NCBI GenBank assembly: GCA_017465605.1 | Contig: JAFTVW010000047.1 | Span: 1-53,703 of the forward strand | Source of the DNA: Alistipes sp. | GTDB taxonomy: Bacteria > Bacteroidota > Bacteroidia > Bacteroidales > Rikenellaceae | DNA: 53,703 nucleotides | Direction: 5' to 3' | Shown here: positions 1 through 53,703 of the stretch, piece after piece | How the letters are laid out: the number at the start of each line of letters is the position of its first letter | How positions within the stretch are numbered: the stretch's first letter is position 1 | The notes under the pieces: generated by a model | What the model saw: only the letters and a program-made list of their open reading frames with translations | The model's database searches: none | What the model was told of the DNA's origin: nothing | Translations under genes and position numbers: made by a program

Positions 1-216
1 CACAACAAGTACCGTCCTCAGTTCTACTTGCGTACTATGGACGATACAGGTGAGATCGCACTTCCTGAGGGCGTAGATATGGTAATGCCTGGTGACCACG
101 TTACTATCACTGTAACTTTGATCTACCCAGTAGCGTTGAACGAGGGTCTTCGTTTCGCAATCCGTGAGGGTGGTCGTACAGTAGGTGCAGGTCAGGTTCT
201 TGCAATCGTTGAGTAA
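1..216 (+). CDS. tuf: Elongation factor Tu, C-terminal fragment (cut by window start)
   Basis: This is the last 71 residues of EF-Tu, the GTPase that delivers aminoacyl-tRNA to the ribosome. The reading frame is open from base 1, so the 5' part lies outside the window. The visible protein is the end of the beta-barrel domain III, with the typical [20 protein letters not shown] and [15 protein letters not shown] segments and the usual last residues. It is followed by a hairpin terminator, tRNA-Trp, secE and nusG, which is the standard bacterial order for this locus and supports the call. Confidence 0.97.
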
Positions 217-236
217 TTACTTACGATAAATATTGA

Positions 237-272
237 GAGAGGGGTTTCCCTCAGGGTTTCCCCTCTCATTTT
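237..272 (+). terminator. Hairpin terminator after tuf
   Basis: GAGAGGGG (237-244) pairs with CCCCTCTC (260-267); inside, CCC and GGG add three pairs beyond a mismatched TTT/TTT. A short ATTTTA tail follows and runs into the tRNA gene. It probably ends or trims the tuf transcript; it may be only partly efficient because the U tract is short. Confidence 0.6.
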
Positions 273-343
273 AGGAGCATAGTTCAAGGGTAGAATAGCG
301 GTCTCCAAAACCGTTGATGGGAGTTCGAATCTCTCTGCTCCTG
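273..343 (+). tRNA. tRNA-Trp (anticodon CCA)
   Basis: A full cloverleaf can be folded. The acceptor stem is AGGAGCA/TGCTCCT with discriminator G. The anticodon arm GCGGT-CTCCAAA-ACCGT carries CCA, and the T arm GGGAG-TTCGAAT-CTCTC has the TTCGA loop. No CCA end is encoded, as is common in this phylum. The position between tuf and secE is a conserved bacterial arrangement. Confidence 0.96.
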
Positions 344-364
344 CTAATTATAAAATGAACAGTT

Positions 365-562
365 ATGTTTAATTACGTAAAAGAATCCTATAACGAGCTT
401 GTTCAAAAGGTGAGTTGGCCTTCGTTTCCGCAGTTGCAAAATTCGACAGTAGTCGTAATGGTCGCTTCGGCGATTTTTGCTATTGTGGTGTTGTTGATGG
501 ACATCTCATTTGAGAACATTATGGCCGCAATATATAAGACGTTGGGAAATCTTGGTCGTTAA
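365..562 (+). CDS. secE: Preprotein translocase subunit SecE
   Basis: This is a 65-residue single-span subunit of the SecYEG channel, which exports unfolded proteins through the inner membrane. The N-terminal amphipathic segment has the family motif ELVQKVSWPSFPQLQNST at about residues 11-28. One transmembrane helix follows (about 29-48), then a short tail. Length is normal for the short SecE form. It lies 21 nt after tRNA-Trp and 19 nt before nusG, in the conserved secE-nusG order, so it is probably cotranscribed with nusG and the ribosomal protein genes. Confidence 0.97.
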   Translation: MFNYVKESYNELVQKVSWPSFPQLQNSTVVVMVASAIFAIVVLLMDISFENIMAAIYKTLGNLGR

Positions 563-581
563 TTGTTGTATATTTTAGACG

Positions 582-1142
582 ATGAGCGAAATTAAGAAAG
601 AGTGGTATGTAGTCCGTGCAATTGGAGGTAAGGAACAGAAGGTCAAAGAGTATCTTGAGGCCGAAATTCGTCACAACCATTTGGAGGATTACATCTCTCA
701 GATTCTAATTCCCACAGAGAAAGTCTATACCATTCGAAATGGTAAGAAAATCTCAAAGGAAAAGGTCTCTTACCCGGGTTACGTTCTGGTTGAGGCGGCC
801 TTTGTAGGACAAATTCCAATTATCATTCGCAATACTCCTAATGTGCTTGGCTTCTTGGGTGATACCAAGGAAGACAGTCGCAAGATGAATGCTACGCCTC
901 TACGTCCACAGGAGGTGAGCCGTATTTTGGGTCGTGTCGATGAGCTTAGCTCACAGGAGGAGGAGAACGAGATTCCATTCGTTGTTGGCGAGACCGTCAA
1001 GGTTACAGACGGGCCTTTCTCAAGCTTCCAAGGTACTATTGAGACAGTCGATAACGAGCGTAAGAAGCTCACAGTCTCTGTGAAGATTTTTGGTCGCAAG
1101 ACTCCAATGGAGTTGAGCTTTACACAAGTTGAAAAAGAATAA
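582..1142 (+). CDS. nusG: Transcription termination/antitermination factor NusG
   Basis: The 186-residue protein has the two NusG domains. The NGN domain starts with KEWYVVRAIGGKEQKV and contains the SYPGYVLVE segment that contacts RNA polymerase. The C-terminal KOW domain lies around residues 133-165 (VGETVKVTDGPFSSFQGTIE), which in relatives binds Rho or ribosomal protein S10. NusG couples transcription, translation and termination. Its place between secE and rplK is standard. This is the housekeeping copy and not a UpxY-type capsule antiterminator, judging from the neighbours and normal length. Confidence 0.97.
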   Translation: MSEIKKEWYVVRAIGGKEQKVKEYLEAEIRHNHLEDYISQILIPTEKVYTIRNGKKISKEKVSYPGYVLVEAAFVGQIPIIIRNTPNVLGFLGDTKEDSRKMNATPLRPQEVSRILGRVDELSSQEEENEIPFVVGETVKVTDGPFSSFQGTIETVDNERKKLTVSVKIFGRKTPMELSFTQVEKE

Positions 1143-1158
1143 TTAACCAAGGAAAATT

Positions 1159-1599
1159 ATGGCAAAAGAGGTTGCTGCATTTATTAAATTGCAGATTAAA
1201 GGTGGTGCTGCCAATCCTTCACCCCCGGTGGGTCCTGCGTTGGGTTCTAAGGGAGTCAATATCATGGACTTCTGTAAGCAGTTCAATGCGCGCACCCAGG
1301 ACAAGGCGGGTAAGGTCCTTCCAGTCATCATTACAGTTTACACAGATAAGTCGTTTGACTTTGTTGTTAAACAGCCGCCAGTAGCCATTCAGCTCAAAGA
1401 AGCAGCTAAGGTTAAGGCAGGCTCTGCACAGCCCAACCGTTCAAAGGTAGGTGAGGTGACTTGGGAGCAGGTTAAGGCTATTGCCGAGGACAAAATGCCT
1501 GATATGAACTGCTTCACTATTGAAGCTGCTATGCGTATGATTGCTGGTACTGCACGCAGTATGGGTATCAACGTAGTTGGTGAATTTCCTAACATGTAA
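1159..1599 (+). CDS. rplK: 50S ribosomal protein L11
   Basis: L11 (146 residues) binds the GTPase centre of 23S rRNA and is needed for factor-dependent steps and the stringent response. Visible hallmarks are the N-terminal [20 protein letters not shown] loop (about residues 9-28, thiopeptide-binding prolines) and the C-terminal rRNA-binding domain ending [12 protein letters not shown]. It starts 16 nt after nusG and ends 13 nt before rplA, so the genes form one transcription unit. Confidence 0.98.
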
Positions 1600-1612
1600 T
1601 TAAGATTACCAG

Positions 1613-2311
1613 ATGAGTAAGTTGACAAAAAATCAAAAGGCAGCCTACGCCAAGGTTGAGCCCCACAAGGCATACAAATTGTCTGAGGCAGCATCTCTTC
1701 TGAAGGAAATTACCTTTACGAAATTTGATGCTTCAGTTGATATCGACGTGCGTTTGGGCGTTGACCCCCGTAAGGCGAATCAGATGGTTCGTGGCGTGGT
1801 TACATTGCCTCACGGAACAGGTAAGACAGTTCGCGTGTTGGTATTGTGTACCCCCGAGAAGGAGGCCGAGGCACAGGCAGCAGGTGCAGATTATGTAGGT
1901 TTGGACGAGTATGTAGATAAAATCAAAGCAGGTTGGACCGACGTTGATGTTATCATCTGTACTCCCAACGTAATGGGTAAGGTTGGTGCTTTGGGTCGTA
2001 TTTTGGGTCCTCGTGGCCTTATGCCAAACCCTAAGACAGGAACCGTTACTATGGATATTGCCAAAGCCGTTACAGAGGTTAAGGCCGGTAAGATCGACTT
2101 CAAGGTTGACAAGTACGGTATTATCCACACATCGGTAGGTAAGATCTCGTTCACTCCTGAGCAGATTATCGACAACGCAAAGGAGGTTGTAAACACTATC
2201 ATTAAGTTGAAGCCATCGGCTGCGAAGGGTACTTATGTATTGAGCATTTACCTTTCAACAACGATGAGCCCCGGCTTGCAGATAGATCCCAAATCAGTAG
2301 AAACGAAGTAA
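1613..2311 (+). CDS. rplA: 50S ribosomal protein L1
   Basis: L1 (232 residues) forms the mobile L1 stalk near the E site and is in many bacteria a translational repressor of its own rplK-rplA mRNA. The signature [20 protein letters not shown] (from about residue 122) and the end motif [11 protein letters not shown] are present. Length is normal. It follows rplK by 13 nt. A perfect AAGGAGG sequence lies just beyond its stop, directing the next gene, rplJ. Confidence 0.98.
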
Positions 2312-2313
2312 AG

Positions 2314-2320
2314 AAGGAGG
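2314..2320 (+). promoter_or_regulatory. Strong Shine-Dalgarno sequence before rplJ
   Basis: AAGGAGG sits 9 nt before the rplJ ATG at 2330. Such full anti-SD complements are rare in Bacteroidota, whose ribosomes largely ignore them, so its presence here is notable. Confidence 0.6.
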
Positions 2321-2329
2321 ATATAAGAG

Positions 2330-2854
2330 ATGACAAGAGAAGAGAAATTGGCCGTTATCAACGGTCTTGCAGAGCAGCTCAATCAGTACCCTCACTTCTA
2401 TATTACCAACATTGAGGCTTTGAACGCCGAGCAGACTGCAAAGTTGCGTCGTAAGTGCTTCGAGAACGGTATCAAGCTCGTAGTAGTTAAGAATACCTTG
2501 TTCACAAAGGCATTGGAGAAGGTTGAGAAGGCCGATGCTGATTTGGTAAACGTATTGGAGGGTTCAACATCAGTAATGTTCACCGAGACGGGAAAGGCTC
2601 CCGCCGTAGTAATTAAGGAGTTCCGCAAGTCGTGCGATAAGCCAGTATTGAAGGCTGCGTATGTAGAGGGCTGCGTTTACGTAGGTGACAACCAGATTGA
2701 CACTCTTTGTAACATCAAGAGTCGCGAGGAGCTTATCGCCGATATCGTTGCTTTGCTCCAATCACCGGCCAAGAATGTTATTTCTGCATTGCGGGGTAGT
2801 GCAGGTCAGAAGATTGCCGGCATAGTGAAGGCACTCGAAGAAAGAAACAACTAA
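2330..2854 (+). CDS. rplJ: 50S ribosomal protein L10
   Basis: L10 (174 residues) is the base of the L7/L12 stalk. The N-terminal rRNA-binding domain begins MTREEKLAVINGLAEQL, and KLRRKCFENGIKLVVVKNT is characteristic. The C-terminal helix that carries L7/L12 dimers is at about residues 135-174. It precedes rplL by 40 nt, the usual pairing. In other bacteria L10 with L12 represses its own mRNA; I did not identify an L10 leader structure in the short gap before the gene. Confidence 0.97.
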   Translation: MTREEKLAVINGLAEQLNQYPHFYITNIEALNAEQTAKLRRKCFENGIKLVVVKNTLFTKALEKVEKADADLVNVLEGSTSVMFTETGKAPAVVIKEFRKSCDKPVLKAAYVEGCVYVGDNQIDTLCNIKSREELIADIVALLQSPAKNVISALRGSAGQKIAGIVKALEERNN

Positions 2855-2894
2855 TCAAACAAAAACAAAAAAAACTTAAAAAAATTATACAACT

Positions 2895-3269
2895 ATGGCA
2901 GATGTAAAGGTATTAGCAGAGGAGTTGGTAAACTTGACTGTTAAGGAGGTAAACGAATTGGCTACTATCCTCAAAGAGGAGTATGGTATCGAGCCAGCTG
3001 CTGCAGCTGTTGCAGTTGCTGCTCCTGCTGCTGCAGGTGAGGCTGCTGCTGCTGAGAAGACTTCATTCGACGTTATTTTGAAGAGCGCAGGTCAGGCTAA
3101 GCTTCAGGTAATTAAGGCCGTTAAGGAGGCTGCAGGTTTGTCACTCGGTGATGCTAAGGCATTGGTTGACGCTGCTCCTAAGGCTGTTAAGGAGGGTGTT
3201 TCTAAGGAGGAGGCTGAGGCTCTCAAAGCTACTCTCGAGGAGGCTGGTGCTGAGGTTGAGCTTAAGTAG
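2895..3269 (+). CDS. rplL: 50S ribosomal protein L7/L12
   Basis: L7/L12 (124 residues) recruits translation GTPases. The N-terminal dimerisation helix (residues 1-32) is followed by an Ala-rich hinge (about 34-53). The C-terminal domain contains [20 protein letters not shown] and the conserved [20 protein letters not shown]. The upstream gap of 40 nt is A-rich, as often seen before highly translated genes in this phylum. A strong hairpin terminator follows 32 nt after the stop. Confidence 0.98.
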
Positions 3270-3300
3270 TCTTGCTGCTTATAAATTTTCAGACAACTCA

Positions 3301-3338
3301 GGTATAGAGTTTACACCGGTGTAAGCTCTATACCTTTT
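3301..3338 (+). terminator. Rho-independent terminator after rplL
   Basis: GGTATAGAGTTTACACC (3301-3317) pairs with GGTGTAAGCTCTATACC (3318-3334) with one G-U pair, and CTTTTAT-type U-rich sequence follows. The stem is unusually long with a minimal loop. It separates rplL from rpoB, so it may lower rpoBC expression relative to the ribosomal proteins. Confidence 0.8.
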
Positions 3339-3393
3339 ATGGTCTAAGGATTGGGAGTGCCGTTGAGCTGTGCCCTTTTCTTGGAATTTTTTG

Positions 3394-3484
3394 ATGCTCT
3401 CACTGTGTATTGTACTTGCACTGAGGGCATTAGCGGGATAATAATCACCCGCACATTTGGGGTGCGCACCCCGTGAGTACTCAC
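3394..3484 (+). promoter_or_regulatory. Structured rpoB leader with four consecutive hairpins or palindromes
   Basis: Four inverted repeats follow one another: ATGCTCTCA/TGAGGGCAT (3394-3402 with 3422-3430, one G-U), GCGGG/CCCGC (3433-3437 with 3448-3452), the perfect palindrome GGGGTGCGCACCCC (3459-3472), and abutting it the perfect palindrome GTGAGTACTCAC (3473-3484). rpoB starts 23 nt later. I see no convincing TAnnTTTG promoter here. These could be RNA control structures or operators; no known RNA family was recognised. Confidence 0.5.
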
Positions 3485-3507
3485 ACATCTACAAAATTTG
3501 ATTTAAG

Positions 3508-6500
3508 ATGTCCGTATCAACAAAACAACAAAGAATTAGCTTCTCTACAGTGAAGAACAGGGTTCCATACCCCGACTTGCTGGAGGTACAGCTTAAATCA
3601 TTCCGCGATTTTTTCCAGATGGACACAACGGCCGAGAATCGTAAGAACGAGGGCCTCTACAAGGTGTTCCAGGAGAATTTCCCCATCACCGACACCAGAA
3701 ATAATTTCGTTCTGGAGTTTATCGACTACTATATCGACCCGCCCCGCTACTCAATCGAGGAGTGTTTGGAGCGTGGTTTGACTTACAGCGTTCCTTTGAA
3801 GGCCAAATTGAAGCTCTATTGCACCGACGACGAGCACGAGGATTTCGGTGTTGTAGTGCAGGACGTGTACTTCGGTACAATCCCATATATGACCGACAGA
3901 GGTACTTTTGTTTTCAACGGAGCAGAGCGCGTTGTTGTATCGCAGCTGCACCGTTCTCCGGGCGTGTTCTTTGGTCAGAGTATGCACACCAACGGTACTA
4001 AACTCTACTCTGCACGTATTATCCCATTCAAGGGTTCGTGGATTGAGTTTGCAACCGACATCAACAACGTGATGTATGCATACATCGACCGTAAGAAGAA
4101 GTTGCCCGTAACCACCCTGTTGCGTGCTATCGGTTTCGAGACCGACCAGCAGATTTTGGAGATTTTCGATCTTGCAGACGAGGTTAAGGTTACAAAGACC
4201 AACTTGAAGAAGGCCGTAGGTCGCAAGTTGGCTGCTCGTATCTTGTCAAGCTGGGTAGAGGACTTCGTTGACGAGGATACAGGTGAGGTTGTATCTATCG
4301 AGCGTAACAACGTAATCGTTGACCGTGAGGTAGAGCTTACTGAGGAGCATATCGATGCAATTCTCGAAAGCGGTGCAAAGACAATTCTTCTTCACAAGGA
4401 GAATGCATCGGGTATCGATTTTTCTATCATATATAACACTTTGCAGAAGGATCCGTGTAACTCGGAGAAGGAGGCTGTTGTTTATATTTATAGGCAGTTG
4501 CGCGCTTCGGAGCCACCCGATGAGTCAACAGCTCGCGACGTAATCGACAAGCTCTTCTTCTCGGATAAGCGTTACGATTTGGGTAATGTGGGTCGCTATC
4601 GTATCAATACGAAATTGAACCTCGACATTGACCCCGCTATTCGTATCCTTACTCGCGAGGATATTATCGAGATTATTAAGTACCTGATTCAGCTTATCAA
4701 CTCGAAGGCAGAGGTTGATGATATCGACCACCTTTCAAACCGTCGTGTTCGTACGGTTGGCGAGCAGTTGGCTAATCAGTTCTCGGTAGGTTTCGTGCGT
4801 ATGGCTCGTACAATTCGCGAGCGTATGAACGTGCGTGACAATGAGGTGTTTACACCCGTTGATTTGATTAATGCCAAGACTTTGTCGAGCGTTGTTAACT
4901 CGTTCTTCGGAACAAGCCAGCTTTCGCAGTTTATGGACCAAATCAACCCACTTGCCGAGATTACACATAAGCGTCGTTTGTCGGCTCTCGGTCCTGGTGG
5001 TCTTTCTCGTGACCGTGCAGGTTTCGAGGTGCGAGACGTACACTACACACACTATGGTCGTCTTTGTCCGATTGAGTCTCCTGAGGGACCTAACATCGGT
5101 CTTATTTCGTCACTTTGTGTGTATGCTAAGATTTCTGATATGGGATTCATTGAGACTCCATACCGCTCGGTTGAGAATGGTAAGGTCAATATGGATAACA
5201 GCCAGATTAAATATTATTCAGCAGAGGCTGAGGACGGTCATATCGTAGCGCAGTCTAACGAGCCGGTTGACGATGAGGGTAACTTCCTCAATCCCGACCG
5301 TGTCAAGGCTCGTGAGGGTGCCGACTTCCCTGTAATCACAGCCGAGGAGGTAACATTGATGGACGTTGCTCCAAACCAGATTGCCTCAATCGCTGCGAGC
5401 CTTATTCCGTTCCTTGAACACGACGATGCTAACCGTGCGTTGATGGGTTCAAACATGATGCGTCAGGCAGTACCTTTGATTACTTGCGAGTCGCCTATCG
5501 TTGGAACTGGTATCGAGAAGGATATGATTACCGACAGCCGTATCCAAATTGTTGCTGAGGGTAACGGAGAGGTTGTCTTTGCTGATGCTACTAAGATTCA
5601 GATTCGTTACGACCGCACTGAGGAGGAGATTATCTGCTCATTTGCACCCGAGGTTACAACTTACGAGTTGCCTCGTTACCGTCGTACAAACCAGAATACA
5701 ACCGTTACGTTGAAGCCTACCGTATTGACAGGTGACCGCGTAACGGAGGGTCAGATTCTTACAGAGGGATATTCAACTCAAAATGGTGAGTTGGCGTTGG
5801 GCCGTAACTTGAAGGTGGCGTTTATGCCCTGGAAGGGTTATAACTTCGAGGACGCGATTGTTATCTCGGAGCGTATCCAGCGTGAGGATATCTTCACTTC
5901 GGTACACGTTGACGAGTATATTATGGAGGTTCGTGATACCAAGCGCGGTGTCGAGGAGCTTACATCTGATATCCCCAACGTTAGCGAGGACGCAACTAAG
6001 GATTTGGACGCAAACGGTATTATCCGCATAGGTGCAAGTGTTAATCCGGGCGATATTCTTATCGGTAAGATTACTCCAAAGGGTGAGAGCGATCCTTCAC
6101 CAGAGGAGAAGCTTTTGCGTGCTATCTTCGGTGATAAGGCAGGTGATGTGAAGGACGCATCGTTGAAGGCTCAGCCTTCATTGCACGGTGTTGTTATCGA
6201 CACTAAGCTTTATAGCCACGCCCAGAAGGAGGGTAAGAAGAGCAAGGCAGCGGAGCGTGCTCAGCTCGAACAAATCGATCAGAAGTTTGCTCAGGAGGTT
6301 GCCGAACTTACAAAGGTTTTGGTATCGAAGCTCTGGCAGTTGGTTGAGGGTAAGAGTGTTGCGAACGTATCGGATTACTTCGGTGTAGAGATTTATGCTC
6401 CTGGCACTAAGTTCACCCAGAAGATGTTGGAGGATATTGCAACACGCAATATCGATGACAAGACAGGTGTTGTATCGGGTTACTTGAACCTCGGCACTTG

Positions 6501-7368
6501 CAAGTGGACTGGTGATGAGCATTTGGACGCTCTTATCGGAACTACAATTAACAACTATACAATTGAGTGGAAGAAGGCCGATGCACGCATCAAGCGTGAG
6601 AAGTACAACCTCACAAATGGTGATGAGCTTCCAACATCGGGTGTTATCCAGATGGCTAAGGTTTATATCGCCAAGAAGCGTAAGTTGAAGGTTGGTGATA
6701 AGATGGCGGGTCGTCACGGTAACAAGGGTATCGTAGCGAAGGTTGTCCGCGATGAGGATATGCCATTCTTGGAGGACGGTACAATCGTCGATATCTGCTT
6801 GAACCCATTGGGTGTGCCTTCTCGTATGAACTTGGGTCAGATTTATGAGACTGTTCTTGGTTGGGCAGGTCGTGAGTTGGGCTTGAAGTTCGCTACTCCT
6901 ATCTTCGATGGTGCTTCTTTGGAGCAGATTAACGAGTACACAGCACAGGCAGGTGTACCACGCAGTGGTCGTACATACCTTTACGATGGTGGTACTGGTG
7001 AGAAGTTCGACCAGCCAGCAACTGTGGGTGTAATCTATATGCTCAAATTGGGCCATATGATTGATGATAAGATGCACGCACGTTCTATCGGTCCTTACTC
7101 ACTTATTACTCAGCAGCCATTGGGTGGTAAGGCGCAGTTCGGAGGTCAGCGTTTTGGTGAGATGGAGGTATGGGCATTGGAGGGCTTCGGTGCTGCCAAT
7201 ATCCTGCAAGAGATTCTTACCATTAAGTCTGATGACGTGATGGGTCGTGCAAAGGCTTACGAGGCTATCGTTAAGGGTGACAATCTGCCACGTCCGGGTG
7301 TTCCCGAGGCTATGAACGTGTTGTTGCACGAGTTGCGCGGTTTGGCACTTTCGGTTAAGCTCGAATAA
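3508..7368 (+). CDS. rpoB: DNA-directed RNA polymerase subunit beta
   Basis: This 1286-residue subunit forms one pincer of RNA polymerase and part of the active site. The rifampicin pocket is visible as [20 protein letters not shown] followed by [13 protein letters not shown]; the His and Ser corresponding to E. coli H526 and S531 are unchanged. The C-terminal part includes [16 protein letters not shown] and the end segment [19 protein letters not shown]. Length fits Bacteroidales RpoB. The Ile after DQ corresponds to E. coli N518, an uncommon residue at that place. It lies 40 nt before rpoC, the normal operon order. Confidence 0.98.
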
Positions 7369-7393
7369 TAATAAGTAGGTATAATAAAAGTAA

Positions 7394-11668
<4,275 letters not shown>

Positions 11669-11692
11669 TCTATCTCTCAGATATATGAAAAG

Positions 11693-11723
11693 TAGCTCAA
11701 TCTTCGGATTGGGCTATTTTTTT
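11693..11723 (+). terminator. Rho-independent terminator after rpoC
   Basis: TAGCTCAATC (11693-11702), loop TTCG, GATTGGGCTA (11707-11716), then seven T. Ten pairs with one G-U and a stable UUCG tetraloop. It ends the rpoBC transcript. Confidence 0.92.
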
Positions 11724-11829
11724 GTGGTAGCTAAGTAACTTTTGATGCTCGGATATATATATTCTATCAAAATAGACAGATGAATAAAGAAAAATCTTGA
11801 ATTTTGGATACTGATTTTGAATAATTTGC

Positions 11830-11837
11830 TATCTTTG
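11830..11837 (+). promoter_or_regulatory. Promoter -7 element for tRNA-Arg
   Basis: TATCTTTG matches the Bacteroidetes TAnnTTTG box exactly and lies 27 nt before the tRNA. A TTTG at 11803-11806 is 23 nt upstream, slightly longer than the usual 19-21 nt, so only the -7 box is convincing. Confidence 0.65.
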
Positions 11838-11864
11838 TAGTCGTTGTGCCAAATAGGCCACGAT

Positions 11865-11936
11865 GGCTCTATAGTTCAAGGGATAGAACGAAGGTTTCCT
11901 AAACCTTAAATTCGCGTTCGAGTCGCGGTGGGGCTA
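11865..11936 (+). tRNA. tRNA-Arg (anticodon CCU)
   Basis: The cloverleaf folds with acceptor GGCTCTA/TGGGGCT (several G-U pairs), discriminator A, anticodon arm AAGGT-TTCCTAA-ACCTT giving CCT, and T arm TCGCG-TTCGAGT-CGCGG. It reads the rare arginine codon AGG. No CCA is encoded. It is followed at once by a T run and a terminator-like hairpin, then an arginine biosynthesis gene. Confidence 0.93.
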
Positions 11937-11951
11937 CTTTTTTGGTAATCG

Positions 11952-11985
11952 GCGCGTATGACCTTGTTGGTCGTATGCGCTTTTT
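11952..11985 (+). terminator. Terminator-like hairpin between tRNA-Arg and argF'
   Basis: GCGCGTATGACC (11952-11963), loop TTGTT, GGTCGTATGCGC (11969-11980), then TTTTT. Twelve pairs with two G-U. It ends only 24 nt before the argF' ATG, leaving no room for a separate promoter, so it may act as an attenuator as well as a tRNA terminator. Confidence 0.82.
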
Positions 11986-11995
11986 AAGAAATTTT

Positions 11996-12002
11996 AAGGA
12001 GG
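11996..12002 (+). promoter_or_regulatory. Strong Shine-Dalgarno sequence before argF'
   Basis: AAGGAGG lies 7 nt before the ATG at 12010, fixing that start. It is one of two full SD sequences noticed in the window. Confidence 0.6.
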
Positions 12003-12009
12003 GTATTTT

Positions 12010-12975
12010 ATGAGAGTATTTCGTAGCGTAAAGGATTTGGGCAATCTCGATGCCGCATTGAAGGAGGCTTTTGAAATCAAGGCCGACCGATTTAAGTATC
12101 AGGAGCTGGGTCGTAACAAGACCGCGCTATTGATATTCTTCAATAATAGTCTGCGCACACGTCTTAGCACTCAGAAAGCAGCTATGAATTTGGGTATGAA
12201 TGTTATCGTGCTTGATGTCAATCAGGGTGCATGGAAGTTGGAAACCGAGCGTGGAGTTGTGATGGACGGCGATAAGAGCGAGCATCTTTTGGAGGCAATT
12301 CCTGTTATGGCAAGCTATTGTGATATTATCGGAGTGCGCTCGTTTGCCACATTTGAGAGCCGCGAGAACGATTACAACGAGAAGATTTTGGAGCAGTTTA
12401 TCCAATATTCTGGTAAGCCTGTATTCTTTATGGAGAGTGCAACCGTACACCCTCTTCAATCGTTTGCCGACCTCATCACAATCGAGGAGTATAAGGAGTG
12501 TGACCGTCCTAAGGTTGTCCTTACTTGGGCTCCCCACCCAAAGGCTTTGCCACAGGCTGTACCCAATTCGTTTGCAGAGTGGATGAATGCTGCCAATGTT
12601 GATTTTGTGGTCACTCACCCAGAGGGTTATGAGCTTGACCCTCAGTTTGTTGGTAATGCTCGTGTGGAGTATGATCAGATGAAGGCTTTTGAGGGCGCAG
12701 ACTTCATTTACGCCAAGAATTGGAGTTGTCCGGGTGTTACTTGTCCAGAAGATTATGGTAAGGTGTTAAGCAAGGATATGAGCTGGACAGTGGGCAAGCG
12801 TCAGATGGCCGTAACCAACAATGCACACTTTATGCATTGTCTGCCTGTGCGCCGCAATATGATTGTAACCGATGATGTTATTGAGTCTCCTCGTTCATTA
12901 GTTATTCCCGAAGCGGCAAATCGTGAGATTTCAGCGACGGTGGTGTTGAAGCGAATGTTGGAGGCATTGAAGTAA
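12010..12975 (+). CDS. argF': N-succinylornithine carbamoyltransferase-like protein (ArgF')
   Basis: The 321-residue protein belongs to the acetyl/succinylornithine transcarbamylases that carbamoylate an N-acylated ornithine in the arginine pathway of Bacteroidetes, in place of ordinary OTCase. The carbamoyl-phosphate motif is SLRTR at residues 47-51, and HCLPVRR occurs near residue 280. The chain is very like the B. fragilis enzyme as I remember it. The 80s loop reads DGDKSEHLLE: Ser90 occupies the place of Pro90 in B. fragilis SOTCase and Glu92 in Xanthomonas AOTCase. A small insertion (SCPGVTCPED) occurs around residue 241. No other arg gene is in the window. Confidence 0.9.
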   Translation: MRVFRSVKDLGNLDAALKEAFEIKADRFKYQELGRNKTALLIFFNNSLRTRLSTQKAAMNLGMNVIVLDVNQGAWKLETERGVVMDGDKSEHLLEAIPVMASYCDIIGVRSFATFESRENDYNEKILEQFIQYSGKPVFFMESATVHPLQSFADLITIEEYKECDRPKVVLTWAPHPKALPQAVPNSFAEWMNAANVDFVVTHPEGYELDPQFVGNARVEYDQMKAFEGADFIYAKNWSCPGVTCPEDYGKVLSKDMSWTVGKRQMAVTNNAHFMHCLPVRRNMIVTDDVIESPRSLVIPEAANREISATVVLKRMLEALK

Positions 12976-13094
12976 AGTTAGTCTAATGGCCTGATTTGGC
13001 ATCTACCTTGTGAGCAAAATCCTCACATACGATTAGTATGCTGCGGTTTTGCCCCCTTCGAGTAGCTTCAAATCAGCCTCATTATCCAAACTTT
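12974..13094. repeat. 121-nt imperfect inverted repeat in a convergent intergenic region
   Basis: The two halves (12974-13030 and 13036-13094) are largely complementary, with matched blocks AAAGTT, TAATG, CTGATTTG, CTAC, GCAAAA and the central CATAC-GATTA-GTATG. It would fold as one long hairpin on either strand. It lies right after the argF' stop. It looks like a REP or MITE-type dispersed element, but copy number cannot be judged from one copy. Confidence 0.55.
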
Positions 13095-13117
13095 ACCGAA
13101 TAGTACAAATAAGAAAT

Positions 13118-13148
13118 AAAGGGTTATTCCAGCGCGGAATAACCCTTT
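13118..13148. terminator. Bidirectional terminator between argF' and the sialidase-like gene
   Basis: AAAGGGTTATTCC (13118-13130), loop AGCGC, GGAATAACCCTTT (13136-13148): a perfect 13-bp stem with A and T at its ends, serving the two convergent genes. Confidence 0.85.
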
Positions 13149-13169
13149 GCAATTTTGTGTTGTAACATA

Positions 13170-14213
13170 TTATCGCTTAAACAGTTCGAGCGGAAATTTT
13201 GCGAGATATATTGATGCATTCTTTGTTTCGTGGGTTGAGTAGTAGCTGACCCATAATTCGTTACCCGCAATCAGGAATCCGGGGTAGCTTGTATCGCCGC
13301 CCGAAGGCAGGGTGATTACCTCCTCAAATCGACCGTTATTTTTACCCGTAAAGATTGTGGTCTTTGCAGCAGATGGAACATAGTGTGTACGACCGCCTGC
13401 AACCAAATGGTCATCGTCAAGAACAATAAAATCGGGGCCTCCCAATCTAAATTCCATCTTTCGCCACTCCCACTCTGTGTAGGGTGCGCGGCTTAATCCC
13501 CACATTGCTTTGCAATCGCCTGCGTCGCGACGCAACATAATTGCCATACGACCATCGGGTAGAAAACGTACTGTCGCCTCGTTGGGGTATCCGTCGTGAT
13601 TAAAGCTCTTGACGAGCGAATATTTCACGCCGTCATCGGTTTTTAATAAGTGCGTGATTATCTCATTGTTAGATGCTTTGCTGTAACTCACTCCATACCC
13701 TACGCCATCGTGCCAAGTAACTCGCCAAAGCCAATCGTGACCCGTGCGCATCTTCTCATCAAGTGTAATGGGTTGTGGCTCGCTGAACGATTTGCCATCA
13801 TCGCTGAAAATGACGTGAGGCACGCAACCCTCCAATTTTCGATTGCGATATATAGAACCGCCCACAATAATCATCAACCTTCCGTCGGGTGTAACCGATA
13901 GCTTCGGGTCGCGCAAGTCGAATCCTTCTTTACCGATAAATGCTACTGATTCCCATTTCTCGCCATCGTCCGATGCCAAAATTCGGATTTTACCTTTGGC
14001 CTCTCCGTTACTATCGAATATATGGGTAGCACCCTCGCGGAATGTACAATAGTAGCGACCGTTGAATCGCTCGATCGATGTAAAAGCACAGTGCGAGCCG
14101 TTGCTCCAAATCTGTTTTACGGAGTAGCTTATCTGTTGCGCAGAGGCGTCTTGACCCAGCATCGCAAAAATAAGTGCAAAAAAATAGAAAATTCTTTTCA
14201 TCTCTGTATGCAT
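13170..14213 (-). CDS. Secreted sialidase-like (Asp-box beta-propeller) glycoside hydrolase
   Basis: The protein probably starts at the second Met (14201; MKRIFYFFALIFAMLG...), giving about 343 residues with a signal peptide cleaved after DASA. Asp-box-like blades are visible: ASDDGEKWE, FSDDGKSFS and KTDDGVKYS, with early FREGATH and DLRDPKL segments. These place it in the six-bladed propeller group with exo-sialidases and related hydrolases. I cannot confirm the sialidase arginine triad, so the substrate is unknown. A -7 box lies 47 nt upstream. It stands alone, with no transporter or sugar catabolic genes beside it. Confidence 0.75.
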   Translation of the reverse strand: MHTEMKRIFYFFALIFAMLGQDASAQQISYSVKQIWSNGSHCAFTSIERFNGRYYCTFREGATHIFDSNGEAKGKIRILASDDGEKWESVAFIGKEGFDLRDPKLSVTPDGRLMIIVGGSIYRNRKLEGCVPHVIFSDDGKSFSEPQPITLDEKMRTGHDWLWRVTWHDGVGYGVSYSKASNNEIITHLLKTDDGVKYSLVKSFNHDGYPNEATVRFLPDGRMAIMLRRDAGDCKAMWGLSRAPYTEWEWRKMEFRLGGPDFIVLDDDHLVAGGRTHYVPSAAKTTIFTGKNNGRFEEVITLPSGGDTSYPGFLIAGNELWVSYYSTHETKNASIYLAKFPLELFKR

Positions 14214-14247
14214 TAAGGTTATTGCTATAAATAGTAAGTAGGCATTA

Positions 14248-14255
14248 CAAAGATA
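14248..14255 (-). promoter_or_regulatory. Promoter -7 element for the sialidase-like gene
   Basis: On the minus strand the sequence is TATCTTTG, an exact TAnnTTTG box, 47 nt before the preferred ATG at 14201. No clear -33 TTTG is seen. Confidence 0.55.
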
Positions 14256-14396
14256 ATCAAATTTTGTAAAAAATGCTAATAAAATAACGGTTTATGCTTA
14301 CAAATTGTAAGCAAATAAATATGCGCGCAAACTACTTGTATATGCAAAAATATGGAATATATATGCAGAAATCTCAGTTTTATATGGATAAAACCG

Positions 14397-14426
14397 TTGT
14401 GTTATTAATAATTTTTATTAACTTTG
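14397..14426 (+). promoter_or_regulatory. Promoter of gdhA
   Basis: TTG (14397-14399), 19 nt, then TAACTTTG (14419-14426): an exact fit to the Bacteroidetes promoter. The preferred gdhA start is 33 nt downstream. Confidence 0.75.
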
Positions 14427-14458
14427 TGGCAAATAATATTAATTAAACTCTTGTGAGA

Positions 14459-15814
14459 ATGAATACATCAGTTAAAGAGTACGTCGAGCAGTTTATGGCC
14501 GATGTGGTGGCCAAGAATCCAGGTGAGCTTGAATTTCATCAGGCAGTTCGTGAGGTAGTAGAGAGCGTAGCACCATATGTGTTGGAGAATCCCCAACTTG
14601 TTAAATTGAAGGTTTTGGAGCGTATTGTTGAGCCCGAGCGCGTGGTTATGTTCCGAGTACCGTGGGTTGCCGACAATGGCGAGGTGATGATAAATAAGGG
14701 TTATCGTGTGCAGATGAATAGTGCAATTGGTCCTTACAAGGGCGGTATTCGTTTCCACGCAAGCGTAAATCTCAGCATCTTGAAGTTCCTTGCTTTTGAG
14801 CAGACATTCAAGAACAGTCTTACAACATTGCCAATGGGTGGTGGTAAGGGTGGCTCAGATTTCAATCCTAAGGGCAAGTCTGATATGGAGATTATGCGCT
14901 TCTGTCAGAGCTTTATTACCGAGCTATATCGCCACATTGGTAAGGATACCGATGTGCCTGCTGGTGATATTGGTGTAGGTGGCCGCGAAGTGGGCTATAT
15001 GTTTGGCCAATATAAGCGTTTGAGTAACGAGTTTACAGGTACATTTACAGGCAAGGGCCTCAGTTTTGGCGGCTCGCTTGTACGCCCCGAGGCTACGGGT
15101 TATGGAGCTTGCTACTTTGGTGAGGCTATGTTGGCAACGCGAGGTGAGTCGTATAAGGGCAAGAGTGTGGTTATCTCTGGTTCGGGTAATGTGGCTCAGT
15201 TTGCTGCCGAGAAGGCTTTGGCTTTGGGTGCAAAGGTGCTTACAATGTCTGATTCAAACGGTTACATTTACGACCCCGATGGAATCGATAGCGATAAGTT
15301 GCAATATATATTCGAACTTAAAAATATGCTCCGAGGTCGTATCCGCGAGTATGCCGAGAAGTATCCTTCGGCACAATATTTCGATGGAGAGCGTCCGTGG
15401 GGTGTAAAGTGCGATATCGCAATGCCTTGTGCAACGCAGAACGAGTTAAATGGCGAGGACGCTGCGAAATTGGTAGCCAATGGTTGTAAGTGTGTGGTTG
15501 AGGGTGCAAATATGCCCTCTACCCCTGAGGCTATCGAGATTTTCCAGAAGGCCAAGTTGCTCTATTCTCCGGGTAAGGCTTCAAATGCAGGAGGTGTAGC
15601 AACGTCAGGTTTGGAGATGACGCAGAACTCAATGCGTTTGAAGTGGAGTGCCGAGGAGGTTGATGCCAAGTTGCACGAAATTATGAATAAGATTCACTCC
15701 GTATGTATTGAGTACGGAACAGAGCCAGACGGATATGTGAACTATGTGAAGGGCGCAAACATCGCTGGTTTTATGACTGTTGCCGATGCTATGTTGGCAC
15801 AGGGAATCGTGTAG
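14459..15814 (+). CDS. gdhA: NADP-type glutamate dehydrogenase
   Basis: This 451-residue enzyme makes glutamate from 2-oxoglutarate and ammonium, the main ammonium entry route in gut Bacteroidales. The ATG at 14459 is preferred over an in-frame GTG 6 nt upstream. Visible motifs are GPYKGGIRFH (91-100), the catalytic-lysine segment MGGGKGGSDF (Lys130), PAGDIGVGGREVG with Asp170, and the Rossmann segment SGSGNVAQFAAEKA near residue 240. Length and the KGGSDFNPKGKSD segment fit the hexameric NADP-type. It has its own promoter and terminator, so it is monocistronic. Confidence 0.95.
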   Translation: MNTSVKEYVEQFMADVVAKNPGELEFHQAVREVVESVAPYVLENPQLVKLKVLERIVEPERVVMFRVPWVADNGEVMINKGYRVQMNSAIGPYKGGIRFHASVNLSILKFLAFEQTFKNSLTTLPMGGGKGGSDFNPKGKSDMEIMRFCQSFITELYRHIGKDTDVPAGDIGVGGREVGYMFGQYKRLSNEFTGTFTGKGLSFGGSLVRPEATGYGACYFGEAMLATRGESYKGKSVVISGSGNVAQFAAEKALALGAKVLTMSDSNGYIYDPDGIDSDKLQYIFELKNMLRGRIREYAEKYPSAQYFDGERPWGVKCDIAMPCATQNELNGEDAAKLVANGCKCVVEGANMPSTPEAIEIFQKAKLLYSPGKASNAGGVATSGLEMTQNSMRLKWSAEEVDAKLHEIMNKIHSVCIEYGTEPDGYVNYVKGANIAGFMTVADAMLAQGIV

Positions 15815-15882
15815 TGTGGTATATTATGATTTGACTTTTGCCAAGTCTTACGTAATAGGTTAGTTAGAAGGTTTTTTATTGG

Positions 15883-15926
15883 AGTCGTAGCATCTTCCGC
15901 AAGCGAGATGCTACGACTTGTTTTTT
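15883..15926 (+). terminator. Rho-independent terminator after gdhA
   Basis: AGTCGTAGCATCT (15883-15895), a ten-base loop, AGATGCTACGACT (15906-15918), TG, then six T: a perfect 13-bp stem. Its T run overlaps the -33 element of the next promoter. Confidence 0.9.
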
Positions 15927-15954
15927 GCGGTTTTAATAATAATTATTACCTTTG
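15924..15954 (+). promoter_or_regulatory. Promoter of the flavin reductase-like gene
   Basis: TTTG (15924-15927), 19 nt, TACCTTTG (15947-15954): an exact fit to the consensus. The -33 element is formed by the T run of the gdhA terminator. Confidence 0.72.
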
Positions 15955-16030
15955 AATTTGAATCGAAAGGTCGCAATCTGGTGAGCGGGCGATTTTGCGG
16001 TAAATTTCTTATGATTATTTTTTCGCTCAG

Positions 16031-16633
16031 ATGGGAAAGACAAAACAGAGCTGGAAACCCGGCACAATGATATATCCCTTGCCAGCGGTGCTGGTGAGTT
16101 GTGGTGCTACGCCCGAGGAGTATAATCTCTTTACGGTGGCGTGGACGGGGACAGTCTGTACCAATCCCCCAATGTGTTATATCTCGGTGCGTCCCGAAAG
16201 GCACTCTTACGAGATTATAAAGCGTACGGGGGAGTTTGTTATAAATCTTACAACTGTCGGGTTGGCTCGTGCAACTGATTGGTGTGGAGTGCGTTCAGGC
16301 CGCGATTATAATAAGTTTGAGCAGATGGGGATTGCCATTTCAAAGGCCGAAGTAGTAGCCGCTCCTGTGGTTGAGGCTTCACCTATAAGCATTGAGTGTC
16401 GGGTGCGACAGATTATTCCGCTCGGCTCGCACGATATGTTTTTGGCTGATGTAGTGAATGTGCTTGTCGATGAGGAGTATATTGATTCAGAAACGGGCAA
16501 ATTCGATTTGCAACGTGCGCAGCCTATCGCATATTCGCACGGTGAGTATTTCAAATTAGGAGAGTTTGTCGGTCACTTTGGCTGGTCGGTGAGAAAGAAG
16601 TCTCTGCGCAAGAAATCAAAACGTAAAAAATGA
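16031..16633 (+). CDS. Flavin reductase-like (flavoredoxin) protein
   Basis: The 200-residue protein fits the flavin reductase-like FMN-binding split-barrel family. Supporting segments are KPGTMIYPLPAVLVSCG, NLFTVAWTGTVCTNPPMCYISVRPERHSY, GEFVINLTT and an internal GSHDMFLADVVNV. The first of these resembles the FMN-contacting region of flavoredoxins. The C-terminus is very lysine-rich (RKKSLRKKSKRKK). The electron partner is not known, and no partner gene is adjacent. It has its own promoter, so it is probably transcribed alone. Confidence 0.82.
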   Translation: MGKTKQSWKPGTMIYPLPAVLVSCGATPEEYNLFTVAWTGTVCTNPPMCYISVRPERHSYEIIKRTGEFVINLTTVGLARATDWCGVRSGRDYNKFEQMGIAISKAEVVAAPVVEASPISIECRVRQIIPLGSHDMFLADVVNVLVDEEYIDSETGKFDLQRAQPIAYSHGEYFKLGEFVGHFGWSVRKKSLRKKSKRKK

Positions 16634-16668
16634 TGGGTCATATAGCATAGCTATATTTGGCTGATTTT

Positions 16669-16700
16669 TTTGGAAAATGGGTGCATTTTGCCTATATTTG
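16669..16700 (+). promoter_or_regulatory. Promoter of the polysaccharide export operon
   Basis: TTTG (16669-16672), 20 nt, TATATTTG (16693-16700). It implies a leader of about 148 nt before the gene at 16855. That leader contains a 31-codon ORF (16753-16848). Confidence 0.65.
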
Positions 16701-16854
16701 TGGCAATATGTGTGCCTATAAAGCCGTTTTTACCGTGAATTGAGCGGTAATTATGGCCGATGTATGGCGTATATACTTGAAAAACAGCAGGGAAGTGATG
16801 GTATTTATCTTTTGCTCTCCTGCAATTTGGTTGAGAAAAAATTATTAAAATACT

Positions 16855-19254
16855 ATGAAGAGATTAATTTTCCTTATGCTTGCATTGTCGGTGGGAATTT
16901 TTGCCGTTAATGCACAATCTAACCAAGAGTTATTGGAGGCGTATCGTAATGGTACTCTCTCTCAGTCGCAGATTGAGAACTTGAAGAAGGATAACGAGAA
17001 CAAGAACAAAAATGTTCGTCGTACCCGTCAGGTTAATGCCACTGCTACTAATAAGAGCGAGATGACAGAGGTGAGTGCAGATTTAACAAATATGCCTGTT
17101 GACCCACAAGCTGGTTTGTTGGAGACTCGTCGAGGTCAAATTGACACTATTGCAAATGTAACGGTTGCGCAGAGAGGTACTACCGAATCTACTCGTCGCA
17201 TCTATGGCCACGATTTGTTCACCAATAAAGCTCTTACGTTTGAGCCAAATTTGAATATTGCTACTCCCGATAACTATGTTTTGGGACCCGGTGATGAGGT
17301 GATTATCGATATTTGGGGCGATGTGCAGAGTTCAGAGAGCCACAAGATTTCTCCCGATGGCAAGATTGTTATTTCGGGTGTGGGCCCCATTGCTATCGTC
17401 GGTTTGACAATTAACGAGGCTGCAAAACGTCTTAGAGCATCGCTCGGAAGCATATACGCAGGTTTGTACGATGGTACAGCGAAGATGAAGGTCTCGTTGG
17501 GAAGCATTCGTAGTATTCAGGTAAATGTTGCAGGCGAGGTTGGTACGGCAGGTACATATACACTCCCATCTCTTGCGACTTTGTTCCACGCTTTGCACGT
17601 ATCGGGTGGTGTGAATAGACTCGGTACAATGCGTAGCATCAAGGTATTCCGTGCAGGAAAACTCTTCTCGGAGGTTGACGTTTACGATTATATCCTCAAT
17701 GGAAAGAGCGAGAAGGATATCGCGTTGCGCGATGGTGACTTGATTAGTATTCCCGCCTATGGCAAGTTGGTTGAGGTATCGGGAGAGATTAAGCGTCCGA
17801 TGTTCTACGAGATGAAGCAGAGCGAGACCGTAGCCGATTTGATTCGTTTTGCTGGTGATTTCACAAGCGAGGCCAATCGCAAAATGGTAAGCGTTACTCG
17901 CCGCTTGGGTGGTAAGTATAACTCATTTACCGTAGATGCCGCCGATTTCGAGAAGTTCGTATTGGAGGACGGCGATGTGGTATCGATTGCAGGTAGCATC
18001 GACCGCTACGATAACCGTGTCGAGATTAAGGGTGCAGTATATCGCGAGGGCTTCTATGCTATTGACGATAAGGTTAAGACCGTGAAGCAACTTATCGAGC
18101 GTGCCGACGGTTTGCGTGAAGACGCATTTATGGCTCGCGCCGTCTTGTATCGCGAGAAGGCCGATTGGACTACCGAGGTAGTGTCGGTTGATTTGGCTGG
18201 TTTGATGGCTGGCCGAGTTAAGGATATCGAATTGCGTTCAAACGATATGCTTATCGTCGCTTCAAATTCTGATATGCGCGAGGAGTATGTTGTAACGGTT
18301 TTCGGTTCGGTAAGTAAGCCCGATACATATCCTTATGCCGAGAATATGACCGTAGAGGATTTGTTGGTTGCAGCTGGTGGCCTTTTGGAGTCAGCTTCGA
18401 CTGCAAATGTGACCATCACACGCCGAATCAAGAATCCAAAGAGTGTGCAGGTTCAGGAGCAACTCTTTGAGACATTTACAGTAGATGTTAAGGACGGATT
18501 GGTCGTTGATGGCGAGAAGGGATTTGTTTTGGAGCCATTCGATGAGGTGTTTGTTCGTCGTTCACCAGTCTATATCACACAGAGCAGTGTTGCGGTGAAG
18601 GGTGAAGTTGCTTTCGAGGGTAATTATCCTTTGGCTCGTCGTAATATGCGTTTGTCGGAGGTTGTAGCGGCCGCTGGAAATCCTACGCCCGGAGCATTTA
18701 TCGAGGGTGCATTCTTGATGCGTAAGATGACCGAGGAGGAGCAGGTGCAGCAGAAGGCTTTGCAGAATATGATTGACGCTCAGGCTCAGAAGGGCGATAA
18801 GGATTCGCTTAATATGTCGGGCATTGAACTTAATACGGTATATTCTGTTGGTATTAACCTTGAACAGGCTTTGGCTAATCCGGGTTCAGATGCCGATATC
18901 GTTTTGCGAGATGGTGATGAGATCTCTATCCCTCAGTATAATGGTACAGTTCGAGTGATGGGTGCTGTGATGTATCCTAACTCGGTGACCTATAAGGATA
19001 AGAAGAAGTTGAAGTACTATGTTTCTGCGGCGGGAGGATTCGACAACCGCGCTCGCAAGAATCGTGCTTTTGTAATCTATATGAATGGTATGGTTGATTC
19101 GGGTAAGAATGCCAAGATTCGCCCTGGTTGTGTGGTTATTATTCCATCGAAGTCACCAAGCGAGCCTGTTAAGTGGAGTGAGGTTGTTGGTATGCTCTCT
19201 TCTACTGCATCTACTGCGGCTGTGGTGCTTTCGGCTATTAACCTTGCTAAGTAA
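16855..19254 (+). CDS. Polysaccharide export outer-membrane protein with SLBB domains (Wza-like)
   Basis: The 799-residue protein has a signal peptide (MKRLIFLMLALSVGIFAVNA) and a basic Asn/Lys-rich spacer. The polysaccharide export domain begins YVLGPGDEVIIDIWG at about residue 141. Several SLBB repeats follow, each with the VxVxGxVxxPG-like pattern (for example VNVAGEVGTAGTYTL, VEVSGEIKRPMFYEM, VEIKGAVYREGFYAI). Such proteins form the outer-membrane exit channel for capsule or exopolysaccharide. It is much longer than E. coli Wza, as is usual in Bacteroidetes. A Wzz-type gene follows by 26 nt, but no glycosyltransferase is present. Confidence 0.9.
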   Translation: MKRLIFLMLALSVGIFAVNAQSNQELLEAYRNGTLSQSQIENLKKDNENKNKNVRRTRQVNATATNKSEMTEVSADLTNMPVDPQAGLLETRRGQIDTIANVTVAQRGTTESTRRIYGHDLFTNKALTFEPNLNIATPDNYVLGPGDEVIIDIWGDVQSSESHKISPDGKIVISGVGPIAIVGLTINEAAKRLRASLGSIYAGLYDGTAKMKVSLGSIRSIQVNVAGEVGTAGTYTLPSLATLFHALHVSGGVNRLGTMRSIKVFRAGKLFSEVDVYDYILNGKSEKDIALRDGDLISIPAYGKLVEVSGEIKRPMFYEMKQSETVADLIRFAGDFTSEANRKMVSVTRRLGGKYNSFTVDAADFEKFVLEDGDVVSIAGSIDRYDNRVEIKGAVYREGFYAIDDKVKTVKQLIERADGLREDAFMARAVLYREKADWTTEVVSVDLAGLMAGRVKDIELRSNDMLIVASNSDMREEYVVTVFGSVSKPDTYPYAENMTVEDLLVAAGGLLESASTANVTITRRIKNPKSVQVQEQLFETFTVDVKDGLVVDGEKGFVLEPFDEVFVRRSPVYITQSSVAVKGEVAFEGNYPLARRNMRLSEVVAAAGNPTPGAFIEGAFLMRKMTEEEQVQQKALQNMIDAQAQKGDKDSLNMSGIELNTVYSVGINLEQALANPGSDADIVLRDGDEISIPQYNGTVRVMGAVMYPNSVTYKDKKKLKYYVSAAGGFDNRARKNRAFVIYMNGMVDSGKNAKIRPGCVVIIPSKSPSEPVKWSEVVGMLSSTASTAAVVLSAINLAK

Positions 19255-19280
19255 TTTAAGGATAAAATTTGAGTGTTATT

Positions 19281-20456
19281 ATGGAGCAGATTCAGAATCA
19301 GAATAATTACCCCATTGATGAGCAGGAGATAGATTTGGTTGAGCTTATTAAAAAGATGTGGCTAAACAAGGGGTTGATATTGAAACTTACTGCTGTGTTT
19401 ATGGTTATCGGTGTCTTTGTCGCACTGTTTAGCCCTAAGGTATATACAGCAAGTTGTGACGTTGTACCTCAAACTTCCGATGGTTCAGGTTCTTCAAGAA
19501 TGAGCTCATTGGCGGCTTTGGCTGGTATTAACCTTAATCAGTCAATGGACGTTAAGGCTCTCTCGCCGATGGTGTATGAGAATATTCTCAATAGCACCAC
19601 ATTCCGCAAGGAGTTGATGCAGACCCCCATTGAGTTTGAGAAGGCGGGCAAGCCCGTTAGCTTCTATGAGTATTATACCAGCGAGGAGTATAATAAGCCA
19701 ACTATCGGTAGCTATATTATGAAATATACTATCGGTTTGCCTTTTACCATCTTGAATGCTATTCGTGGTGAGCAGGAGTTGCCTCAGATTGGTGCGGCAG
19801 ATGGTAATGCCAAGCAGATTGAGACGATGACTAAGGAGGAGTATGAAGTCAGCAAAATCCTTAGTAAGTCTGTAAGTATTGTACTTACCGAGAAAAAGGG
19901 ATTTGTAACCATTACAGCCAATATGCCCGAGGCAGTTGCAGCTGCTCAGTTGGCGCAGGCGACAGTCTCTTTGTTGCAGAAGTATATCACTGAGTTTAAG
20001 ATTGATAAGGTGCAGTCGAACCTCGATTTTGTGCAGAGCCGATACGATGAGGCGAAGAACAATTTTGAGGATATTCAGGTCCGCAGAGCAAAATATCGTG
20101 ATGCAAATCAGGGCGTGATTAAGCACTCGGCTCGCATAGAGCAGGATAAGCTCGATGCTGAATATACTTTGGCGATGACGCTTTATACCGAACTTGCCAA
20201 GCAGTTGGAGCAGGCTAAGATTAGTGTGAAAGAGACAACACCTATCTTGACAATTATTAATCCTGTTACCATTCCATACAAGAAGAGTAAGCCTCAGCGT
20301 GCAACGATTTTGCTAGCATTCACATTCTTGGGTGCAGTGGCAGGTATGGGCTTGGTTATGGTTATCCCTACCGTTGCCGATATTTTTGGCAATGAGCGTA
20401 TTCGCAATCTGGTTAAGGAACTCCCTGCAAAGGAGGATACCGATGCCTCGGAGTAA
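19281..20456 (+). CDS. Wzz-type polysaccharide chain-length determinant
   Basis: From ATG 19281 (an upstream TTG is less likely) the protein has 391 residues. It has an N-terminal transmembrane helix (LILKLTAVFMVIGVFVALF), a large periplasmic region with coiled-coil sequence, and a C-terminal helix (TILLAFTFLGAVAGMGLVMVI) preceded by the Pro-containing PVTIPYKKSKPQR. This is the layout of polysaccharide copolymerases that set chain length. No tyrosine kinase domain is present. It forms an operon with the export protein upstream and is followed by a terminator. Confidence 0.9.
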   Translation: MEQIQNQNNYPIDEQEIDLVELIKKMWLNKGLILKLTAVFMVIGVFVALFSPKVYTASCDVVPQTSDGSGSSRMSSLAALAGINLNQSMDVKALSPMVYENILNSTTFRKELMQTPIEFEKAGKPVSFYEYYTSEEYNKPTIGSYIMKYTIGLPFTILNAIRGEQELPQIGAADGNAKQIETMTKEEYEVSKILSKSVSIVLTEKKGFVTITANMPEAVAAAQLAQATVSLLQKYITEFKIDKVQSNLDFVQSRYDEAKNNFEDIQVRRAKYRDANQGVIKHSARIEQDKLDAEYTLAMTLYTELAKQLEQAKISVKETTPILTIINPVTIPYKKSKPQRATILLAFTFLGAVAGMGLVMVIPTVADIFGNERIRNLVKELPAKEDTDASE

Positions 20457-20502
20457 TGCGGGCCAAAGTATTCTATTAGCAACTGTAATTTAATGAGCAT
20501 AG

Positions 20503-20540
20503 CTGCTCGTGGCGTAAAAGTTGCGAGCAGTTTGTTTTTT
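20503..20540 (+). terminator. Terminator after the chain-length determinant
   Basis: CTGCTCG (20503-20509) and CGAGCAG (20524-20530) with a 14-nt loop, then TTTGTTTTTT. It ends 16 nt before the next gene's ATG, which argues against using a longer upstream start for that gene. Confidence 0.72.
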
Positions 20541-20556
20541 ATATAAAATTTTTGCT

Positions 20557-21762
20557 ATGCCAACAATTTCAGAGCGGGCCGTCAAGATGCCCGAATCACC
20601 TATACGCAAACTTGTTCCATTGGCTGATGAGGCTAAGCGGCGAGGTGTTAAAATTTACCATTTGAATATCGGTCAGCCCGATTTGCCTTCACCACAGGAG
20701 GGCTTAGATGCGTTAAAAAGTATCGACCGTAAGATTTTGGAATATAGCCCGAGCGATGGTTATCTTTCGTTGCGCGAGAAACTTGTGGGCTATTACGAGG
20801 AGTATCAGATTAAGCTTACTCCCGACGATGTAATCGTCACCACAGGTGGCTCGGAGGCGGTTTTGTTTGCCTTTATGTCGTGCCTTAATCCGGGTGATGA
20901 GATTATTGTTCCAGAGCCTGCCTATGCTAACTATATGGCATTTGCAATCTCGGCTGGCGCGGTAATTCGCCCTGTTATGACCTCTATTGACGAGGGTTTT
21001 GCACTGCCGAGTGTTGAGCAATTCGAGGAGTTAATCAACGAGCGTACAAGGGGAATATTAATCTGTAATCCCAACAACCCTACGGGTTATCTCTATACCC
21101 GTCAGGAGATGAACCGTATCCGCGATTTGGTTATAAAGCACGACTTGTTCCTCTTCTCTGATGAGGTGTATCGTGAGTTTATTTATACAGGTTCACCATA
21201 TATCTCGGCTTGCCATTTGGAGGGAATCGAGCAGAATGTGGTATTGATTGACTCTGTGTCAAAGCGATATTCTGAGTGCGGAATTCGTATCGGTGCGTTG
21301 ATTACAAAGAATAAACAGGTGCGAGATGCCGTAATGAAGTTTTGTCAGGCCCGATTGAGCCCGCCGCTTATTGGTCAGATTGTGGCAGAGGCTTCGATTG
21401 ATGCTTCGCGTTCATATAAGATTCACACCTACGAAGAGTATATCGAGCGTCGTAACTGCTTGATTGATGGACTGAATAAAATCCCCGGAGTATATTCTCC
21501 TATCCCGATGGGCGCGTTCTATACTGTGGCGAGCTTGCCGATTGACGATAGCGACCGCTTTTGTGCTTGGTGTTTGTCGGAGTTCGATTATGAGGGCGAG
21601 ACAATTATGTTAGCTCCCGCCTCTGGATTCTATTCTGACCCCACTAAGGGCCGCAATGAGGTGCGTATTGCCTATATCCTGAATAAGACAGACCTGCGTC
21701 GGGCGTTGATGATTCTTGGTGAGGCGTTGAAGGTGTATCCAGGCCGAACAATCAAAGAGTAG
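20557..21762 (+). CDS. PLP-dependent class I/II aminotransferase (aspartate aminotransferase-like)
   Basis: The start at ATG 20557 (MPTISERAVKMPESPIRKL) is chosen because upstream in-frame codons lie within the preceding terminator. The 401-residue protein has fold-type I motifs: NIGQPDLPSP, TTGGSEAVLFAF, CNPNNPTGYLY (substrate and PLP contacts), SDEVYREF, and the PLP lysine in SVSKRYSECGIRIG. The chain closely resembles Bacteroides proteins annotated as aspartate aminotransferase. The amino acid partner cannot be fixed from sequence. A 22-bp bidirectional terminator follows. Confidence 0.9.
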   Translation: MPTISERAVKMPESPIRKLVPLADEAKRRGVKIYHLNIGQPDLPSPQEGLDALKSIDRKILEYSPSDGYLSLREKLVGYYEEYQIKLTPDDVIVTTGGSEAVLFAFMSCLNPGDEIIVPEPAYANYMAFAISAGAVIRPVMTSIDEGFALPSVEQFEELINERTRGILICNPNNPTGYLYTRQEMNRIRDLVIKHDLFLFSDEVYREFIYTGSPYISACHLEGIEQNVVLIDSVSKRYSECGIRIGALITKNKQVRDAVMKFCQARLSPPLIGQIVAEASIDASRSYKIHTYEEYIERRNCLIDGLNKIPGVYSPIPMGAFYTVASLPIDDSDRFCAWCLSEFDYEGETIMLAPASGFYSDPTKGRNEVRIAYILNKTDLRRALMILGEALKVYPGRTIKE

Positions 21763-21787
21763 CGATTGGTAACTCATTACCTTATCC

Positions 21788-21837
21788 AAATAGATTAACG
21801 GGTGTTATGATAAAGCATAACACCCGTTAATCTATTT
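21788..21837. terminator. Bidirectional terminator
   Basis: A perfect 22-bp stem (21788-21809 with 21816-21837) with a six-base loop ATAAAG and AAA/TTT ends. It serves the convergent aminotransferase and UDP-glucose dehydrogenase genes. Confidence 0.93.
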
Positions 21838-21856
21838 ACTATAATTCCTGCTGCTT

Positions 21857-23164
21857 TTAACCTATTCGATAGTAGGTAAAGCCATTTTGTTGCATCGCTT
21901 TTCGAGAGTATATGTTGCGACCATCAATTATAACCTTGTTGCGCATTGCAGCCGATAGGGTTTGCCAAGCAGGTAATCTAAACTCTTTCCACTCGGTTGC
22001 TACAACCAGCGCGTCGGCATCGGTGGCAGCATCATACATATTTTGTGCATAATAGAGCTTATCCCCAAAAATCTTCTTCGCGTTAGGCATCGCAACTGGG
22101 TCAAAGACTCTTATTTCGCATTCTGCTTTCAGCAAACTTTCGATAAGAGTGAGCGATGGAGCTTCGCGCATATCATCGGTATCGGGTTTGAAAGCTAATC
22201 CCCACACCGCAACTTTTTTGCCCTTTAACTCCCCAGCAAAGTGGCGATTCAACTTCTCGAACAACACCTTTTTCTGGCGATTATTCACCTGCTCAACAGC
22301 CTTGATAACCTCCATCGAGTATCCCAACTTATCGGCCGTAGAGATTAATGCTCTCACATCTTTTGGGAAGCACGAGCCACCGTATCCGCAACCTGCATAT
22401 AGGAATTTTGTGCCGATTCTAATATCAGCACCTATGCCTTTGCGTACCATATCGACATTTGCGCCCGTGAGCTCACACAAGTTGGCAATGTCGTTCATAA
22501 ACGATATGCGTGTGGCAAGCATAGCATTTGCCGCATATTTGGTCATCTCGGCAGTGGCTATGTCGGTAAAGAGCAATCGGTCGGTCATCATCAATGGGCT
22601 ATATAGTGTAGTCATCAAATCGCGTGCGCGTTGACTCTCCACTCCCACAACAACTCGGTCGGGCATCATAAAATCTCTCACTGCTCGACCCTCTTTCAAG
22701 AATTCGGGATTCGATGCCACGTCGAACTCTATTTCCACCCCTCGCTTATCGAGCTGTTCTTGCACGATTTGCTTTACTTGTTGTGTCGTTCCGACAGGGA
22801 CTGTCGATTTTACCGTTACAACTGCATATCCGTTAAGCGCACGACCTACCGAGCGGGCAGCCTCCAAGACATATCTTACATCGGCACTTCCATCTTCATC
22901 GGGGGGAGTGCCAACTGCGATGAAGATAGCATCGGCCCCTTGCATACACTCCTCGGCCGAGGTTGTGAACGAAAGCCTTTGTGCTTTAATGTTGCGTTCT
23001 ACAATCTCTTGCAGTCCGGGTTCGTAGATGGGGATTTCGGCTTGTTTGAGGCTCTCGATTTTCTTTTGGTCAATATCTACACAATAGACATCTACTCCCA
23101 ACTCCGAGAAACAAGTGCCCGTTACAAGGCCCACATATCCTGTACCTATGACAACTATCTTCAT
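21857..23164 (-). CDS. ugd: UDP-glucose 6-dehydrogenase
   Basis: The 435-residue enzyme oxidises UDP-glucose twice to UDP-glucuronate, a precursor of capsule and lipopolysaccharide sugars. The NAD motif is GTGYVGLVTG (7-16), with AVGTPPDEDGSADV near residue 83. The catalytic cysteine is Cys265 in GYGGSCFPKD, and the C-terminal domain starts GLAFKPDTDDMREAPSL. Length is typical. UDP-ManNAc dehydrogenase is a less likely alternative. The small barrel protein gene lies 47 nt upstream on the same strand and may be cotranscribed. Confidence 0.93.
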   Translation of the reverse strand: MKIVVIGTGYVGLVTGTCFSELGVDVYCVDIDQKKIESLKQAEIPIYEPGLQEIVERNIKAQRLSFTTSAEECMQGADAIFIAVGTPPDEDGSADVRYVLEAARSVGRALNGYAVVTVKSTVPVGTTQQVKQIVQEQLDKRGVEIEFDVASNPEFLKEGRAVRDFMMPDRVVVGVESQRARDLMTTLYSPLMMTDRLLFTDIATAEMTKYAANAMLATRISFMNDIANLCELTGANVDMVRKGIGADIRIGTKFLYAGCGYGGSCFPKDVRALISTADKLGYSMEVIKAVEQVNNRQKKVLFEKLNRHFAGELKGKKVAVWGLAFKPDTDDMREAPSLTLIESLLKAECEIRVFDPVAMPNAKKIFGDKLYYAQNMYDAATDADALVVATEWKEFRLPAWQTLSAAMRNKVIIDGRNIYSRKAMQQNGFTYYRIG

Positions 23165-23211
23165 AGCTTGTGTGCTTTATGTTGAATCTATCTGCTGCGT
23201 TTGTTTGCGAA

Positions 23212-23778
23212 TTAGAAGTAGAATCCTACACCTAACTGAACGGTTGAGATTTTATTCTCTCCTGTGGTGAATCCCATCACCTCGCTATCCTTGAATGAGC
23301 CGTTGTAGCGAGCCGATACTGCCAACTTCCAGATGCGAGCCTCTGCTCCAACTGCATAACCTACCGTAGGACGCTCCACGCTCCACTCGTATCCATCGGC
23401 CGAGCCGCTTGTGTTGGTCATAAGGCAGAACGTTGGGCCAACTTGTATTGATAGCACACCCAAGAATTTAAGCTGCGCCAAAATGGGAAGGTCCAATTTG
23501 CTGAGTTTCATACTGCTGCCTGCGCCCTCTACGTCAAACTTGTTGTGAGAGTAAATAAGCTCAGGGCGTATGCCAAACATACCCCAAGTAAGTTCGCCTT
23601 GCAAGCCAGCGTACCAGCCTGTGTTAGCGTCGAATTTAATTTGATCGGCAATAGCTTTAATATCGTTGGTCTGGTAGTCCATACCTGCTTTAATACCGAG
23701 TCGAGCCTTAGGAAGTAATCCTGCCGAAGCCTCTGTTGCGAAGAATGCAACAATCAAAAGTAGAGCTAATCTTTTCAT
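23212..23778 (-). CDS. Small outer-membrane beta-barrel protein
   Basis: The start at 23778 (MKRLALLLIVAFFATEASA) gives a clear signal peptide; an upstream in-frame Met would precede it by 17 residues. The mature protein is about 170 residues of alternating beta segments ending in GVGFYF, an aromatic C-terminus typical of barrels inserted by BamA. Features such as KARLGIKAGMDYQTND and GLQGELTWGMFGIRPELIYS fit the porin-like OmpX/PorT-type family. No specific function can be given. It is upstream of ugd on the same strand. Confidence 0.82.
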   Translation of the reverse strand: MKRLALLLIVAFFATEASAGLLPKARLGIKAGMDYQTNDIKAIADQIKFDANTGWYAGLQGELTWGMFGIRPELIYSHNKFDVEGAGSSMKLSKLDLPILAQLKFLGVLSIQVGPTFCLMTNTSGSADGYEWSVERPTVGYAVGAEARIWKLAVSARYNGSFKDSEVMGFTTGENKISTVQLGVGFYF

Positions 23779-23877
23779 CTTATGTAGTTTTATGCCCTGC
23801 GAAGTTTCGTGATAAGTACAAATCTCCACTTCGGGCGGTTAATGTTATTGTCGAAGAACAATCCAACGGCAAACTTA

Positions 23878-25092
23878 TTATCTACCTTTCGTACCCTTTG
23901 CTCCTTTGGCCCCCGAAAGGGTGTAGTTGAAGATATTTTCTTTGTAACTTGTAGTCTTGAATGATGAATCTCGTTTGCGTTGGAATGCGATTTCAATCAA
24001 TCGCTCGGTGAGTTGCTCGAAGCTTATGCCACTCGCCTCCCACAAATAGAACGAAAGCGACCCGGGAATAGTATTTATCTCGTTGACAAATATTTTGCCG
24101 TCAGCCTCGTCAATCATAAAATCAATACGAGCCACACCGTCGCAAGCCAATGCCTTGAAAGTCTCAACGGCCGTTGTTCGTATAAACTCGGTATCCTTCT
24201 CGGGCAAACGGGCGGGAATCTCGCGTACGGTAGAGCGCATACCCTCCGACTGCTTTACTGCCCCCTTACTACCTTTACCTCCTCCCAAATATTTGTCAGC
24301 GTAGCTGAGAATCTCACCACTACGGATTGGAGCCTCGCAAACCGATGCCTCGCACTCGTAGTAGTTGCCCAATACCGAGCAGTTAATCTCTTTGAGTTTC
24401 TCAACGAGCTTCTCAACGATGATTCTCTTTGAGTAGCTTACAGCATTGTCGATTGCCTCAATCAGCTCCTCGCGGTTGTGTACGGCTGTAATACCAACGC
24501 TCGAACCCGAATCGGCAGGCTTTACGATGAGTGGATATGCGAGAGTCTTCTCAACCTTCTCCACAACCCTCTCCGAGCTGTCGAACCACTCTTTATCCGA
24601 AAACCAAGTGTAATCGATAACGGGAATTCTACTCTGGGCAAGAATCATCTTCATCGTGATTTTATCCATACCGTTGGCTGATGCTAGCACATTGCAACCA
24701 GCATATGGAATACCTGTCATCTCAATAGCCCCTTGGAATGAGCCGTCTTCGCAGTTGGTACCGTGCAAAGCGGGTAGAATCACATCTAAACGGGCTGCAA
24801 CGTCGCTGCCAAACATAGGTTTACGCACTTTGTAGAGGCAGTTATCGCCATAAATAGGGCGCAGATATACCTCTTGACACTCGGCCTGCAACTTCTCCAT
24901 ATTCTTGTAGTTGTCGCTCTTGCGTAACGCCTCACCTGTGTACCACACACCCTGCTTTGAGATATAGATGGGTGTAATCTCATATTTATCGGTGTTGATG
25001 GCCTCCATAGTTTGTATGGCAGTAAGTACCGAAATCTCGTTCTCTACCGAGCGGCCACCAAATATCACTCCTACATTAATTTTGCTCTTCAT
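23878..25092 (-). CDS. Ddl-like ATP-grasp ligase of a Mur ligase cassette
   Basis: The 404-residue protein aligns with D-alanine-D-alanine ligases: GVIFGGRSVENEIS (8-21), LHGTNCEDGSFQG (109-121), the ATP-binding KPADSGSSVGI (191-201) and FVNEINTIPGSLSFYLWEASG (336-355). It differs from the usual Bacteroides Ddl, which as I recall begins MKRTIAIVAGG, in having a Gly/Lys-rich omega loop (KYLGGGKGSKGAVKQSEG, 267-284) like a clostridial subfamily. The C-terminus ends in a GAKGAKGTKGR repeat. It is 66 nt downstream of a membrane-anchored Mur ligase. It may supply D-Ala-D-Ala, or another dipeptide for the neighbouring ligase. Confidence 0.85.
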   Translation of the reverse strand: MKSKINVGVIFGGRSVENEISVLTAIQTMEAINTDKYEITPIYISKQGVWYTGEALRKSDNYKNMEKLQAECQEVYLRPIYGDNCLYKVRKPMFGSDVAARLDVILPALHGTNCEDGSFQGAIEMTGIPYAGCNVLASANGMDKITMKMILAQSRIPVIDYTWFSDKEWFDSSERVVEKVEKTLAYPLIVKPADSGSSVGITAVHNREELIEAIDNAVSYSKRIIVEKLVEKLKEINCSVLGNYYECEASVCEAPIRSGEILSYADKYLGGGKGSKGAVKQSEGMRSTVREIPARLPEKDTEFIRTTAVETFKALACDGVARIDFMIDEADGKIFVNEINTIPGSLSFYLWEASGISFEQLTERLIEIAFQRKRDSSFKTTSYKENIFNYTLSGAKGAKGTKGR

Positions 25093-25158
25093 TCTATCTC
25101 GTTTTTACTTTGTTATCAGTTTTTATTCTTTGCCTCGCAGCTTGGGTGCGTGCTTTGC

Positions 25159-26718
25159 CTATTTGAACGAGTCGGGGAGATCGTTTTCGTATAGCACTAC
25201 ATCTCCCACGCGTAGCATCTGTGCCAATCGGGCTGATGCCTCAGCAAACGAATCAACTTTGATTAGATTGCTAAGGTCAAATCCCTGCTCTGTGATTCCT
25301 GCACTTATCGCTTCGCGGTTGGTCTTGTTTACCACAATTGCAATGTCGCAGGCGGTGGCAATCTCACGACCAAGTTCTCGGTTGAGTTCGGCCTGTCGCT
25401 CTCCCAACTCCACAAATCCGGGTGTTACCACAATGCGTCGCCCACCCTCCATTCGGCGGAAGTTGCGCAATACTTCAAGAGCCATCTTTGCTCCTGTTGG
25501 GTTTGAGTTGTATGCATCGTCAACAATCGTAACACCTCCTGCTGTGCGTTTCACACTTAGGCGATGCTCAATCTGCTCAATCTGTCGCATTGCACGTTTT
25601 TGCATTGCCTCACTCACTTGTAGATGGTCGGCAACAGCTACTGCGGCCAGCAGGTTGAGAATATTCCCTCGTCCTGCAAGATGGGTCGTGTAACCCTCTC
25701 GTAGAGTATCGGCAGTCTTTATCGCAAACGAAGTGTCTGATGTCGTGTAGTTTATCTCCTGCGCCAAGTAATCGGCCGAAGTGTTGTCTATCGCATAACC
25801 TATAACGCGGCACTTGTGTAGCATCGAGTGGCTTGCGATTGGCTCTGAATCTAGGTTTACAACTCCCAATCCGTTGGCAGGCAGAGCGTCAATCAGCTCA
25901 AACTTTGTGCGTAGGATATTCTCTTGCGTGTGGAATGTCTCCAAGTGCATCTCGCCGACGGCCGTAACAATTCCAATTGTGGGGCGTACCAAATCGCAAA
26001 TCTCTTTGATGTCGCCCACCTGCTTTGCTCCCATCTCAACAATGAAAATCTGGTGATGAGGTTTCAGATGCTCCCTTACGGTGCGAATCACGCCAAGCGT
26101 AGTGTTGAAGTTGCCCGGAGTCATCAGCACGTTATACTTCTCCGACAAAATGCGGTAGAGATAGTGTTTCGTAGAGGTCTTACCAAAGCTACCCGTCACA
26201 CCAATAATCGTAAGCTGAGGCATCGAGCGTAGGATTCGTTTTGCGTCGTTGTAGTACCAACGTGAAATAGCCGCCTCCATAGGTTTATTCAGGAGGTTAG
26301 CAGTAAGCATCACCACAGGCATAATAAGCAGGGCGAGTGCTATTGGCATCGCAATCTGTGGCGCGAAAATCTCAGCCAGTGCAATCGCTCCGCCGCTTAA
26401 AACAGCAGCCGAGAGAATCAGTCGCTTAACACGCATCGTATAGACTATCGGTTTTTTGTATGTGGTGCGGAACTCTTGCCACGCAATCACACTCATAAAC
26501 ACTACCGAAAAGCCAATAAAAACAGGATTAGAGAAGAATCCAACGAGTGCCAAAGCGGCAATTATAGCAGAGCGGCCAAACTTGTATCCTCCGCGAAACC
26601 ATCGGGCATAACGCTCCTCACGATATGAGTTGTGCTGAAACATATGCACATCGTATCGTACGATAGCAGCCCACAGCAGGGCATATAGCGGCCAAAATAT
26701 TATATTCTCAATCAACAT
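25159..26718 (-). CDS. Membrane-anchored Mur ligase (MurF-like catalytic domains)
   Basis: The 519-residue protein has the Mur ligase central and C-terminal domains: P-loop GVTGSFGKTST (173-183), TPGNFNTTLGV (200-210), EMGAK (228-232), EHRL and the MurF hallmark DDAYNSNP (400-407). Canonical MurF begins with a UDP-binding domain. Here the first 145 residues hold instead about four hydrophobic segments (8-20, 50-80, 100-118, 120-143). It should therefore act at the membrane, perhaps on a lipid-linked acceptor. It starts 3 nt after the hydrolase gene and precedes the Ddl-like gene, suggesting one pathway. Confidence 0.85.
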   Translation of the reverse strand: MLIENIIFWPLYALLWAAIVRYDVHMFQHNSYREERYARWFRGGYKFGRSAIIAALALVGFFSNPVFIGFSVVFMSVIAWQEFRTTYKKPIVYTMRVKRLILSAAVLSGGAIALAEIFAPQIAMPIALALLIMPVVMLTANLLNKPMEAAISRWYYNDAKRILRSMPQLTIIGVTGSFGKTSTKHYLYRILSEKYNVLMTPGNFNTTLGVIRTVREHLKPHHQIFIVEMGAKQVGDIKEICDLVRPTIGIVTAVGEMHLETFHTQENILRTKFELIDALPANGLGVVNLDSEPIASHSMLHKCRVIGYAIDNTSADYLAQEINYTTSDTSFAIKTADTLREGYTTHLAGRGNILNLLAAVAVADHLQVSEAMQKRAMRQIEQIEHRLSVKRTAGGVTIVDDAYNSNPTGAKMALEVLRNFRRMEGGRRIVVTPGFVELGERQAELNRELGREIATACDIAIVVNKTNREAISAGITEQGFDLSNLIKVDSFAEASARLAQMLRVGDVVLYENDLPDSFK

Positions 26719-26721
26719 ATC

Positions 26722-27495
26722 TTACTTTTTCATCTCCTTTGCAAAAAAACTACTCAACACTCGCTCAAATAATTGTGGATTCTCTAAGAACGAGAAGTGT
26801 CCTGCACCTGCCACCGTAACCAATCCCGCATCGGGAATTAGGCTCTCCATCTTCTTTGCGTCGGAGAGTGGGGTGGCAGTATCGTTCTCACCCCAAAATA
26901 GCAATGTTGGAGCCGAAATTTTGGGCATCAGGTGGCACAAATCTTCATTCACACACTTCGACAAGATGGCTCGCATCATAGGTGTTGCGTTGTTGTAATC
27001 CGATGAGCCAGCCTTCGCACGACGGCTCTCAATCCACTTTTCTGCGCGCTCATTGCCGAGCAGTAGGCGGGCGAGGTGCTTCATAGCCTTGAAAGTATAG
27101 ACCTTGCGGTAATAGGTGAATGTTCGCTTGGGCTTTACTCCTGCGGCATCGACCAAAACAATCTTGTGGGTCTTGTTGCGTGAGGCATAGACAATAGACA
27201 CACGACCGCCAAACGAGTGGCCGATAAGAATGGGCGAGGTGATGCCTTCGTGCTGCGCAATGGCCTCCACCGAGCGGGTGTACTCCTCCACGCCCCACAC
27301 CTCGCGCGGCTCTTCGCTCTGACCAAAGCCCGCAAAATCGACAGCCACGACCAAAAAATGCAGCTCCAAAAAGCCGCGTATCAGCTTGAAAGTCTTGGCG
27401 TTGCAACCCCAGCCGTGAAGCAAAAACAAAGGTTGCCCAGCACCCGCGAGGGTGTAGTGCAACCTTATGCCGTTATATGTGATACTCTTGTCCAT
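26722..27495 (-). CDS. Alpha/beta hydrolase of the Mur ligase cassette
   Basis: From ATG 27495 (a TTG 6 nt upstream is less likely, given the promoter position) the protein has 257 residues. It shows the alpha/beta hydrolase pattern: oxyanion HGWGCN, nucleophile elbow GHSFGG, acid in WGENDTATP and the catalytic histidine in GAGHFSFLE. No signal peptide is visible, so it is cytoplasmic. Its substrate is unknown. The 3-nt gap to the membrane Mur ligase and then the ATP-grasp ligase implies a joint function, for example an esterase or amidase step on the ligated product or a quality-control step. Confidence 0.88.
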   Translation of the reverse strand: MDKSITYNGIRLHYTLAGAGQPLFLLHGWGCNAKTFKLIRGFLELHFLVVAVDFAGFGQSEEPREVWGVEEYTRSVEAIAQHEGITSPILIGHSFGGRVSIVYASRNKTHKIVLVDAAGVKPKRTFTYYRKVYTFKAMKHLARLLLGNERAEKWIESRRAKAGSSDYNNATPMMRAILSKCVNEDLCHLMPKISAPTLLFWGENDTATPLSDAKKMESLIPDAGLVTVAGAGHFSFLENPQLFERVLSSFFAKEMKK

Positions 27496-27505
27496 AATCA
27501 AAAGA

Positions 27506-27513
27506 CAAATTTA
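27506..27513 (-). promoter_or_regulatory. Promoter -7 element of the hydrolase-Mur ligase-Ddl operon
   Basis: The minus strand reads TAAATTTG, an exact TAnnTTTG box, 10 nt before the ATG at 27495, implying a very short leader. A TTG occurs 22 nt upstream, slightly beyond normal spacing. Confidence 0.5.
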
Positions 27514-27588
27514 ACTCTTTTTTTGTCATTTGCGACAAGAATAGAGCCTTTTTCAAGCTCCCCGCCACTAAATATAAGCCTTATGGGC

Positions 27589-28662
27589 TTATTTATTATT
27601 CATAACCTCGTTCTGGTGGTTGATACTCTCAATATGTATAGCCTCCAAAACTGAGCGTACAAACTCCTCGCTCAGATTCATTCCGCGAGTGAGGTTTATC
27701 ATTCGGCGGCAGATGTCGTCCCAACGGTTACTCTGCAAAATTGCCACGTTGTTGGCCTTCTTGATTTGGCCAATCTTCTCGGCAGTCTGCATACGCTGAC
27801 TCAGTAGGTCAAACAACTCCGAGTCAATCTGGTCAATCTGCTGGCGGCAGAGATTCAGCTCGTCGTTGAATTCGGGGTCGTTGGCTGTCTTGGCGCGCCA
27901 CATCACGTTCTCAATCAGAGTGATGCAGTCCTGTGGAGTTACCTGCTGCGAAGCGTCGCTCCACGCCTTGTCGGGGTTGTTGTGGCTCTCGATGATAAGT
28001 CCATCGAAACACAAGTCGGCCGACTGCTGGGCAATACCGTAAAGGAGTGGACGGCAACCGCAGATATGCGATGGGTCGCAAATCATCATCATCTCAGGGA
28101 AACGGCTACGCATCTCGAAAATCATATGCCACATAGGCGGATTGCGGTATTTACTGTGGCCGAAATAAGAAAATCCTCGGTGAATCAAACCTATGTTCTC
28201 CCTCGGAACACCTTCATTTATAAGGCGATTTACCGCACCAGCCCACAAGCCAATATCGGGTGTCATAGGGTTTTTGATAAGAACAGTAACCTCCTTATTG
28301 TCGTGTAGGCTTTCGGCAATCTCCTGCACAGCAAATGGCGATACGGTGGTGCGAGCTCCAATCCAAAGTATATCAACTCCGTGTTTTAGAGCGCACTCAA
28401 CGTGTGAACGATTGGCAACCTCCACTGCGATAGGCAATCCTGTGGCTTGCTTAACCTCATTAAGCCACTCCAATCCGGGCTCACCAATACCCTCAAATGT
28501 CCCGGGATTAGTACGAGGTTTCCATACACCGGCGCGTATCACATCGACCTTACCTGAACGAGCCAACTCCATAGCTGTCTCAACAGTTTGTTCGCGGGTC
28601 TCGGCACTGCAAGGGCCCGCAATTATGAGGGGTCGTTTGGCCCCAAGTACAAATCTTCCCAT
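27589..28662 (-). CDS. Fused DAHP synthase and chorismate mutase
   Basis: The 357-residue protein joins an N-terminal DAHP synthase of the type I-beta (AroA(G)) group with a C-terminal AroQ-type chorismate mutase. The synthase part shows IAGPCSAET, RAGVWKPRTNPGTFEG, KNPMTPDIGLWAGA, HRGFS and CDPSHICGCR (metal and PEP sites). The mutase helices begin LCRQQIDQIDSELFDLLSQRM near residue 268. The fusion couples the first shikimate step to the branch-point reaction toward prephenate and is typical of Porphyromonas and Prevotella. It is the last gene of the pheA-aminotransferase-tyrA operon. Confidence 0.95.
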   Translation of the reverse strand: MGRFVLGAKRPLIIAGPCSAETREQTVETAMELARSGKVDVIRAGVWKPRTNPGTFEGIGEPGLEWLNEVKQATGLPIAVEVANRSHVECALKHGVDILWIGARTTVSPFAVQEIAESLHDNKEVTVLIKNPMTPDIGLWAGAVNRLINEGVPRENIGLIHRGFSYFGHSKYRNPPMWHMIFEMRSRFPEMMMICDPSHICGCRPLLYGIAQQSADLCFDGLIIESHNNPDKAWSDASQQVTPQDCITLIENVMWRAKTANDPEFNDELNLCRQQIDQIDSELFDLLSQRMQTAEKIGQIKKANNVAILQSNRWDDICRRMINLTRGMNLSEEFVRSVLEAIHIESINHQNEVMNNK

Positions 28663-28733
28663 TACTCTAACCTATTTTATCTTTAACCTAATTTTCTTTC
28701 TCTCTTTGCTGGACTGAGTTTTATTTGTGGAGA

Positions 28734-29576
28734 TTAATCCAAAATCTCACGAATCTTGTTGGCCTTTTTCATTGCGTCCAACAATCCATCTCTGTCGTCG
28801 CGTTCAATCATACGGCGCAGAATCTGCAATTGGTGTATATGCTCACGCAATACATCAAGCACGTTGTATTTGTTTTGCAAGAAGATTGGGGCCCACGTCT
28901 GTGGCAAACTCTTCGCTAAACGTACCGTACTCTCGAAACCTCCACCCGCCAAATCGAATATATGCTCCTCCTCACGCTCTTTCTCCAAAACGGTGAGGGC
29001 CAATGCAAACGATGTGATGTGGGAGATGTGCGAAACGTAGGCGCAGTGGGTATCCTGCTCTTCGGCCGACATATATCTGATAGGCATACCGAGCGAGTTG
29101 TAAATCTTCTCCACCTGCTGCAAAGCATCTTTGTCGGAGAGTTCGCTCTCGCAAATCACCACCGTACGACCCGCAAATGCATCGTGCTGGGCTGCCTCGG
29201 GGCCGCTATTTTCGGTACCCCACATAGGGTGTGTTGCAACCAGACGACTTCGGTTGGGGTGCATCATCACAATCTCACAAAGCTCCTGCTTCGTAGAGCC
29301 CATATCCATCAGAATTTGGTCGGGGCGTATGCGGTTCAGAATCTTTGTTGCCAATGTGGGTATTATATCAACAGGCGTGGCCAGCACAATGAGTTGGCTC
29401 TCGCTCAAAGCCTCGTCAAGCGATACAATCCTTTCGACCAAACCCAATTCAAGGGCTCGTTGAGCACTCTTTTCTGAGTGCTCAATGCCCATAACTGAGT
29501 CGTATAACCCTTTGTCTTTCAGGCTCAGGGCAAACGAACCTCCAATAAGACCCAAACCTATGACGGTAGCCTTCAT
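28734..29576 (-). CDS. tyrA: Prephenate dehydrogenase
   Basis: The 280-residue enzyme oxidises prephenate to 4-hydroxyphenylpyruvate for tyrosine synthesis. The NAD fold starts MKATVIGLGLIGGSFAL (GxGxxGG). HPMWGTENSGPEAA and SHISHITSFALAL are the conserved active-site segments, and FDLAGGGFESTVRLAKSLP follows. No ACT or mutase domain is present, so it is the short monofunctional form. It is 11 nt downstream of the aminotransferase gene and 71 nt before the DAHP synthase fusion, within one operon. Confidence 0.94.
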   Translation of the reverse strand: MKATVIGLGLIGGSFALSLKDKGLYDSVMGIEHSEKSAQRALELGLVERIVSLDEALSESQLIVLATPVDIIPTLATKILNRIRPDQILMDMGSTKQELCEIVMMHPNRSRLVATHPMWGTENSGPEAAQHDAFAGRTVVICESELSDKDALQQVEKIYNSLGMPIRYMSAEEQDTHCAYVSHISHITSFALALTVLEKEREEEHIFDLAGGGFESTVRLAKSLPQTWAPIFLQNKYNVLDVLREHIHQLQILRRMIERDDRDGLLDAMKKANKIREILD

Positions 29577-29587
29577 CTTACTTGGTT

Positions 29588-30766
29588 TTATTTTACAAAA
29601 CGGCTCTTAACGCGCTCGGCAGCCTCGGCCAAACGCTCCTCTGGCATACAGAGTGAGATGCGGATATACTTGTTACCCTCGCTACCGAAGATTCCACCCG
29701 GAGTCACGAATACATCACACTCGGCAAGCACCTTGTCTGAGAATGCAAAGCAGTCACCCTCGAAATCCTTTGGCATAGCAGCCCATACGAACAAACCTGC
29801 CTGACCCTTAACGTAGTCACAACCGAGCGCGTCCAAAAGTGCGTAACCCTGAGCCTCACGAGCATAGTATGTCTTGTTCAACTCATCAAACCACTCATTG
29901 CCCAATGCCAAAGCCTCGGCCGCAGCAGCCTGAACGGGGAAGAACATACCAGAGTCCATATTACTCTTGAATCGCAAAATGTCGCTCAAAATATCGGCAC
30001 GACCAGCCACTACACCAACTCGCCAACCTGCCATACTATGGCCCTTACTTGTAGAGTTCATCTCAATAGCTACATCGGCAGCACCCGGAATAGAGAGAAT
30101 GCTGAGCTGCAAATTGTTGCGAACAAAGCTATATGGATTGTCGTGAACGAGCAAGATGTTGTGCTTGCCTGCAAACTCTACCAACTTCTCAAACAACTCC
30201 ACTGTGGGGTGAGTTCCTGTTGGCATATTGGGGTAGTTTACGAACATCAACTTCACGCGGCTCAAATCCTCCTTCTCAATCTCCTCGAAGTTGGGATAGA
30301 AACCGTTGCCAGCGTTGAGGCGATACTCCAAAACCTCACCTCCCGCCAAAGTCACAGCAGCACGATAAGTGGGGTAGCCGGGGTTAGGTACCAATACCTT
30401 ATCGCCCTCGTCAAGGAAGGCCATACAGATATGCATAATACCCTCCTTTGAGCCCAACAATGGGAGTACCTCAGTTTTGGGATTGAGTTTTACGTTATAC
30501 CACTTCTCGTACCAGTCGGCGTAAGCCTGACGCAAGAGCTCGCTACCGTTGTAGGGCTGATATGCGTGTACATCGGGGCGCTGAGCCTCCTTGCCCAAAC
30601 GCTCGATAACACTCTGTGCGGGAGGCATATCGGGACTACCGATACCCAAACTGATAATATCGCGGCCTGCCTTGCGAAGCTCTGCTATCTCGCGATTCTT
30701 CTTTGAAAAGTAATACTCCTTGATGCTATCCATACGGTGCGAGGGAGTGATTTCTACCTTTGCCAT
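29588..30766 (-). CDS. PLP-dependent aminotransferase of the aromatic operon
   Basis: The 392-residue fold-type I aminotransferase has LGIGSPDMPP, LLGSKEGIMHI, the NYPNMPTG segment in place of the common NPNNPTG, VHDNPYSF and the PLP lysine in NSTSKGHSMAGWRVG. Relatives are annotated as LL-diaminopimelate or aromatic aminotransferases. Its place between pheA and tyrA points to transamination of phenylpyruvate and 4-hydroxyphenylpyruvate, an inference from context. It is 111 nt after the pheA coding end and 11 nt before tyrA. Confidence 0.9.
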   Translation of the reverse strand: MAKVEITPSHRMDSIKEYYFSKKNREIAELRKAGRDIISLGIGSPDMPPAQSVIERLGKEAQRPDVHAYQPYNGSELLRQAYADWYEKWYNVKLNPKTEVLPLLGSKEGIMHICMAFLDEGDKVLVPNPGYPTYRAAVTLAGGEVLEYRLNAGNGFYPNFEEIEKEDLSRVKLMFVNYPNMPTGTHPTVELFEKLVEFAGKHNILLVHDNPYSFVRNNLQLSILSIPGAADVAIEMNSTSKGHSMAGWRVGVVAGRADILSDILRFKSNMDSGMFFPVQAAAAEALALGNEWFDELNKTYYAREAQGYALLDALGCDYVKGQAGLFVWAAMPKDFEGDCFAFSDKVLAECDVFVTPGGIFGSEGNKYIRISLCMPEERLAEAAERVKSRFVK

Positions 30767-30877
30767 AATTGTTTTGTTTTGAATGTTAATATTTTATAGT
30801 GTTTATCTTAATCTTTACTTTATGTGGTGATGTAAACTCACTCTTGTAGGGCAAATTCGCAGATGTTTCTTAATATG

Positions 30878-31687
30878 CTATTTGCCACTTTTGTACACTC
30901 CATAGACGTGTACCTCCTCGGTGACATCTTGCAGTCGGTTGAGGTTGCGGATATAGTCGTCTAAGCACTTGAACTCCAAATCGATGTGGAACAAATAGTG
31001 CCAAGGCTCGCTCGCTATGGGGTAGGATTGCAACTTCGAGAGATTGATACCATCTAATTGGCTCAAAGCTCTGAGCAAAGAGCCCTCTTCGTGGTTGGTC
31101 TTGAAGTAGAGCGATGCTTTATTGGCTTTTTCATCGGTGTTGTGGTCATAGCGTTTGAGGACCATAAAACGTGTATAGTTACTTTTGCAAGTGTTGATTT
31201 CGGGAGCAATTATTTTCAACCCGAACATCTCGGCGGCCAGCGTGCTGGCAATCGCAGCGGTGTGGCGAAGTCCATTTTGCGCTATGCGTTTTGCACTGAT
31301 TGCAGTATCCTCCGATTCGATGAGCTTCCACTGGAATTGGTCGAGGTAGTCGATACATTGCAACAGAGCCATAGAGTGTGATTCGACCTCACGAATATCC
31401 TCCAACTCCACATCGGGCAGTACCATAAGATTCTGCTTGATTGGGAGATATACCTCGCCTGCAACTTGCAGATTCTCATCTTGCAAAATGCTGTAATTGG
31501 GAATAATAGAGCCTGCAATCGAATTCTCGATAGCCATAAGACCCATATTTGCCTCTCCGTTCTTTACGGACGAGGCTACTTTACGGAATGTATCGCAGGG
31601 AATAATATCTATATCGCGGCCAAAATATTGGATAGCTGCGATGTGGTGGAAACAACCCTCGTAACCTTGTATTGCAATCTTTCGCAT
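30878..31687 (-). CDS. pheA: Prephenate dehydratase
   Basis: From ATG 31687 (MRKIAIQGYEGCFHHIAA) the enzyme has 269 residues and converts prephenate to phenylpyruvate. A longer in-frame start is rejected because it would run through the attenuator hairpin. The catalytic domain shows GLMAIENSIAGSI and the conserved TRF motif in SNYTRFMVL. The C-terminal ACT domain (KASLYFKTNHEEGSLLRAL) is where phenylalanine inhibits in relatives, and ESHSMALLQC is also conserved. It leads the aromatic operon and is controlled by a leader-peptide attenuator immediately upstream. Confidence 0.94.
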   Translation of the reverse strand: MRKIAIQGYEGCFHHIAAIQYFGRDIDIIPCDTFRKVASSVKNGEANMGLMAIENSIAGSIIPNYSILQDENLQVAGEVYLPIKQNLMVLPDVELEDIREVESHSMALLQCIDYLDQFQWKLIESEDTAISAKRIAQNGLRHTAAIASTLAAEMFGLKIIAPEINTCKSNYTRFMVLKRYDHNTDEKANKASLYFKTNHEEGSLLRALSQLDGINLSKLQSYPIASEPWHYLFHIDLEFKCLDDYIRNLNRLQDVTEEVHVYGVYKSGK

Positions 31688-31699
31688 AACCTCTATATC

Positions 31700-31735
31700 A
31701 AAAAATCCCGACCACGCTCGGCGCAGGTCAGGATT
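31700..31735 (-). terminator. Attenuator terminator in the pheA leader
   Basis: On the minus strand AATCCTGACC (31735-31726) pairs with GGTCGGGATT (31713-31704) and is followed by a T run to 31700. Its 5' arm is also perfectly complementary to GGTCAGGAT at 31786-31778, inside the leader ORF, giving mutually exclusive antiterminator and terminator folds 13 nt before pheA. Confidence 0.9.
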
Positions 31736-31765
31736 AATATAACTTATCAATGAAACGTCTTCATT

Positions 31766-31837
31766 TTAGCATACGATATCCTGACCGTTCACACGGTAAT
31801 AGTAAAATCGCTTAAAAAAGAAGAAGCTTGCGTTCAT
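31766..31837 (-). CDS. Phe/Tyr-rich leader peptide of the pheA operon
   Basis: This 23-codon ORF begins ATG 31837 and ends TAA at 31766. It starts MNASFFFFKRFYYYR, with four consecutive Phe codons, another Phe and three consecutive Tyr codons. The antiterminator arm (GGT CAG GAT, codons 18-20) is within its last third. A ribosome waiting at Phe codons would leave that arm free to pair with the terminator's 5' arm and so allow transcription of pheA. A ribosome reaching the stop would cover it and let the terminator form. The match of Phe and Tyr codons to the operon's products is strong support. Confidence 0.9.
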   Translation of the reverse strand: MNASFFFFKRFYYYRVNGQDIVC

Positions 31838-31859
31838 AATCACTCTCTATTTCGTATTG

Positions 31860-31890
31860 CAAATATATCGTAAAAAGAGCATATATCAAA
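31860..31890 (-). promoter_or_regulatory. Promoter of the pheA operon leader
   Basis: Minus strand TTTG (31890-31887), 19 nt, TATATTTG (31867-31860): a perfect Bacteroidetes promoter. The predicted transcript start is about 16 nt before the leader peptide ATG. Confidence 0.82.
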
Positions 31891-31918
31891 ATATTGGGCC
31901 TATATTTATGTAATTTTT

Positions 31919-33160
31919 TTAATGAAGTTGACTTTTTACCCACTCCATAACTCTTGCAGGGGCTTGGCCCGACTGCAACATCTTGCGCATATAATCCATA
32001 TAAGGTGCGGCGTGGTCGAAGAAGCGATAGTAACCTTTACAGAGGTAATTTAATCGCTGCTCACCGTCTGTGCTGGTGACAAACCGATTGCGGGGACACT
32101 CTCCGTGACAAGTAAATTCATATTCGCAGTTGAGACATTGGCCAGGCAGGCTATTGTGTTTGGCTACACCGAAGCGACTTTGCTGTTGGCCATACATCAT
32201 TGCCGAGAGTGATTTCTCGCGCAGATTTCCCAAACGATATTCGGGAAAGACAAAGTGGTCGCACGAATATACATCGCCGTTGTGTTCGATGACGGCTGCG
32301 TGACCACAATATTTCGACATCGTACATACCCCCGGAGGTTGCCCAACCCAATTGGCAAGTGTCGAATCGAATAGTTGAACGAATACTCTGCCCACATCGT
32401 TCTGTACCCATTCGTCAAAAATAGCACACAAAAATTCTCCCCACTCCTCGGCCTTTACCGAGTGAGGTGTAACCGAGCCGCATTGCTGGCCTGCGTGGGC
32501 AAGTAGAGTGCCGTTTGGATTATGTGTAGTTCGCTCTACTACGGGAGTGAATTGCAAAAATTGGCACTCCAATTCATCGCGGAAGAAGCGATAAAACTCC
32601 AACGGGTGAGCTACGTTTGCCGAGTTGACGGTGGCCATAGCGTTCCACTCCACCCTATGCTTGGCAAGCAGTCGAAGTCCACGCATAACATCTTTGAAGC
32701 ACCCTTCTCCTTGCCTTGTATGGCGTAAGGCGTTGTGCAGATGTTCGGGCCCATCGATTGAGATTCCCACCAGAAAATTATTTGCACGCAAGAATTCGCA
32801 CCACTCGTCGGTGAGGAGTGTGCCGTTGGTTTGGATTGCATTTACGACGCTGCGACTGCCTGCGTATTGTTGTTGTAGCTCTAATGCCCTCTTGTAGAAG
32901 GATATGGGGCGCAATAATGGTTCGCCTCCGTGCCAAGTGAACAGAACTTCAAGCGTGGTCTGCGACTGAATGTACTCCCTGATGAAGAGCTCCAACATCT
33001 CATCGCTCATCTGCTGTGACGATGAGTGATGCAGTTTGCCCTTCTCCAAATAGTAGCAATATTCGCAGGATAGGTTGCAGGCCGAGCCTATTGGCTTGGC
33101 CATAACATACATTACCCGCCCGAATGGCAGTTCAATGTTATTTTCCTCCTGCTCGTACAT
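31919..33160 (-). CDS. Anaerobic sulfatase-maturating enzyme (radical SAM)
   Basis: The 413-residue radical SAM enzyme converts the active-site Ser or Cys of sulfatases into formylglycine without oxygen. The cluster motif is Cys28-x3-Cys32-x2-Cys35 (CNLSCEYC). Further Cys in CTMSKYC, CDHF and CLNCEYEFTCHGECP match the SPASM domain with two extra clusters. TWHGGEPLLR and QTNGTLLTDEWCEFL are family segments. It lies 28 nt downstream of a Ser-type sulfatase, its evident client. It is cytoplasmic, acting before the sulfatase is exported. Confidence 0.95.
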   Translation of the reverse strand: MYEQEENNIELPFGRVMYVMAKPIGSACNLSCEYCYYLEKGKLHHSSSQQMSDEMLELFIREYIQSQTTLEVLFTWHGGEPLLRPISFYKRALELQQQYAGSRSVVNAIQTNGTLLTDEWCEFLRANNFLVGISIDGPEHLHNALRHTRQGEGCFKDVMRGLRLLAKHRVEWNAMATVNSANVAHPLEFYRFFRDELECQFLQFTPVVERTTHNPNGTLLAHAGQQCGSVTPHSVKAEEWGEFLCAIFDEWVQNDVGRVFVQLFDSTLANWVGQPPGVCTMSKYCGHAAVIEHNGDVYSCDHFVFPEYRLGNLREKSLSAMMYGQQQSRFGVAKHNSLPGQCLNCEYEFTCHGECPRNRFVTSTDGEQRLNYLCKGYYRFFDHAAPYMDYMRKMLQSGQAPARVMEWVKSQLH

Positions 33161-33188
33161 CTACTTTTGGCCTATTCTAATAATCGTT

Positions 33189-34763
33189 TTATCGTGGCTC
33201 ACTTCGATCCTCGCTTGGAGAGAAACGTGTGGGGTCTTTATACTTCTCTTGCAGTTTTTTAAGTTCGGCCTTCAACTCCGATGTAATCTTCTCGTAGCCT
33301 TGCTTACCGTAGAGGTTATTAAGCTCTTTCGGGTCTTGCTGCAAATCGTATAGCTCCCACACATCTATATCGTTATAGAAGTGAATCAACTTGTAGCGGT
33401 CGGTGCGTACTCCATAGTGACGCTTAACCATATGCTCGGCTGGGTATTCGTAGAAGTGGTAATAGAGCGATGTGCGCCAATCCTTTGGCTTCTCGCCTTT
33501 GAGTAGTGGTACCATCGACTCTCCGTGCATATCTTCGGGAACCTTCACGCCAGCCAATTCGAGGAATGTGGGGGCATAGTCGATATTCTGCACCATCTCC
33601 TCAATATCGCCCTTACGGTCGAAACCTTCGGGTAGGGTCATAACCAGCGGGGTGCGCATCGACTCCTCATACATAAAACGTTTGTCGAACCAGCCGTGTT
33701 CTCCCATATAGAAACCCTGGTCGGAGGTATATACAACCAAAGTATTTTTGTCTAATCCGTTCTCTTTCAAGTAGTCCAATACTCGTCCTACGTTGTCATC
33801 AAGCGACTTTACAACCTTGGCGTAGTCGCGCATATATCGCTGATATTTCCATTCGGCAAGCTCCTTGCCCTGAGGATTCTTTTTGTAAAACTCCTCGATT
33901 ATTGGAGCGTATGCCTCGTCGTACTGTTTGCGCTCTTCGGGCGAAAGGCGACCAATGAAACTCAGATATGCCCCTTTGTACATAGTCTGTTTATCCTTGT
34001 GCAGCATCTTGTTGTCGTAGATTATATCCATATCCTCCAAGATGTGCATCTCTTGTGCTGCTGCGGCTGGACGACCCTCGTAATCATCGTAGAAAGTGTC
34101 GGGCATCGGGAAGGTCTTATCCTCATATTCGTTGAGGTATTTAAGCTCTGGAAGCCAATTGCGGTGAATGGCTTTGTGGTGGATAAGTATGCAGAATGGA
34201 CGTTCCTTGTCGCGTTTGTCAATCCACTCCAAACTCTTGTCGGTGATGATATTGGTTAAGTAGCCTCGCTCGACAATCGTGTCGCGTTGCATTGTGATAA
34301 AGCGTGGGTTATAGTAGTCACCTTGACCTGGAATCACCTCCCAATAGTCGAATCCAGTAGGCATACTTCCCAAGTGCCACTTTCCAACCACCGCGGTCTG
34401 ATAACCAGCCTTTTGTAATAGTTTTGGGAAGGTTTGCTGCTCGGCATCGAATACACAGGTTGAGTTGTCGAAAAAGCGATTCTCCGACGAGTGCTTACCT
34501 GTAAGCATACAAGCTCGGCTTGGACCACTGAGTGAATTGGCCACAAAACTATTTGTAAAACGAACTCCGTCTCGGGCAATGCGGTCGAGATTTGGGGTTT
34601 CGATATAACGACGGTCGTAGCAACTCATCATCTGAGCTGTATGGTCGTCGGTCATTATATATACAATATTGTATGGCCCTTGTGGCTTATCCTCACCGCT
34701 ACAAGATGCCAATGCGGCGGTCGATGCTATCCAATAGAGGAGTTTTGAGTGTGAATTATTCAT
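33189..34763 (-). CDS. Ser-type sulfatase lipoprotein
   Basis: The 524-residue protein has a lipoprotein signal ending LAS-Cys21. The metal site begins NIVYIMTDDHTAQ. The sulfatase signature is SGPSRACMLTGK with Ser79 as the residue to be converted to formylglycine. GKWHLG and TSDQGFYMGEHGWFDKR are further active-site motifs. The family removes sulfate esters from host or dietary glycans, but the substrate cannot be read from sequence. It sits between a lipoprotein nitroreductase (15 nt upstream) and the maturase gene. Confidence 0.94.
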   Translation of the reverse strand: MNNSHSKLLYWIASTAALASCSGEDKPQGPYNIVYIMTDDHTAQMMSCYDRRYIETPNLDRIARDGVRFTNSFVANSLSGPSRACMLTGKHSSENRFFDNSTCVFDAEQQTFPKLLQKAGYQTAVVGKWHLGSMPTGFDYWEVIPGQGDYYNPRFITMQRDTIVERGYLTNIITDKSLEWIDKRDKERPFCILIHHKAIHRNWLPELKYLNEYEDKTFPMPDTFYDDYEGRPAAAAQEMHILEDMDIIYDNKMLHKDKQTMYKGAYLSFIGRLSPEERKQYDEAYAPIIEEFYKKNPQGKELAEWKYQRYMRDYAKVVKSLDDNVGRVLDYLKENGLDKNTLVVYTSDQGFYMGEHGWFDKRFMYEESMRTPLVMTLPEGFDRKGDIEEMVQNIDYAPTFLELAGVKVPEDMHGESMVPLLKGEKPKDWRTSLYYHFYEYPAEHMVKRHYGVRTDRYKLIHFYNDIDVWELYDLQQDPKELNNLYGKQGYEKITSELKAELKKLQEKYKDPTRFSPSEDRSEPR

Positions 34764-34778
34764 ATTTGGGTCGTGCTT

Positions 34779-35450
34779 TTATTGTTCTATAAACTTGATA
34801 ACTTCCTTGTTGCGTGGGCGGGCATCGGGCTGTTCATCGGCGTATCCAATACCTACACAGAGAAGGAGTTTGTAACCTTCGCTCAGCGATAAGGATTTAA
34901 GAAATGGCTCACCTTCGGGTGTTGAGAAAAATCCGAGTGGTCCCATCATACACACGCTGCCTAATCCCAACGATTTGGCCGAAAGTACAATATTGCCAGC
35001 CATAAGTCCGCAGTCAACCTGAGTGCAAGGGCCAGCCTTGTGGGCAATAAATATTACCGCAGGGGCGTTGCGGAACATATTCTTAAAGCTAGGGTCTGCA
35101 AACTGCTTCGCCATTGGAGAGTCGGGTTTTACACTCTTTTTATAGGCGGCGGTAGCATTGTCTAACCACTCCTTTGAATCGACAATTCTTAGCTCCCACT
35201 GCTGTGCATTCATTCCGTTGGGGGCATTGATTCCGCACTCGGCAATTTGTTGCAATAGCTCGCGAGGAACGGCCTGATTCTTATAAGCGCGTATGCTTCG
35301 GCGTGAGAGTATGGTCTCGATGACTGGATTTTCATCGCTCTGCGCTTGTGGGGTGGCGGTTTGTGAATCAGAAGATTGTGTATTGGTGTTTGTGGTACAG
35401 GCTGTTGTAGCCAGTAGGGCAACAATCAGCGAGAGGAAAAGATGTTTCAT
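34779..35450 (-). CDS. Nitroreductase-family protein with lipoprotein signal
   Basis: The 223-residue protein has a lipoprotein signal (MKHLFLSLIVALLATTAC, Cys18) and a Ser/Thr/Gln-rich linker. A nitroreductase domain follows from about residue 43: ETILSRRSIRAYKNQAVP and INAPNGMNAQQWEL (FMN contacts), then GLGSVCMMGPLGF and LLLCVGIGYADEQP. Most nitroreductases are cytoplasmic, so a lipid-anchored copy is unusual. It would need FMN outside the cytoplasm. It heads an operon with a sulfatase and its maturase. Substrate and donor are unknown. Confidence 0.9.
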   Translation of the reverse strand: MKHLFLSLIVALLATTACTTNTNTQSSDSQTATPQAQSDENPVIETILSRRSIRAYKNQAVPRELLQQIAECGINAPNGMNAQQWELRIVDSKEWLDNATAAYKKSVKPDSPMAKQFADPSFKNMFRNAPAVIFIAHKAGPCTQVDCGLMAGNIVLSAKSLGLGSVCMMGPLGFFSTPEGEPFLKSLSLSEGYKLLLCVGIGYADEQPDARPRNKEVIKFIEQ

Positions 35451-35501
35451 AGTAGTAATAAGTTTGTGGGCCGAATATGTTGCTTCGGACCTTGTTATTC
35501 A

Positions 35502-35509
35502 CAAATATA
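35502..35509 (-). promoter_or_regulatory. Promoter -7 element of the nitroreductase-sulfatase operon
   Basis: Minus strand TATATTTG, an exact TAnnTTTG, 51 nt before the ATG. The leader contains a GGTCCGAA/TTCGGCCC hairpin with one mismatch. The -33 element is not clear. Confidence 0.58.
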
Positions 35510-35576
35510 CAAAAAAAATTGAATATGCTACTGTCGGATTTGAGGAAATTGTCCCGAAAATGGCAAGATGTGGAGC

Positions 35577-36185
35577 TTACAACTCACGCACATCTACAAT
35601 ACCGTTCATTACGGCATAGATGGTGAGTCGCCCCACCGATTTTGAGCCAATCTTTTCGCTTATGTTGCGGCGGTGGAATATGACCGTTGGGGTAGAGATG
35701 TTGAGGTGGTCGGCAATCTCTTTGTTTATATATCCCTTGACTATGAGCGAGAGGACATCTTTCTCGCGTGGCGAGAGAAGTTCTGCTTGTTCGGGCTTGG
35801 TGTGCTGAGCTATGCCGTGTGAGTGGTGGGCTGCATTGTGAATCATCAAGAAAGCCTTCACTAACTCTCTTTCGGGGCTCTGCATATCTACCGTGCGGAA
35901 CATCTCAGAAATACCCTCTTGCTTGCCCTCGGTCAGAACTATGCAACGGCGGGCAAGAGGTTGGAAGAATTGGATATTTTGTTCAAGCACCTCGCTCGCC
36001 ACAAAATAGAGGAACGTAGCGTGCGGATTATCCCCCTGCATATCCTCGACCGAGTTGTAGGTGGCAATCTCCACTCCGTGCGTTGCTCCCATAAAAGGCG
36101 CGATGTCCGACAGAATGGTACGCATTGCCATACAGCAGAGCGAATTGGGGTGAATAACTGCTATTTTGGGTGTTTGATTCATCAT
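35577..36185 (-). CDS. LuxR-type HTH regulator with a degenerate receiver domain
   Basis: The preferred start is the double Met at 36185/36182 because a TATCTTTG promoter box lies just upstream. The protein has about 202 residues. The C-terminal LuxR helix-turn-helix is clear: LLSPREKDVLSLIVKGYINKEIADHLNIS, TPTVIFHRRNISEKIG. The N-terminal part resembles a response-regulator receiver (KIAVIHPNSLCC) but lacks the acidic pair, and no phosphoacceptor Asp is seen in ATFLYFVASEVL. It is divergent from a TonB-dependent receptor and probably controls it. Confidence 0.85.
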   Translation of the reverse strand: MMNQTPKIAVIHPNSLCCMAMRTILSDIAPFMGATHGVEIATYNSVEDMQGDNPHATFLYFVASEVLEQNIQFFQPLARRCIVLTEGKQEGISEMFRTVDMQSPERELVKAFLMIHNAAHHSHGIAQHTKPEQAELLSPREKDVLSLIVKGYINKEIADHLNISTPTVIFHRRNISEKIGSKSVGRLTIYAVMNGIVDVREL

Positions 36186-36192
36186 ACTTTTG

Positions 36193-36200
36193 CAAAGATA
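36193..36200 (-). promoter_or_regulatory. Promoter -7 element of the LuxR-type regulator
   Basis: Minus strand TATCTTTG, 7 nt before the ATG at 36185. It implies a nearly leaderless mRNA and supports the short start. Confidence 0.52.
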
Positions 36201-36239
36201 CAACAATTTGTGAAATTGAAAAACTCTCATAAGTTATAG

Positions 36240-36270
36240 TTGTCGCGTTCTTGTTTGGTAGCTATCTTTG
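36240..36270 (+). promoter_or_regulatory. Promoter of the TonB-dependent receptor gene
   Basis: TTG (36240-36242), 20 nt, TATCTTTG (36263-36270). It lies 38 nt before the ATG and back to back with the regulator promoter, 62 bp apart. Confidence 0.68.
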
Positions 36271-36308
36271 CAACGTAAATTTGATGTTTTACATATAGAT
36301 AAGATAAT

Positions 36309-38654
36309 ATGAAGCAAATTTTTACTATTTCACTATTTTTATTGAGTGCAATTGGTTTTGCGCAGGCATCGTTGGGAGGTAATATCGTGTCGGAGAATAA
36401 CCCTCGACAGGAGATTGCCAGCGAGGAGATAGATACGTTAGGCGTTAAGGCTATTGGCGAGGTTGATGTGGTGGCTCGTATGCCAAAGCAGCACTTCGGT
36501 CTGCGTCGGCAGGCTATATCGTCGAGTGTGTTGACCTCTTCGATGCTTGACCGCGAGCATATAACATCGGTAAAAGAACTTTCAGCGATTGTTCCTAATT
36601 TCTACCAGCCCGACTACGGCTCAAAAATGACCTCTTCGATATATGTGCGAGGCTTCGGAGCGCGTATCGACCAACCTATTATAGGAATGACGGTCGATGG
36701 TATTCCATACCTTAATAAAAATAACTACGACTTCGATATGTTGGATATCGCTCGTGTGGAGCTTTTGCGTGGCCCGCAGAGTACACTCTATGGTCGTAAT
36801 ACGATGGGTGGCCAGATGAATATATACTCTCTCTCTCCGCTCGATTATCAGGGTGTGCGTGCATCGGCAGAGTATGGTTCGGGTAATACTTTGCGTGGTA
36901 AGGTTTCATATTATGGAAAGTCGGCGAATGGCAAGTTTGCCTACTCGGTTGCAGGATACTATAATAGTACCGATGGTTTCTTCGATAACGAGTTCGACGG
37001 CAGCAACGTAGATTGGGGTCAGAGCAGTGGGGGTCGCGTGCGTACAATCTGGCAGCTGGGACGAGGCTGGGAGATTGACAATGTGGCTTCGATTGGATAT
37101 AACGACGAGGGTGGCTATGCATACGCCTTGTATGATGCCGATAACGACGTGGTTAATGGGGTGAATTACAACTCTCCAAGCGGATATATGCGTCTGAACG
37201 TTAGCGATGGATTGAATATCTCGCATACGGGTGATAAATATAAGTTTACATCAACCACAAGCTATCAGTATATGTCGGATAAGATGCGTATGGATAACGA
37301 CCTTACTCCTGCGTCTATCTTTACACTTGTTCAGCAGCAACGCGAGCACGCTGTAACTCAGGATTTTGTGTTGCGAACCAACGATTCTAATCGTCGCTGG
37401 CAGTGGGTGAGTGGAGCATATGGTTTCTTCAAGAGTCTTGAAATGGGTGCGCCCGTAGAAATTTTGAGTGATGGAATCAGCGGATTGATTTTGGGTAATA
37501 TGCCCGATATGTTGAAGAACTTGATAAAGTTTGACCGTGATGCTTTGCTGGTTGATAGCAATTTTGATATTCCTACTTATGGCTTGGCACTCTATCACGA
37601 GTCTTCGCTTACGGCGGGTGAACGTTGGCGTTTTACTGCTGGTTTGCGTTTGGATTATGAGGCATCTAAGATGAAATACGATAACTATTCGGAGCTGGGA
37701 TATAAGATGGGTTCAATGCGCCCAGGTATGCCCGAGATGATTCCCGATTTCCGTGTGGTTGGAGTACCTTTCAAAGGTGAAGAGAAACTCGACTATTTGG
37801 AACTTCTACCTAAGTTTGCAGTGAATTTCACTACGGGTGTGGGTGATTTGTATGCAACTGTTACTCGTGGATACAAAGCAGGAGGATTCAATACACAAAT
37901 CTTCTCGGATATCCTGCAAAATAAATTTAAGGGTGCCCTTATGGACGATGCAATGACAGCTATGGGGCGTCCTACAACACCCTCAGAGCCTTCGCCATAT
38001 GATGCCGCGTCGGTTACGACATACGACCCTGAATATAGCTGGAACTATGAGTTGGGTGGTCACTTGCAGTTTGTCGAGGGCCGTTTGGCAATGGATTTTG
38101 CTGCATTCTGGATTGAGTGCCACGACCAGCAGCTCACCGTGTTCCCCGAGGGCTTGACTACGGGTCGTATGATGTCGAATGCTGGTAAGTCTCGCAGTCG
38201 TGGAGCCGAATTGTCGCTCACTTGGCGTGCTGTTGAGGGCTTGTCGATTATGGGAAATTATGGATACACGAATGCTAAATTTGTGGAGTTCTCAGACGGT
38301 GTGAACGACTATGCGGAGAATTATCTGCCCTATGCTCCGCAGCACACCGCATCGTTGGGAGCTTCGTATTGTTGGGAGATAAATCGTAAGATGCTTGACG
38401 CTTTGACAGTAAACTGCTCTTGGCAGGGATTGGGTAAGATTTATTGGAACGAGGAGAACTCGCTCGCGCAGGATTTCTACTCTCAACTTAATGTCTCGGT
38501 AGAGTTGCAGAAAGGGCCGGTGTCGCTTACCTTGTGGGGTCGTAACTTGACCGACACCGATTTCTATACATTCTACTTTAAGTCGATGAACAACAACTTC
38601 TACAATCACGGCAAGCCTTGCCGAATGGGCGTGACGTTGAGTTTTGCGATGTAA
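36309..38654 (+). CDS. TonB-dependent outer-membrane receptor
   Basis: The 781-residue protein has a signal peptide (MKQIFTISLFLLSAIGFAQA). The plug domain shows SVKELSAIVPNFYQPDYGSKMTSS, IYVRGFGARID and RVELLRGPQSTLYGRNTMGG. A 22-strand barrel follows, ending GVTLSFAM. There is no carboxypeptidase-like N-terminal domain and no SusD partner, so it resembles siderophore, haem or vitamin receptors more than SusC transporters. The ligand is unknown. The divergent LuxR-type regulator suggests regulated uptake. A bidirectional terminator follows. Confidence 0.93.
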   Translation: MKQIFTISLFLLSAIGFAQASLGGNIVSENNPRQEIASEEIDTLGVKAIGEVDVVARMPKQHFGLRRQAISSSVLTSSMLDREHITSVKELSAIVPNFYQPDYGSKMTSSIYVRGFGARIDQPIIGMTVDGIPYLNKNNYDFDMLDIARVELLRGPQSTLYGRNTMGGQMNIYSLSPLDYQGVRASAEYGSGNTLRGKVSYYGKSANGKFAYSVAGYYNSTDGFFDNEFDGSNVDWGQSSGGRVRTIWQLGRGWEIDNVASIGYNDEGGYAYALYDADNDVVNGVNYNSPSGYMRLNVSDGLNISHTGDKYKFTSTTSYQYMSDKMRMDNDLTPASIFTLVQQQREHAVTQDFVLRTNDSNRRWQWVSGAYGFFKSLEMGAPVEILSDGISGLILGNMPDMLKNLIKFDRDALLVDSNFDIPTYGLALYHESSLTAGERWRFTAGLRLDYEASKMKYDNYSELGYKMGSMRPGMPEMIPDFRVVGVPFKGEEKLDYLELLPKFAVNFTTGVGDLYATVTRGYKAGGFNTQIFSDILQNKFKGALMDDAMTAMGRPTTPSEPSPYDAASVTTYDPEYSWNYELGGHLQFVEGRLAMDFAAFWIECHDQQLTVFPEGLTTGRMMSNAGKSRSRGAELSLTWRAVEGLSIMGNYGYTNAKFVEFSDGVNDYAENYLPYAPQHTASLGASYCWEINRKMLDALTVNCSWQGLGKIYWNEENSLAQDFYSQLNVSVELQKGPVSLTLWGRNLTDTDFYTFYFKSMNNNFYNHGKPCRMGVTLSFAM

Positions 38655-38672
38655 TAGAATGTGGTGACAAAC

Positions 38673-38708
38673 AATAAACCCGACCTTTCTTCAAAGGTCG
38701 GGTTTATT
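38673..38708. terminator. Bidirectional terminator
   Basis: AATAAACCCGACCTTT (38673-38688), loop CTTC, AAAGGTCGGGTTTATT (38693-38708): a perfect 16-bp stem for the convergent receptor and oxidoreductase genes. Confidence 0.93.
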
Positions 38709-38729
38709 ATTACTATACTCAAAAGGGGA

Positions 38730-40046
38730 TTAACCCAAAGTATAAGGCTTGCGATACTCGTAGTGGAGCAACTTAGTAGCCTCGGGATCATTAACGAACT
38801 TCTGTACGATAGGATTCCACTTAACTGTGCGCTTCAAATCGTAAGCTACGTTACCCAAGTTACATACTGTGCAAGAGCTGTGACCAACCTCAACAGGAAC
38901 AACTGGATCGTGACGTGAACGGATACAATCAATGAAGTTCTTGTAGTGAGCAATGTTAGTCTCATATACTGCGTTCTCCATTACGCTCTTGCCTGGCAAC
39001 AAATCGGGTGAAGATGCCAAGTACTCACCACGGCATACCTGAATCCAACCATTCTCACCGTAGATTTTGATACCCTTCTTCTCACCATCAAACTTCTGCT
39101 GAGTCATCTCGATACCATTATCGTAGCGGTATGTCAAGCAGTCGTATGGGCTTGACTCAGGAGCCATAATCTCTACTGGACCTGAACCGTCCTTGCCGAT
39201 TGCCCACTGACCGATGTCGAACATATGAGCACCCCAGTCTGTGGTGAAACCACCACCCAAACCGTGATACCAACGCCAAGCACCCCAGCACTCGTCGCGA
39301 CCATTCTTATCTAAAAGTGGGTTCAACTCGTGGTTGTAGTGCCAAGTGTCAGCCAAAGGACCGAGCCACTTATCCCAATCCAAACCAGCGGGAACCTCCT
39401 GCTTAGGAAGAGTGTAAGGAGCTGGGCCGGCACCTACGTGAGACTTCATCAACGATACCTTACCGAGCAAGCCCTCGCGAACTACACTTGCTGCGTGCTT
39501 GAACTCAGAGAGTGAACGCTGCATACTACCCACCTGCAATACGCGGTTGTTCTCGCGAACAGCCTTTACGAGCTGCTGACCCTCATAGATTGTAAATGTA
39601 AGGGGCTTCTCCAAATATACGTCCTTGCCAGCCTTACAAGCGTCGATAGCCATAATTGCGTGCCAGTGGTCGGGAGTTGCGATTACAACTGCGTCGATGT
39701 CGGGACGAGCCAAAATCTCCTGATAGTCGATATAGATGTCGAGCTTATTCTTGATGCCCTTGTCTGCATAATATTTGTTTACACGCTGCTCGAAACGGTT
39801 ACGCTTGATGTCATAAACATCAGCACCAGCCACAACGCGTACTTCATCGAGAGTGATAAAGCCATTCATAAGGTTGATAGCCTGCTGACCCAAACCGATG
39901 AAACCGATGTTGATCTTGTCGTTAGCGTCACCCTTCTTAGCCTTCTTGGGTGCGTTAGCTGCTGATAGATAGCGAGGTACAATCAAGGTAGATGCTGCTC
40001 CAAGTGCAGAGTAGCGAATGAAATCTAAACGTGATAATTTGCTCAT
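38730..40046 (-). CDS. Gfo/Idh/MocA-family oxidoreductase
   Basis: The 438-residue protein has a Rossmann domain (INIGFIGLGQQAINLM near residue 46), the family motif VYLEKPLTFT (EKP near residue 146) and the second-domain segment GGGFTTDWGAHMFDIGQWA. Such secreted Bacteroidetes enzymes commonly act on sugars. The N-terminus SRLDFIRYSALGAASTLIV resembles a Tat signal, but the second arginine of the twin pair is missing, so the export route is uncertain. It is probably monocistronic. The substrate is unknown. Confidence 0.92.
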   Translation of the reverse strand: MSKLSRLDFIRYSALGAASTLIVPRYLSAANAPKKAKKGDANDKINIGFIGLGQQAINLMNGFITLDEVRVVAGADVYDIKRNRFEQRVNKYYADKGIKNKLDIYIDYQEILARPDIDAVVIATPDHWHAIMAIDACKAGKDVYLEKPLTFTIYEGQQLVKAVRENNRVLQVGSMQRSLSEFKHAASVVREGLLGKVSLMKSHVGAGPAPYTLPKQEVPAGLDWDKWLGPLADTWHYNHELNPLLDKNGRDECWGAWRWYHGLGGGFTTDWGAHMFDIGQWAIGKDGSGPVEIMAPESSPYDCLTYRYDNGIEMTQQKFDGEKKGIKIYGENGWIQVCRGEYLASSPDLLPGKSVMENAVYETNIAHYKNFIDCIRSRHDPVVPVEVGHSSCTVCNLGNVAYDLKRTVKWNPIVQKFVNDPEATKLLHYEYRKPYTLG

Positions 40047-40170
40047 AACGTTGTTGTTTTATAAGTTAGTAATTGTATAGCTTTTGATTTATTTTCCAAA
40101 TTAGTGTAAAATTACTAAAAAAAAGCCACGCCGCAAATCTTTTGATGAATTTTTTGTATTTTTTTTGCTT

Positions 40171-40203
40171 ATAAAAATAGCAGCCCAATTTTATTAGGCT
40201 GCC
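40171..40203 (-). terminator. Terminator after the OstA-like gene
   Basis: On the minus strand GCAGCC and GGCTGC form a 6-bp stem (40202-40197 with 40185-40180) followed by TATTTTTAT. It lies about 90 nt beyond the stop of the OstA-like gene. Confidence 0.6.
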
Positions 40204-40291
40204 ATCGTGTATCGTAAATACTCTTTATGTGCGTAGGATTTTTGCAGTCTGCGACATCGATTAGCCGCCATAATTGCATTTGACGTTTGGA

Positions 40292-42943
40292 CTACAATTC
40301 GCGACTATTTCTCCACTCTATAATCTCGGGTGAGAGTTCGTCTTCCCTATCGTACCATATGCCATCGCGTATGAGTTGCTCCTTGTGGCGGTCCATCTTC
40401 TCGATAATCGAGAATCGTGGACGCTCTCTGAGGCGACGCTCCTCACGCATTGTGGGGCGAATCGTGCGGTCGAAAATATTCTCCCTTGTGGGTCGTTTCT
40501 CGGGTACCCATTTGAATCCCGGAAGATGTTTCTCCTGACTTTCGGGTACTTGTTTGATGGGGTAGAACTTGAAAGGTATGTCGTTGCGATATGTGACACC
40601 CACGAGTTGCTTATCCTCGATATAGAACGATGCCGTAGCACTCTCCAAATAGACCATCTCGGTTACCACCTTCGACTTCTCGCTCTCGGTGTTGAAGAAG
40701 ATGGTTTGCACGTTGCCTGTCACGTCGTTTTGGTATATCTCGTTGTTACGGAACAGCGCAATCATACTCTTTCCTGTGATTTGGTTATAGTATGTGGTGT
40801 CGATTTCGGATATCATAATCGGCTCTTCGAGGAACTCGGCGCGCTCGATTTGCTGGTTGCGAGTGAATACATCAACCTGCTTTGATGCAATCTGATTGGC
40901 ATTATTCCACATAACGGGTTCGATGTAGAGGTGGATAATAGAGTCGGTGGAGTTACTTACCATCGAATCGCATATCATCTGTGCATCGGAACGATACATT
41001 CTTACGTTGCGGTAGGCCTTGACTAAGCGGTAGATGCTATCAAGCTGCAACGAGTCGCTTGCGCTTCCCGATAATTCCCCTTCACTCTCCTGACGCATAT
41101 TATCCTTAACCTGCTGGGCAATTTCGCTACGCTGCTTGGCAATGCTATCCTCGTTGAGTATTGCTGCGAGTTTTGTGGTATCTTGACGCAGACGATTTGC
41201 CTCCAAAGTGGATAGGCTATCCAATTTGTCAAGTTCCGATACGTCACGTCCTTTGGCGGCCAACTTAGCTCGTTTCTCTGCGCGACGCACTGAATCGCGG
41301 GCTGCTCGCTCCAATTCACGGATACTCATCTGTTTGAGCATAGCCGTAATCTTGGCTTGGCGAATGGCAGCGATAGAGTCGAGTTTGATTTTTCTCAAAG
41401 AGTCGATTACTTTTTGTTTGGCAGCCTTCTCTTGGCGGGCAGCCTCCTTCTCTTTGCGAGCTGCCTCTTTGGCCTTCGCTTTTAGTTGCTTCGGGGTGTA
41501 TTTTACGGTATCAACCAATACGCTATCCTGTGCAATGCTATCTTGTGCAATGCTATCTTGTGGAGCGTGTCTCTCAACCGTCTCTGTTGCCTGATTGGGT
41601 GTGACGTTGGTTTGTGTTGGAGTGTTCTCCTTCGCGCTTGCAGTATTGAGTTTTGCATCTGCAATATTCTCTATTGCAGGATTTATGGCTTGCTCGGCAG
41701 CCTTTTCGGTTGGTAGTTCAACAGCCTTCTTTGCAGTTCTTTCGGTCACTCTATCTGCAATCTTGCTCGCATCAGATTTTGACACTTCATTTGCGGCCTT
41801 GTTGAGAGTGGTCGGTGTAGTTGGGGTGAATTGTTCTGTTTTAGGTGAGTCTTGCGGCTCGGCCTCCGATTTTTCGCTCTCGCTTGGTGCCTCTTTCTCT
41901 GCGTAACGGTCGATTGTGAATAGAAGCATTGAGTCGGCACGCATAAACACCGAATCGCTCTGCGAGAGGTCGTAGCTGATGGTTGCAGGGTTGCGAGTGA
42001 GTATGGCATTCCCAGGCTCTGACCAATATTCCGCATAGTCACCAAATGCCATCACCTTATTTTTGAAGTCGTCCATCTGGATATTTCCGTGAGCTATGAT
42101 GTGGCCATTTGTACGATAATATGCGATACTATCGCCCCACATCTCTTGCTCCTCGGAGAGGATATATCCGTTGCGAGTGACCATATATAGATTCTGCGAT
42201 TGGTCGTAATGACCTTCGTCGGCCGATAGGTAGTCGCCATCGGCATTCCAAATCTCGCTATTGGTGAAGAATCGGGCGAACTTGGTCTCGGTATTGTAGA
42301 TTGCCGAGTCGCTCTTCATATCGTAATCGGCACCGTGCATCTCGACATCTTCCACGCAGATAATATCGTGACTATCTGCGTAGTAGTAGCCACGCTGCGA
42401 CTCCATAATATCGTTGTCTTGAACAAGTACTCCGCCATTCGAGTAGCGACCAATCTTGTCGGCAGTATTGAACGAGAAGTTGTAGGTATAGAGTAGTGCA
42501 TCACCATCTACAACCTTTACGATGGGAGCATAAATCTCGGCTACGTTGCTCACGCCGTCGTAGAGGGCAGAGTCACCATAGATATAGATTGAATCTTGGT
42601 TGATTATAACTCGGCCAAAGAATCCGATGCTTGCATCGCCATAGCGTACCGCGCTATCGCACGAGATAACTGCTCCGTTGTGGTGAGCCGCAAAATTTCC
42701 GAGGAAATAGACAATGCTATCCTCCTCAGTGTTGTAGGGGCGTACCTCATCGGCCATAATATCGACCTTGCGGCGCACAGGCTCTGCGGGGCGCAGGGTG
42801 TCGTGTGTGGCGGCTTGACGAGCCTCTCTGAGCTGTTCGACAGCGTTGTCGGGGGTATCAATACGACGAATGTCGGTCTCCTGAGCTATGAGGATACCGA
42901 CAAATGCCGAAAGGATAATTATTGTAGATACTAAACGACGCAC
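40292..42943 (-). CDS. OstA/LptA-like outer-membrane assembly protein with a large charged insert
   Basis: The 883-residue protein starts at GTG 42943 (an in-frame stop lies 15 nt upstream) with signal MRRLVSTIIILSAFVGILIA. Residues 60-345 are repeated beta segments of the OstA/LptA type (ADEVRPYNTEEDSIVYFLGNF, GDSALYDGVSNVAEIYAP). The fold resumes from about 635 to 790 (VRMYRSDAQMICDSMV, MIALFRNNEIYQNDVTGN). Between them, residues 347-630 form a low-complexity, Ala/Lys/Glu-rich, partly coiled-coil insert with QDSIA repeats. Relatives take part in LPS transport. It is 21 nt downstream of surA. Confidence 0.87.
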   Translation of the reverse strand: MRRLVSTIIILSAFVGILIAQETDIRRIDTPDNAVEQLREARQAATHDTLRPAEPVRRKVDIMADEVRPYNTEEDSIVYFLGNFAAHHNGAVISCDSAVRYGDASIGFFGRVIINQDSIYIYGDSALYDGVSNVAEIYAPIVKVVDGDALLYTYNFSFNTADKIGRYSNGGVLVQDNDIMESQRGYYYADSHDIICVEDVEMHGADYDMKSDSAIYNTETKFARFFTNSEIWNADGDYLSADEGHYDQSQNLYMVTRNGYILSEEQEMWGDSIAYYRTNGHIIAHGNIQMDDFKNKVMAFGDYAEYWSEPGNAILTRNPATISYDLSQSDSVFMRADSMLLFTIDRYAEKEAPSESEKSEAEPQDSPKTEQFTPTTPTTLNKAANEVSKSDASKIADRVTERTAKKAVELPTEKAAEQAINPAIENIADAKLNTASAKENTPTQTNVTPNQATETVERHAPQDSIAQDSIAQDSVLVDTVKYTPKQLKAKAKEAARKEKEAARQEKAAKQKVIDSLRKIKLDSIAAIRQAKITAMLKQMSIRELERAARDSVRRAEKRAKLAAKGRDVSELDKLDSLSTLEANRLRQDTTKLAAILNEDSIAKQRSEIAQQVKDNMRQESEGELSGSASDSLQLDSIYRLVKAYRNVRMYRSDAQMICDSMVSNSTDSIIHLYIEPVMWNNANQIASKQVDVFTRNQQIERAEFLEEPIMISEIDTTYYNQITGKSMIALFRNNEIYQNDVTGNVQTIFFNTESEKSKVVTEMVYLESATASFYIEDKQLVGVTYRNDIPFKFYPIKQVPESQEKHLPGFKWVPEKRPTRENIFDRTIRPTMREERRLRERPRFSIIEKMDRHKEQLIRDGIWYDREDELSPEIIEWRNSREL
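41522..41560. repeat. 15-bp tandem repeat inside the OstA-like gene
   Basis: GCTATCCTGTGCAAT (41522-41536) and GCTATCTTGTGCAAT (41537-41551) are followed by a partial third copy. In frame it encodes repeated QDSIA, so copy-number changes would keep the reading frame. Confidence 0.8.
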
Positions 42944-42964
42944 GCAATCAAACGGTTACTGCTA

Positions 42965-44383
42965 TTACTTAATCCAATTCTTAAACTCGAATTCGCCATT
43001 GCGGAATTCGGGGTCAACATACACATAGTGCTGGTCGATTTTCTCCTCCAACCATTTGTTGAATACCTTTAACTTTTTATCGTTGAGTGCCTTCTCTTCG
43101 ATTGTGAGGTAGTCATCGGTAAGTGTTGCAGAGTGGGTGGGGATAACCTCCAACAACTTCACTATGCGGGCCAACTCGTTTCCGTTGAGATCCTCGCTTG
43201 AAAAAGCGTTTGAAATCTCTCCAACTTTGAGTTTTGAGAGTGCGTAGTAGTCGGCCAAGCTCTTACCTCCCTGACCTCCGAAGTCATCTTTCTTAAACTT
43301 TGTGGCCGAGAACTTTACATTCGAGAGCTGGGGATATTTGGTCAAAACATCGTGGTTGGTCACAAGACCTCCATTCTTCTGGCTATAAGTGTCGTGAGAG
43401 TGCAGGGCGGCAGCGTCCTCGAATTTGAGGGAGTCGCTGCGAATGAGTCGGTTGATGCTGTCGAGAAACTCAATAGGCTCTACCAACTCTTCTACCGTAT
43501 AGTCGGGTTTAAGGAGAATGTGGCGGAAAGTGTAGATGTTATTCTTAGGCTCTTCCTGCAATTGAATAATATGGAAACCAAACTCAGTCTCAACAACCTC
43601 CGATACCTGTCCGGGTTTTAGCTCGGCCAACGCATCTGCAAATGGGGGTGTAAGCTCGTTTGTGGTGCTGCTCATCAAGCCGCCTCGCATAGCTGTTCCG
43701 GGGTCGTCAGAGTAGGTACGAGCCAAAAGGTCGATAGTTGACTTGCCTGAGATGATACGCTCACGCATCTCCAACAGACGCTCCTTGGTACGCAACTTTG
43801 CCTCGGCTTGCGAACTTGGGTAACGTACTATTTGAGCATAGATATACTGCTCGGGAACCAAAGGAATCTCCTCCTCTTTGAGACCTTTATAGTAAATCTC
43901 TACCTCGCCCGGGGTTATTGTAACATCGCTGATGACGTGATTCTGCATTGCACCTGCACCCTTTTGCTCTGAGATACGGGTACGCAACAATTGGCGAAGA
44001 TTAAAAATCTTCATATGCTGTTGCTCTTCCAACTTGCTCACCGAGCCAGCTTCGGCAATCATTGCGTCGATTTGCTCTGATACCATATCGTCCACAGTAC
44101 CAAACTCGATAGAGTCGATTTGCGACTGGTTGAAGAGTAACTTCTGTTTCATCAGAGCCTCCAAACTCTCGTTCATTGGGTCGCGGTCGGAGGTGTAACC
44201 TTGCGAGCGACGCTCATTTACGATTTGCTGGGCAAACATCGTAACATCGGAGTAGAGTATGGCTGAACTTCCCACGATTGCTACGACACGATCGAGCATA
44301 ACCTGACGTTTTTGCGCAGCTAAGAAGCTTGCTGAAAATATTATGCATACGATGAGTATTGCACTTAAAAATCTTTTGTTCAT
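42965..44383 (-). CDS. surA: Periplasmic peptidyl-prolyl isomerase/chaperone SurA
   Basis: The 472-residue protein has a signal peptide (MNKRFLSAILIVCIIFSASFLAA) and the SurA N-terminal helical domain (VMLDRVVAIVGSSAILYSDV). Two parvulin domains follow: one about 175-280 (QIVRYPSSQAEAKLR, AELKPGQVSEVVETEFGFHIIQL) and one about 285-400 (YTFRHILLKPDYTV). SurA escorts outer-membrane proteins through the periplasm. It lies between a SurA-like lipoprotein gene and the OstA-like gene, an envelope biogenesis operon. Confidence 0.93.
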   Translation of the reverse strand: MNKRFLSAILIVCIIFSASFLAAQKRQVMLDRVVAIVGSSAILYSDVTMFAQQIVNERRSQGYTSDRDPMNESLEALMKQKLLFNQSQIDSIEFGTVDDMVSEQIDAMIAEAGSVSKLEEQQHMKIFNLRQLLRTRISEQKGAGAMQNHVISDVTITPGEVEIYYKGLKEEEIPLVPEQYIYAQIVRYPSSQAEAKLRTKERLLEMRERIISGKSTIDLLARTYSDDPGTAMRGGLMSSTTNELTPPFADALAELKPGQVSEVVETEFGFHIIQLQEEPKNNIYTFRHILLKPDYTVEELVEPIEFLDSINRLIRSDSLKFEDAAALHSHDTYSQKNGGLVTNHDVLTKYPQLSNVKFSATKFKKDDFGGQGGKSLADYYALSKLKVGEISNAFSSEDLNGNELARIVKLLEVIPTHSATLTDDYLTIEEKALNDKKLKVFNKWLEEKIDQHYVYVDPEFRNGEFEFKNWIK

Positions 44384-44448
44384 ATTGTTTGTTTCTATTC
44401 TTACTCTATTATTTTATCTATATCTTAAATATAGAATTTGTATCCCTG

Positions 44449-45339
44449 TTATTCTTGAATGTTGGCCCTCTCTTCGTGGTAGTTGCGGGCGTGACCTTCG
44501 GCAGTGGCTCGCTTGATAATCTCCTCCTCGTGAGCCTTGATGATTTCACTTCGGCGTTGAGTGAGCAAAATGCGGCGAATGTTGTCGCTCACATACTCCA
44601 ACGGGGCTACATTGCCTTTGCGACAAACCGAAGTGAAGTCGAAGTAGTAACGGGTGTCATTGGCCTCCATCTCCTGAATGTCCATTTTGTCGAGCAGTGG
44701 GTCGTACTCCTGCGAAAGTATTGTTGGCAGGTTTGCCAAAAAGTCGGAGAAACTAATCCACTCCGAGCGATAGTCGGTAAGCACAAATCCATTCTTCTCG
44801 CACACATCGGCAAAGGTCTTGGCATCGGTTGGAGATGTCGCAGCTTTACGCATCTGCTCTTTAAGACGTTTGCTCTGACGATAAGCTCCGTCGAAACGCA
44901 AGATACGGCCTTTTACGAGAGTGCGGTCGAGCGTGAAATCCGACTTGTGAGTGTTGTAGTAGTTGGCAATATCGTCGTCGCTTAGTTCGTTGTTCATCAA
45001 CTTATCGACGTAATATTGATCAACCTTGCTTGTGAGAAGGGTTTGGCGATAATCTTCAACCATCTTCTCAATATCGTTTATCGAGGTGGGGAACAATTCG
45101 TCAGCCTCCTCGATTTTAAGTTGGCGCACCAGCCATTTGTCAATATAATGTTTGGCGAAAATCACGCTGTCCTCACCTTTGAGGTTGGTGGGTATAGCCT
45201 GCTTAACTTCGGCCACTGATAGCTCGTTGCGACCTACACGCGCCAACGTGTTACTGCCGACTAAATAGTCGGGCAACTCGCGGCACGATACCATCGTGAT
45301 AAGCACAACCAAAAACGATATGTTGACAATTCGGCGCAT
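44449..45339 (-). CDS. SurA-like lipoprotein without a recognisable PPIase domain
   Basis: From ATG 45339 (an in-frame TTG lies 12 nt upstream) the protein has 296 residues, with a lipoprotein signal MRRIVNISFLVVLITMVSC. The segment LARVGRNELSVAEVKQAIP followed by a helical FAKHYIDKWLVRQLKIEEA resembles the N-terminal domain of SurA/PpiC proteins. NYYNTHKSDFTLDRTLVKGRIL marks where a parvulin domain would start, but its conserved core is not seen. It is probably a chaperone partner of the downstream SurA, 65 nt away. Confidence 0.8.
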   Translation of the reverse strand: MRRIVNISFLVVLITMVSCRELPDYLVGSNTLARVGRNELSVAEVKQAIPTNLKGEDSVIFAKHYIDKWLVRQLKIEEADELFPTSINDIEKMVEDYRQTLLTSKVDQYYVDKLMNNELSDDDIANYYNTHKSDFTLDRTLVKGRILRFDGAYRQSKRLKEQMRKAATSPTDAKTFADVCEKNGFVLTDYRSEWISFSDFLANLPTILSQEYDPLLDKMDIQEMEANDTRYYFDFTSVCRKGNVAPLEYVSDNIRRILLTQRRSEIIKAHEEEIIKRATAEGHARNYHEERANIQE

Positions 45340-45402
45340 AATAATCGACAAAGATACTTTTTTTACTTGAATTAAACGCAGAAGTTGGCAGGATTATTAC
45401 TA

Positions 45403-46377
45403 TTAGGAGAGATATTTCTCGTTTTTTACGCCTCTTACGATGAAAAACATACGCACAAAAGCCATCAGACAGATTAGTGAACAGACGATTTGAATGCTCC
45501 AATATATGTTGTCGTTGCCGATAATTTGGTGCAAGGTGAGCTCCTCAGCATCGAAGGTGTGAAGAAAACAGACCGTGAGGTTGTTCATTGCGTGTAGCAT
45601 CATAGCCAAAATCACCGAGCGATAGCGTAGGAAATAGAACCCAAGTACAAGTCCGCTAATAGTTGCCGACAACATAACTGCGGGTTGACCGTGAGCGACT
45701 CCAAAAATTATGGACGACAGAATCCACGCAGCCACCGAGCCATAGCTGTATTGTATAGCTCCTGCAATGTAACCTCGGAACACATACTCCTCGAAAATTG
45801 GGGCAATGAGTACGGCCGAAATAAGCAACCAGCCACCGCTACCCATATTGGCTTGGTTCTCGGGGAGCAGAGATGTAATTGGCTCCAACGCAATGCTTAT
45901 GCACCAAAGGAGTAGATATCCGCACAAAAGGCGAAATGGAGAGGCCCAACCCGGGACTTGTTTGGATATCTTTATCTTCCAATTACGAGCTACTCGGTAG
46001 ATGCGTAACATAGCGAAACACAGTACCATAGATATAAATAGCGAGATGGCAATGAAACGTGCTTGCAGATACTCGGCACGCTCTACTACCTCAAAGTCTG
46101 CGCTCTCGAAAAGTTCGGCTGCTGCGGGTGAAACGCCGAGCTTAATTGCGATAAATGCACCCGCGATTTGCGAGAGCAAAAACATTAGAACAAAAATCAC
46201 AATATCATACCACGCAATCTTCTTATGAAGCGGGGCAGATAGTTCGTTTCTGGTATCGGTTTGCTCGCTTACGGCATCTGTCGATAAGTTTGCCGTTTGG
46301 ATTTGTGCACTTTCTTGGTGAATGTGCATATTTTCGGCATCAGATGGTGTTATCTTCTCGTTATTAATATCTTCCAT
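45403..46377 (-). CDS. CPBP-family intramembrane metalloprotease
   Basis: The 324-residue membrane protein has about eight hydrophobic segments after a hydrophilic N-terminal tail of about 50 residues. The CPBP (Abi/CAAX protease) motifs are present: FEEYVFRG (EExxxR), FGVAHG and LHAMNNL. Family members cleave membrane substrates or act in self-immunity, but the role here is not evident. A -7 box lies 37 nt upstream. It precedes the SurA-like genes on the same strand by 63 nt. Confidence 0.92.
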   Translation of the reverse strand: MEDINNEKITPSDAENMHIHQESAQIQTANLSTDAVSEQTDTRNELSAPLHKKIAWYDIVIFVLMFLLSQIAGAFIAIKLGVSPAAAELFESADFEVVERAEYLQARFIAISLFISMVLCFAMLRIYRVARNWKIKISKQVPGWASPFRLLCGYLLLWCISIALEPITSLLPENQANMGSGGWLLISAVLIAPIFEEYVFRGYIAGAIQYSYGSVAAWILSSIIFGVAHGQPAVMLSATISGLVLGFYFLRYRSVILAMMLHAMNNLTVCFLHTFDAEELTLHQIIGNDNIYWSIQIVCSLICLMAFVRMFFIVRGVKNEKYLS

Positions 46378-46414
46378 TGTTGCTTAAAGGCTTTTTAACG
46401 TTGCTAATGTGTCA

Positions 46415-46422
46415 CAAAGTTA
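46415..46422 (-). promoter_or_regulatory. Promoter -7 element of the CPBP protease gene
   Basis: Minus strand TAACTTTG, an exact TAnnTTTG, 37 nt before the ATG. The -33 element is unclear. Confidence 0.52.
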
Positions 46423-46440
46423 ATCATTTTTTGACAACGG

Positions 46441-46472
46441 TTGCGTTATTTAATTTAATTTCATTAAATTTG
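46441..46472 (+). promoter_or_regulatory. Promoter of the parAB operon
   Basis: TTG (46441-46443), 21 nt, TAAATTTG (46465-46472). It lies 82 nt before the parA ATG and is divergent from the CPBP promoter. Confidence 0.65.
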
Positions 46473-46554
46473 CCCGATTATATGCCTTTATTGACGGGTG
46501 AAAGCCCGCGCAAGGCAAAATAAATGAGCGTTAAAATAGAGAAACCATATTAAG

Positions 46555-47331
46555 ATGTCGAAAGTAATAGCCTTAGCAAACCAAAAGGGCGGTGTGGGTA
46601 AAACTACTACTGCCATCAACCTCGCTGCATCACTTGCCTTGTTGGGTAAGAAAGTATTGTTGCTCGATGCCGACCCACAGGCAAATGCCACGTCGGGATT
46701 GGGTTTTGATATCGACCTTGAAGGCATATATGAGTGTATTATTGGCGAAAAGCGTGCCGAGGAGGTTATCTTGCGTAGTGCCGACATCAAGAAGTTGTGG
46801 CTGTTGCCTTCAAGTATCGATTTGGTTGCAGCTGATACCGAACTCCCAAAGATGGAGAATGGTCACTTTGTGGTGAAGAATATCATTGAGCAGGTGCGCG
46901 ACAATTACGACTATATTTTTGTCGATTGCTCGCCTTCGTTGGGTTATACCACAGTAAATATCCTTACGGCGGCTGATTCGGTGCTTATTCCTGTACAGTG
47001 TGAGTATTTGGCATTGGAGGGTTTGAGCAAATTGCTCAATACCATTAAATTGGTCAAGAATGGATTGAATCCTGATTTGGAGATTGAAGGATTTGTACTT
47101 ACAATGTATATGCGTAACCGACTGAACAATCAGGTGGCAAACGAAGTGCGAGAGCACTTTGGTGAGTTGGCCTTTGATACTGTGATTCAGCGAAATATTC
47201 GTCTCGGCGAGGCTCCATCTCACGGTAAGCCTGTGATGTTGTATGATGCCGCTGCTACGGGTTCGGTGAATTATCTGAATTTGGCGCGTGAGCTCTTGAA
47301 ACGCAATCGTAAAAAGGATAAAACAAAATAA
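46555..47331 (+). CDS. parA: Chromosome-partitioning ATPase ParA (Soj)
   Basis: The 258-residue ATPase has the deviant Walker A motif KGGVGKTTT (11-19), Walker A' LLLDADPQANATSG and Walker B DYIFVDCSPSLG. It is of chromosomal Soj type, without an N-terminal HTH. ParA-ATP binds DNA nonspecifically and drives ParB-parS complexes apart. parB begins 3 nt after its stop, so the pair is translationally linked. I did not find a parS-like palindrome in the visible region. Confidence 0.97.
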   Translation: MSKVIALANQKGGVGKTTTAINLAASLALLGKKVLLLDADPQANATSGLGFDIDLEGIYECIIGEKRAEEVILRSADIKKLWLLPSSIDLVAADTELPKMENGHFVVKNIIEQVRDNYDYIFVDCSPSLGYTTVNILTAADSVLIPVQCEYLALEGLSKLLNTIKLVKNGLNPDLEIEGFVLTMYMRNRLNNQVANEVREHFGELAFDTVIQRNIRLGEAPSHGKPVMLYDAAATGSVNYLNLARELLKRNRKKDKTK

Positions 47332-47334
47332 GAT

Positions 47335-48198
47335 ATGAAACAGAAAGGTTTAGGTCGTGGATTAGATGCTATCTTCGGTACGGATAAGGCGGTGGTAAAG
47401 ACTGCGCCTATGAATCGTATGGCTGAGATTGCAACCGAGCAGATTATTCCCAATCCCACACAGCCCCGTACGCAGTTTGACGATGAGGCGTTAGACGAAT
47501 TGGCAGCTTCGATTCGACAGTTGGGTGTAATTCAGCCTATTACGGTTAAGAAAGCGGCCGATGATAAGTATATAATCATCAGTGGTGAGCGTCGCTGGCG
47601 TGCTTCACAGAAGGTGGGACTTGCTACCTTGCCTGCATACGTCCGCGAGGTTGACGATGAGAATCTGCACGCTATGGCTCTTGTGGAGAATATCCAGCGT
47701 CAGGATTTGAATGCTATTGAGATTGCGTTGGGTATGCAACGACTCATCGAGGAGTGTGGCCTTACGCAGGAGGCTATGGCCGATAAGGTGGGTAAGAAAC
47801 GCTCAACCGTCTCAAACTATATGCGTCTGTTGAATCTGCCCGATGAGGTGCAGCTAGCACTCAAAGAGGGACTTATTACTATGGGTCACGCGAAGGTGAT
47901 TGCAGGTATGGAGAGCGAGCGACAACTTTGGGCCTTGAAGCGTTGCTTGAAGCGAGCTTTGTCGGTACGTCAAATGGAGGAGTTGGCGCGTAAACTTTCG
48001 GAGCAGGGCGATGTCGAGAAGAACTCTTCGGAGGAGGAGTATCCAGAATCGTACTCTCGCTTGGTAGAGCAGTTGGAGCCATATTTCTCTCAGAATATAA
48101 GTATCAAGCGCAGCAAGAATGGCGGAGGAAAAATTGTGATTGATTTCTCGGGTGATGAGGAGATTGATTCGTTCATCGAGCGTTTGCGTAATAGATAG
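47335..48198 (+). CDS. parB: Chromosome-partitioning protein ParB (Spo0J)
   Basis: The 287-residue protein starts MKQKGLGRGLDAIFG, the ParA-stimulating N-terminus. The ParB/Srx CTP-binding domain contains NPTQPRTQFD and the GERRWRAS motif, then ALVENIQRQDLNAIE. The parS-binding helix-turn-helix segment is LTQEAMADKVGKKRSTVSNYMRLL. The C-terminal dimerisation domain ends DEEIDSFIERLRN. It follows parA by 3 nt. Confidence 0.97.
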   Translation: MKQKGLGRGLDAIFGTDKAVVKTAPMNRMAEIATEQIIPNPTQPRTQFDDEALDELAASIRQLGVIQPITVKKAADDKYIIISGERRWRASQKVGLATLPAYVREVDDENLHAMALVENIQRQDLNAIEIALGMQRLIEECGLTQEAMADKVGKKRSTVSNYMRLLNLPDEVQLALKEGLITMGHAKVIAGMESERQLWALKRCLKRALSVRQMEELARKLSEQGDVEKNSSEEEYPESYSRLVEQLEPYFSQNISIKRSKNGGGKIVIDFSGDEEIDSFIERLRNR

Positions 48199-48254
48199 AG
48201 TTATTAGCTAAAATTTCGGGTGCTATAATTTGCTATATAATTAAGGTGAAGATA

Positions 48255-49469
48255 ATGTCAAGAAATTACACATATAATGTTCAGGACAGATTGCAGGGCG
48301 AATATGCGAAGCGATGCAATGTCGTGTGGCGATGCGTGGCTATGGTGGCTCTGCTGTTGTGTATGACGGGCATAAATCGGGCTGATGCGCAGAATTTTAA
48401 GCGTAGCGATAAGCAAATTATTTCAGGCGGAGTAGCTGAAATGCGCGATTCTGTGTCGAAGAATAATATCGTGGGCGTGCAGATAACCTCCGATGCCGAC
48501 TCCCTAAGCCGAGCATTGAAACTGTCGGCCAAGCAGGCGCAGCGTATGCGTGATTCTATATCGCGTGTGGAGCGTAAGCGAGAGCGAGCTAAGGAGGCGG
48601 GTCGTTTGGACGCCAACGGTAATATTATGCCTCGTGAGCCGTGGTTTAGCGATTCGATGTCGTTATCGAGGGTTTGTTTGACGGGAGCTGTGTTGCCCGG
48701 ATTTGGTCAGATATATAATAAACAATATTGGAAGTTGCCGATTCTTTATTCTACGCTTGGTGCTTCGATAGGTTTGGCAGTACACCAGAACGGAGTCTAT
48801 AAGCCTCTCAAACGTGAGTACGATGCGATGTTGCTAAATGGTATGTCGCGTACCGAGGAGTTGAATGCTTTGCAGGATAAGATGATAAGAAGCAACACCA
48901 AACGCCAGCTGTTTTGGGGTGCAGCCGTTGCGTCGTATATCTATTTCTTGGGTGATGCCGCAGTGAAATATTCGACCAACGATGTGTCGGACGTTAAGAA
49001 GGCCACCACGCTGTCGTTTATCTGTCCGGGAGCAGGTCAGGTATATAATAAGAGCTATTGGAAAGTGCCTATCGTTATCGGAGGTATGGTCTCGATGGCA
49101 TACGTCATAGATTGGAATACACGAGGATTTAAGCGATATAAAAATGCTTATACGTTGCGTGCCGATTTTGAAGCTAATCCCGGAAACTATCCCGATGGAG
49201 TCTCGAAAGATGAGTTTCAGGGGCGTTATCCAGCTACTTATTTGAAGAATTTGCGTGATGCTTATCGCCGAAATCGCGATTTGAGTATAATTTTAACGGC
49301 TGCGGTCTATGCTTTTCAGGTAATTGATGCCCACGTTGATGCCCACCTGAAAGATTTTGATGTGTCGGACAACTTGACCGTTAGCCTTGAACCAATGTTT
49401 GATTATCAATATTTACCTATGTACGGAGCAAATCCCGTATATGGATTAAACCTTAATTTTTCATTCTAA
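48255..49469 (+). CDS. DUF5683-type membrane-associated protein
   Basis: ATG 48255 is preferred over a GTG 9 nt upstream, giving 404 residues. An N-terminal hydrophobic segment (VVWRCVAMVALLLCMTG, ending ADAQ) is a probable signal peptide. The core contains two similar segments, AVLPGFGQIYNKQYWKLPIL and FICPGAGQVYNKSYWKVPIV, typical of the DUF5683 family and each linked to hydrophobic helices. The function is not established. Its conserved place between parB and a lytic transglycosylase in Bacteroidetes suggests an envelope role. Confidence 0.85.
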   Translation: MSRNYTYNVQDRLQGEYAKRCNVVWRCVAMVALLLCMTGINRADAQNFKRSDKQIISGGVAEMRDSVSKNNIVGVQITSDADSLSRALKLSAKQAQRMRDSISRVERKRERAKEAGRLDANGNIMPREPWFSDSMSLSRVCLTGAVLPGFGQIYNKQYWKLPILYSTLGASIGLAVHQNGVYKPLKREYDAMLLNGMSRTEELNALQDKMIRSNTKRQLFWGAAVASYIYFLGDAAVKYSTNDVSDVKKATTLSFICPGAGQVYNKSYWKVPIVIGGMVSMAYVIDWNTRGFKRYKNAYTLRADFEANPGNYPDGVSKDEFQGRYPATYLKNLRDAYRRNRDLSIILTAAVYAFQVIDAHVDAHLKDFDVSDNLTVSLEPMFDYQYLPMYGANPVYGLNLNFSF

Positions 49470-49472
49470 ACA

Positions 49473-50894
49473 ATGAGCAAAATACTCCTTAGAGCTATTA
49501 TTGCAGTAGTATTGTGTGTCGTAGTGACTGCTTCGGCCGATGCGCAAAATACCGCACCAACAAAGAGACCAAAAAGATTGAGCGCAAAGATGCAGTTGGC
49601 AATTGAGCGAGCAAAGGTCGATTCTCTCAATACACTTGTAGAAGAACTGCGTCAGAGAGAGAGTGATTGGCAGAAGGCTTGGCACGACGCACAGGCAGAA
49701 CGAAAGAAGAAGCCTGTGGCTGAGCGTTTTATGGTTGATTATACACCAGCCAGAGCCGATTCGTTGGCCGAGCAGTTGAAGTTGCAGCAGGTGAGCGATG
49801 CGATGGATAATTTCTTCAAGGATTATATATGCGAGCCTGTGACAATGAGTAGCGATGCGTCGCTCGATTCTCTGTATGCGGCACGTTTGAAGGCGTTGGT
49901 GTCGCCTATTCATCTGCCTTATAATGAGGTGGTGCGTACATATATCCAGCGTTACACTGCTCCGTCGGGATTTATGAGCCGTATATTGGCACGCGCGCAG
50001 TATTACTTCCCTATGATTGAGGAGGAGTTGTTGCGTGCAGGTCTGCCCGTTGAGTTGCGAGCTATGGCTGTGATTGAGTCGGCGTTGGTGGCAACTGCCG
50101 TATCGCGCGTGGGAGCAACAGGCCTATGGCAGTTTATGTCGGCTACGGGTAGGGGCTACGGTTTGGAGATTAATTCGATGGTTGATGAGCGTTATGACCC
50201 TGCAAAATCTACGGTGGCAGCTTGTAAGCACCTCAAATACCTATATGATTTATACAACGATTGGAGTTTGGCTATTGCGGCATATAACTGCGGACAGGGC
50301 AATGTGAATAAGGCGTTGGCCCGTGCAGGAGGTAATCCTCAATCGTTCTGGGACGTATATTGGTTCCTGCCATCGGAGACAAGAGGCTATGTGCCAGCAT
50401 TTATCGCTGCATCGTATGCCTATGCATATCATCAATCGCATAATATCACTTCGGCTGAGCCTCCTATGCCTATTGCGGTGGATACGGTACACGTTAACCG
50501 ATTGTTGCATTTGGGGCAGGTTTCATCAACAATAGATGTCCCAACCGAGACTTTGAAAATGCTTAATCCCCAGTATAAGTTGGATATTGTGCCAGCTATG
50601 AATAAGGATTATACACTTGTTCTTCCAGCTAATCGCCTTACGGAGTATGTGTCTAAGCAAGATGCTATTTTTGCAAAGGATTCGACCTATTTGAAGGAGT
50701 ATCTGAATCCAGAGAATGTCAAGAAAAAGCTGGCGGCAACTTCAACCATATATTATAGGGTGAAGAAGGGTGATACGCTGGGTGCTATTGCGAGCCGTCA
50801 CCGTGTGACCACAAAGCAGCTTATGGCGTGGAACGGATTGAAGAACGCAAATAGATTGAGCGTCGGTCAGCGTTTGCGAATCCAGAAGAGATAA
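49473..50894 (+). CDS. mltD: Membrane-bound lytic transglycosylase with LysM domain (MltD-like)
   Basis: The 473-residue protein has a signal peptide ending SADAQ. The transglycosylase domain contains RAMAVIESALVATAVSRVGA with catalytic Glu202, GLWQFMSATGRGYGL and AIAAYNCGQGNVNKAL. One LysM peptidoglycan-binding domain is at the C-terminus (YYRVKKGDTLGAIASRHRVT, near 426-470). It cleaves glycan strands to anhydromuropeptides in the periplasm. It starts 3 nt after the DUF5683-type gene, so the two are cotranscribed. In many relatives relA follows; here mnmE does. Confidence 0.93.
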   Translation: MSKILLRAIIAVVLCVVVTASADAQNTAPTKRPKRLSAKMQLAIERAKVDSLNTLVEELRQRESDWQKAWHDAQAERKKKPVAERFMVDYTPARADSLAEQLKLQQVSDAMDNFFKDYICEPVTMSSDASLDSLYAARLKALVSPIHLPYNEVVRTYIQRYTAPSGFMSRILARAQYYFPMIEEELLRAGLPVELRAMAVIESALVATAVSRVGATGLWQFMSATGRGYGLEINSMVDERYDPAKSTVAACKHLKYLYDLYNDWSLAIAAYNCGQGNVNKALARAGGNPQSFWDVYWFLPSETRGYVPAFIAASYAYAYHQSHNITSAEPPMPIAVDTVHVNRLLHLGQVSSTIDVPTETLKMLNPQYKLDIVPAMNKDYTLVLPANRLTEYVSKQDAIFAKDSTYLKEYLNPENVKKKLAATSTIYYRVKKGDTLGAIASRHRVTTKQLMAWNGLKNANRLSVGQRLRIQKR

Positions 50895-50946
50895 TTTTTA
50901 GATTGCGCTATGCGTAGTCATACATAATTCAGCAATCTGTTATAGA

Positions 50947-52353
50947 ATGATTTACAACGACAACGATACCATTATCGCCCCTGCAACACCTACGGGCGGG
51001 GCTTTGTGTGTGATTCGCCTAAGTGGCGAGCGCGCTATTGAGTTGTGCGATGAGGTGTTTGAGGGTCGAAAACGCTTGGCTGAGTCGAAAACAGCTACGG
51101 CCCATTATGGTCTGATAAAAGATGAAGGGCAGGTGGTTGACGATGTGGTAGTTACGCTTTATCGTGCGCCCCACTCATATACGGGTGAGAATTCGGTGGA
51201 GATTTCGGCGCACGGCTCACGTTATGTGGTGGGGCGTATTCTGTCGTTGTTATTGTCGCGCGGTGCCCGATTGGCCGAGGCAGGAGAGTTCACTCGCCGT
51301 GCATTTTTGGCGGGTCGTATGGATTTGTCGCAGGCCGAGGCGGTAGCCGATGTGATAGCGGCCGATTCGCGAGCATCACACGCAGTGGCATCTACTCAGA
51401 TGCGCGGTGCATATTCCGAGGAGTTGGCGGCTTTAAGGTCGAAGTTGCTGCACATCACATCGCTATTGGAGTTGGAGTTGGATTTCTCGGAGGAAGACGT
51501 TGAGTTTGCCGATAGACAAGAGCTGGCGCAATTGCTCGATGTAGTAAGAGATAGGGTAGAGAGCCTACAATCCTCGTTTCGATTGGGAAATGTCCTGAAA
51601 GAGGGTGTTACGGTTGCTATTGCGGGACGTCCGAATGTTGGAAAGAGTACACTCTTGAATCGTTTGGTGGGTGAAGATAGAGCTATGGTGTCGGATATTG
51701 CGGGAACGACGCGCGATACAGTTGAGGCTGTGGCGAATATCGATGGCGTGATGTTCCGTTTTGTTGATACTGCGGGATTGCATTCGACCGACGATGTGTT
51801 GGAGCAAATGGGCATAGAGCGTACGGCTCAGGCTCTGAAAAAAGCCCGTATAGTGTTGTGGATTACCGATAATGCCAATTTTGAAGAGGAGGATATTATG
51901 CGAGAGTTTGGGGATTTCAGGCCCTCAGATGAGCAGGCAATATATCGTGTGGTGAATAAAATAGACCTTTTCGGGAGTGGAGATTGTGCTACGAGTGTGC
52001 GCGATTTGAATATGCCTATGTCGGCAACGGATATTGGTCGTGGTGCGATTAGAGTTTCGGCTAAAACAGGCGAGGGTGTTGAAGCTCTTGTAGAAGTGTT
52101 GAAATTGGCGGTGGACGCCTCGGCTGCCTATGCAGGCGATGTAATTGTCTCGAACCAACGCCATTATGAAGCCTTGACCCAAGCACGCGAAGCTCTTGAT
52201 GCCTCGCTTTCGGCAATGCGCGAGGGTCTTCCATCGGATTTGCTTAGTGAAGAAATCCGCCAAGTCCTCTATCATCTCGGCTCAATCACCGGCGAAATCA
52301 GCTCGGAAGATATCCTTCAAAATATTTTTTCGAAGTTCTGCATCGGCAAGTAA
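50947..52353 (+). CDS. mnmE: tRNA modification GTPase MnmE
   Basis: The 468-residue enzyme works with MnmG to place cmnm5U at the wobble position of certain tRNAs. The N-terminal formyl-THF-binding domain begins DTIIAPATPTGGALCVIRLSG. PHSYTGENSVEISAHG and GEFTRRAFLAGRMDLSQAEAVADVI are conserved. The inserted GTPase domain has G1 GRPNVGKST (227-235) and the TAGLHST region. The C-terminal CIGK motif holds the catalytic cysteine. It is complete, and a terminator follows, after which a mobile element seems to begin. Confidence 0.97.
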   Translation: MIYNDNDTIIAPATPTGGALCVIRLSGERAIELCDEVFEGRKRLAESKTATAHYGLIKDEGQVVDDVVVTLYRAPHSYTGENSVEISAHGSRYVVGRILSLLLSRGARLAEAGEFTRRAFLAGRMDLSQAEAVADVIAADSRASHAVASTQMRGAYSEELAALRSKLLHITSLLELELDFSEEDVEFADRQELAQLLDVVRDRVESLQSSFRLGNVLKEGVTVAIAGRPNVGKSTLLNRLVGEDRAMVSDIAGTTRDTVEAVANIDGVMFRFVDTAGLHSTDDVLEQMGIERTAQALKKARIVLWITDNANFEEEDIMREFGDFRPSDEQAIYRVVNKIDLFGSGDCATSVRDLNMPMSATDIGRGAIRVSAKTGEGVEALVEVLKLAVDASAAYAGDVIVSNQRHYEALTQAREALDASLSAMREGLPSDLLSEEIRQVLYHLGSITGEISSEDILQNIFSKFCIGK

Positions 52354-52396
52354 GTAGTTGATTATCAAATAGTTAAATCAATCATAAATGATTAAT

Positions 52397-52423
52397 ATAG
52401 CACTCTTTACGGGTGCTATTTTT
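52397..52423 (+). terminator. Rho-independent terminator after mnmE
   Basis: ATAGCACTC (52397-52405), loop TTTAC, GGGTGCTAT (52411-52419), then TTTTG. Nine pairs with one T-G. Confidence 0.82.
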
Positions 52424-52435
52424 GTTTGTGCAAGC

Positions 52436-52494
52436 ATCGTTGTTAATCGTTGCTAAGCCTTTTTATGCCTGTTTTTGTACCTCCTGTGTACCTC
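52436..52494. repeat. Two pairs of short direct repeats, possible attachment-site region
   Basis: ATCGTTG occurs at 52436-52442 and 52446-52452 (10-bp period). GTACCTC occurs at 52477-52483 and 52488-52494 (11-bp period). ACCTCGCC (52490-52497) is inverted as GGCGAGGT at 52520-52527. Phased short repeats between a host gene and an integrase are typical of recombinase binding regions. The true att core cannot be set without the other element end. Confidence 0.45.
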
Positions 52495-52537
52495 GCCGCT
52501 TGAAATGCGATTTTGCGTTGGCGAGGTGATGGAAAAA

Positions 52538-52577
52538 GTTGACAATGGTTTACAATAGTTTACGATAGTTGACAAAA
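52538..52577. repeat. Four tandem 10-bp repeats upstream of the multi-HTH gene
   Basis: GTTGACAATG, GTTTACAATA, GTTTACGATA and GTTGACAAAA lie end to end, each about one helical turn. They end 34 nt before the start of a protein with four HTH domains, so they are candidate binding sites for it or for the recombinase. Confidence 0.75.
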
Positions 52578-52611
52578 AACAGGAGAAATAAACATTAAAA
52601 ACAATGTAAAA

Positions 52612-53523
52612 ATGGCTACAAGCAGTATTAGAATTACGAAAATTTGCCAATGGTGCGGAGTTGAGTTCATGGCTCAAAAAGTATCTACAAAGTATTGCTC
52701 GCATCGTTGTGCCAATCTCGCCTACAAACAAGCGGTGCGAGACAAGAGGGTAAAGCAGGCGGAGGCAGAAACGCTCTCAATCAAATTGGAAAAGCCAATC
52801 GAAAATGTAAAGGACAAAGAGTATCTATCATTTGCCCAAGCAGGAAAACTATTAGGGCTATCTCGTCAGGCTGTATATAATATGGTTAAAGTGGGGAACC
52901 TCAAAGCATCAAAAATTAGCAGCAGATTGTCTTTTATAAGGCGAGCAGATATAGACGCGATGCTTGAAAATCGACCATACAAGACATTGCACCCTAAAGA
53001 TTCTGTCCCTATCACCGACTTCTACACCACAGCCGAGATTAAAGAGAAATTTGGCGTTAAGGAGTCGTGGATTTATGAGATTGCGAAGGAGCATAATATC
53101 CCTCGCACATTCAATCGTGGCAGAACCTATTGGAGCAAGAAGCATATCGACTCCTACTTTGCCAAGAAAGCTCCTGATGCGAGCATTACCGAATGGTACA
53201 GCGTAGCGGAGTTGCAGGAGAAGTTCGGTATGACGCTATCGGCAATCTACACCTTTGTATATAAGAATGTAATCCCCAAACGCAAGGAGGGCAAGATGGT
53301 CTATTACTCGAAAAAGCATTTCGATATAGCAAAAGGTATCGCCACGCCCGAAGAGCCGCAATACTACACCATACCCGAAGCGATGGAGAAATACAACCTC
53401 ACTCGCGACCAGCTCTACCACTATGTGAAGTATCACAACATCACTCGCATCAAGGTTGGCAAGTACACCAAGATTTTACGCTCCGAACTCGACAAGTTCT
53501 TTGAGCCACCGAAGATTGAGTAA
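52612..53523 (+). CDS. Zinc ribbon protein with four tandem excisionase-like HTH domains
   Basis: The 303-residue protein opens with a zinc ribbon (Cys12, Cys15, Cys29, Cys33: CQWCGVEF ... YCSHRC). Four MerR/excisionase-like HTH units follow, each with a (Y/W)-x-(S/T/I)-x-x-E/Q-A-like start: about 70-118 (SFAQAGKLLGLSRQAVYNMVK), 131-180 (YTTAEIKEKFGVKESWIYEIA), 187-234 (YSVAELQEKFGMTLSAIYTFV) and 243-300 (YTIPEAMEKYNLTRDQLYHYV). A tyrosine recombinase gene begins 82 nt later, so it is probably a recombination directionality factor or regulator of a mobile element. Confidence 0.82.
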   Translation: MATSSIRITKICQWCGVEFMAQKVSTKYCSHRCANLAYKQAVRDKRVKQAEAETLSIKLEKPIENVKDKEYLSFAQAGKLLGLSRQAVYNMVKVGNLKASKISSRLSFIRRADIDAMLENRPYKTLHPKDSVPITDFYTTAEIKEKFGVKESWIYEIAKEHNIPRTFNRGRTYWSKKHIDSYFAKKAPDASITEWYSVAELQEKFGMTLSAIYTFVYKNVIPKRKEGKMVYYSKKHFDIAKGIATPEEPQYYTIPEAMEKYNLTRDQLYHYVKYHNITRIKVGKYTKILRSELDKFFEPPKIE

Positions 53524-53605
53524 AGTTACTTGATGGTGGTTGATACCACCATCGGAACACCGATTTAATTTGCAATAAAAAGTATAACAATTAATTTATA
53601 AGACT

Positions 53606-53703
53606 ATGACACTAACTTGCACAAATGTAACCCTGCGCCAAAAGGCGTTACGCAACGACCGTATTTCACTCTATTTGGATTACTATCCTGCAATTCGTAA
53701 TCC
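53606..53703 (+). CDS. Tyrosine recombinase/integrase, N-terminal fragment (cut by window end)
   Basis: The frame from ATG 53606 is open to the window end (32 codons). It reads MTLTCTNVTLRQKALRNDR followed by ISLYLDYYPAIRN. The segment resembles the arm-type DNA-binding start of Bacteroidetes phage/ICE integrases (typically K-x-x-L-K-x-G-x-x-SLYLDYYP). The catalytic domain is outside the window. With the multi-HTH gene before it, it marks the edge of an integrated element. Confidence 0.72.
   Translation, partial: MTLTCTNVTLRQKALRNDRISLYLDYYPAIRN

What the first reader, a model, noticed from the sequence alone, without database searches (positions are those of the whole stretch)
31700..31890. 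Complete leader-peptide attenuator with Phe and Tyr codon runs before the aromatic operon
Seen directly on the minus strand: a perfect promoter (TTTG-N19-TATATTTG); a 23-codon ORF (31837-31766) starting MNASFFFFKRFYYYR; GGTCAGGAT inside it (31786-31778); its exact 9-nt complement ATCCTGACC (31734-31726); and GGTCGGGAT (31713-31705) plus a T run, which pairs with the same arm. These give mutually exclusive antiterminator and terminator folds. The genes downstream make both Phe and Tyr, matching the codons. Known from enteric pheA and trp operons: ribosome stalling at the control codons selects the antiterminator. Inference: dual Phe/Tyr sensing. Leader attenuation for a combined pheA-aminotransferase-tyrA-DAHP synthase operon in Bacteroidales is, as far as I know, poorly described.
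Basis: partly seen in the sequence, partly recalled or inferred. Interest (0 to 1): 0.87.

Follow-up and report, generated by a model that had tools for sequence, protein, structure and literature searches.

The report
Phe/Tyr leader-peptide attenuator before pheA
A short upstream reading frame packed with phenylalanine and tyrosine codons, followed by two RNA folds that exclude each other, most likely lets these gut bacteria switch on their Phe/Tyr biosynthesis genes when those amino acids run short; the mechanism is classical, but it recurs in most of the related genes examined across the class Bacteroidia.

Summary
A Phe/Tyr-rich leader precedes pheA in 22/23 genus, 93/108 order and 54/58 class loci examined, but in 5/29 outside the class; the antisense strand of the same regions gives 7/218. 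A terminator follows the leader in 175 of 176 loci, and its 5' arm pairs with the leader's 3' part beyond shuffles in 153 of 175. Close relatives interchange Phe and Tyr codons; a small protector hairpin shows paired changes at one base pair. Best explanation: ribosome-mediated transcription attenuation responding to charged tRNA-Phe and tRNA-Tyr. Neither regulation nor termination was measured. It is a new member of a known kind: a 2005 table lists a putative attenuator before the B. thetaiotaomicron pheA operon (PMC1173090), and a 2021 Flavobacterium paper reports clues for leader-peptide attenuation (PMC9723704). In the searches I could make I did not find the class-wide mixed Phe/Tyr leader or its tandem form.

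The parts
31860..31890 (-). Bacteroidetes-type promoter-like site TTTG (31890-31887), 19-nt spacer, TATATTTG (31867-31860)
   Evidence: Read. TAnnTTTG lies within 80 nt upstream of the leader ATG in 22/22 genus, 71/95 order, 24/54 class and 0/5 outside-class loci, against 1.6, 4.8, 3.1 and 0.2 expected from mononucleotide shuffles. The promoter consensus is recalled.
31766..31837 (-). Leader ORF MNASFFFFKRFYYYRVNGQDIVC; control codons Phe 5-8, Phe 11, Tyr 12-14
   Evidence: Phe/Tyr-rich leaders in relatives.
31784..31797 (-). Protector hairpin (segment 1: 31797-31793; pairs with 31788-31784; GTGA loop) overlapping Tyr codon 14 and arm A
   Evidence: -5.5 kcal/mol; 97.5% of cells paired in 24 distinct close relatives, 6 cells changed on both sides (0 of 500 shuffles as high), all at one pair.
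31778..31786 (-). Arm A (segment 2), GGTCAGGAT, codons 18-20 of the leader
   Evidence: Exact complement of arm B; A:B p 0.010 against shuffles; 97.2% of cells paired in close relatives, no double changes.
31726..31734 (-). Arm B (segment 3), ATCCTGACC, shared by antiterminator and terminator
31700..31713 (-). Arm C (segment 4), GGTCGGGAT, plus T-run: intrinsic terminator
   Evidence: B:C hairpin -19.1 kcal/mol; 98.8% of cells paired in close relatives.
30878..31687 (-). pheA, prephenate dehydratase
   Evidence: PF00800 E 3.4e-55; the NCBIfam prephenate dehydratase models match below their curated cut-offs (best 197 of 359 bits).
29588..30766 (-). class I/II aminotransferase
   Evidence: PF00155 E 1.1e-59; NCBIfam matches shown are below cut-off; substrate not determined.
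28734..29576 (-). tyrA, prephenate dehydrogenase
   Evidence: NF006307 343 bits over cut-off 295; PF02153 and PF20463.
27589..28662 (-). DAHP synthase fused to chorismate mutase
   Evidence: PF00793 E 7.1e-31 and PF01817 E 8e-23; NCBIfam matches shown are below cut-off.

Best explanation
This is a ribosome-mediated (leader-peptide) transcription attenuator that makes the pheA-aminotransferase-tyrA-DAHP synthase/chorismate mutase operon respond to the supply of charged tRNA-Phe and tRNA-Tyr. Shown by sequence: the leader ORF, the control codons, the competing arms and their conservation. Inferred: with enough Phe and Tyr the ribosome runs to the stop codon and covers arm A, arm B then pairs with arm C, and RNA polymerase terminates at the T-run before pheA. 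When charged tRNA is short the ribosome stalls on the Phe/Tyr codons and leaves arm A free; if it stalls at codons 11-14 it also covers part or all of segment 1 of the protector. A:B then forms first and blocks the terminator.
For: Leader with at least 6 Phe/Tyr in 10 codons: genus 22/23 (window included), order 93/108, class 54/58; antisense of the same regions 7/218; shuffles 245/8,680. Terminator after the leader in 175 of 176 loci; A:B stronger than 95% of shuffles in 153 of 175; both Phe and Tyr in 174 of 176 leaders. With the whole unselected stretch before the terminator, own arm B pairs better than the mean of other loci's arms B in 172 of 175. Geometry: arm A begins a median 10 nt after the last control codon, and a ribosome at the stop codon overlaps it in 140 of the 146 loci used (footprint sizes recalled). 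In the folding model, pairing of B with upstream RNA has median 0.71 with the ribosome at the last control codon and 0.06 at the stop codon, lower at stop in 167 of 167. In 7 close relatives the control codons vary almost only by synonymous or Phe-Tyr exchange. Protector hairpin with paired changes. Downstream genes belong to Phe/Tyr synthesis. The same genome has a His-run leader before hisG and an Ile/Leu/Val-rich leader before ilvD.
Against: No transcript, termination or starvation data. 22 of 175 loci fail the A:B shuffle test, among them 7 of 22 in the genus. Among close relatives the A:B helix has no double changes, so its conservation there could be partly coding or recent descent. The long-range protector test fails for the window (p 0.97) and passes in 63 of 146. 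Without any ribosome the class-wide model also favours A:B (median 0.71), so default termination is not predicted everywhere. Once arm C is fully out, equilibrium favours the terminator for every stall modelled except Tyr codons 12-13. 42 of 218 loci have no such leader in the wider region. In the named set 5 of 37 loci lack a leader at the threshold: one with only 51 nt upstream and four of Rikenella or Rikenellaceae (L269, L270, L273, L274).
Confidence: 0.93

Rival explanations
1. A Phe/Tyr attenuator in which only one of the two amino acids matters in practice (Tyr in this window), the other codons being tolerated because a Phe/Tyr exchange is a single base change.
For: In the window model with the terminator complete, A:B survives at Tyr codons 12-13 (0.72-0.90) but not at Phe 5-8 (0.00-0.04). 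Phe and Tyr exchange freely in relatives.
Against: 174 of 176 leaders keep both. Class-wide, stalls at the first, middle and last control codons give similar pairing (medians 0.76, 0.77, 0.71). Before arm C is fully out, early Phe stalls also allow A:B in the window (0.90-0.94).
Confidence: 0.25
2. The upstream ORF encodes a working small hydrophobic protein, and the terminator is an ordinary one.
For: It is an open frame with a start and stop codon in most of the loci examined (176 of 218).
Against: Apart from Phe/Tyr the peptides share little across families, and length and C-terminus vary (both outputs seen in part). The stretch after the control codons matches the 5' arm of the terminator.
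Confidence: 0.03
3. The Phe/Tyr run is a by-product of T-rich DNA, and the hairpin is the terminator of the upstream sulfatase-maturase gene.
For: TTT/TTC/TAT/TAC are favoured in T-rich DNA; the upstream gene ends at 31919 on the same strand.
Against: Antisense 7/218 and shuffles 245/8,680 against 174/218 on the coding strand; a promoter-like site lies between that gene and the leader.
Confidence: 0.02

Closest known systems
Leader-peptide attenuation of enteric pheA and trp operons (recalled)
   Same: Short leader ORF with cognate codons, four alternating RNA segments, intrinsic terminator before the first gene.
   Different: Mixed Phe and Tyr codons in one leader; an operon holding both the Phe and the Tyr branch plus the first shikimate step; Bacteroidetes-type promoter; no Rfam leader hit.
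Multi-amino-acid leaders such as thr (Thr/Ile) and ilv (Ile/Val/Leu) (recalled)
   Same: One leader reads several end products of the operon.
   Different: Different pathway and amino acids.
Putative attenuator before Bacteroides thetaiotaomicron pheA > hisHb > aroAIbeta-aroQ > tyrA, Table 7 of PMC1173090
   Same: Very likely the same element in a relative: same operon content, predicted attenuator.
   Different: Listed from a website prediction; no leader peptide, codons or conservation in the passages I saw. [quoted passage not shown]
Leader-peptide attenuation clues in Flavobacterium psychrophilum, PMC9723704
   Same: Same phylum, amino-acid biosynthesis operons.
   Different: One sentence in the passages seen; phenylalanine does not occur in the main text.

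Membership tests
Ribosome-mediated (leader-peptide) transcription attenuation | Translatable short ORF with a run of codons for the operon's product | tested here: met
   translation itself not measured.
Ribosome-mediated (leader-peptide) transcription attenuation | Mutually exclusive antiterminator and intrinsic terminator sharing one arm | tested here: met
   predicted folds, not probed.
Ribosome-mediated (leader-peptide) transcription attenuation | Spacing such that a stalled ribosome frees, and a terminating ribosome masks, the antiterminator arm | tested here: met
   footprint sizes are recalled values.
Ribosome-mediated (leader-peptide) transcription attenuation | Protector (1:2) hairpin that favours termination without translation | tested here: inconclusive
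   Short local hairpin with paired changes at one position in close relatives; long-range version not supported in the window and significant in 63 of 146 loci; no-ribosome model differs between window and class.
Ribosome-mediated (leader-peptide) transcription attenuation | Readthrough rises when the amino acid is limiting and depends on leader translation | not testable with these tools
   Needs experiments.
Rfam leader families | Match to a curated covariance model | tested here: not met
   Window at gathering threshold: two tRNAs only. Region 31650-31920 at E up to 5: one hit, sR16, E 2.7. 20 related loci: one tRNA.
T-box riboswitch | T-box structure recognised by the Rfam model | tested here: not met
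   No match.

The most novel reading that the evidence does not exclude
A class-wide Bacteroidia control element in which one leader pools the Phe and Tyr signals, with interchangeable codons, for a combined Phe/Tyr operon. It travels with the operon between lineages and is duplicated into two attenuators in series in some members of the window's order, which would give a sharper or two-step response.
Probability: 0.55. Interest if true: 0.6.

Novelty: new member of a known kind. Interest (0 to 1): 0.5.

Why it matters
It gives a clear, testable case of leader-peptide attenuation in Bacteroidia, whose ribosomes make little use of Shine-Dalgarno pairing (recalled) and where, as far as I know, coupling of transcription and translation is an open question. 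If it works as inferred, RNA polymerase and the leading ribosome must be coupled closely enough in these common gut bacteria. It also offers a natural Phe/Tyr-responsive switch for the group, and similar leaders stand before his and ilv genes in the same genome.

Tried and rejected
The 59-nt 77% second match of the leader region in the same genome (L002) shows no Phe/Tyr leader in the stretch read and was not pursued. A long-range protector between the 5' part of the leader and arm A was tested and is not supported in the window. Double changes in A:B within close relatives were looked for and not found; arm B is nearly invariant there, so the support for A:B comes from divergent loci (shuffle test; swap test). 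A first swap test used arm A segments already picked for pairing with their own arm B and is biased; I replaced it, which uses the whole stretch. The table of (A,B,C) triples was set aside because its positions were selected for being paired. My first pass over L033-L061 ignored strand and was redone. Left out of the census: of the order search, G500 (117 nt upstream) and G499 (stops in the frame), so 109 of 111 genomes with a match were examined, counting the window; of the class genomes with a match, the 8 with the most divergent PheA, whose places were not listed, so 58 of 66; outside the class, 29 of 189, most picked by hand for family spread from a cut listing and the rest being the closest matches, so 5/29 is not an unbiased rate. 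The threshold of 6 Phe/Tyr in 10 codons was set after seeing the first leaders. Alignment A2 holds the window, 22 of the 37 named loci and two loci; loci with other arm sequences, duplicates and loci without a leader were left out. Homoserine dehydrogenase loci gave no convincing leader (9 loci, two without upstream sequence); hisG L221 and trpE L224 gave none either. No shuffle control was run for the his, ilv and trp leaders.

Full report
WHAT IS THERE. I add a 5-bp hairpin, 31797-31784, that joins the last Tyr codon to the start of arm A, so that the leader has the four segments of a classical attenuator. The isolated A:B and B:C hairpins have the same predicted energy, -19.1 kcal/mol each.

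WHICH GENES. Downstream on the same strand lie prephenate dehydratase, a class I/II aminotransferase, prephenate dehydrogenase, and a DAHP synthase fused to chorismate mutase (Pfam). Of these only the prephenate dehydrogenase passes a curated NCBIfam cut-off among the matches shown. The aminotransferase matches generic models, so its role in Phe/Tyr synthesis rests on context. The gene upstream is an anaerobic sulfatase maturase.

WHOSE GENOME. The closest named records are Rikenellaceae and Alistipes metagenome-assembled genomes, the best at 92% PheA identity.

CONSERVATION OF THE LEADER. I examined 218 pheA loci, the window's included, drawn from three searches and fetched regions. An upstream ORF with at least 6 Phe/Tyr in 10 codons occurs in 22/23 genus, 93/108 order, 54/58 class and 5/29 outside-class loci. 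Controls at the same threshold: antisense strand 0/23, 5/108, 1/58 and 1/29; shuffles 245 of 8,680. In a slightly wider region the count is 176 of 218. What was left out of these samples is told under Tried and rejected; the main gap is the 8 class genomes with the most divergent PheA. The misses include contig edges (L022, L154), a partial match (L220), distant pheA genes, and one class clade in which the stretch next to pheA looks coding by eye (L060, L078, L081; L082 groups with them). Among 37 named loci, which partly repeat the unnamed ones, 32 have a leader at the same threshold; L246 has 51 nt upstream, and L269, L270, L273 and L274, all Rikenella or Rikenellaceae, do not reach it. The loci are related to each other, so the counts are not independent events.

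CONSERVATION OF THE SWITCH. A terminator follows the leader in 175 of 176. The stretch between the last control codon and the terminator pairs with the terminator's 5' arm better than 95% of its own shuffles in 153 of 175 (genus 15/22, order 82/94, class 52/54, outside 4/5). When that whole stretch is paired with the arms of other loci, the own arm is better than the mean of the others in 172 of 175 (mean -16.2 own against -10.3 kcal/mol other, Wilcoxon p 3.6e-30; genus 21/22, order 92/94, class 54/54, outside 4/5). The shared arm takes 115 different core sequences by the script's count. Among 24 distinct close relatives, the protector hairpin pairs in 97.5% of cells and has 6 cells with both sides changed, more than any of 500 shuffles, though all at one base pair and in related sequences. 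The antiterminator pairs in 97.2% with no double change and the terminator in 98.8% with one, which 57 of 500 shuffles match. Within this close group, then, only the protector carries covariation; the support for A:B comes from divergent loci.

CONTROL CODONS. In seven close relatives the control positions change by synonymous exchange or between Phe and Tyr; the exception is His at the first position in two sequences. In the wider named set the first position is less constant (His or Ser in several), L254 has a His within the Tyr run, and L259 has a rearranged leader. 174 of 176 leaders contain both amino acids. This suggests that both are read and that they are interchangeable, but a Phe/Tyr exchange is also a single base change, so it does not prove dual sensing.

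GEOMETRY AND MODEL. In the 146 loci with a significant A:B close to the leader, arm A starts a median 10 nt after the last control codon; a ribosome at the stop codon would overlap it in 140 and cover at least half in 105. In a folding model that hides the RNA under the ribosome, pairing of arm B with upstream RNA is 0.71 (median) for a stall at the last control codon and 0.06 for a ribosome at the stop codon, lower at stop in 167 of 167 loci. Part of that difference follows from masking itself; the informative part is that the spacing allows it. In the window, stalls at Phe 5-8, Phe 11 and Tyr 12-14 all allow the antiterminator (0.87-0.98) while arm C is still partly hidden, but once arm C is complete only Tyr 12 and 13 hold it (0.72 and 0.90). 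Without a ribosome the window shifts early towards the terminator (0.22), while the class-wide median stays at 0.71. So default termination without translation is predicted for the window but not in general. The transcription start (31852) and the footprint are assumptions of the model.

CONTEXT. Of 40 longer loci (L062-L101), 21 class loci with a leader have the order pheA > aminotransferase > tyrA > DAHP synthase-chorismate mutase, and one outside-class locus with a leader has it too; the rest show other orders or fewer of the four genes within the stretch. In the same genome a leader with five His codons precedes hisG and one rich in Ile/Leu/Val precedes ilvD. Among the loci looked at, a His-run leader was found in 2 of 3 hisG loci, an Ile/Leu/Val-rich one in 4 of 4 ilvD loci, and a WWW leader in 1 of 2 trpE loci, without a shuffle control. 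In the seven of these loci that I printed, a hairpin followed by a T-run lies between leader and gene by eye. 27 of 218 pheA loci carry two Phe/Tyr ORFs in series; in 19 of 27 both units pass the A:B test, 18 of them in the window's order and one (L041) elsewhere in the class. A PheA tree (215 proteins could be extracted; I used the class and outside-class ones, 30 of the order's and 8 of the genus's) places the 5 outside-class loci with a leader among the class and order sequences, and 22 of the 23 leader-less outside-class loci in the tree in one other clade; L080 is the exception and sits beside L079. That fits transfer of operon and attenuator together; it was not tested further.

WHAT IS KNOWN. 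Ten paper searches were made. PMC1173090 (passages read) lists a putative attenuator before the B. thetaiotaomicron pheA operon from a website prediction, and notes putative attenuators before combined Phe/Tyr supraoperons of two Firmicutes, one with two attenuator units. PMC9723704 (passages) reports 'Strong clues' for leader-peptide attenuation upstream of amino-acid operons in F. psychrophilum. PMC7366714 (passages) mentions small ORFs reminiscent of leader peptides in B. thetaiotaomicron. [quoted passage not shown] PMC4833913 (passages) concerns leader genes close to structural genes. PMC1262725 (passages) found no Phe or Tyr attenuators in Actinobacteria. Lopatovskaya 2010, a comparative study that may cover this phylum, is not held. 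I found no description of a class-wide Phe/Tyr leader in these searches, but the library lacks most subscription journals.

VERDICT. The mechanism is classical and therefore not surprising in itself. The interest lies in how widespread it is in a class where it is hardly described, in the mixed Phe/Tyr codons, and in the tandem form.

Noticed in passing
L222 (own genome C35) and L235 (own genome C11): Leaders MITAINIHHHHHILQEVR before hisG and MNTNLYIINLLNLVVLRR before ilvD, each followed by a hairpin and T-run: likely further attenuators.
   Followed up: partly
L041, L124, L125, L127, L167, L197, L210 and others: Two Phe/Tyr leader-terminator units in series before pheA; 27 of 218 loci by ORF, 19 of 27 with both units passing the A:B test.
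   Followed up: partly
window 30878-31687 and genus loci: PheA of the genus falls at about 72-86%, 54-58% and 40-43% identity to the window's. The window's type groups with families outside the order in the tree, which held 8 genus loci, all of the first type: possible operon transfer.
   Followed up: partly
own genome G000 and its genus: No anthranilate synthase N-terminal domain match (PF04715) in the window's genome although pheA, hisG and ilvD are present; 14 of 36 other genomes of the genus have no pheA match at E 1e-20, some of them incomplete: patchy auxotrophy is possible.
   Followed up: no
window 31764-31750, strand -: An ATGAA...TTCAT hairpin lies just after the leader stop codon, inside the A-to-B loop, and recurs in many close relatives by eye; role unknown.
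   Followed up: no
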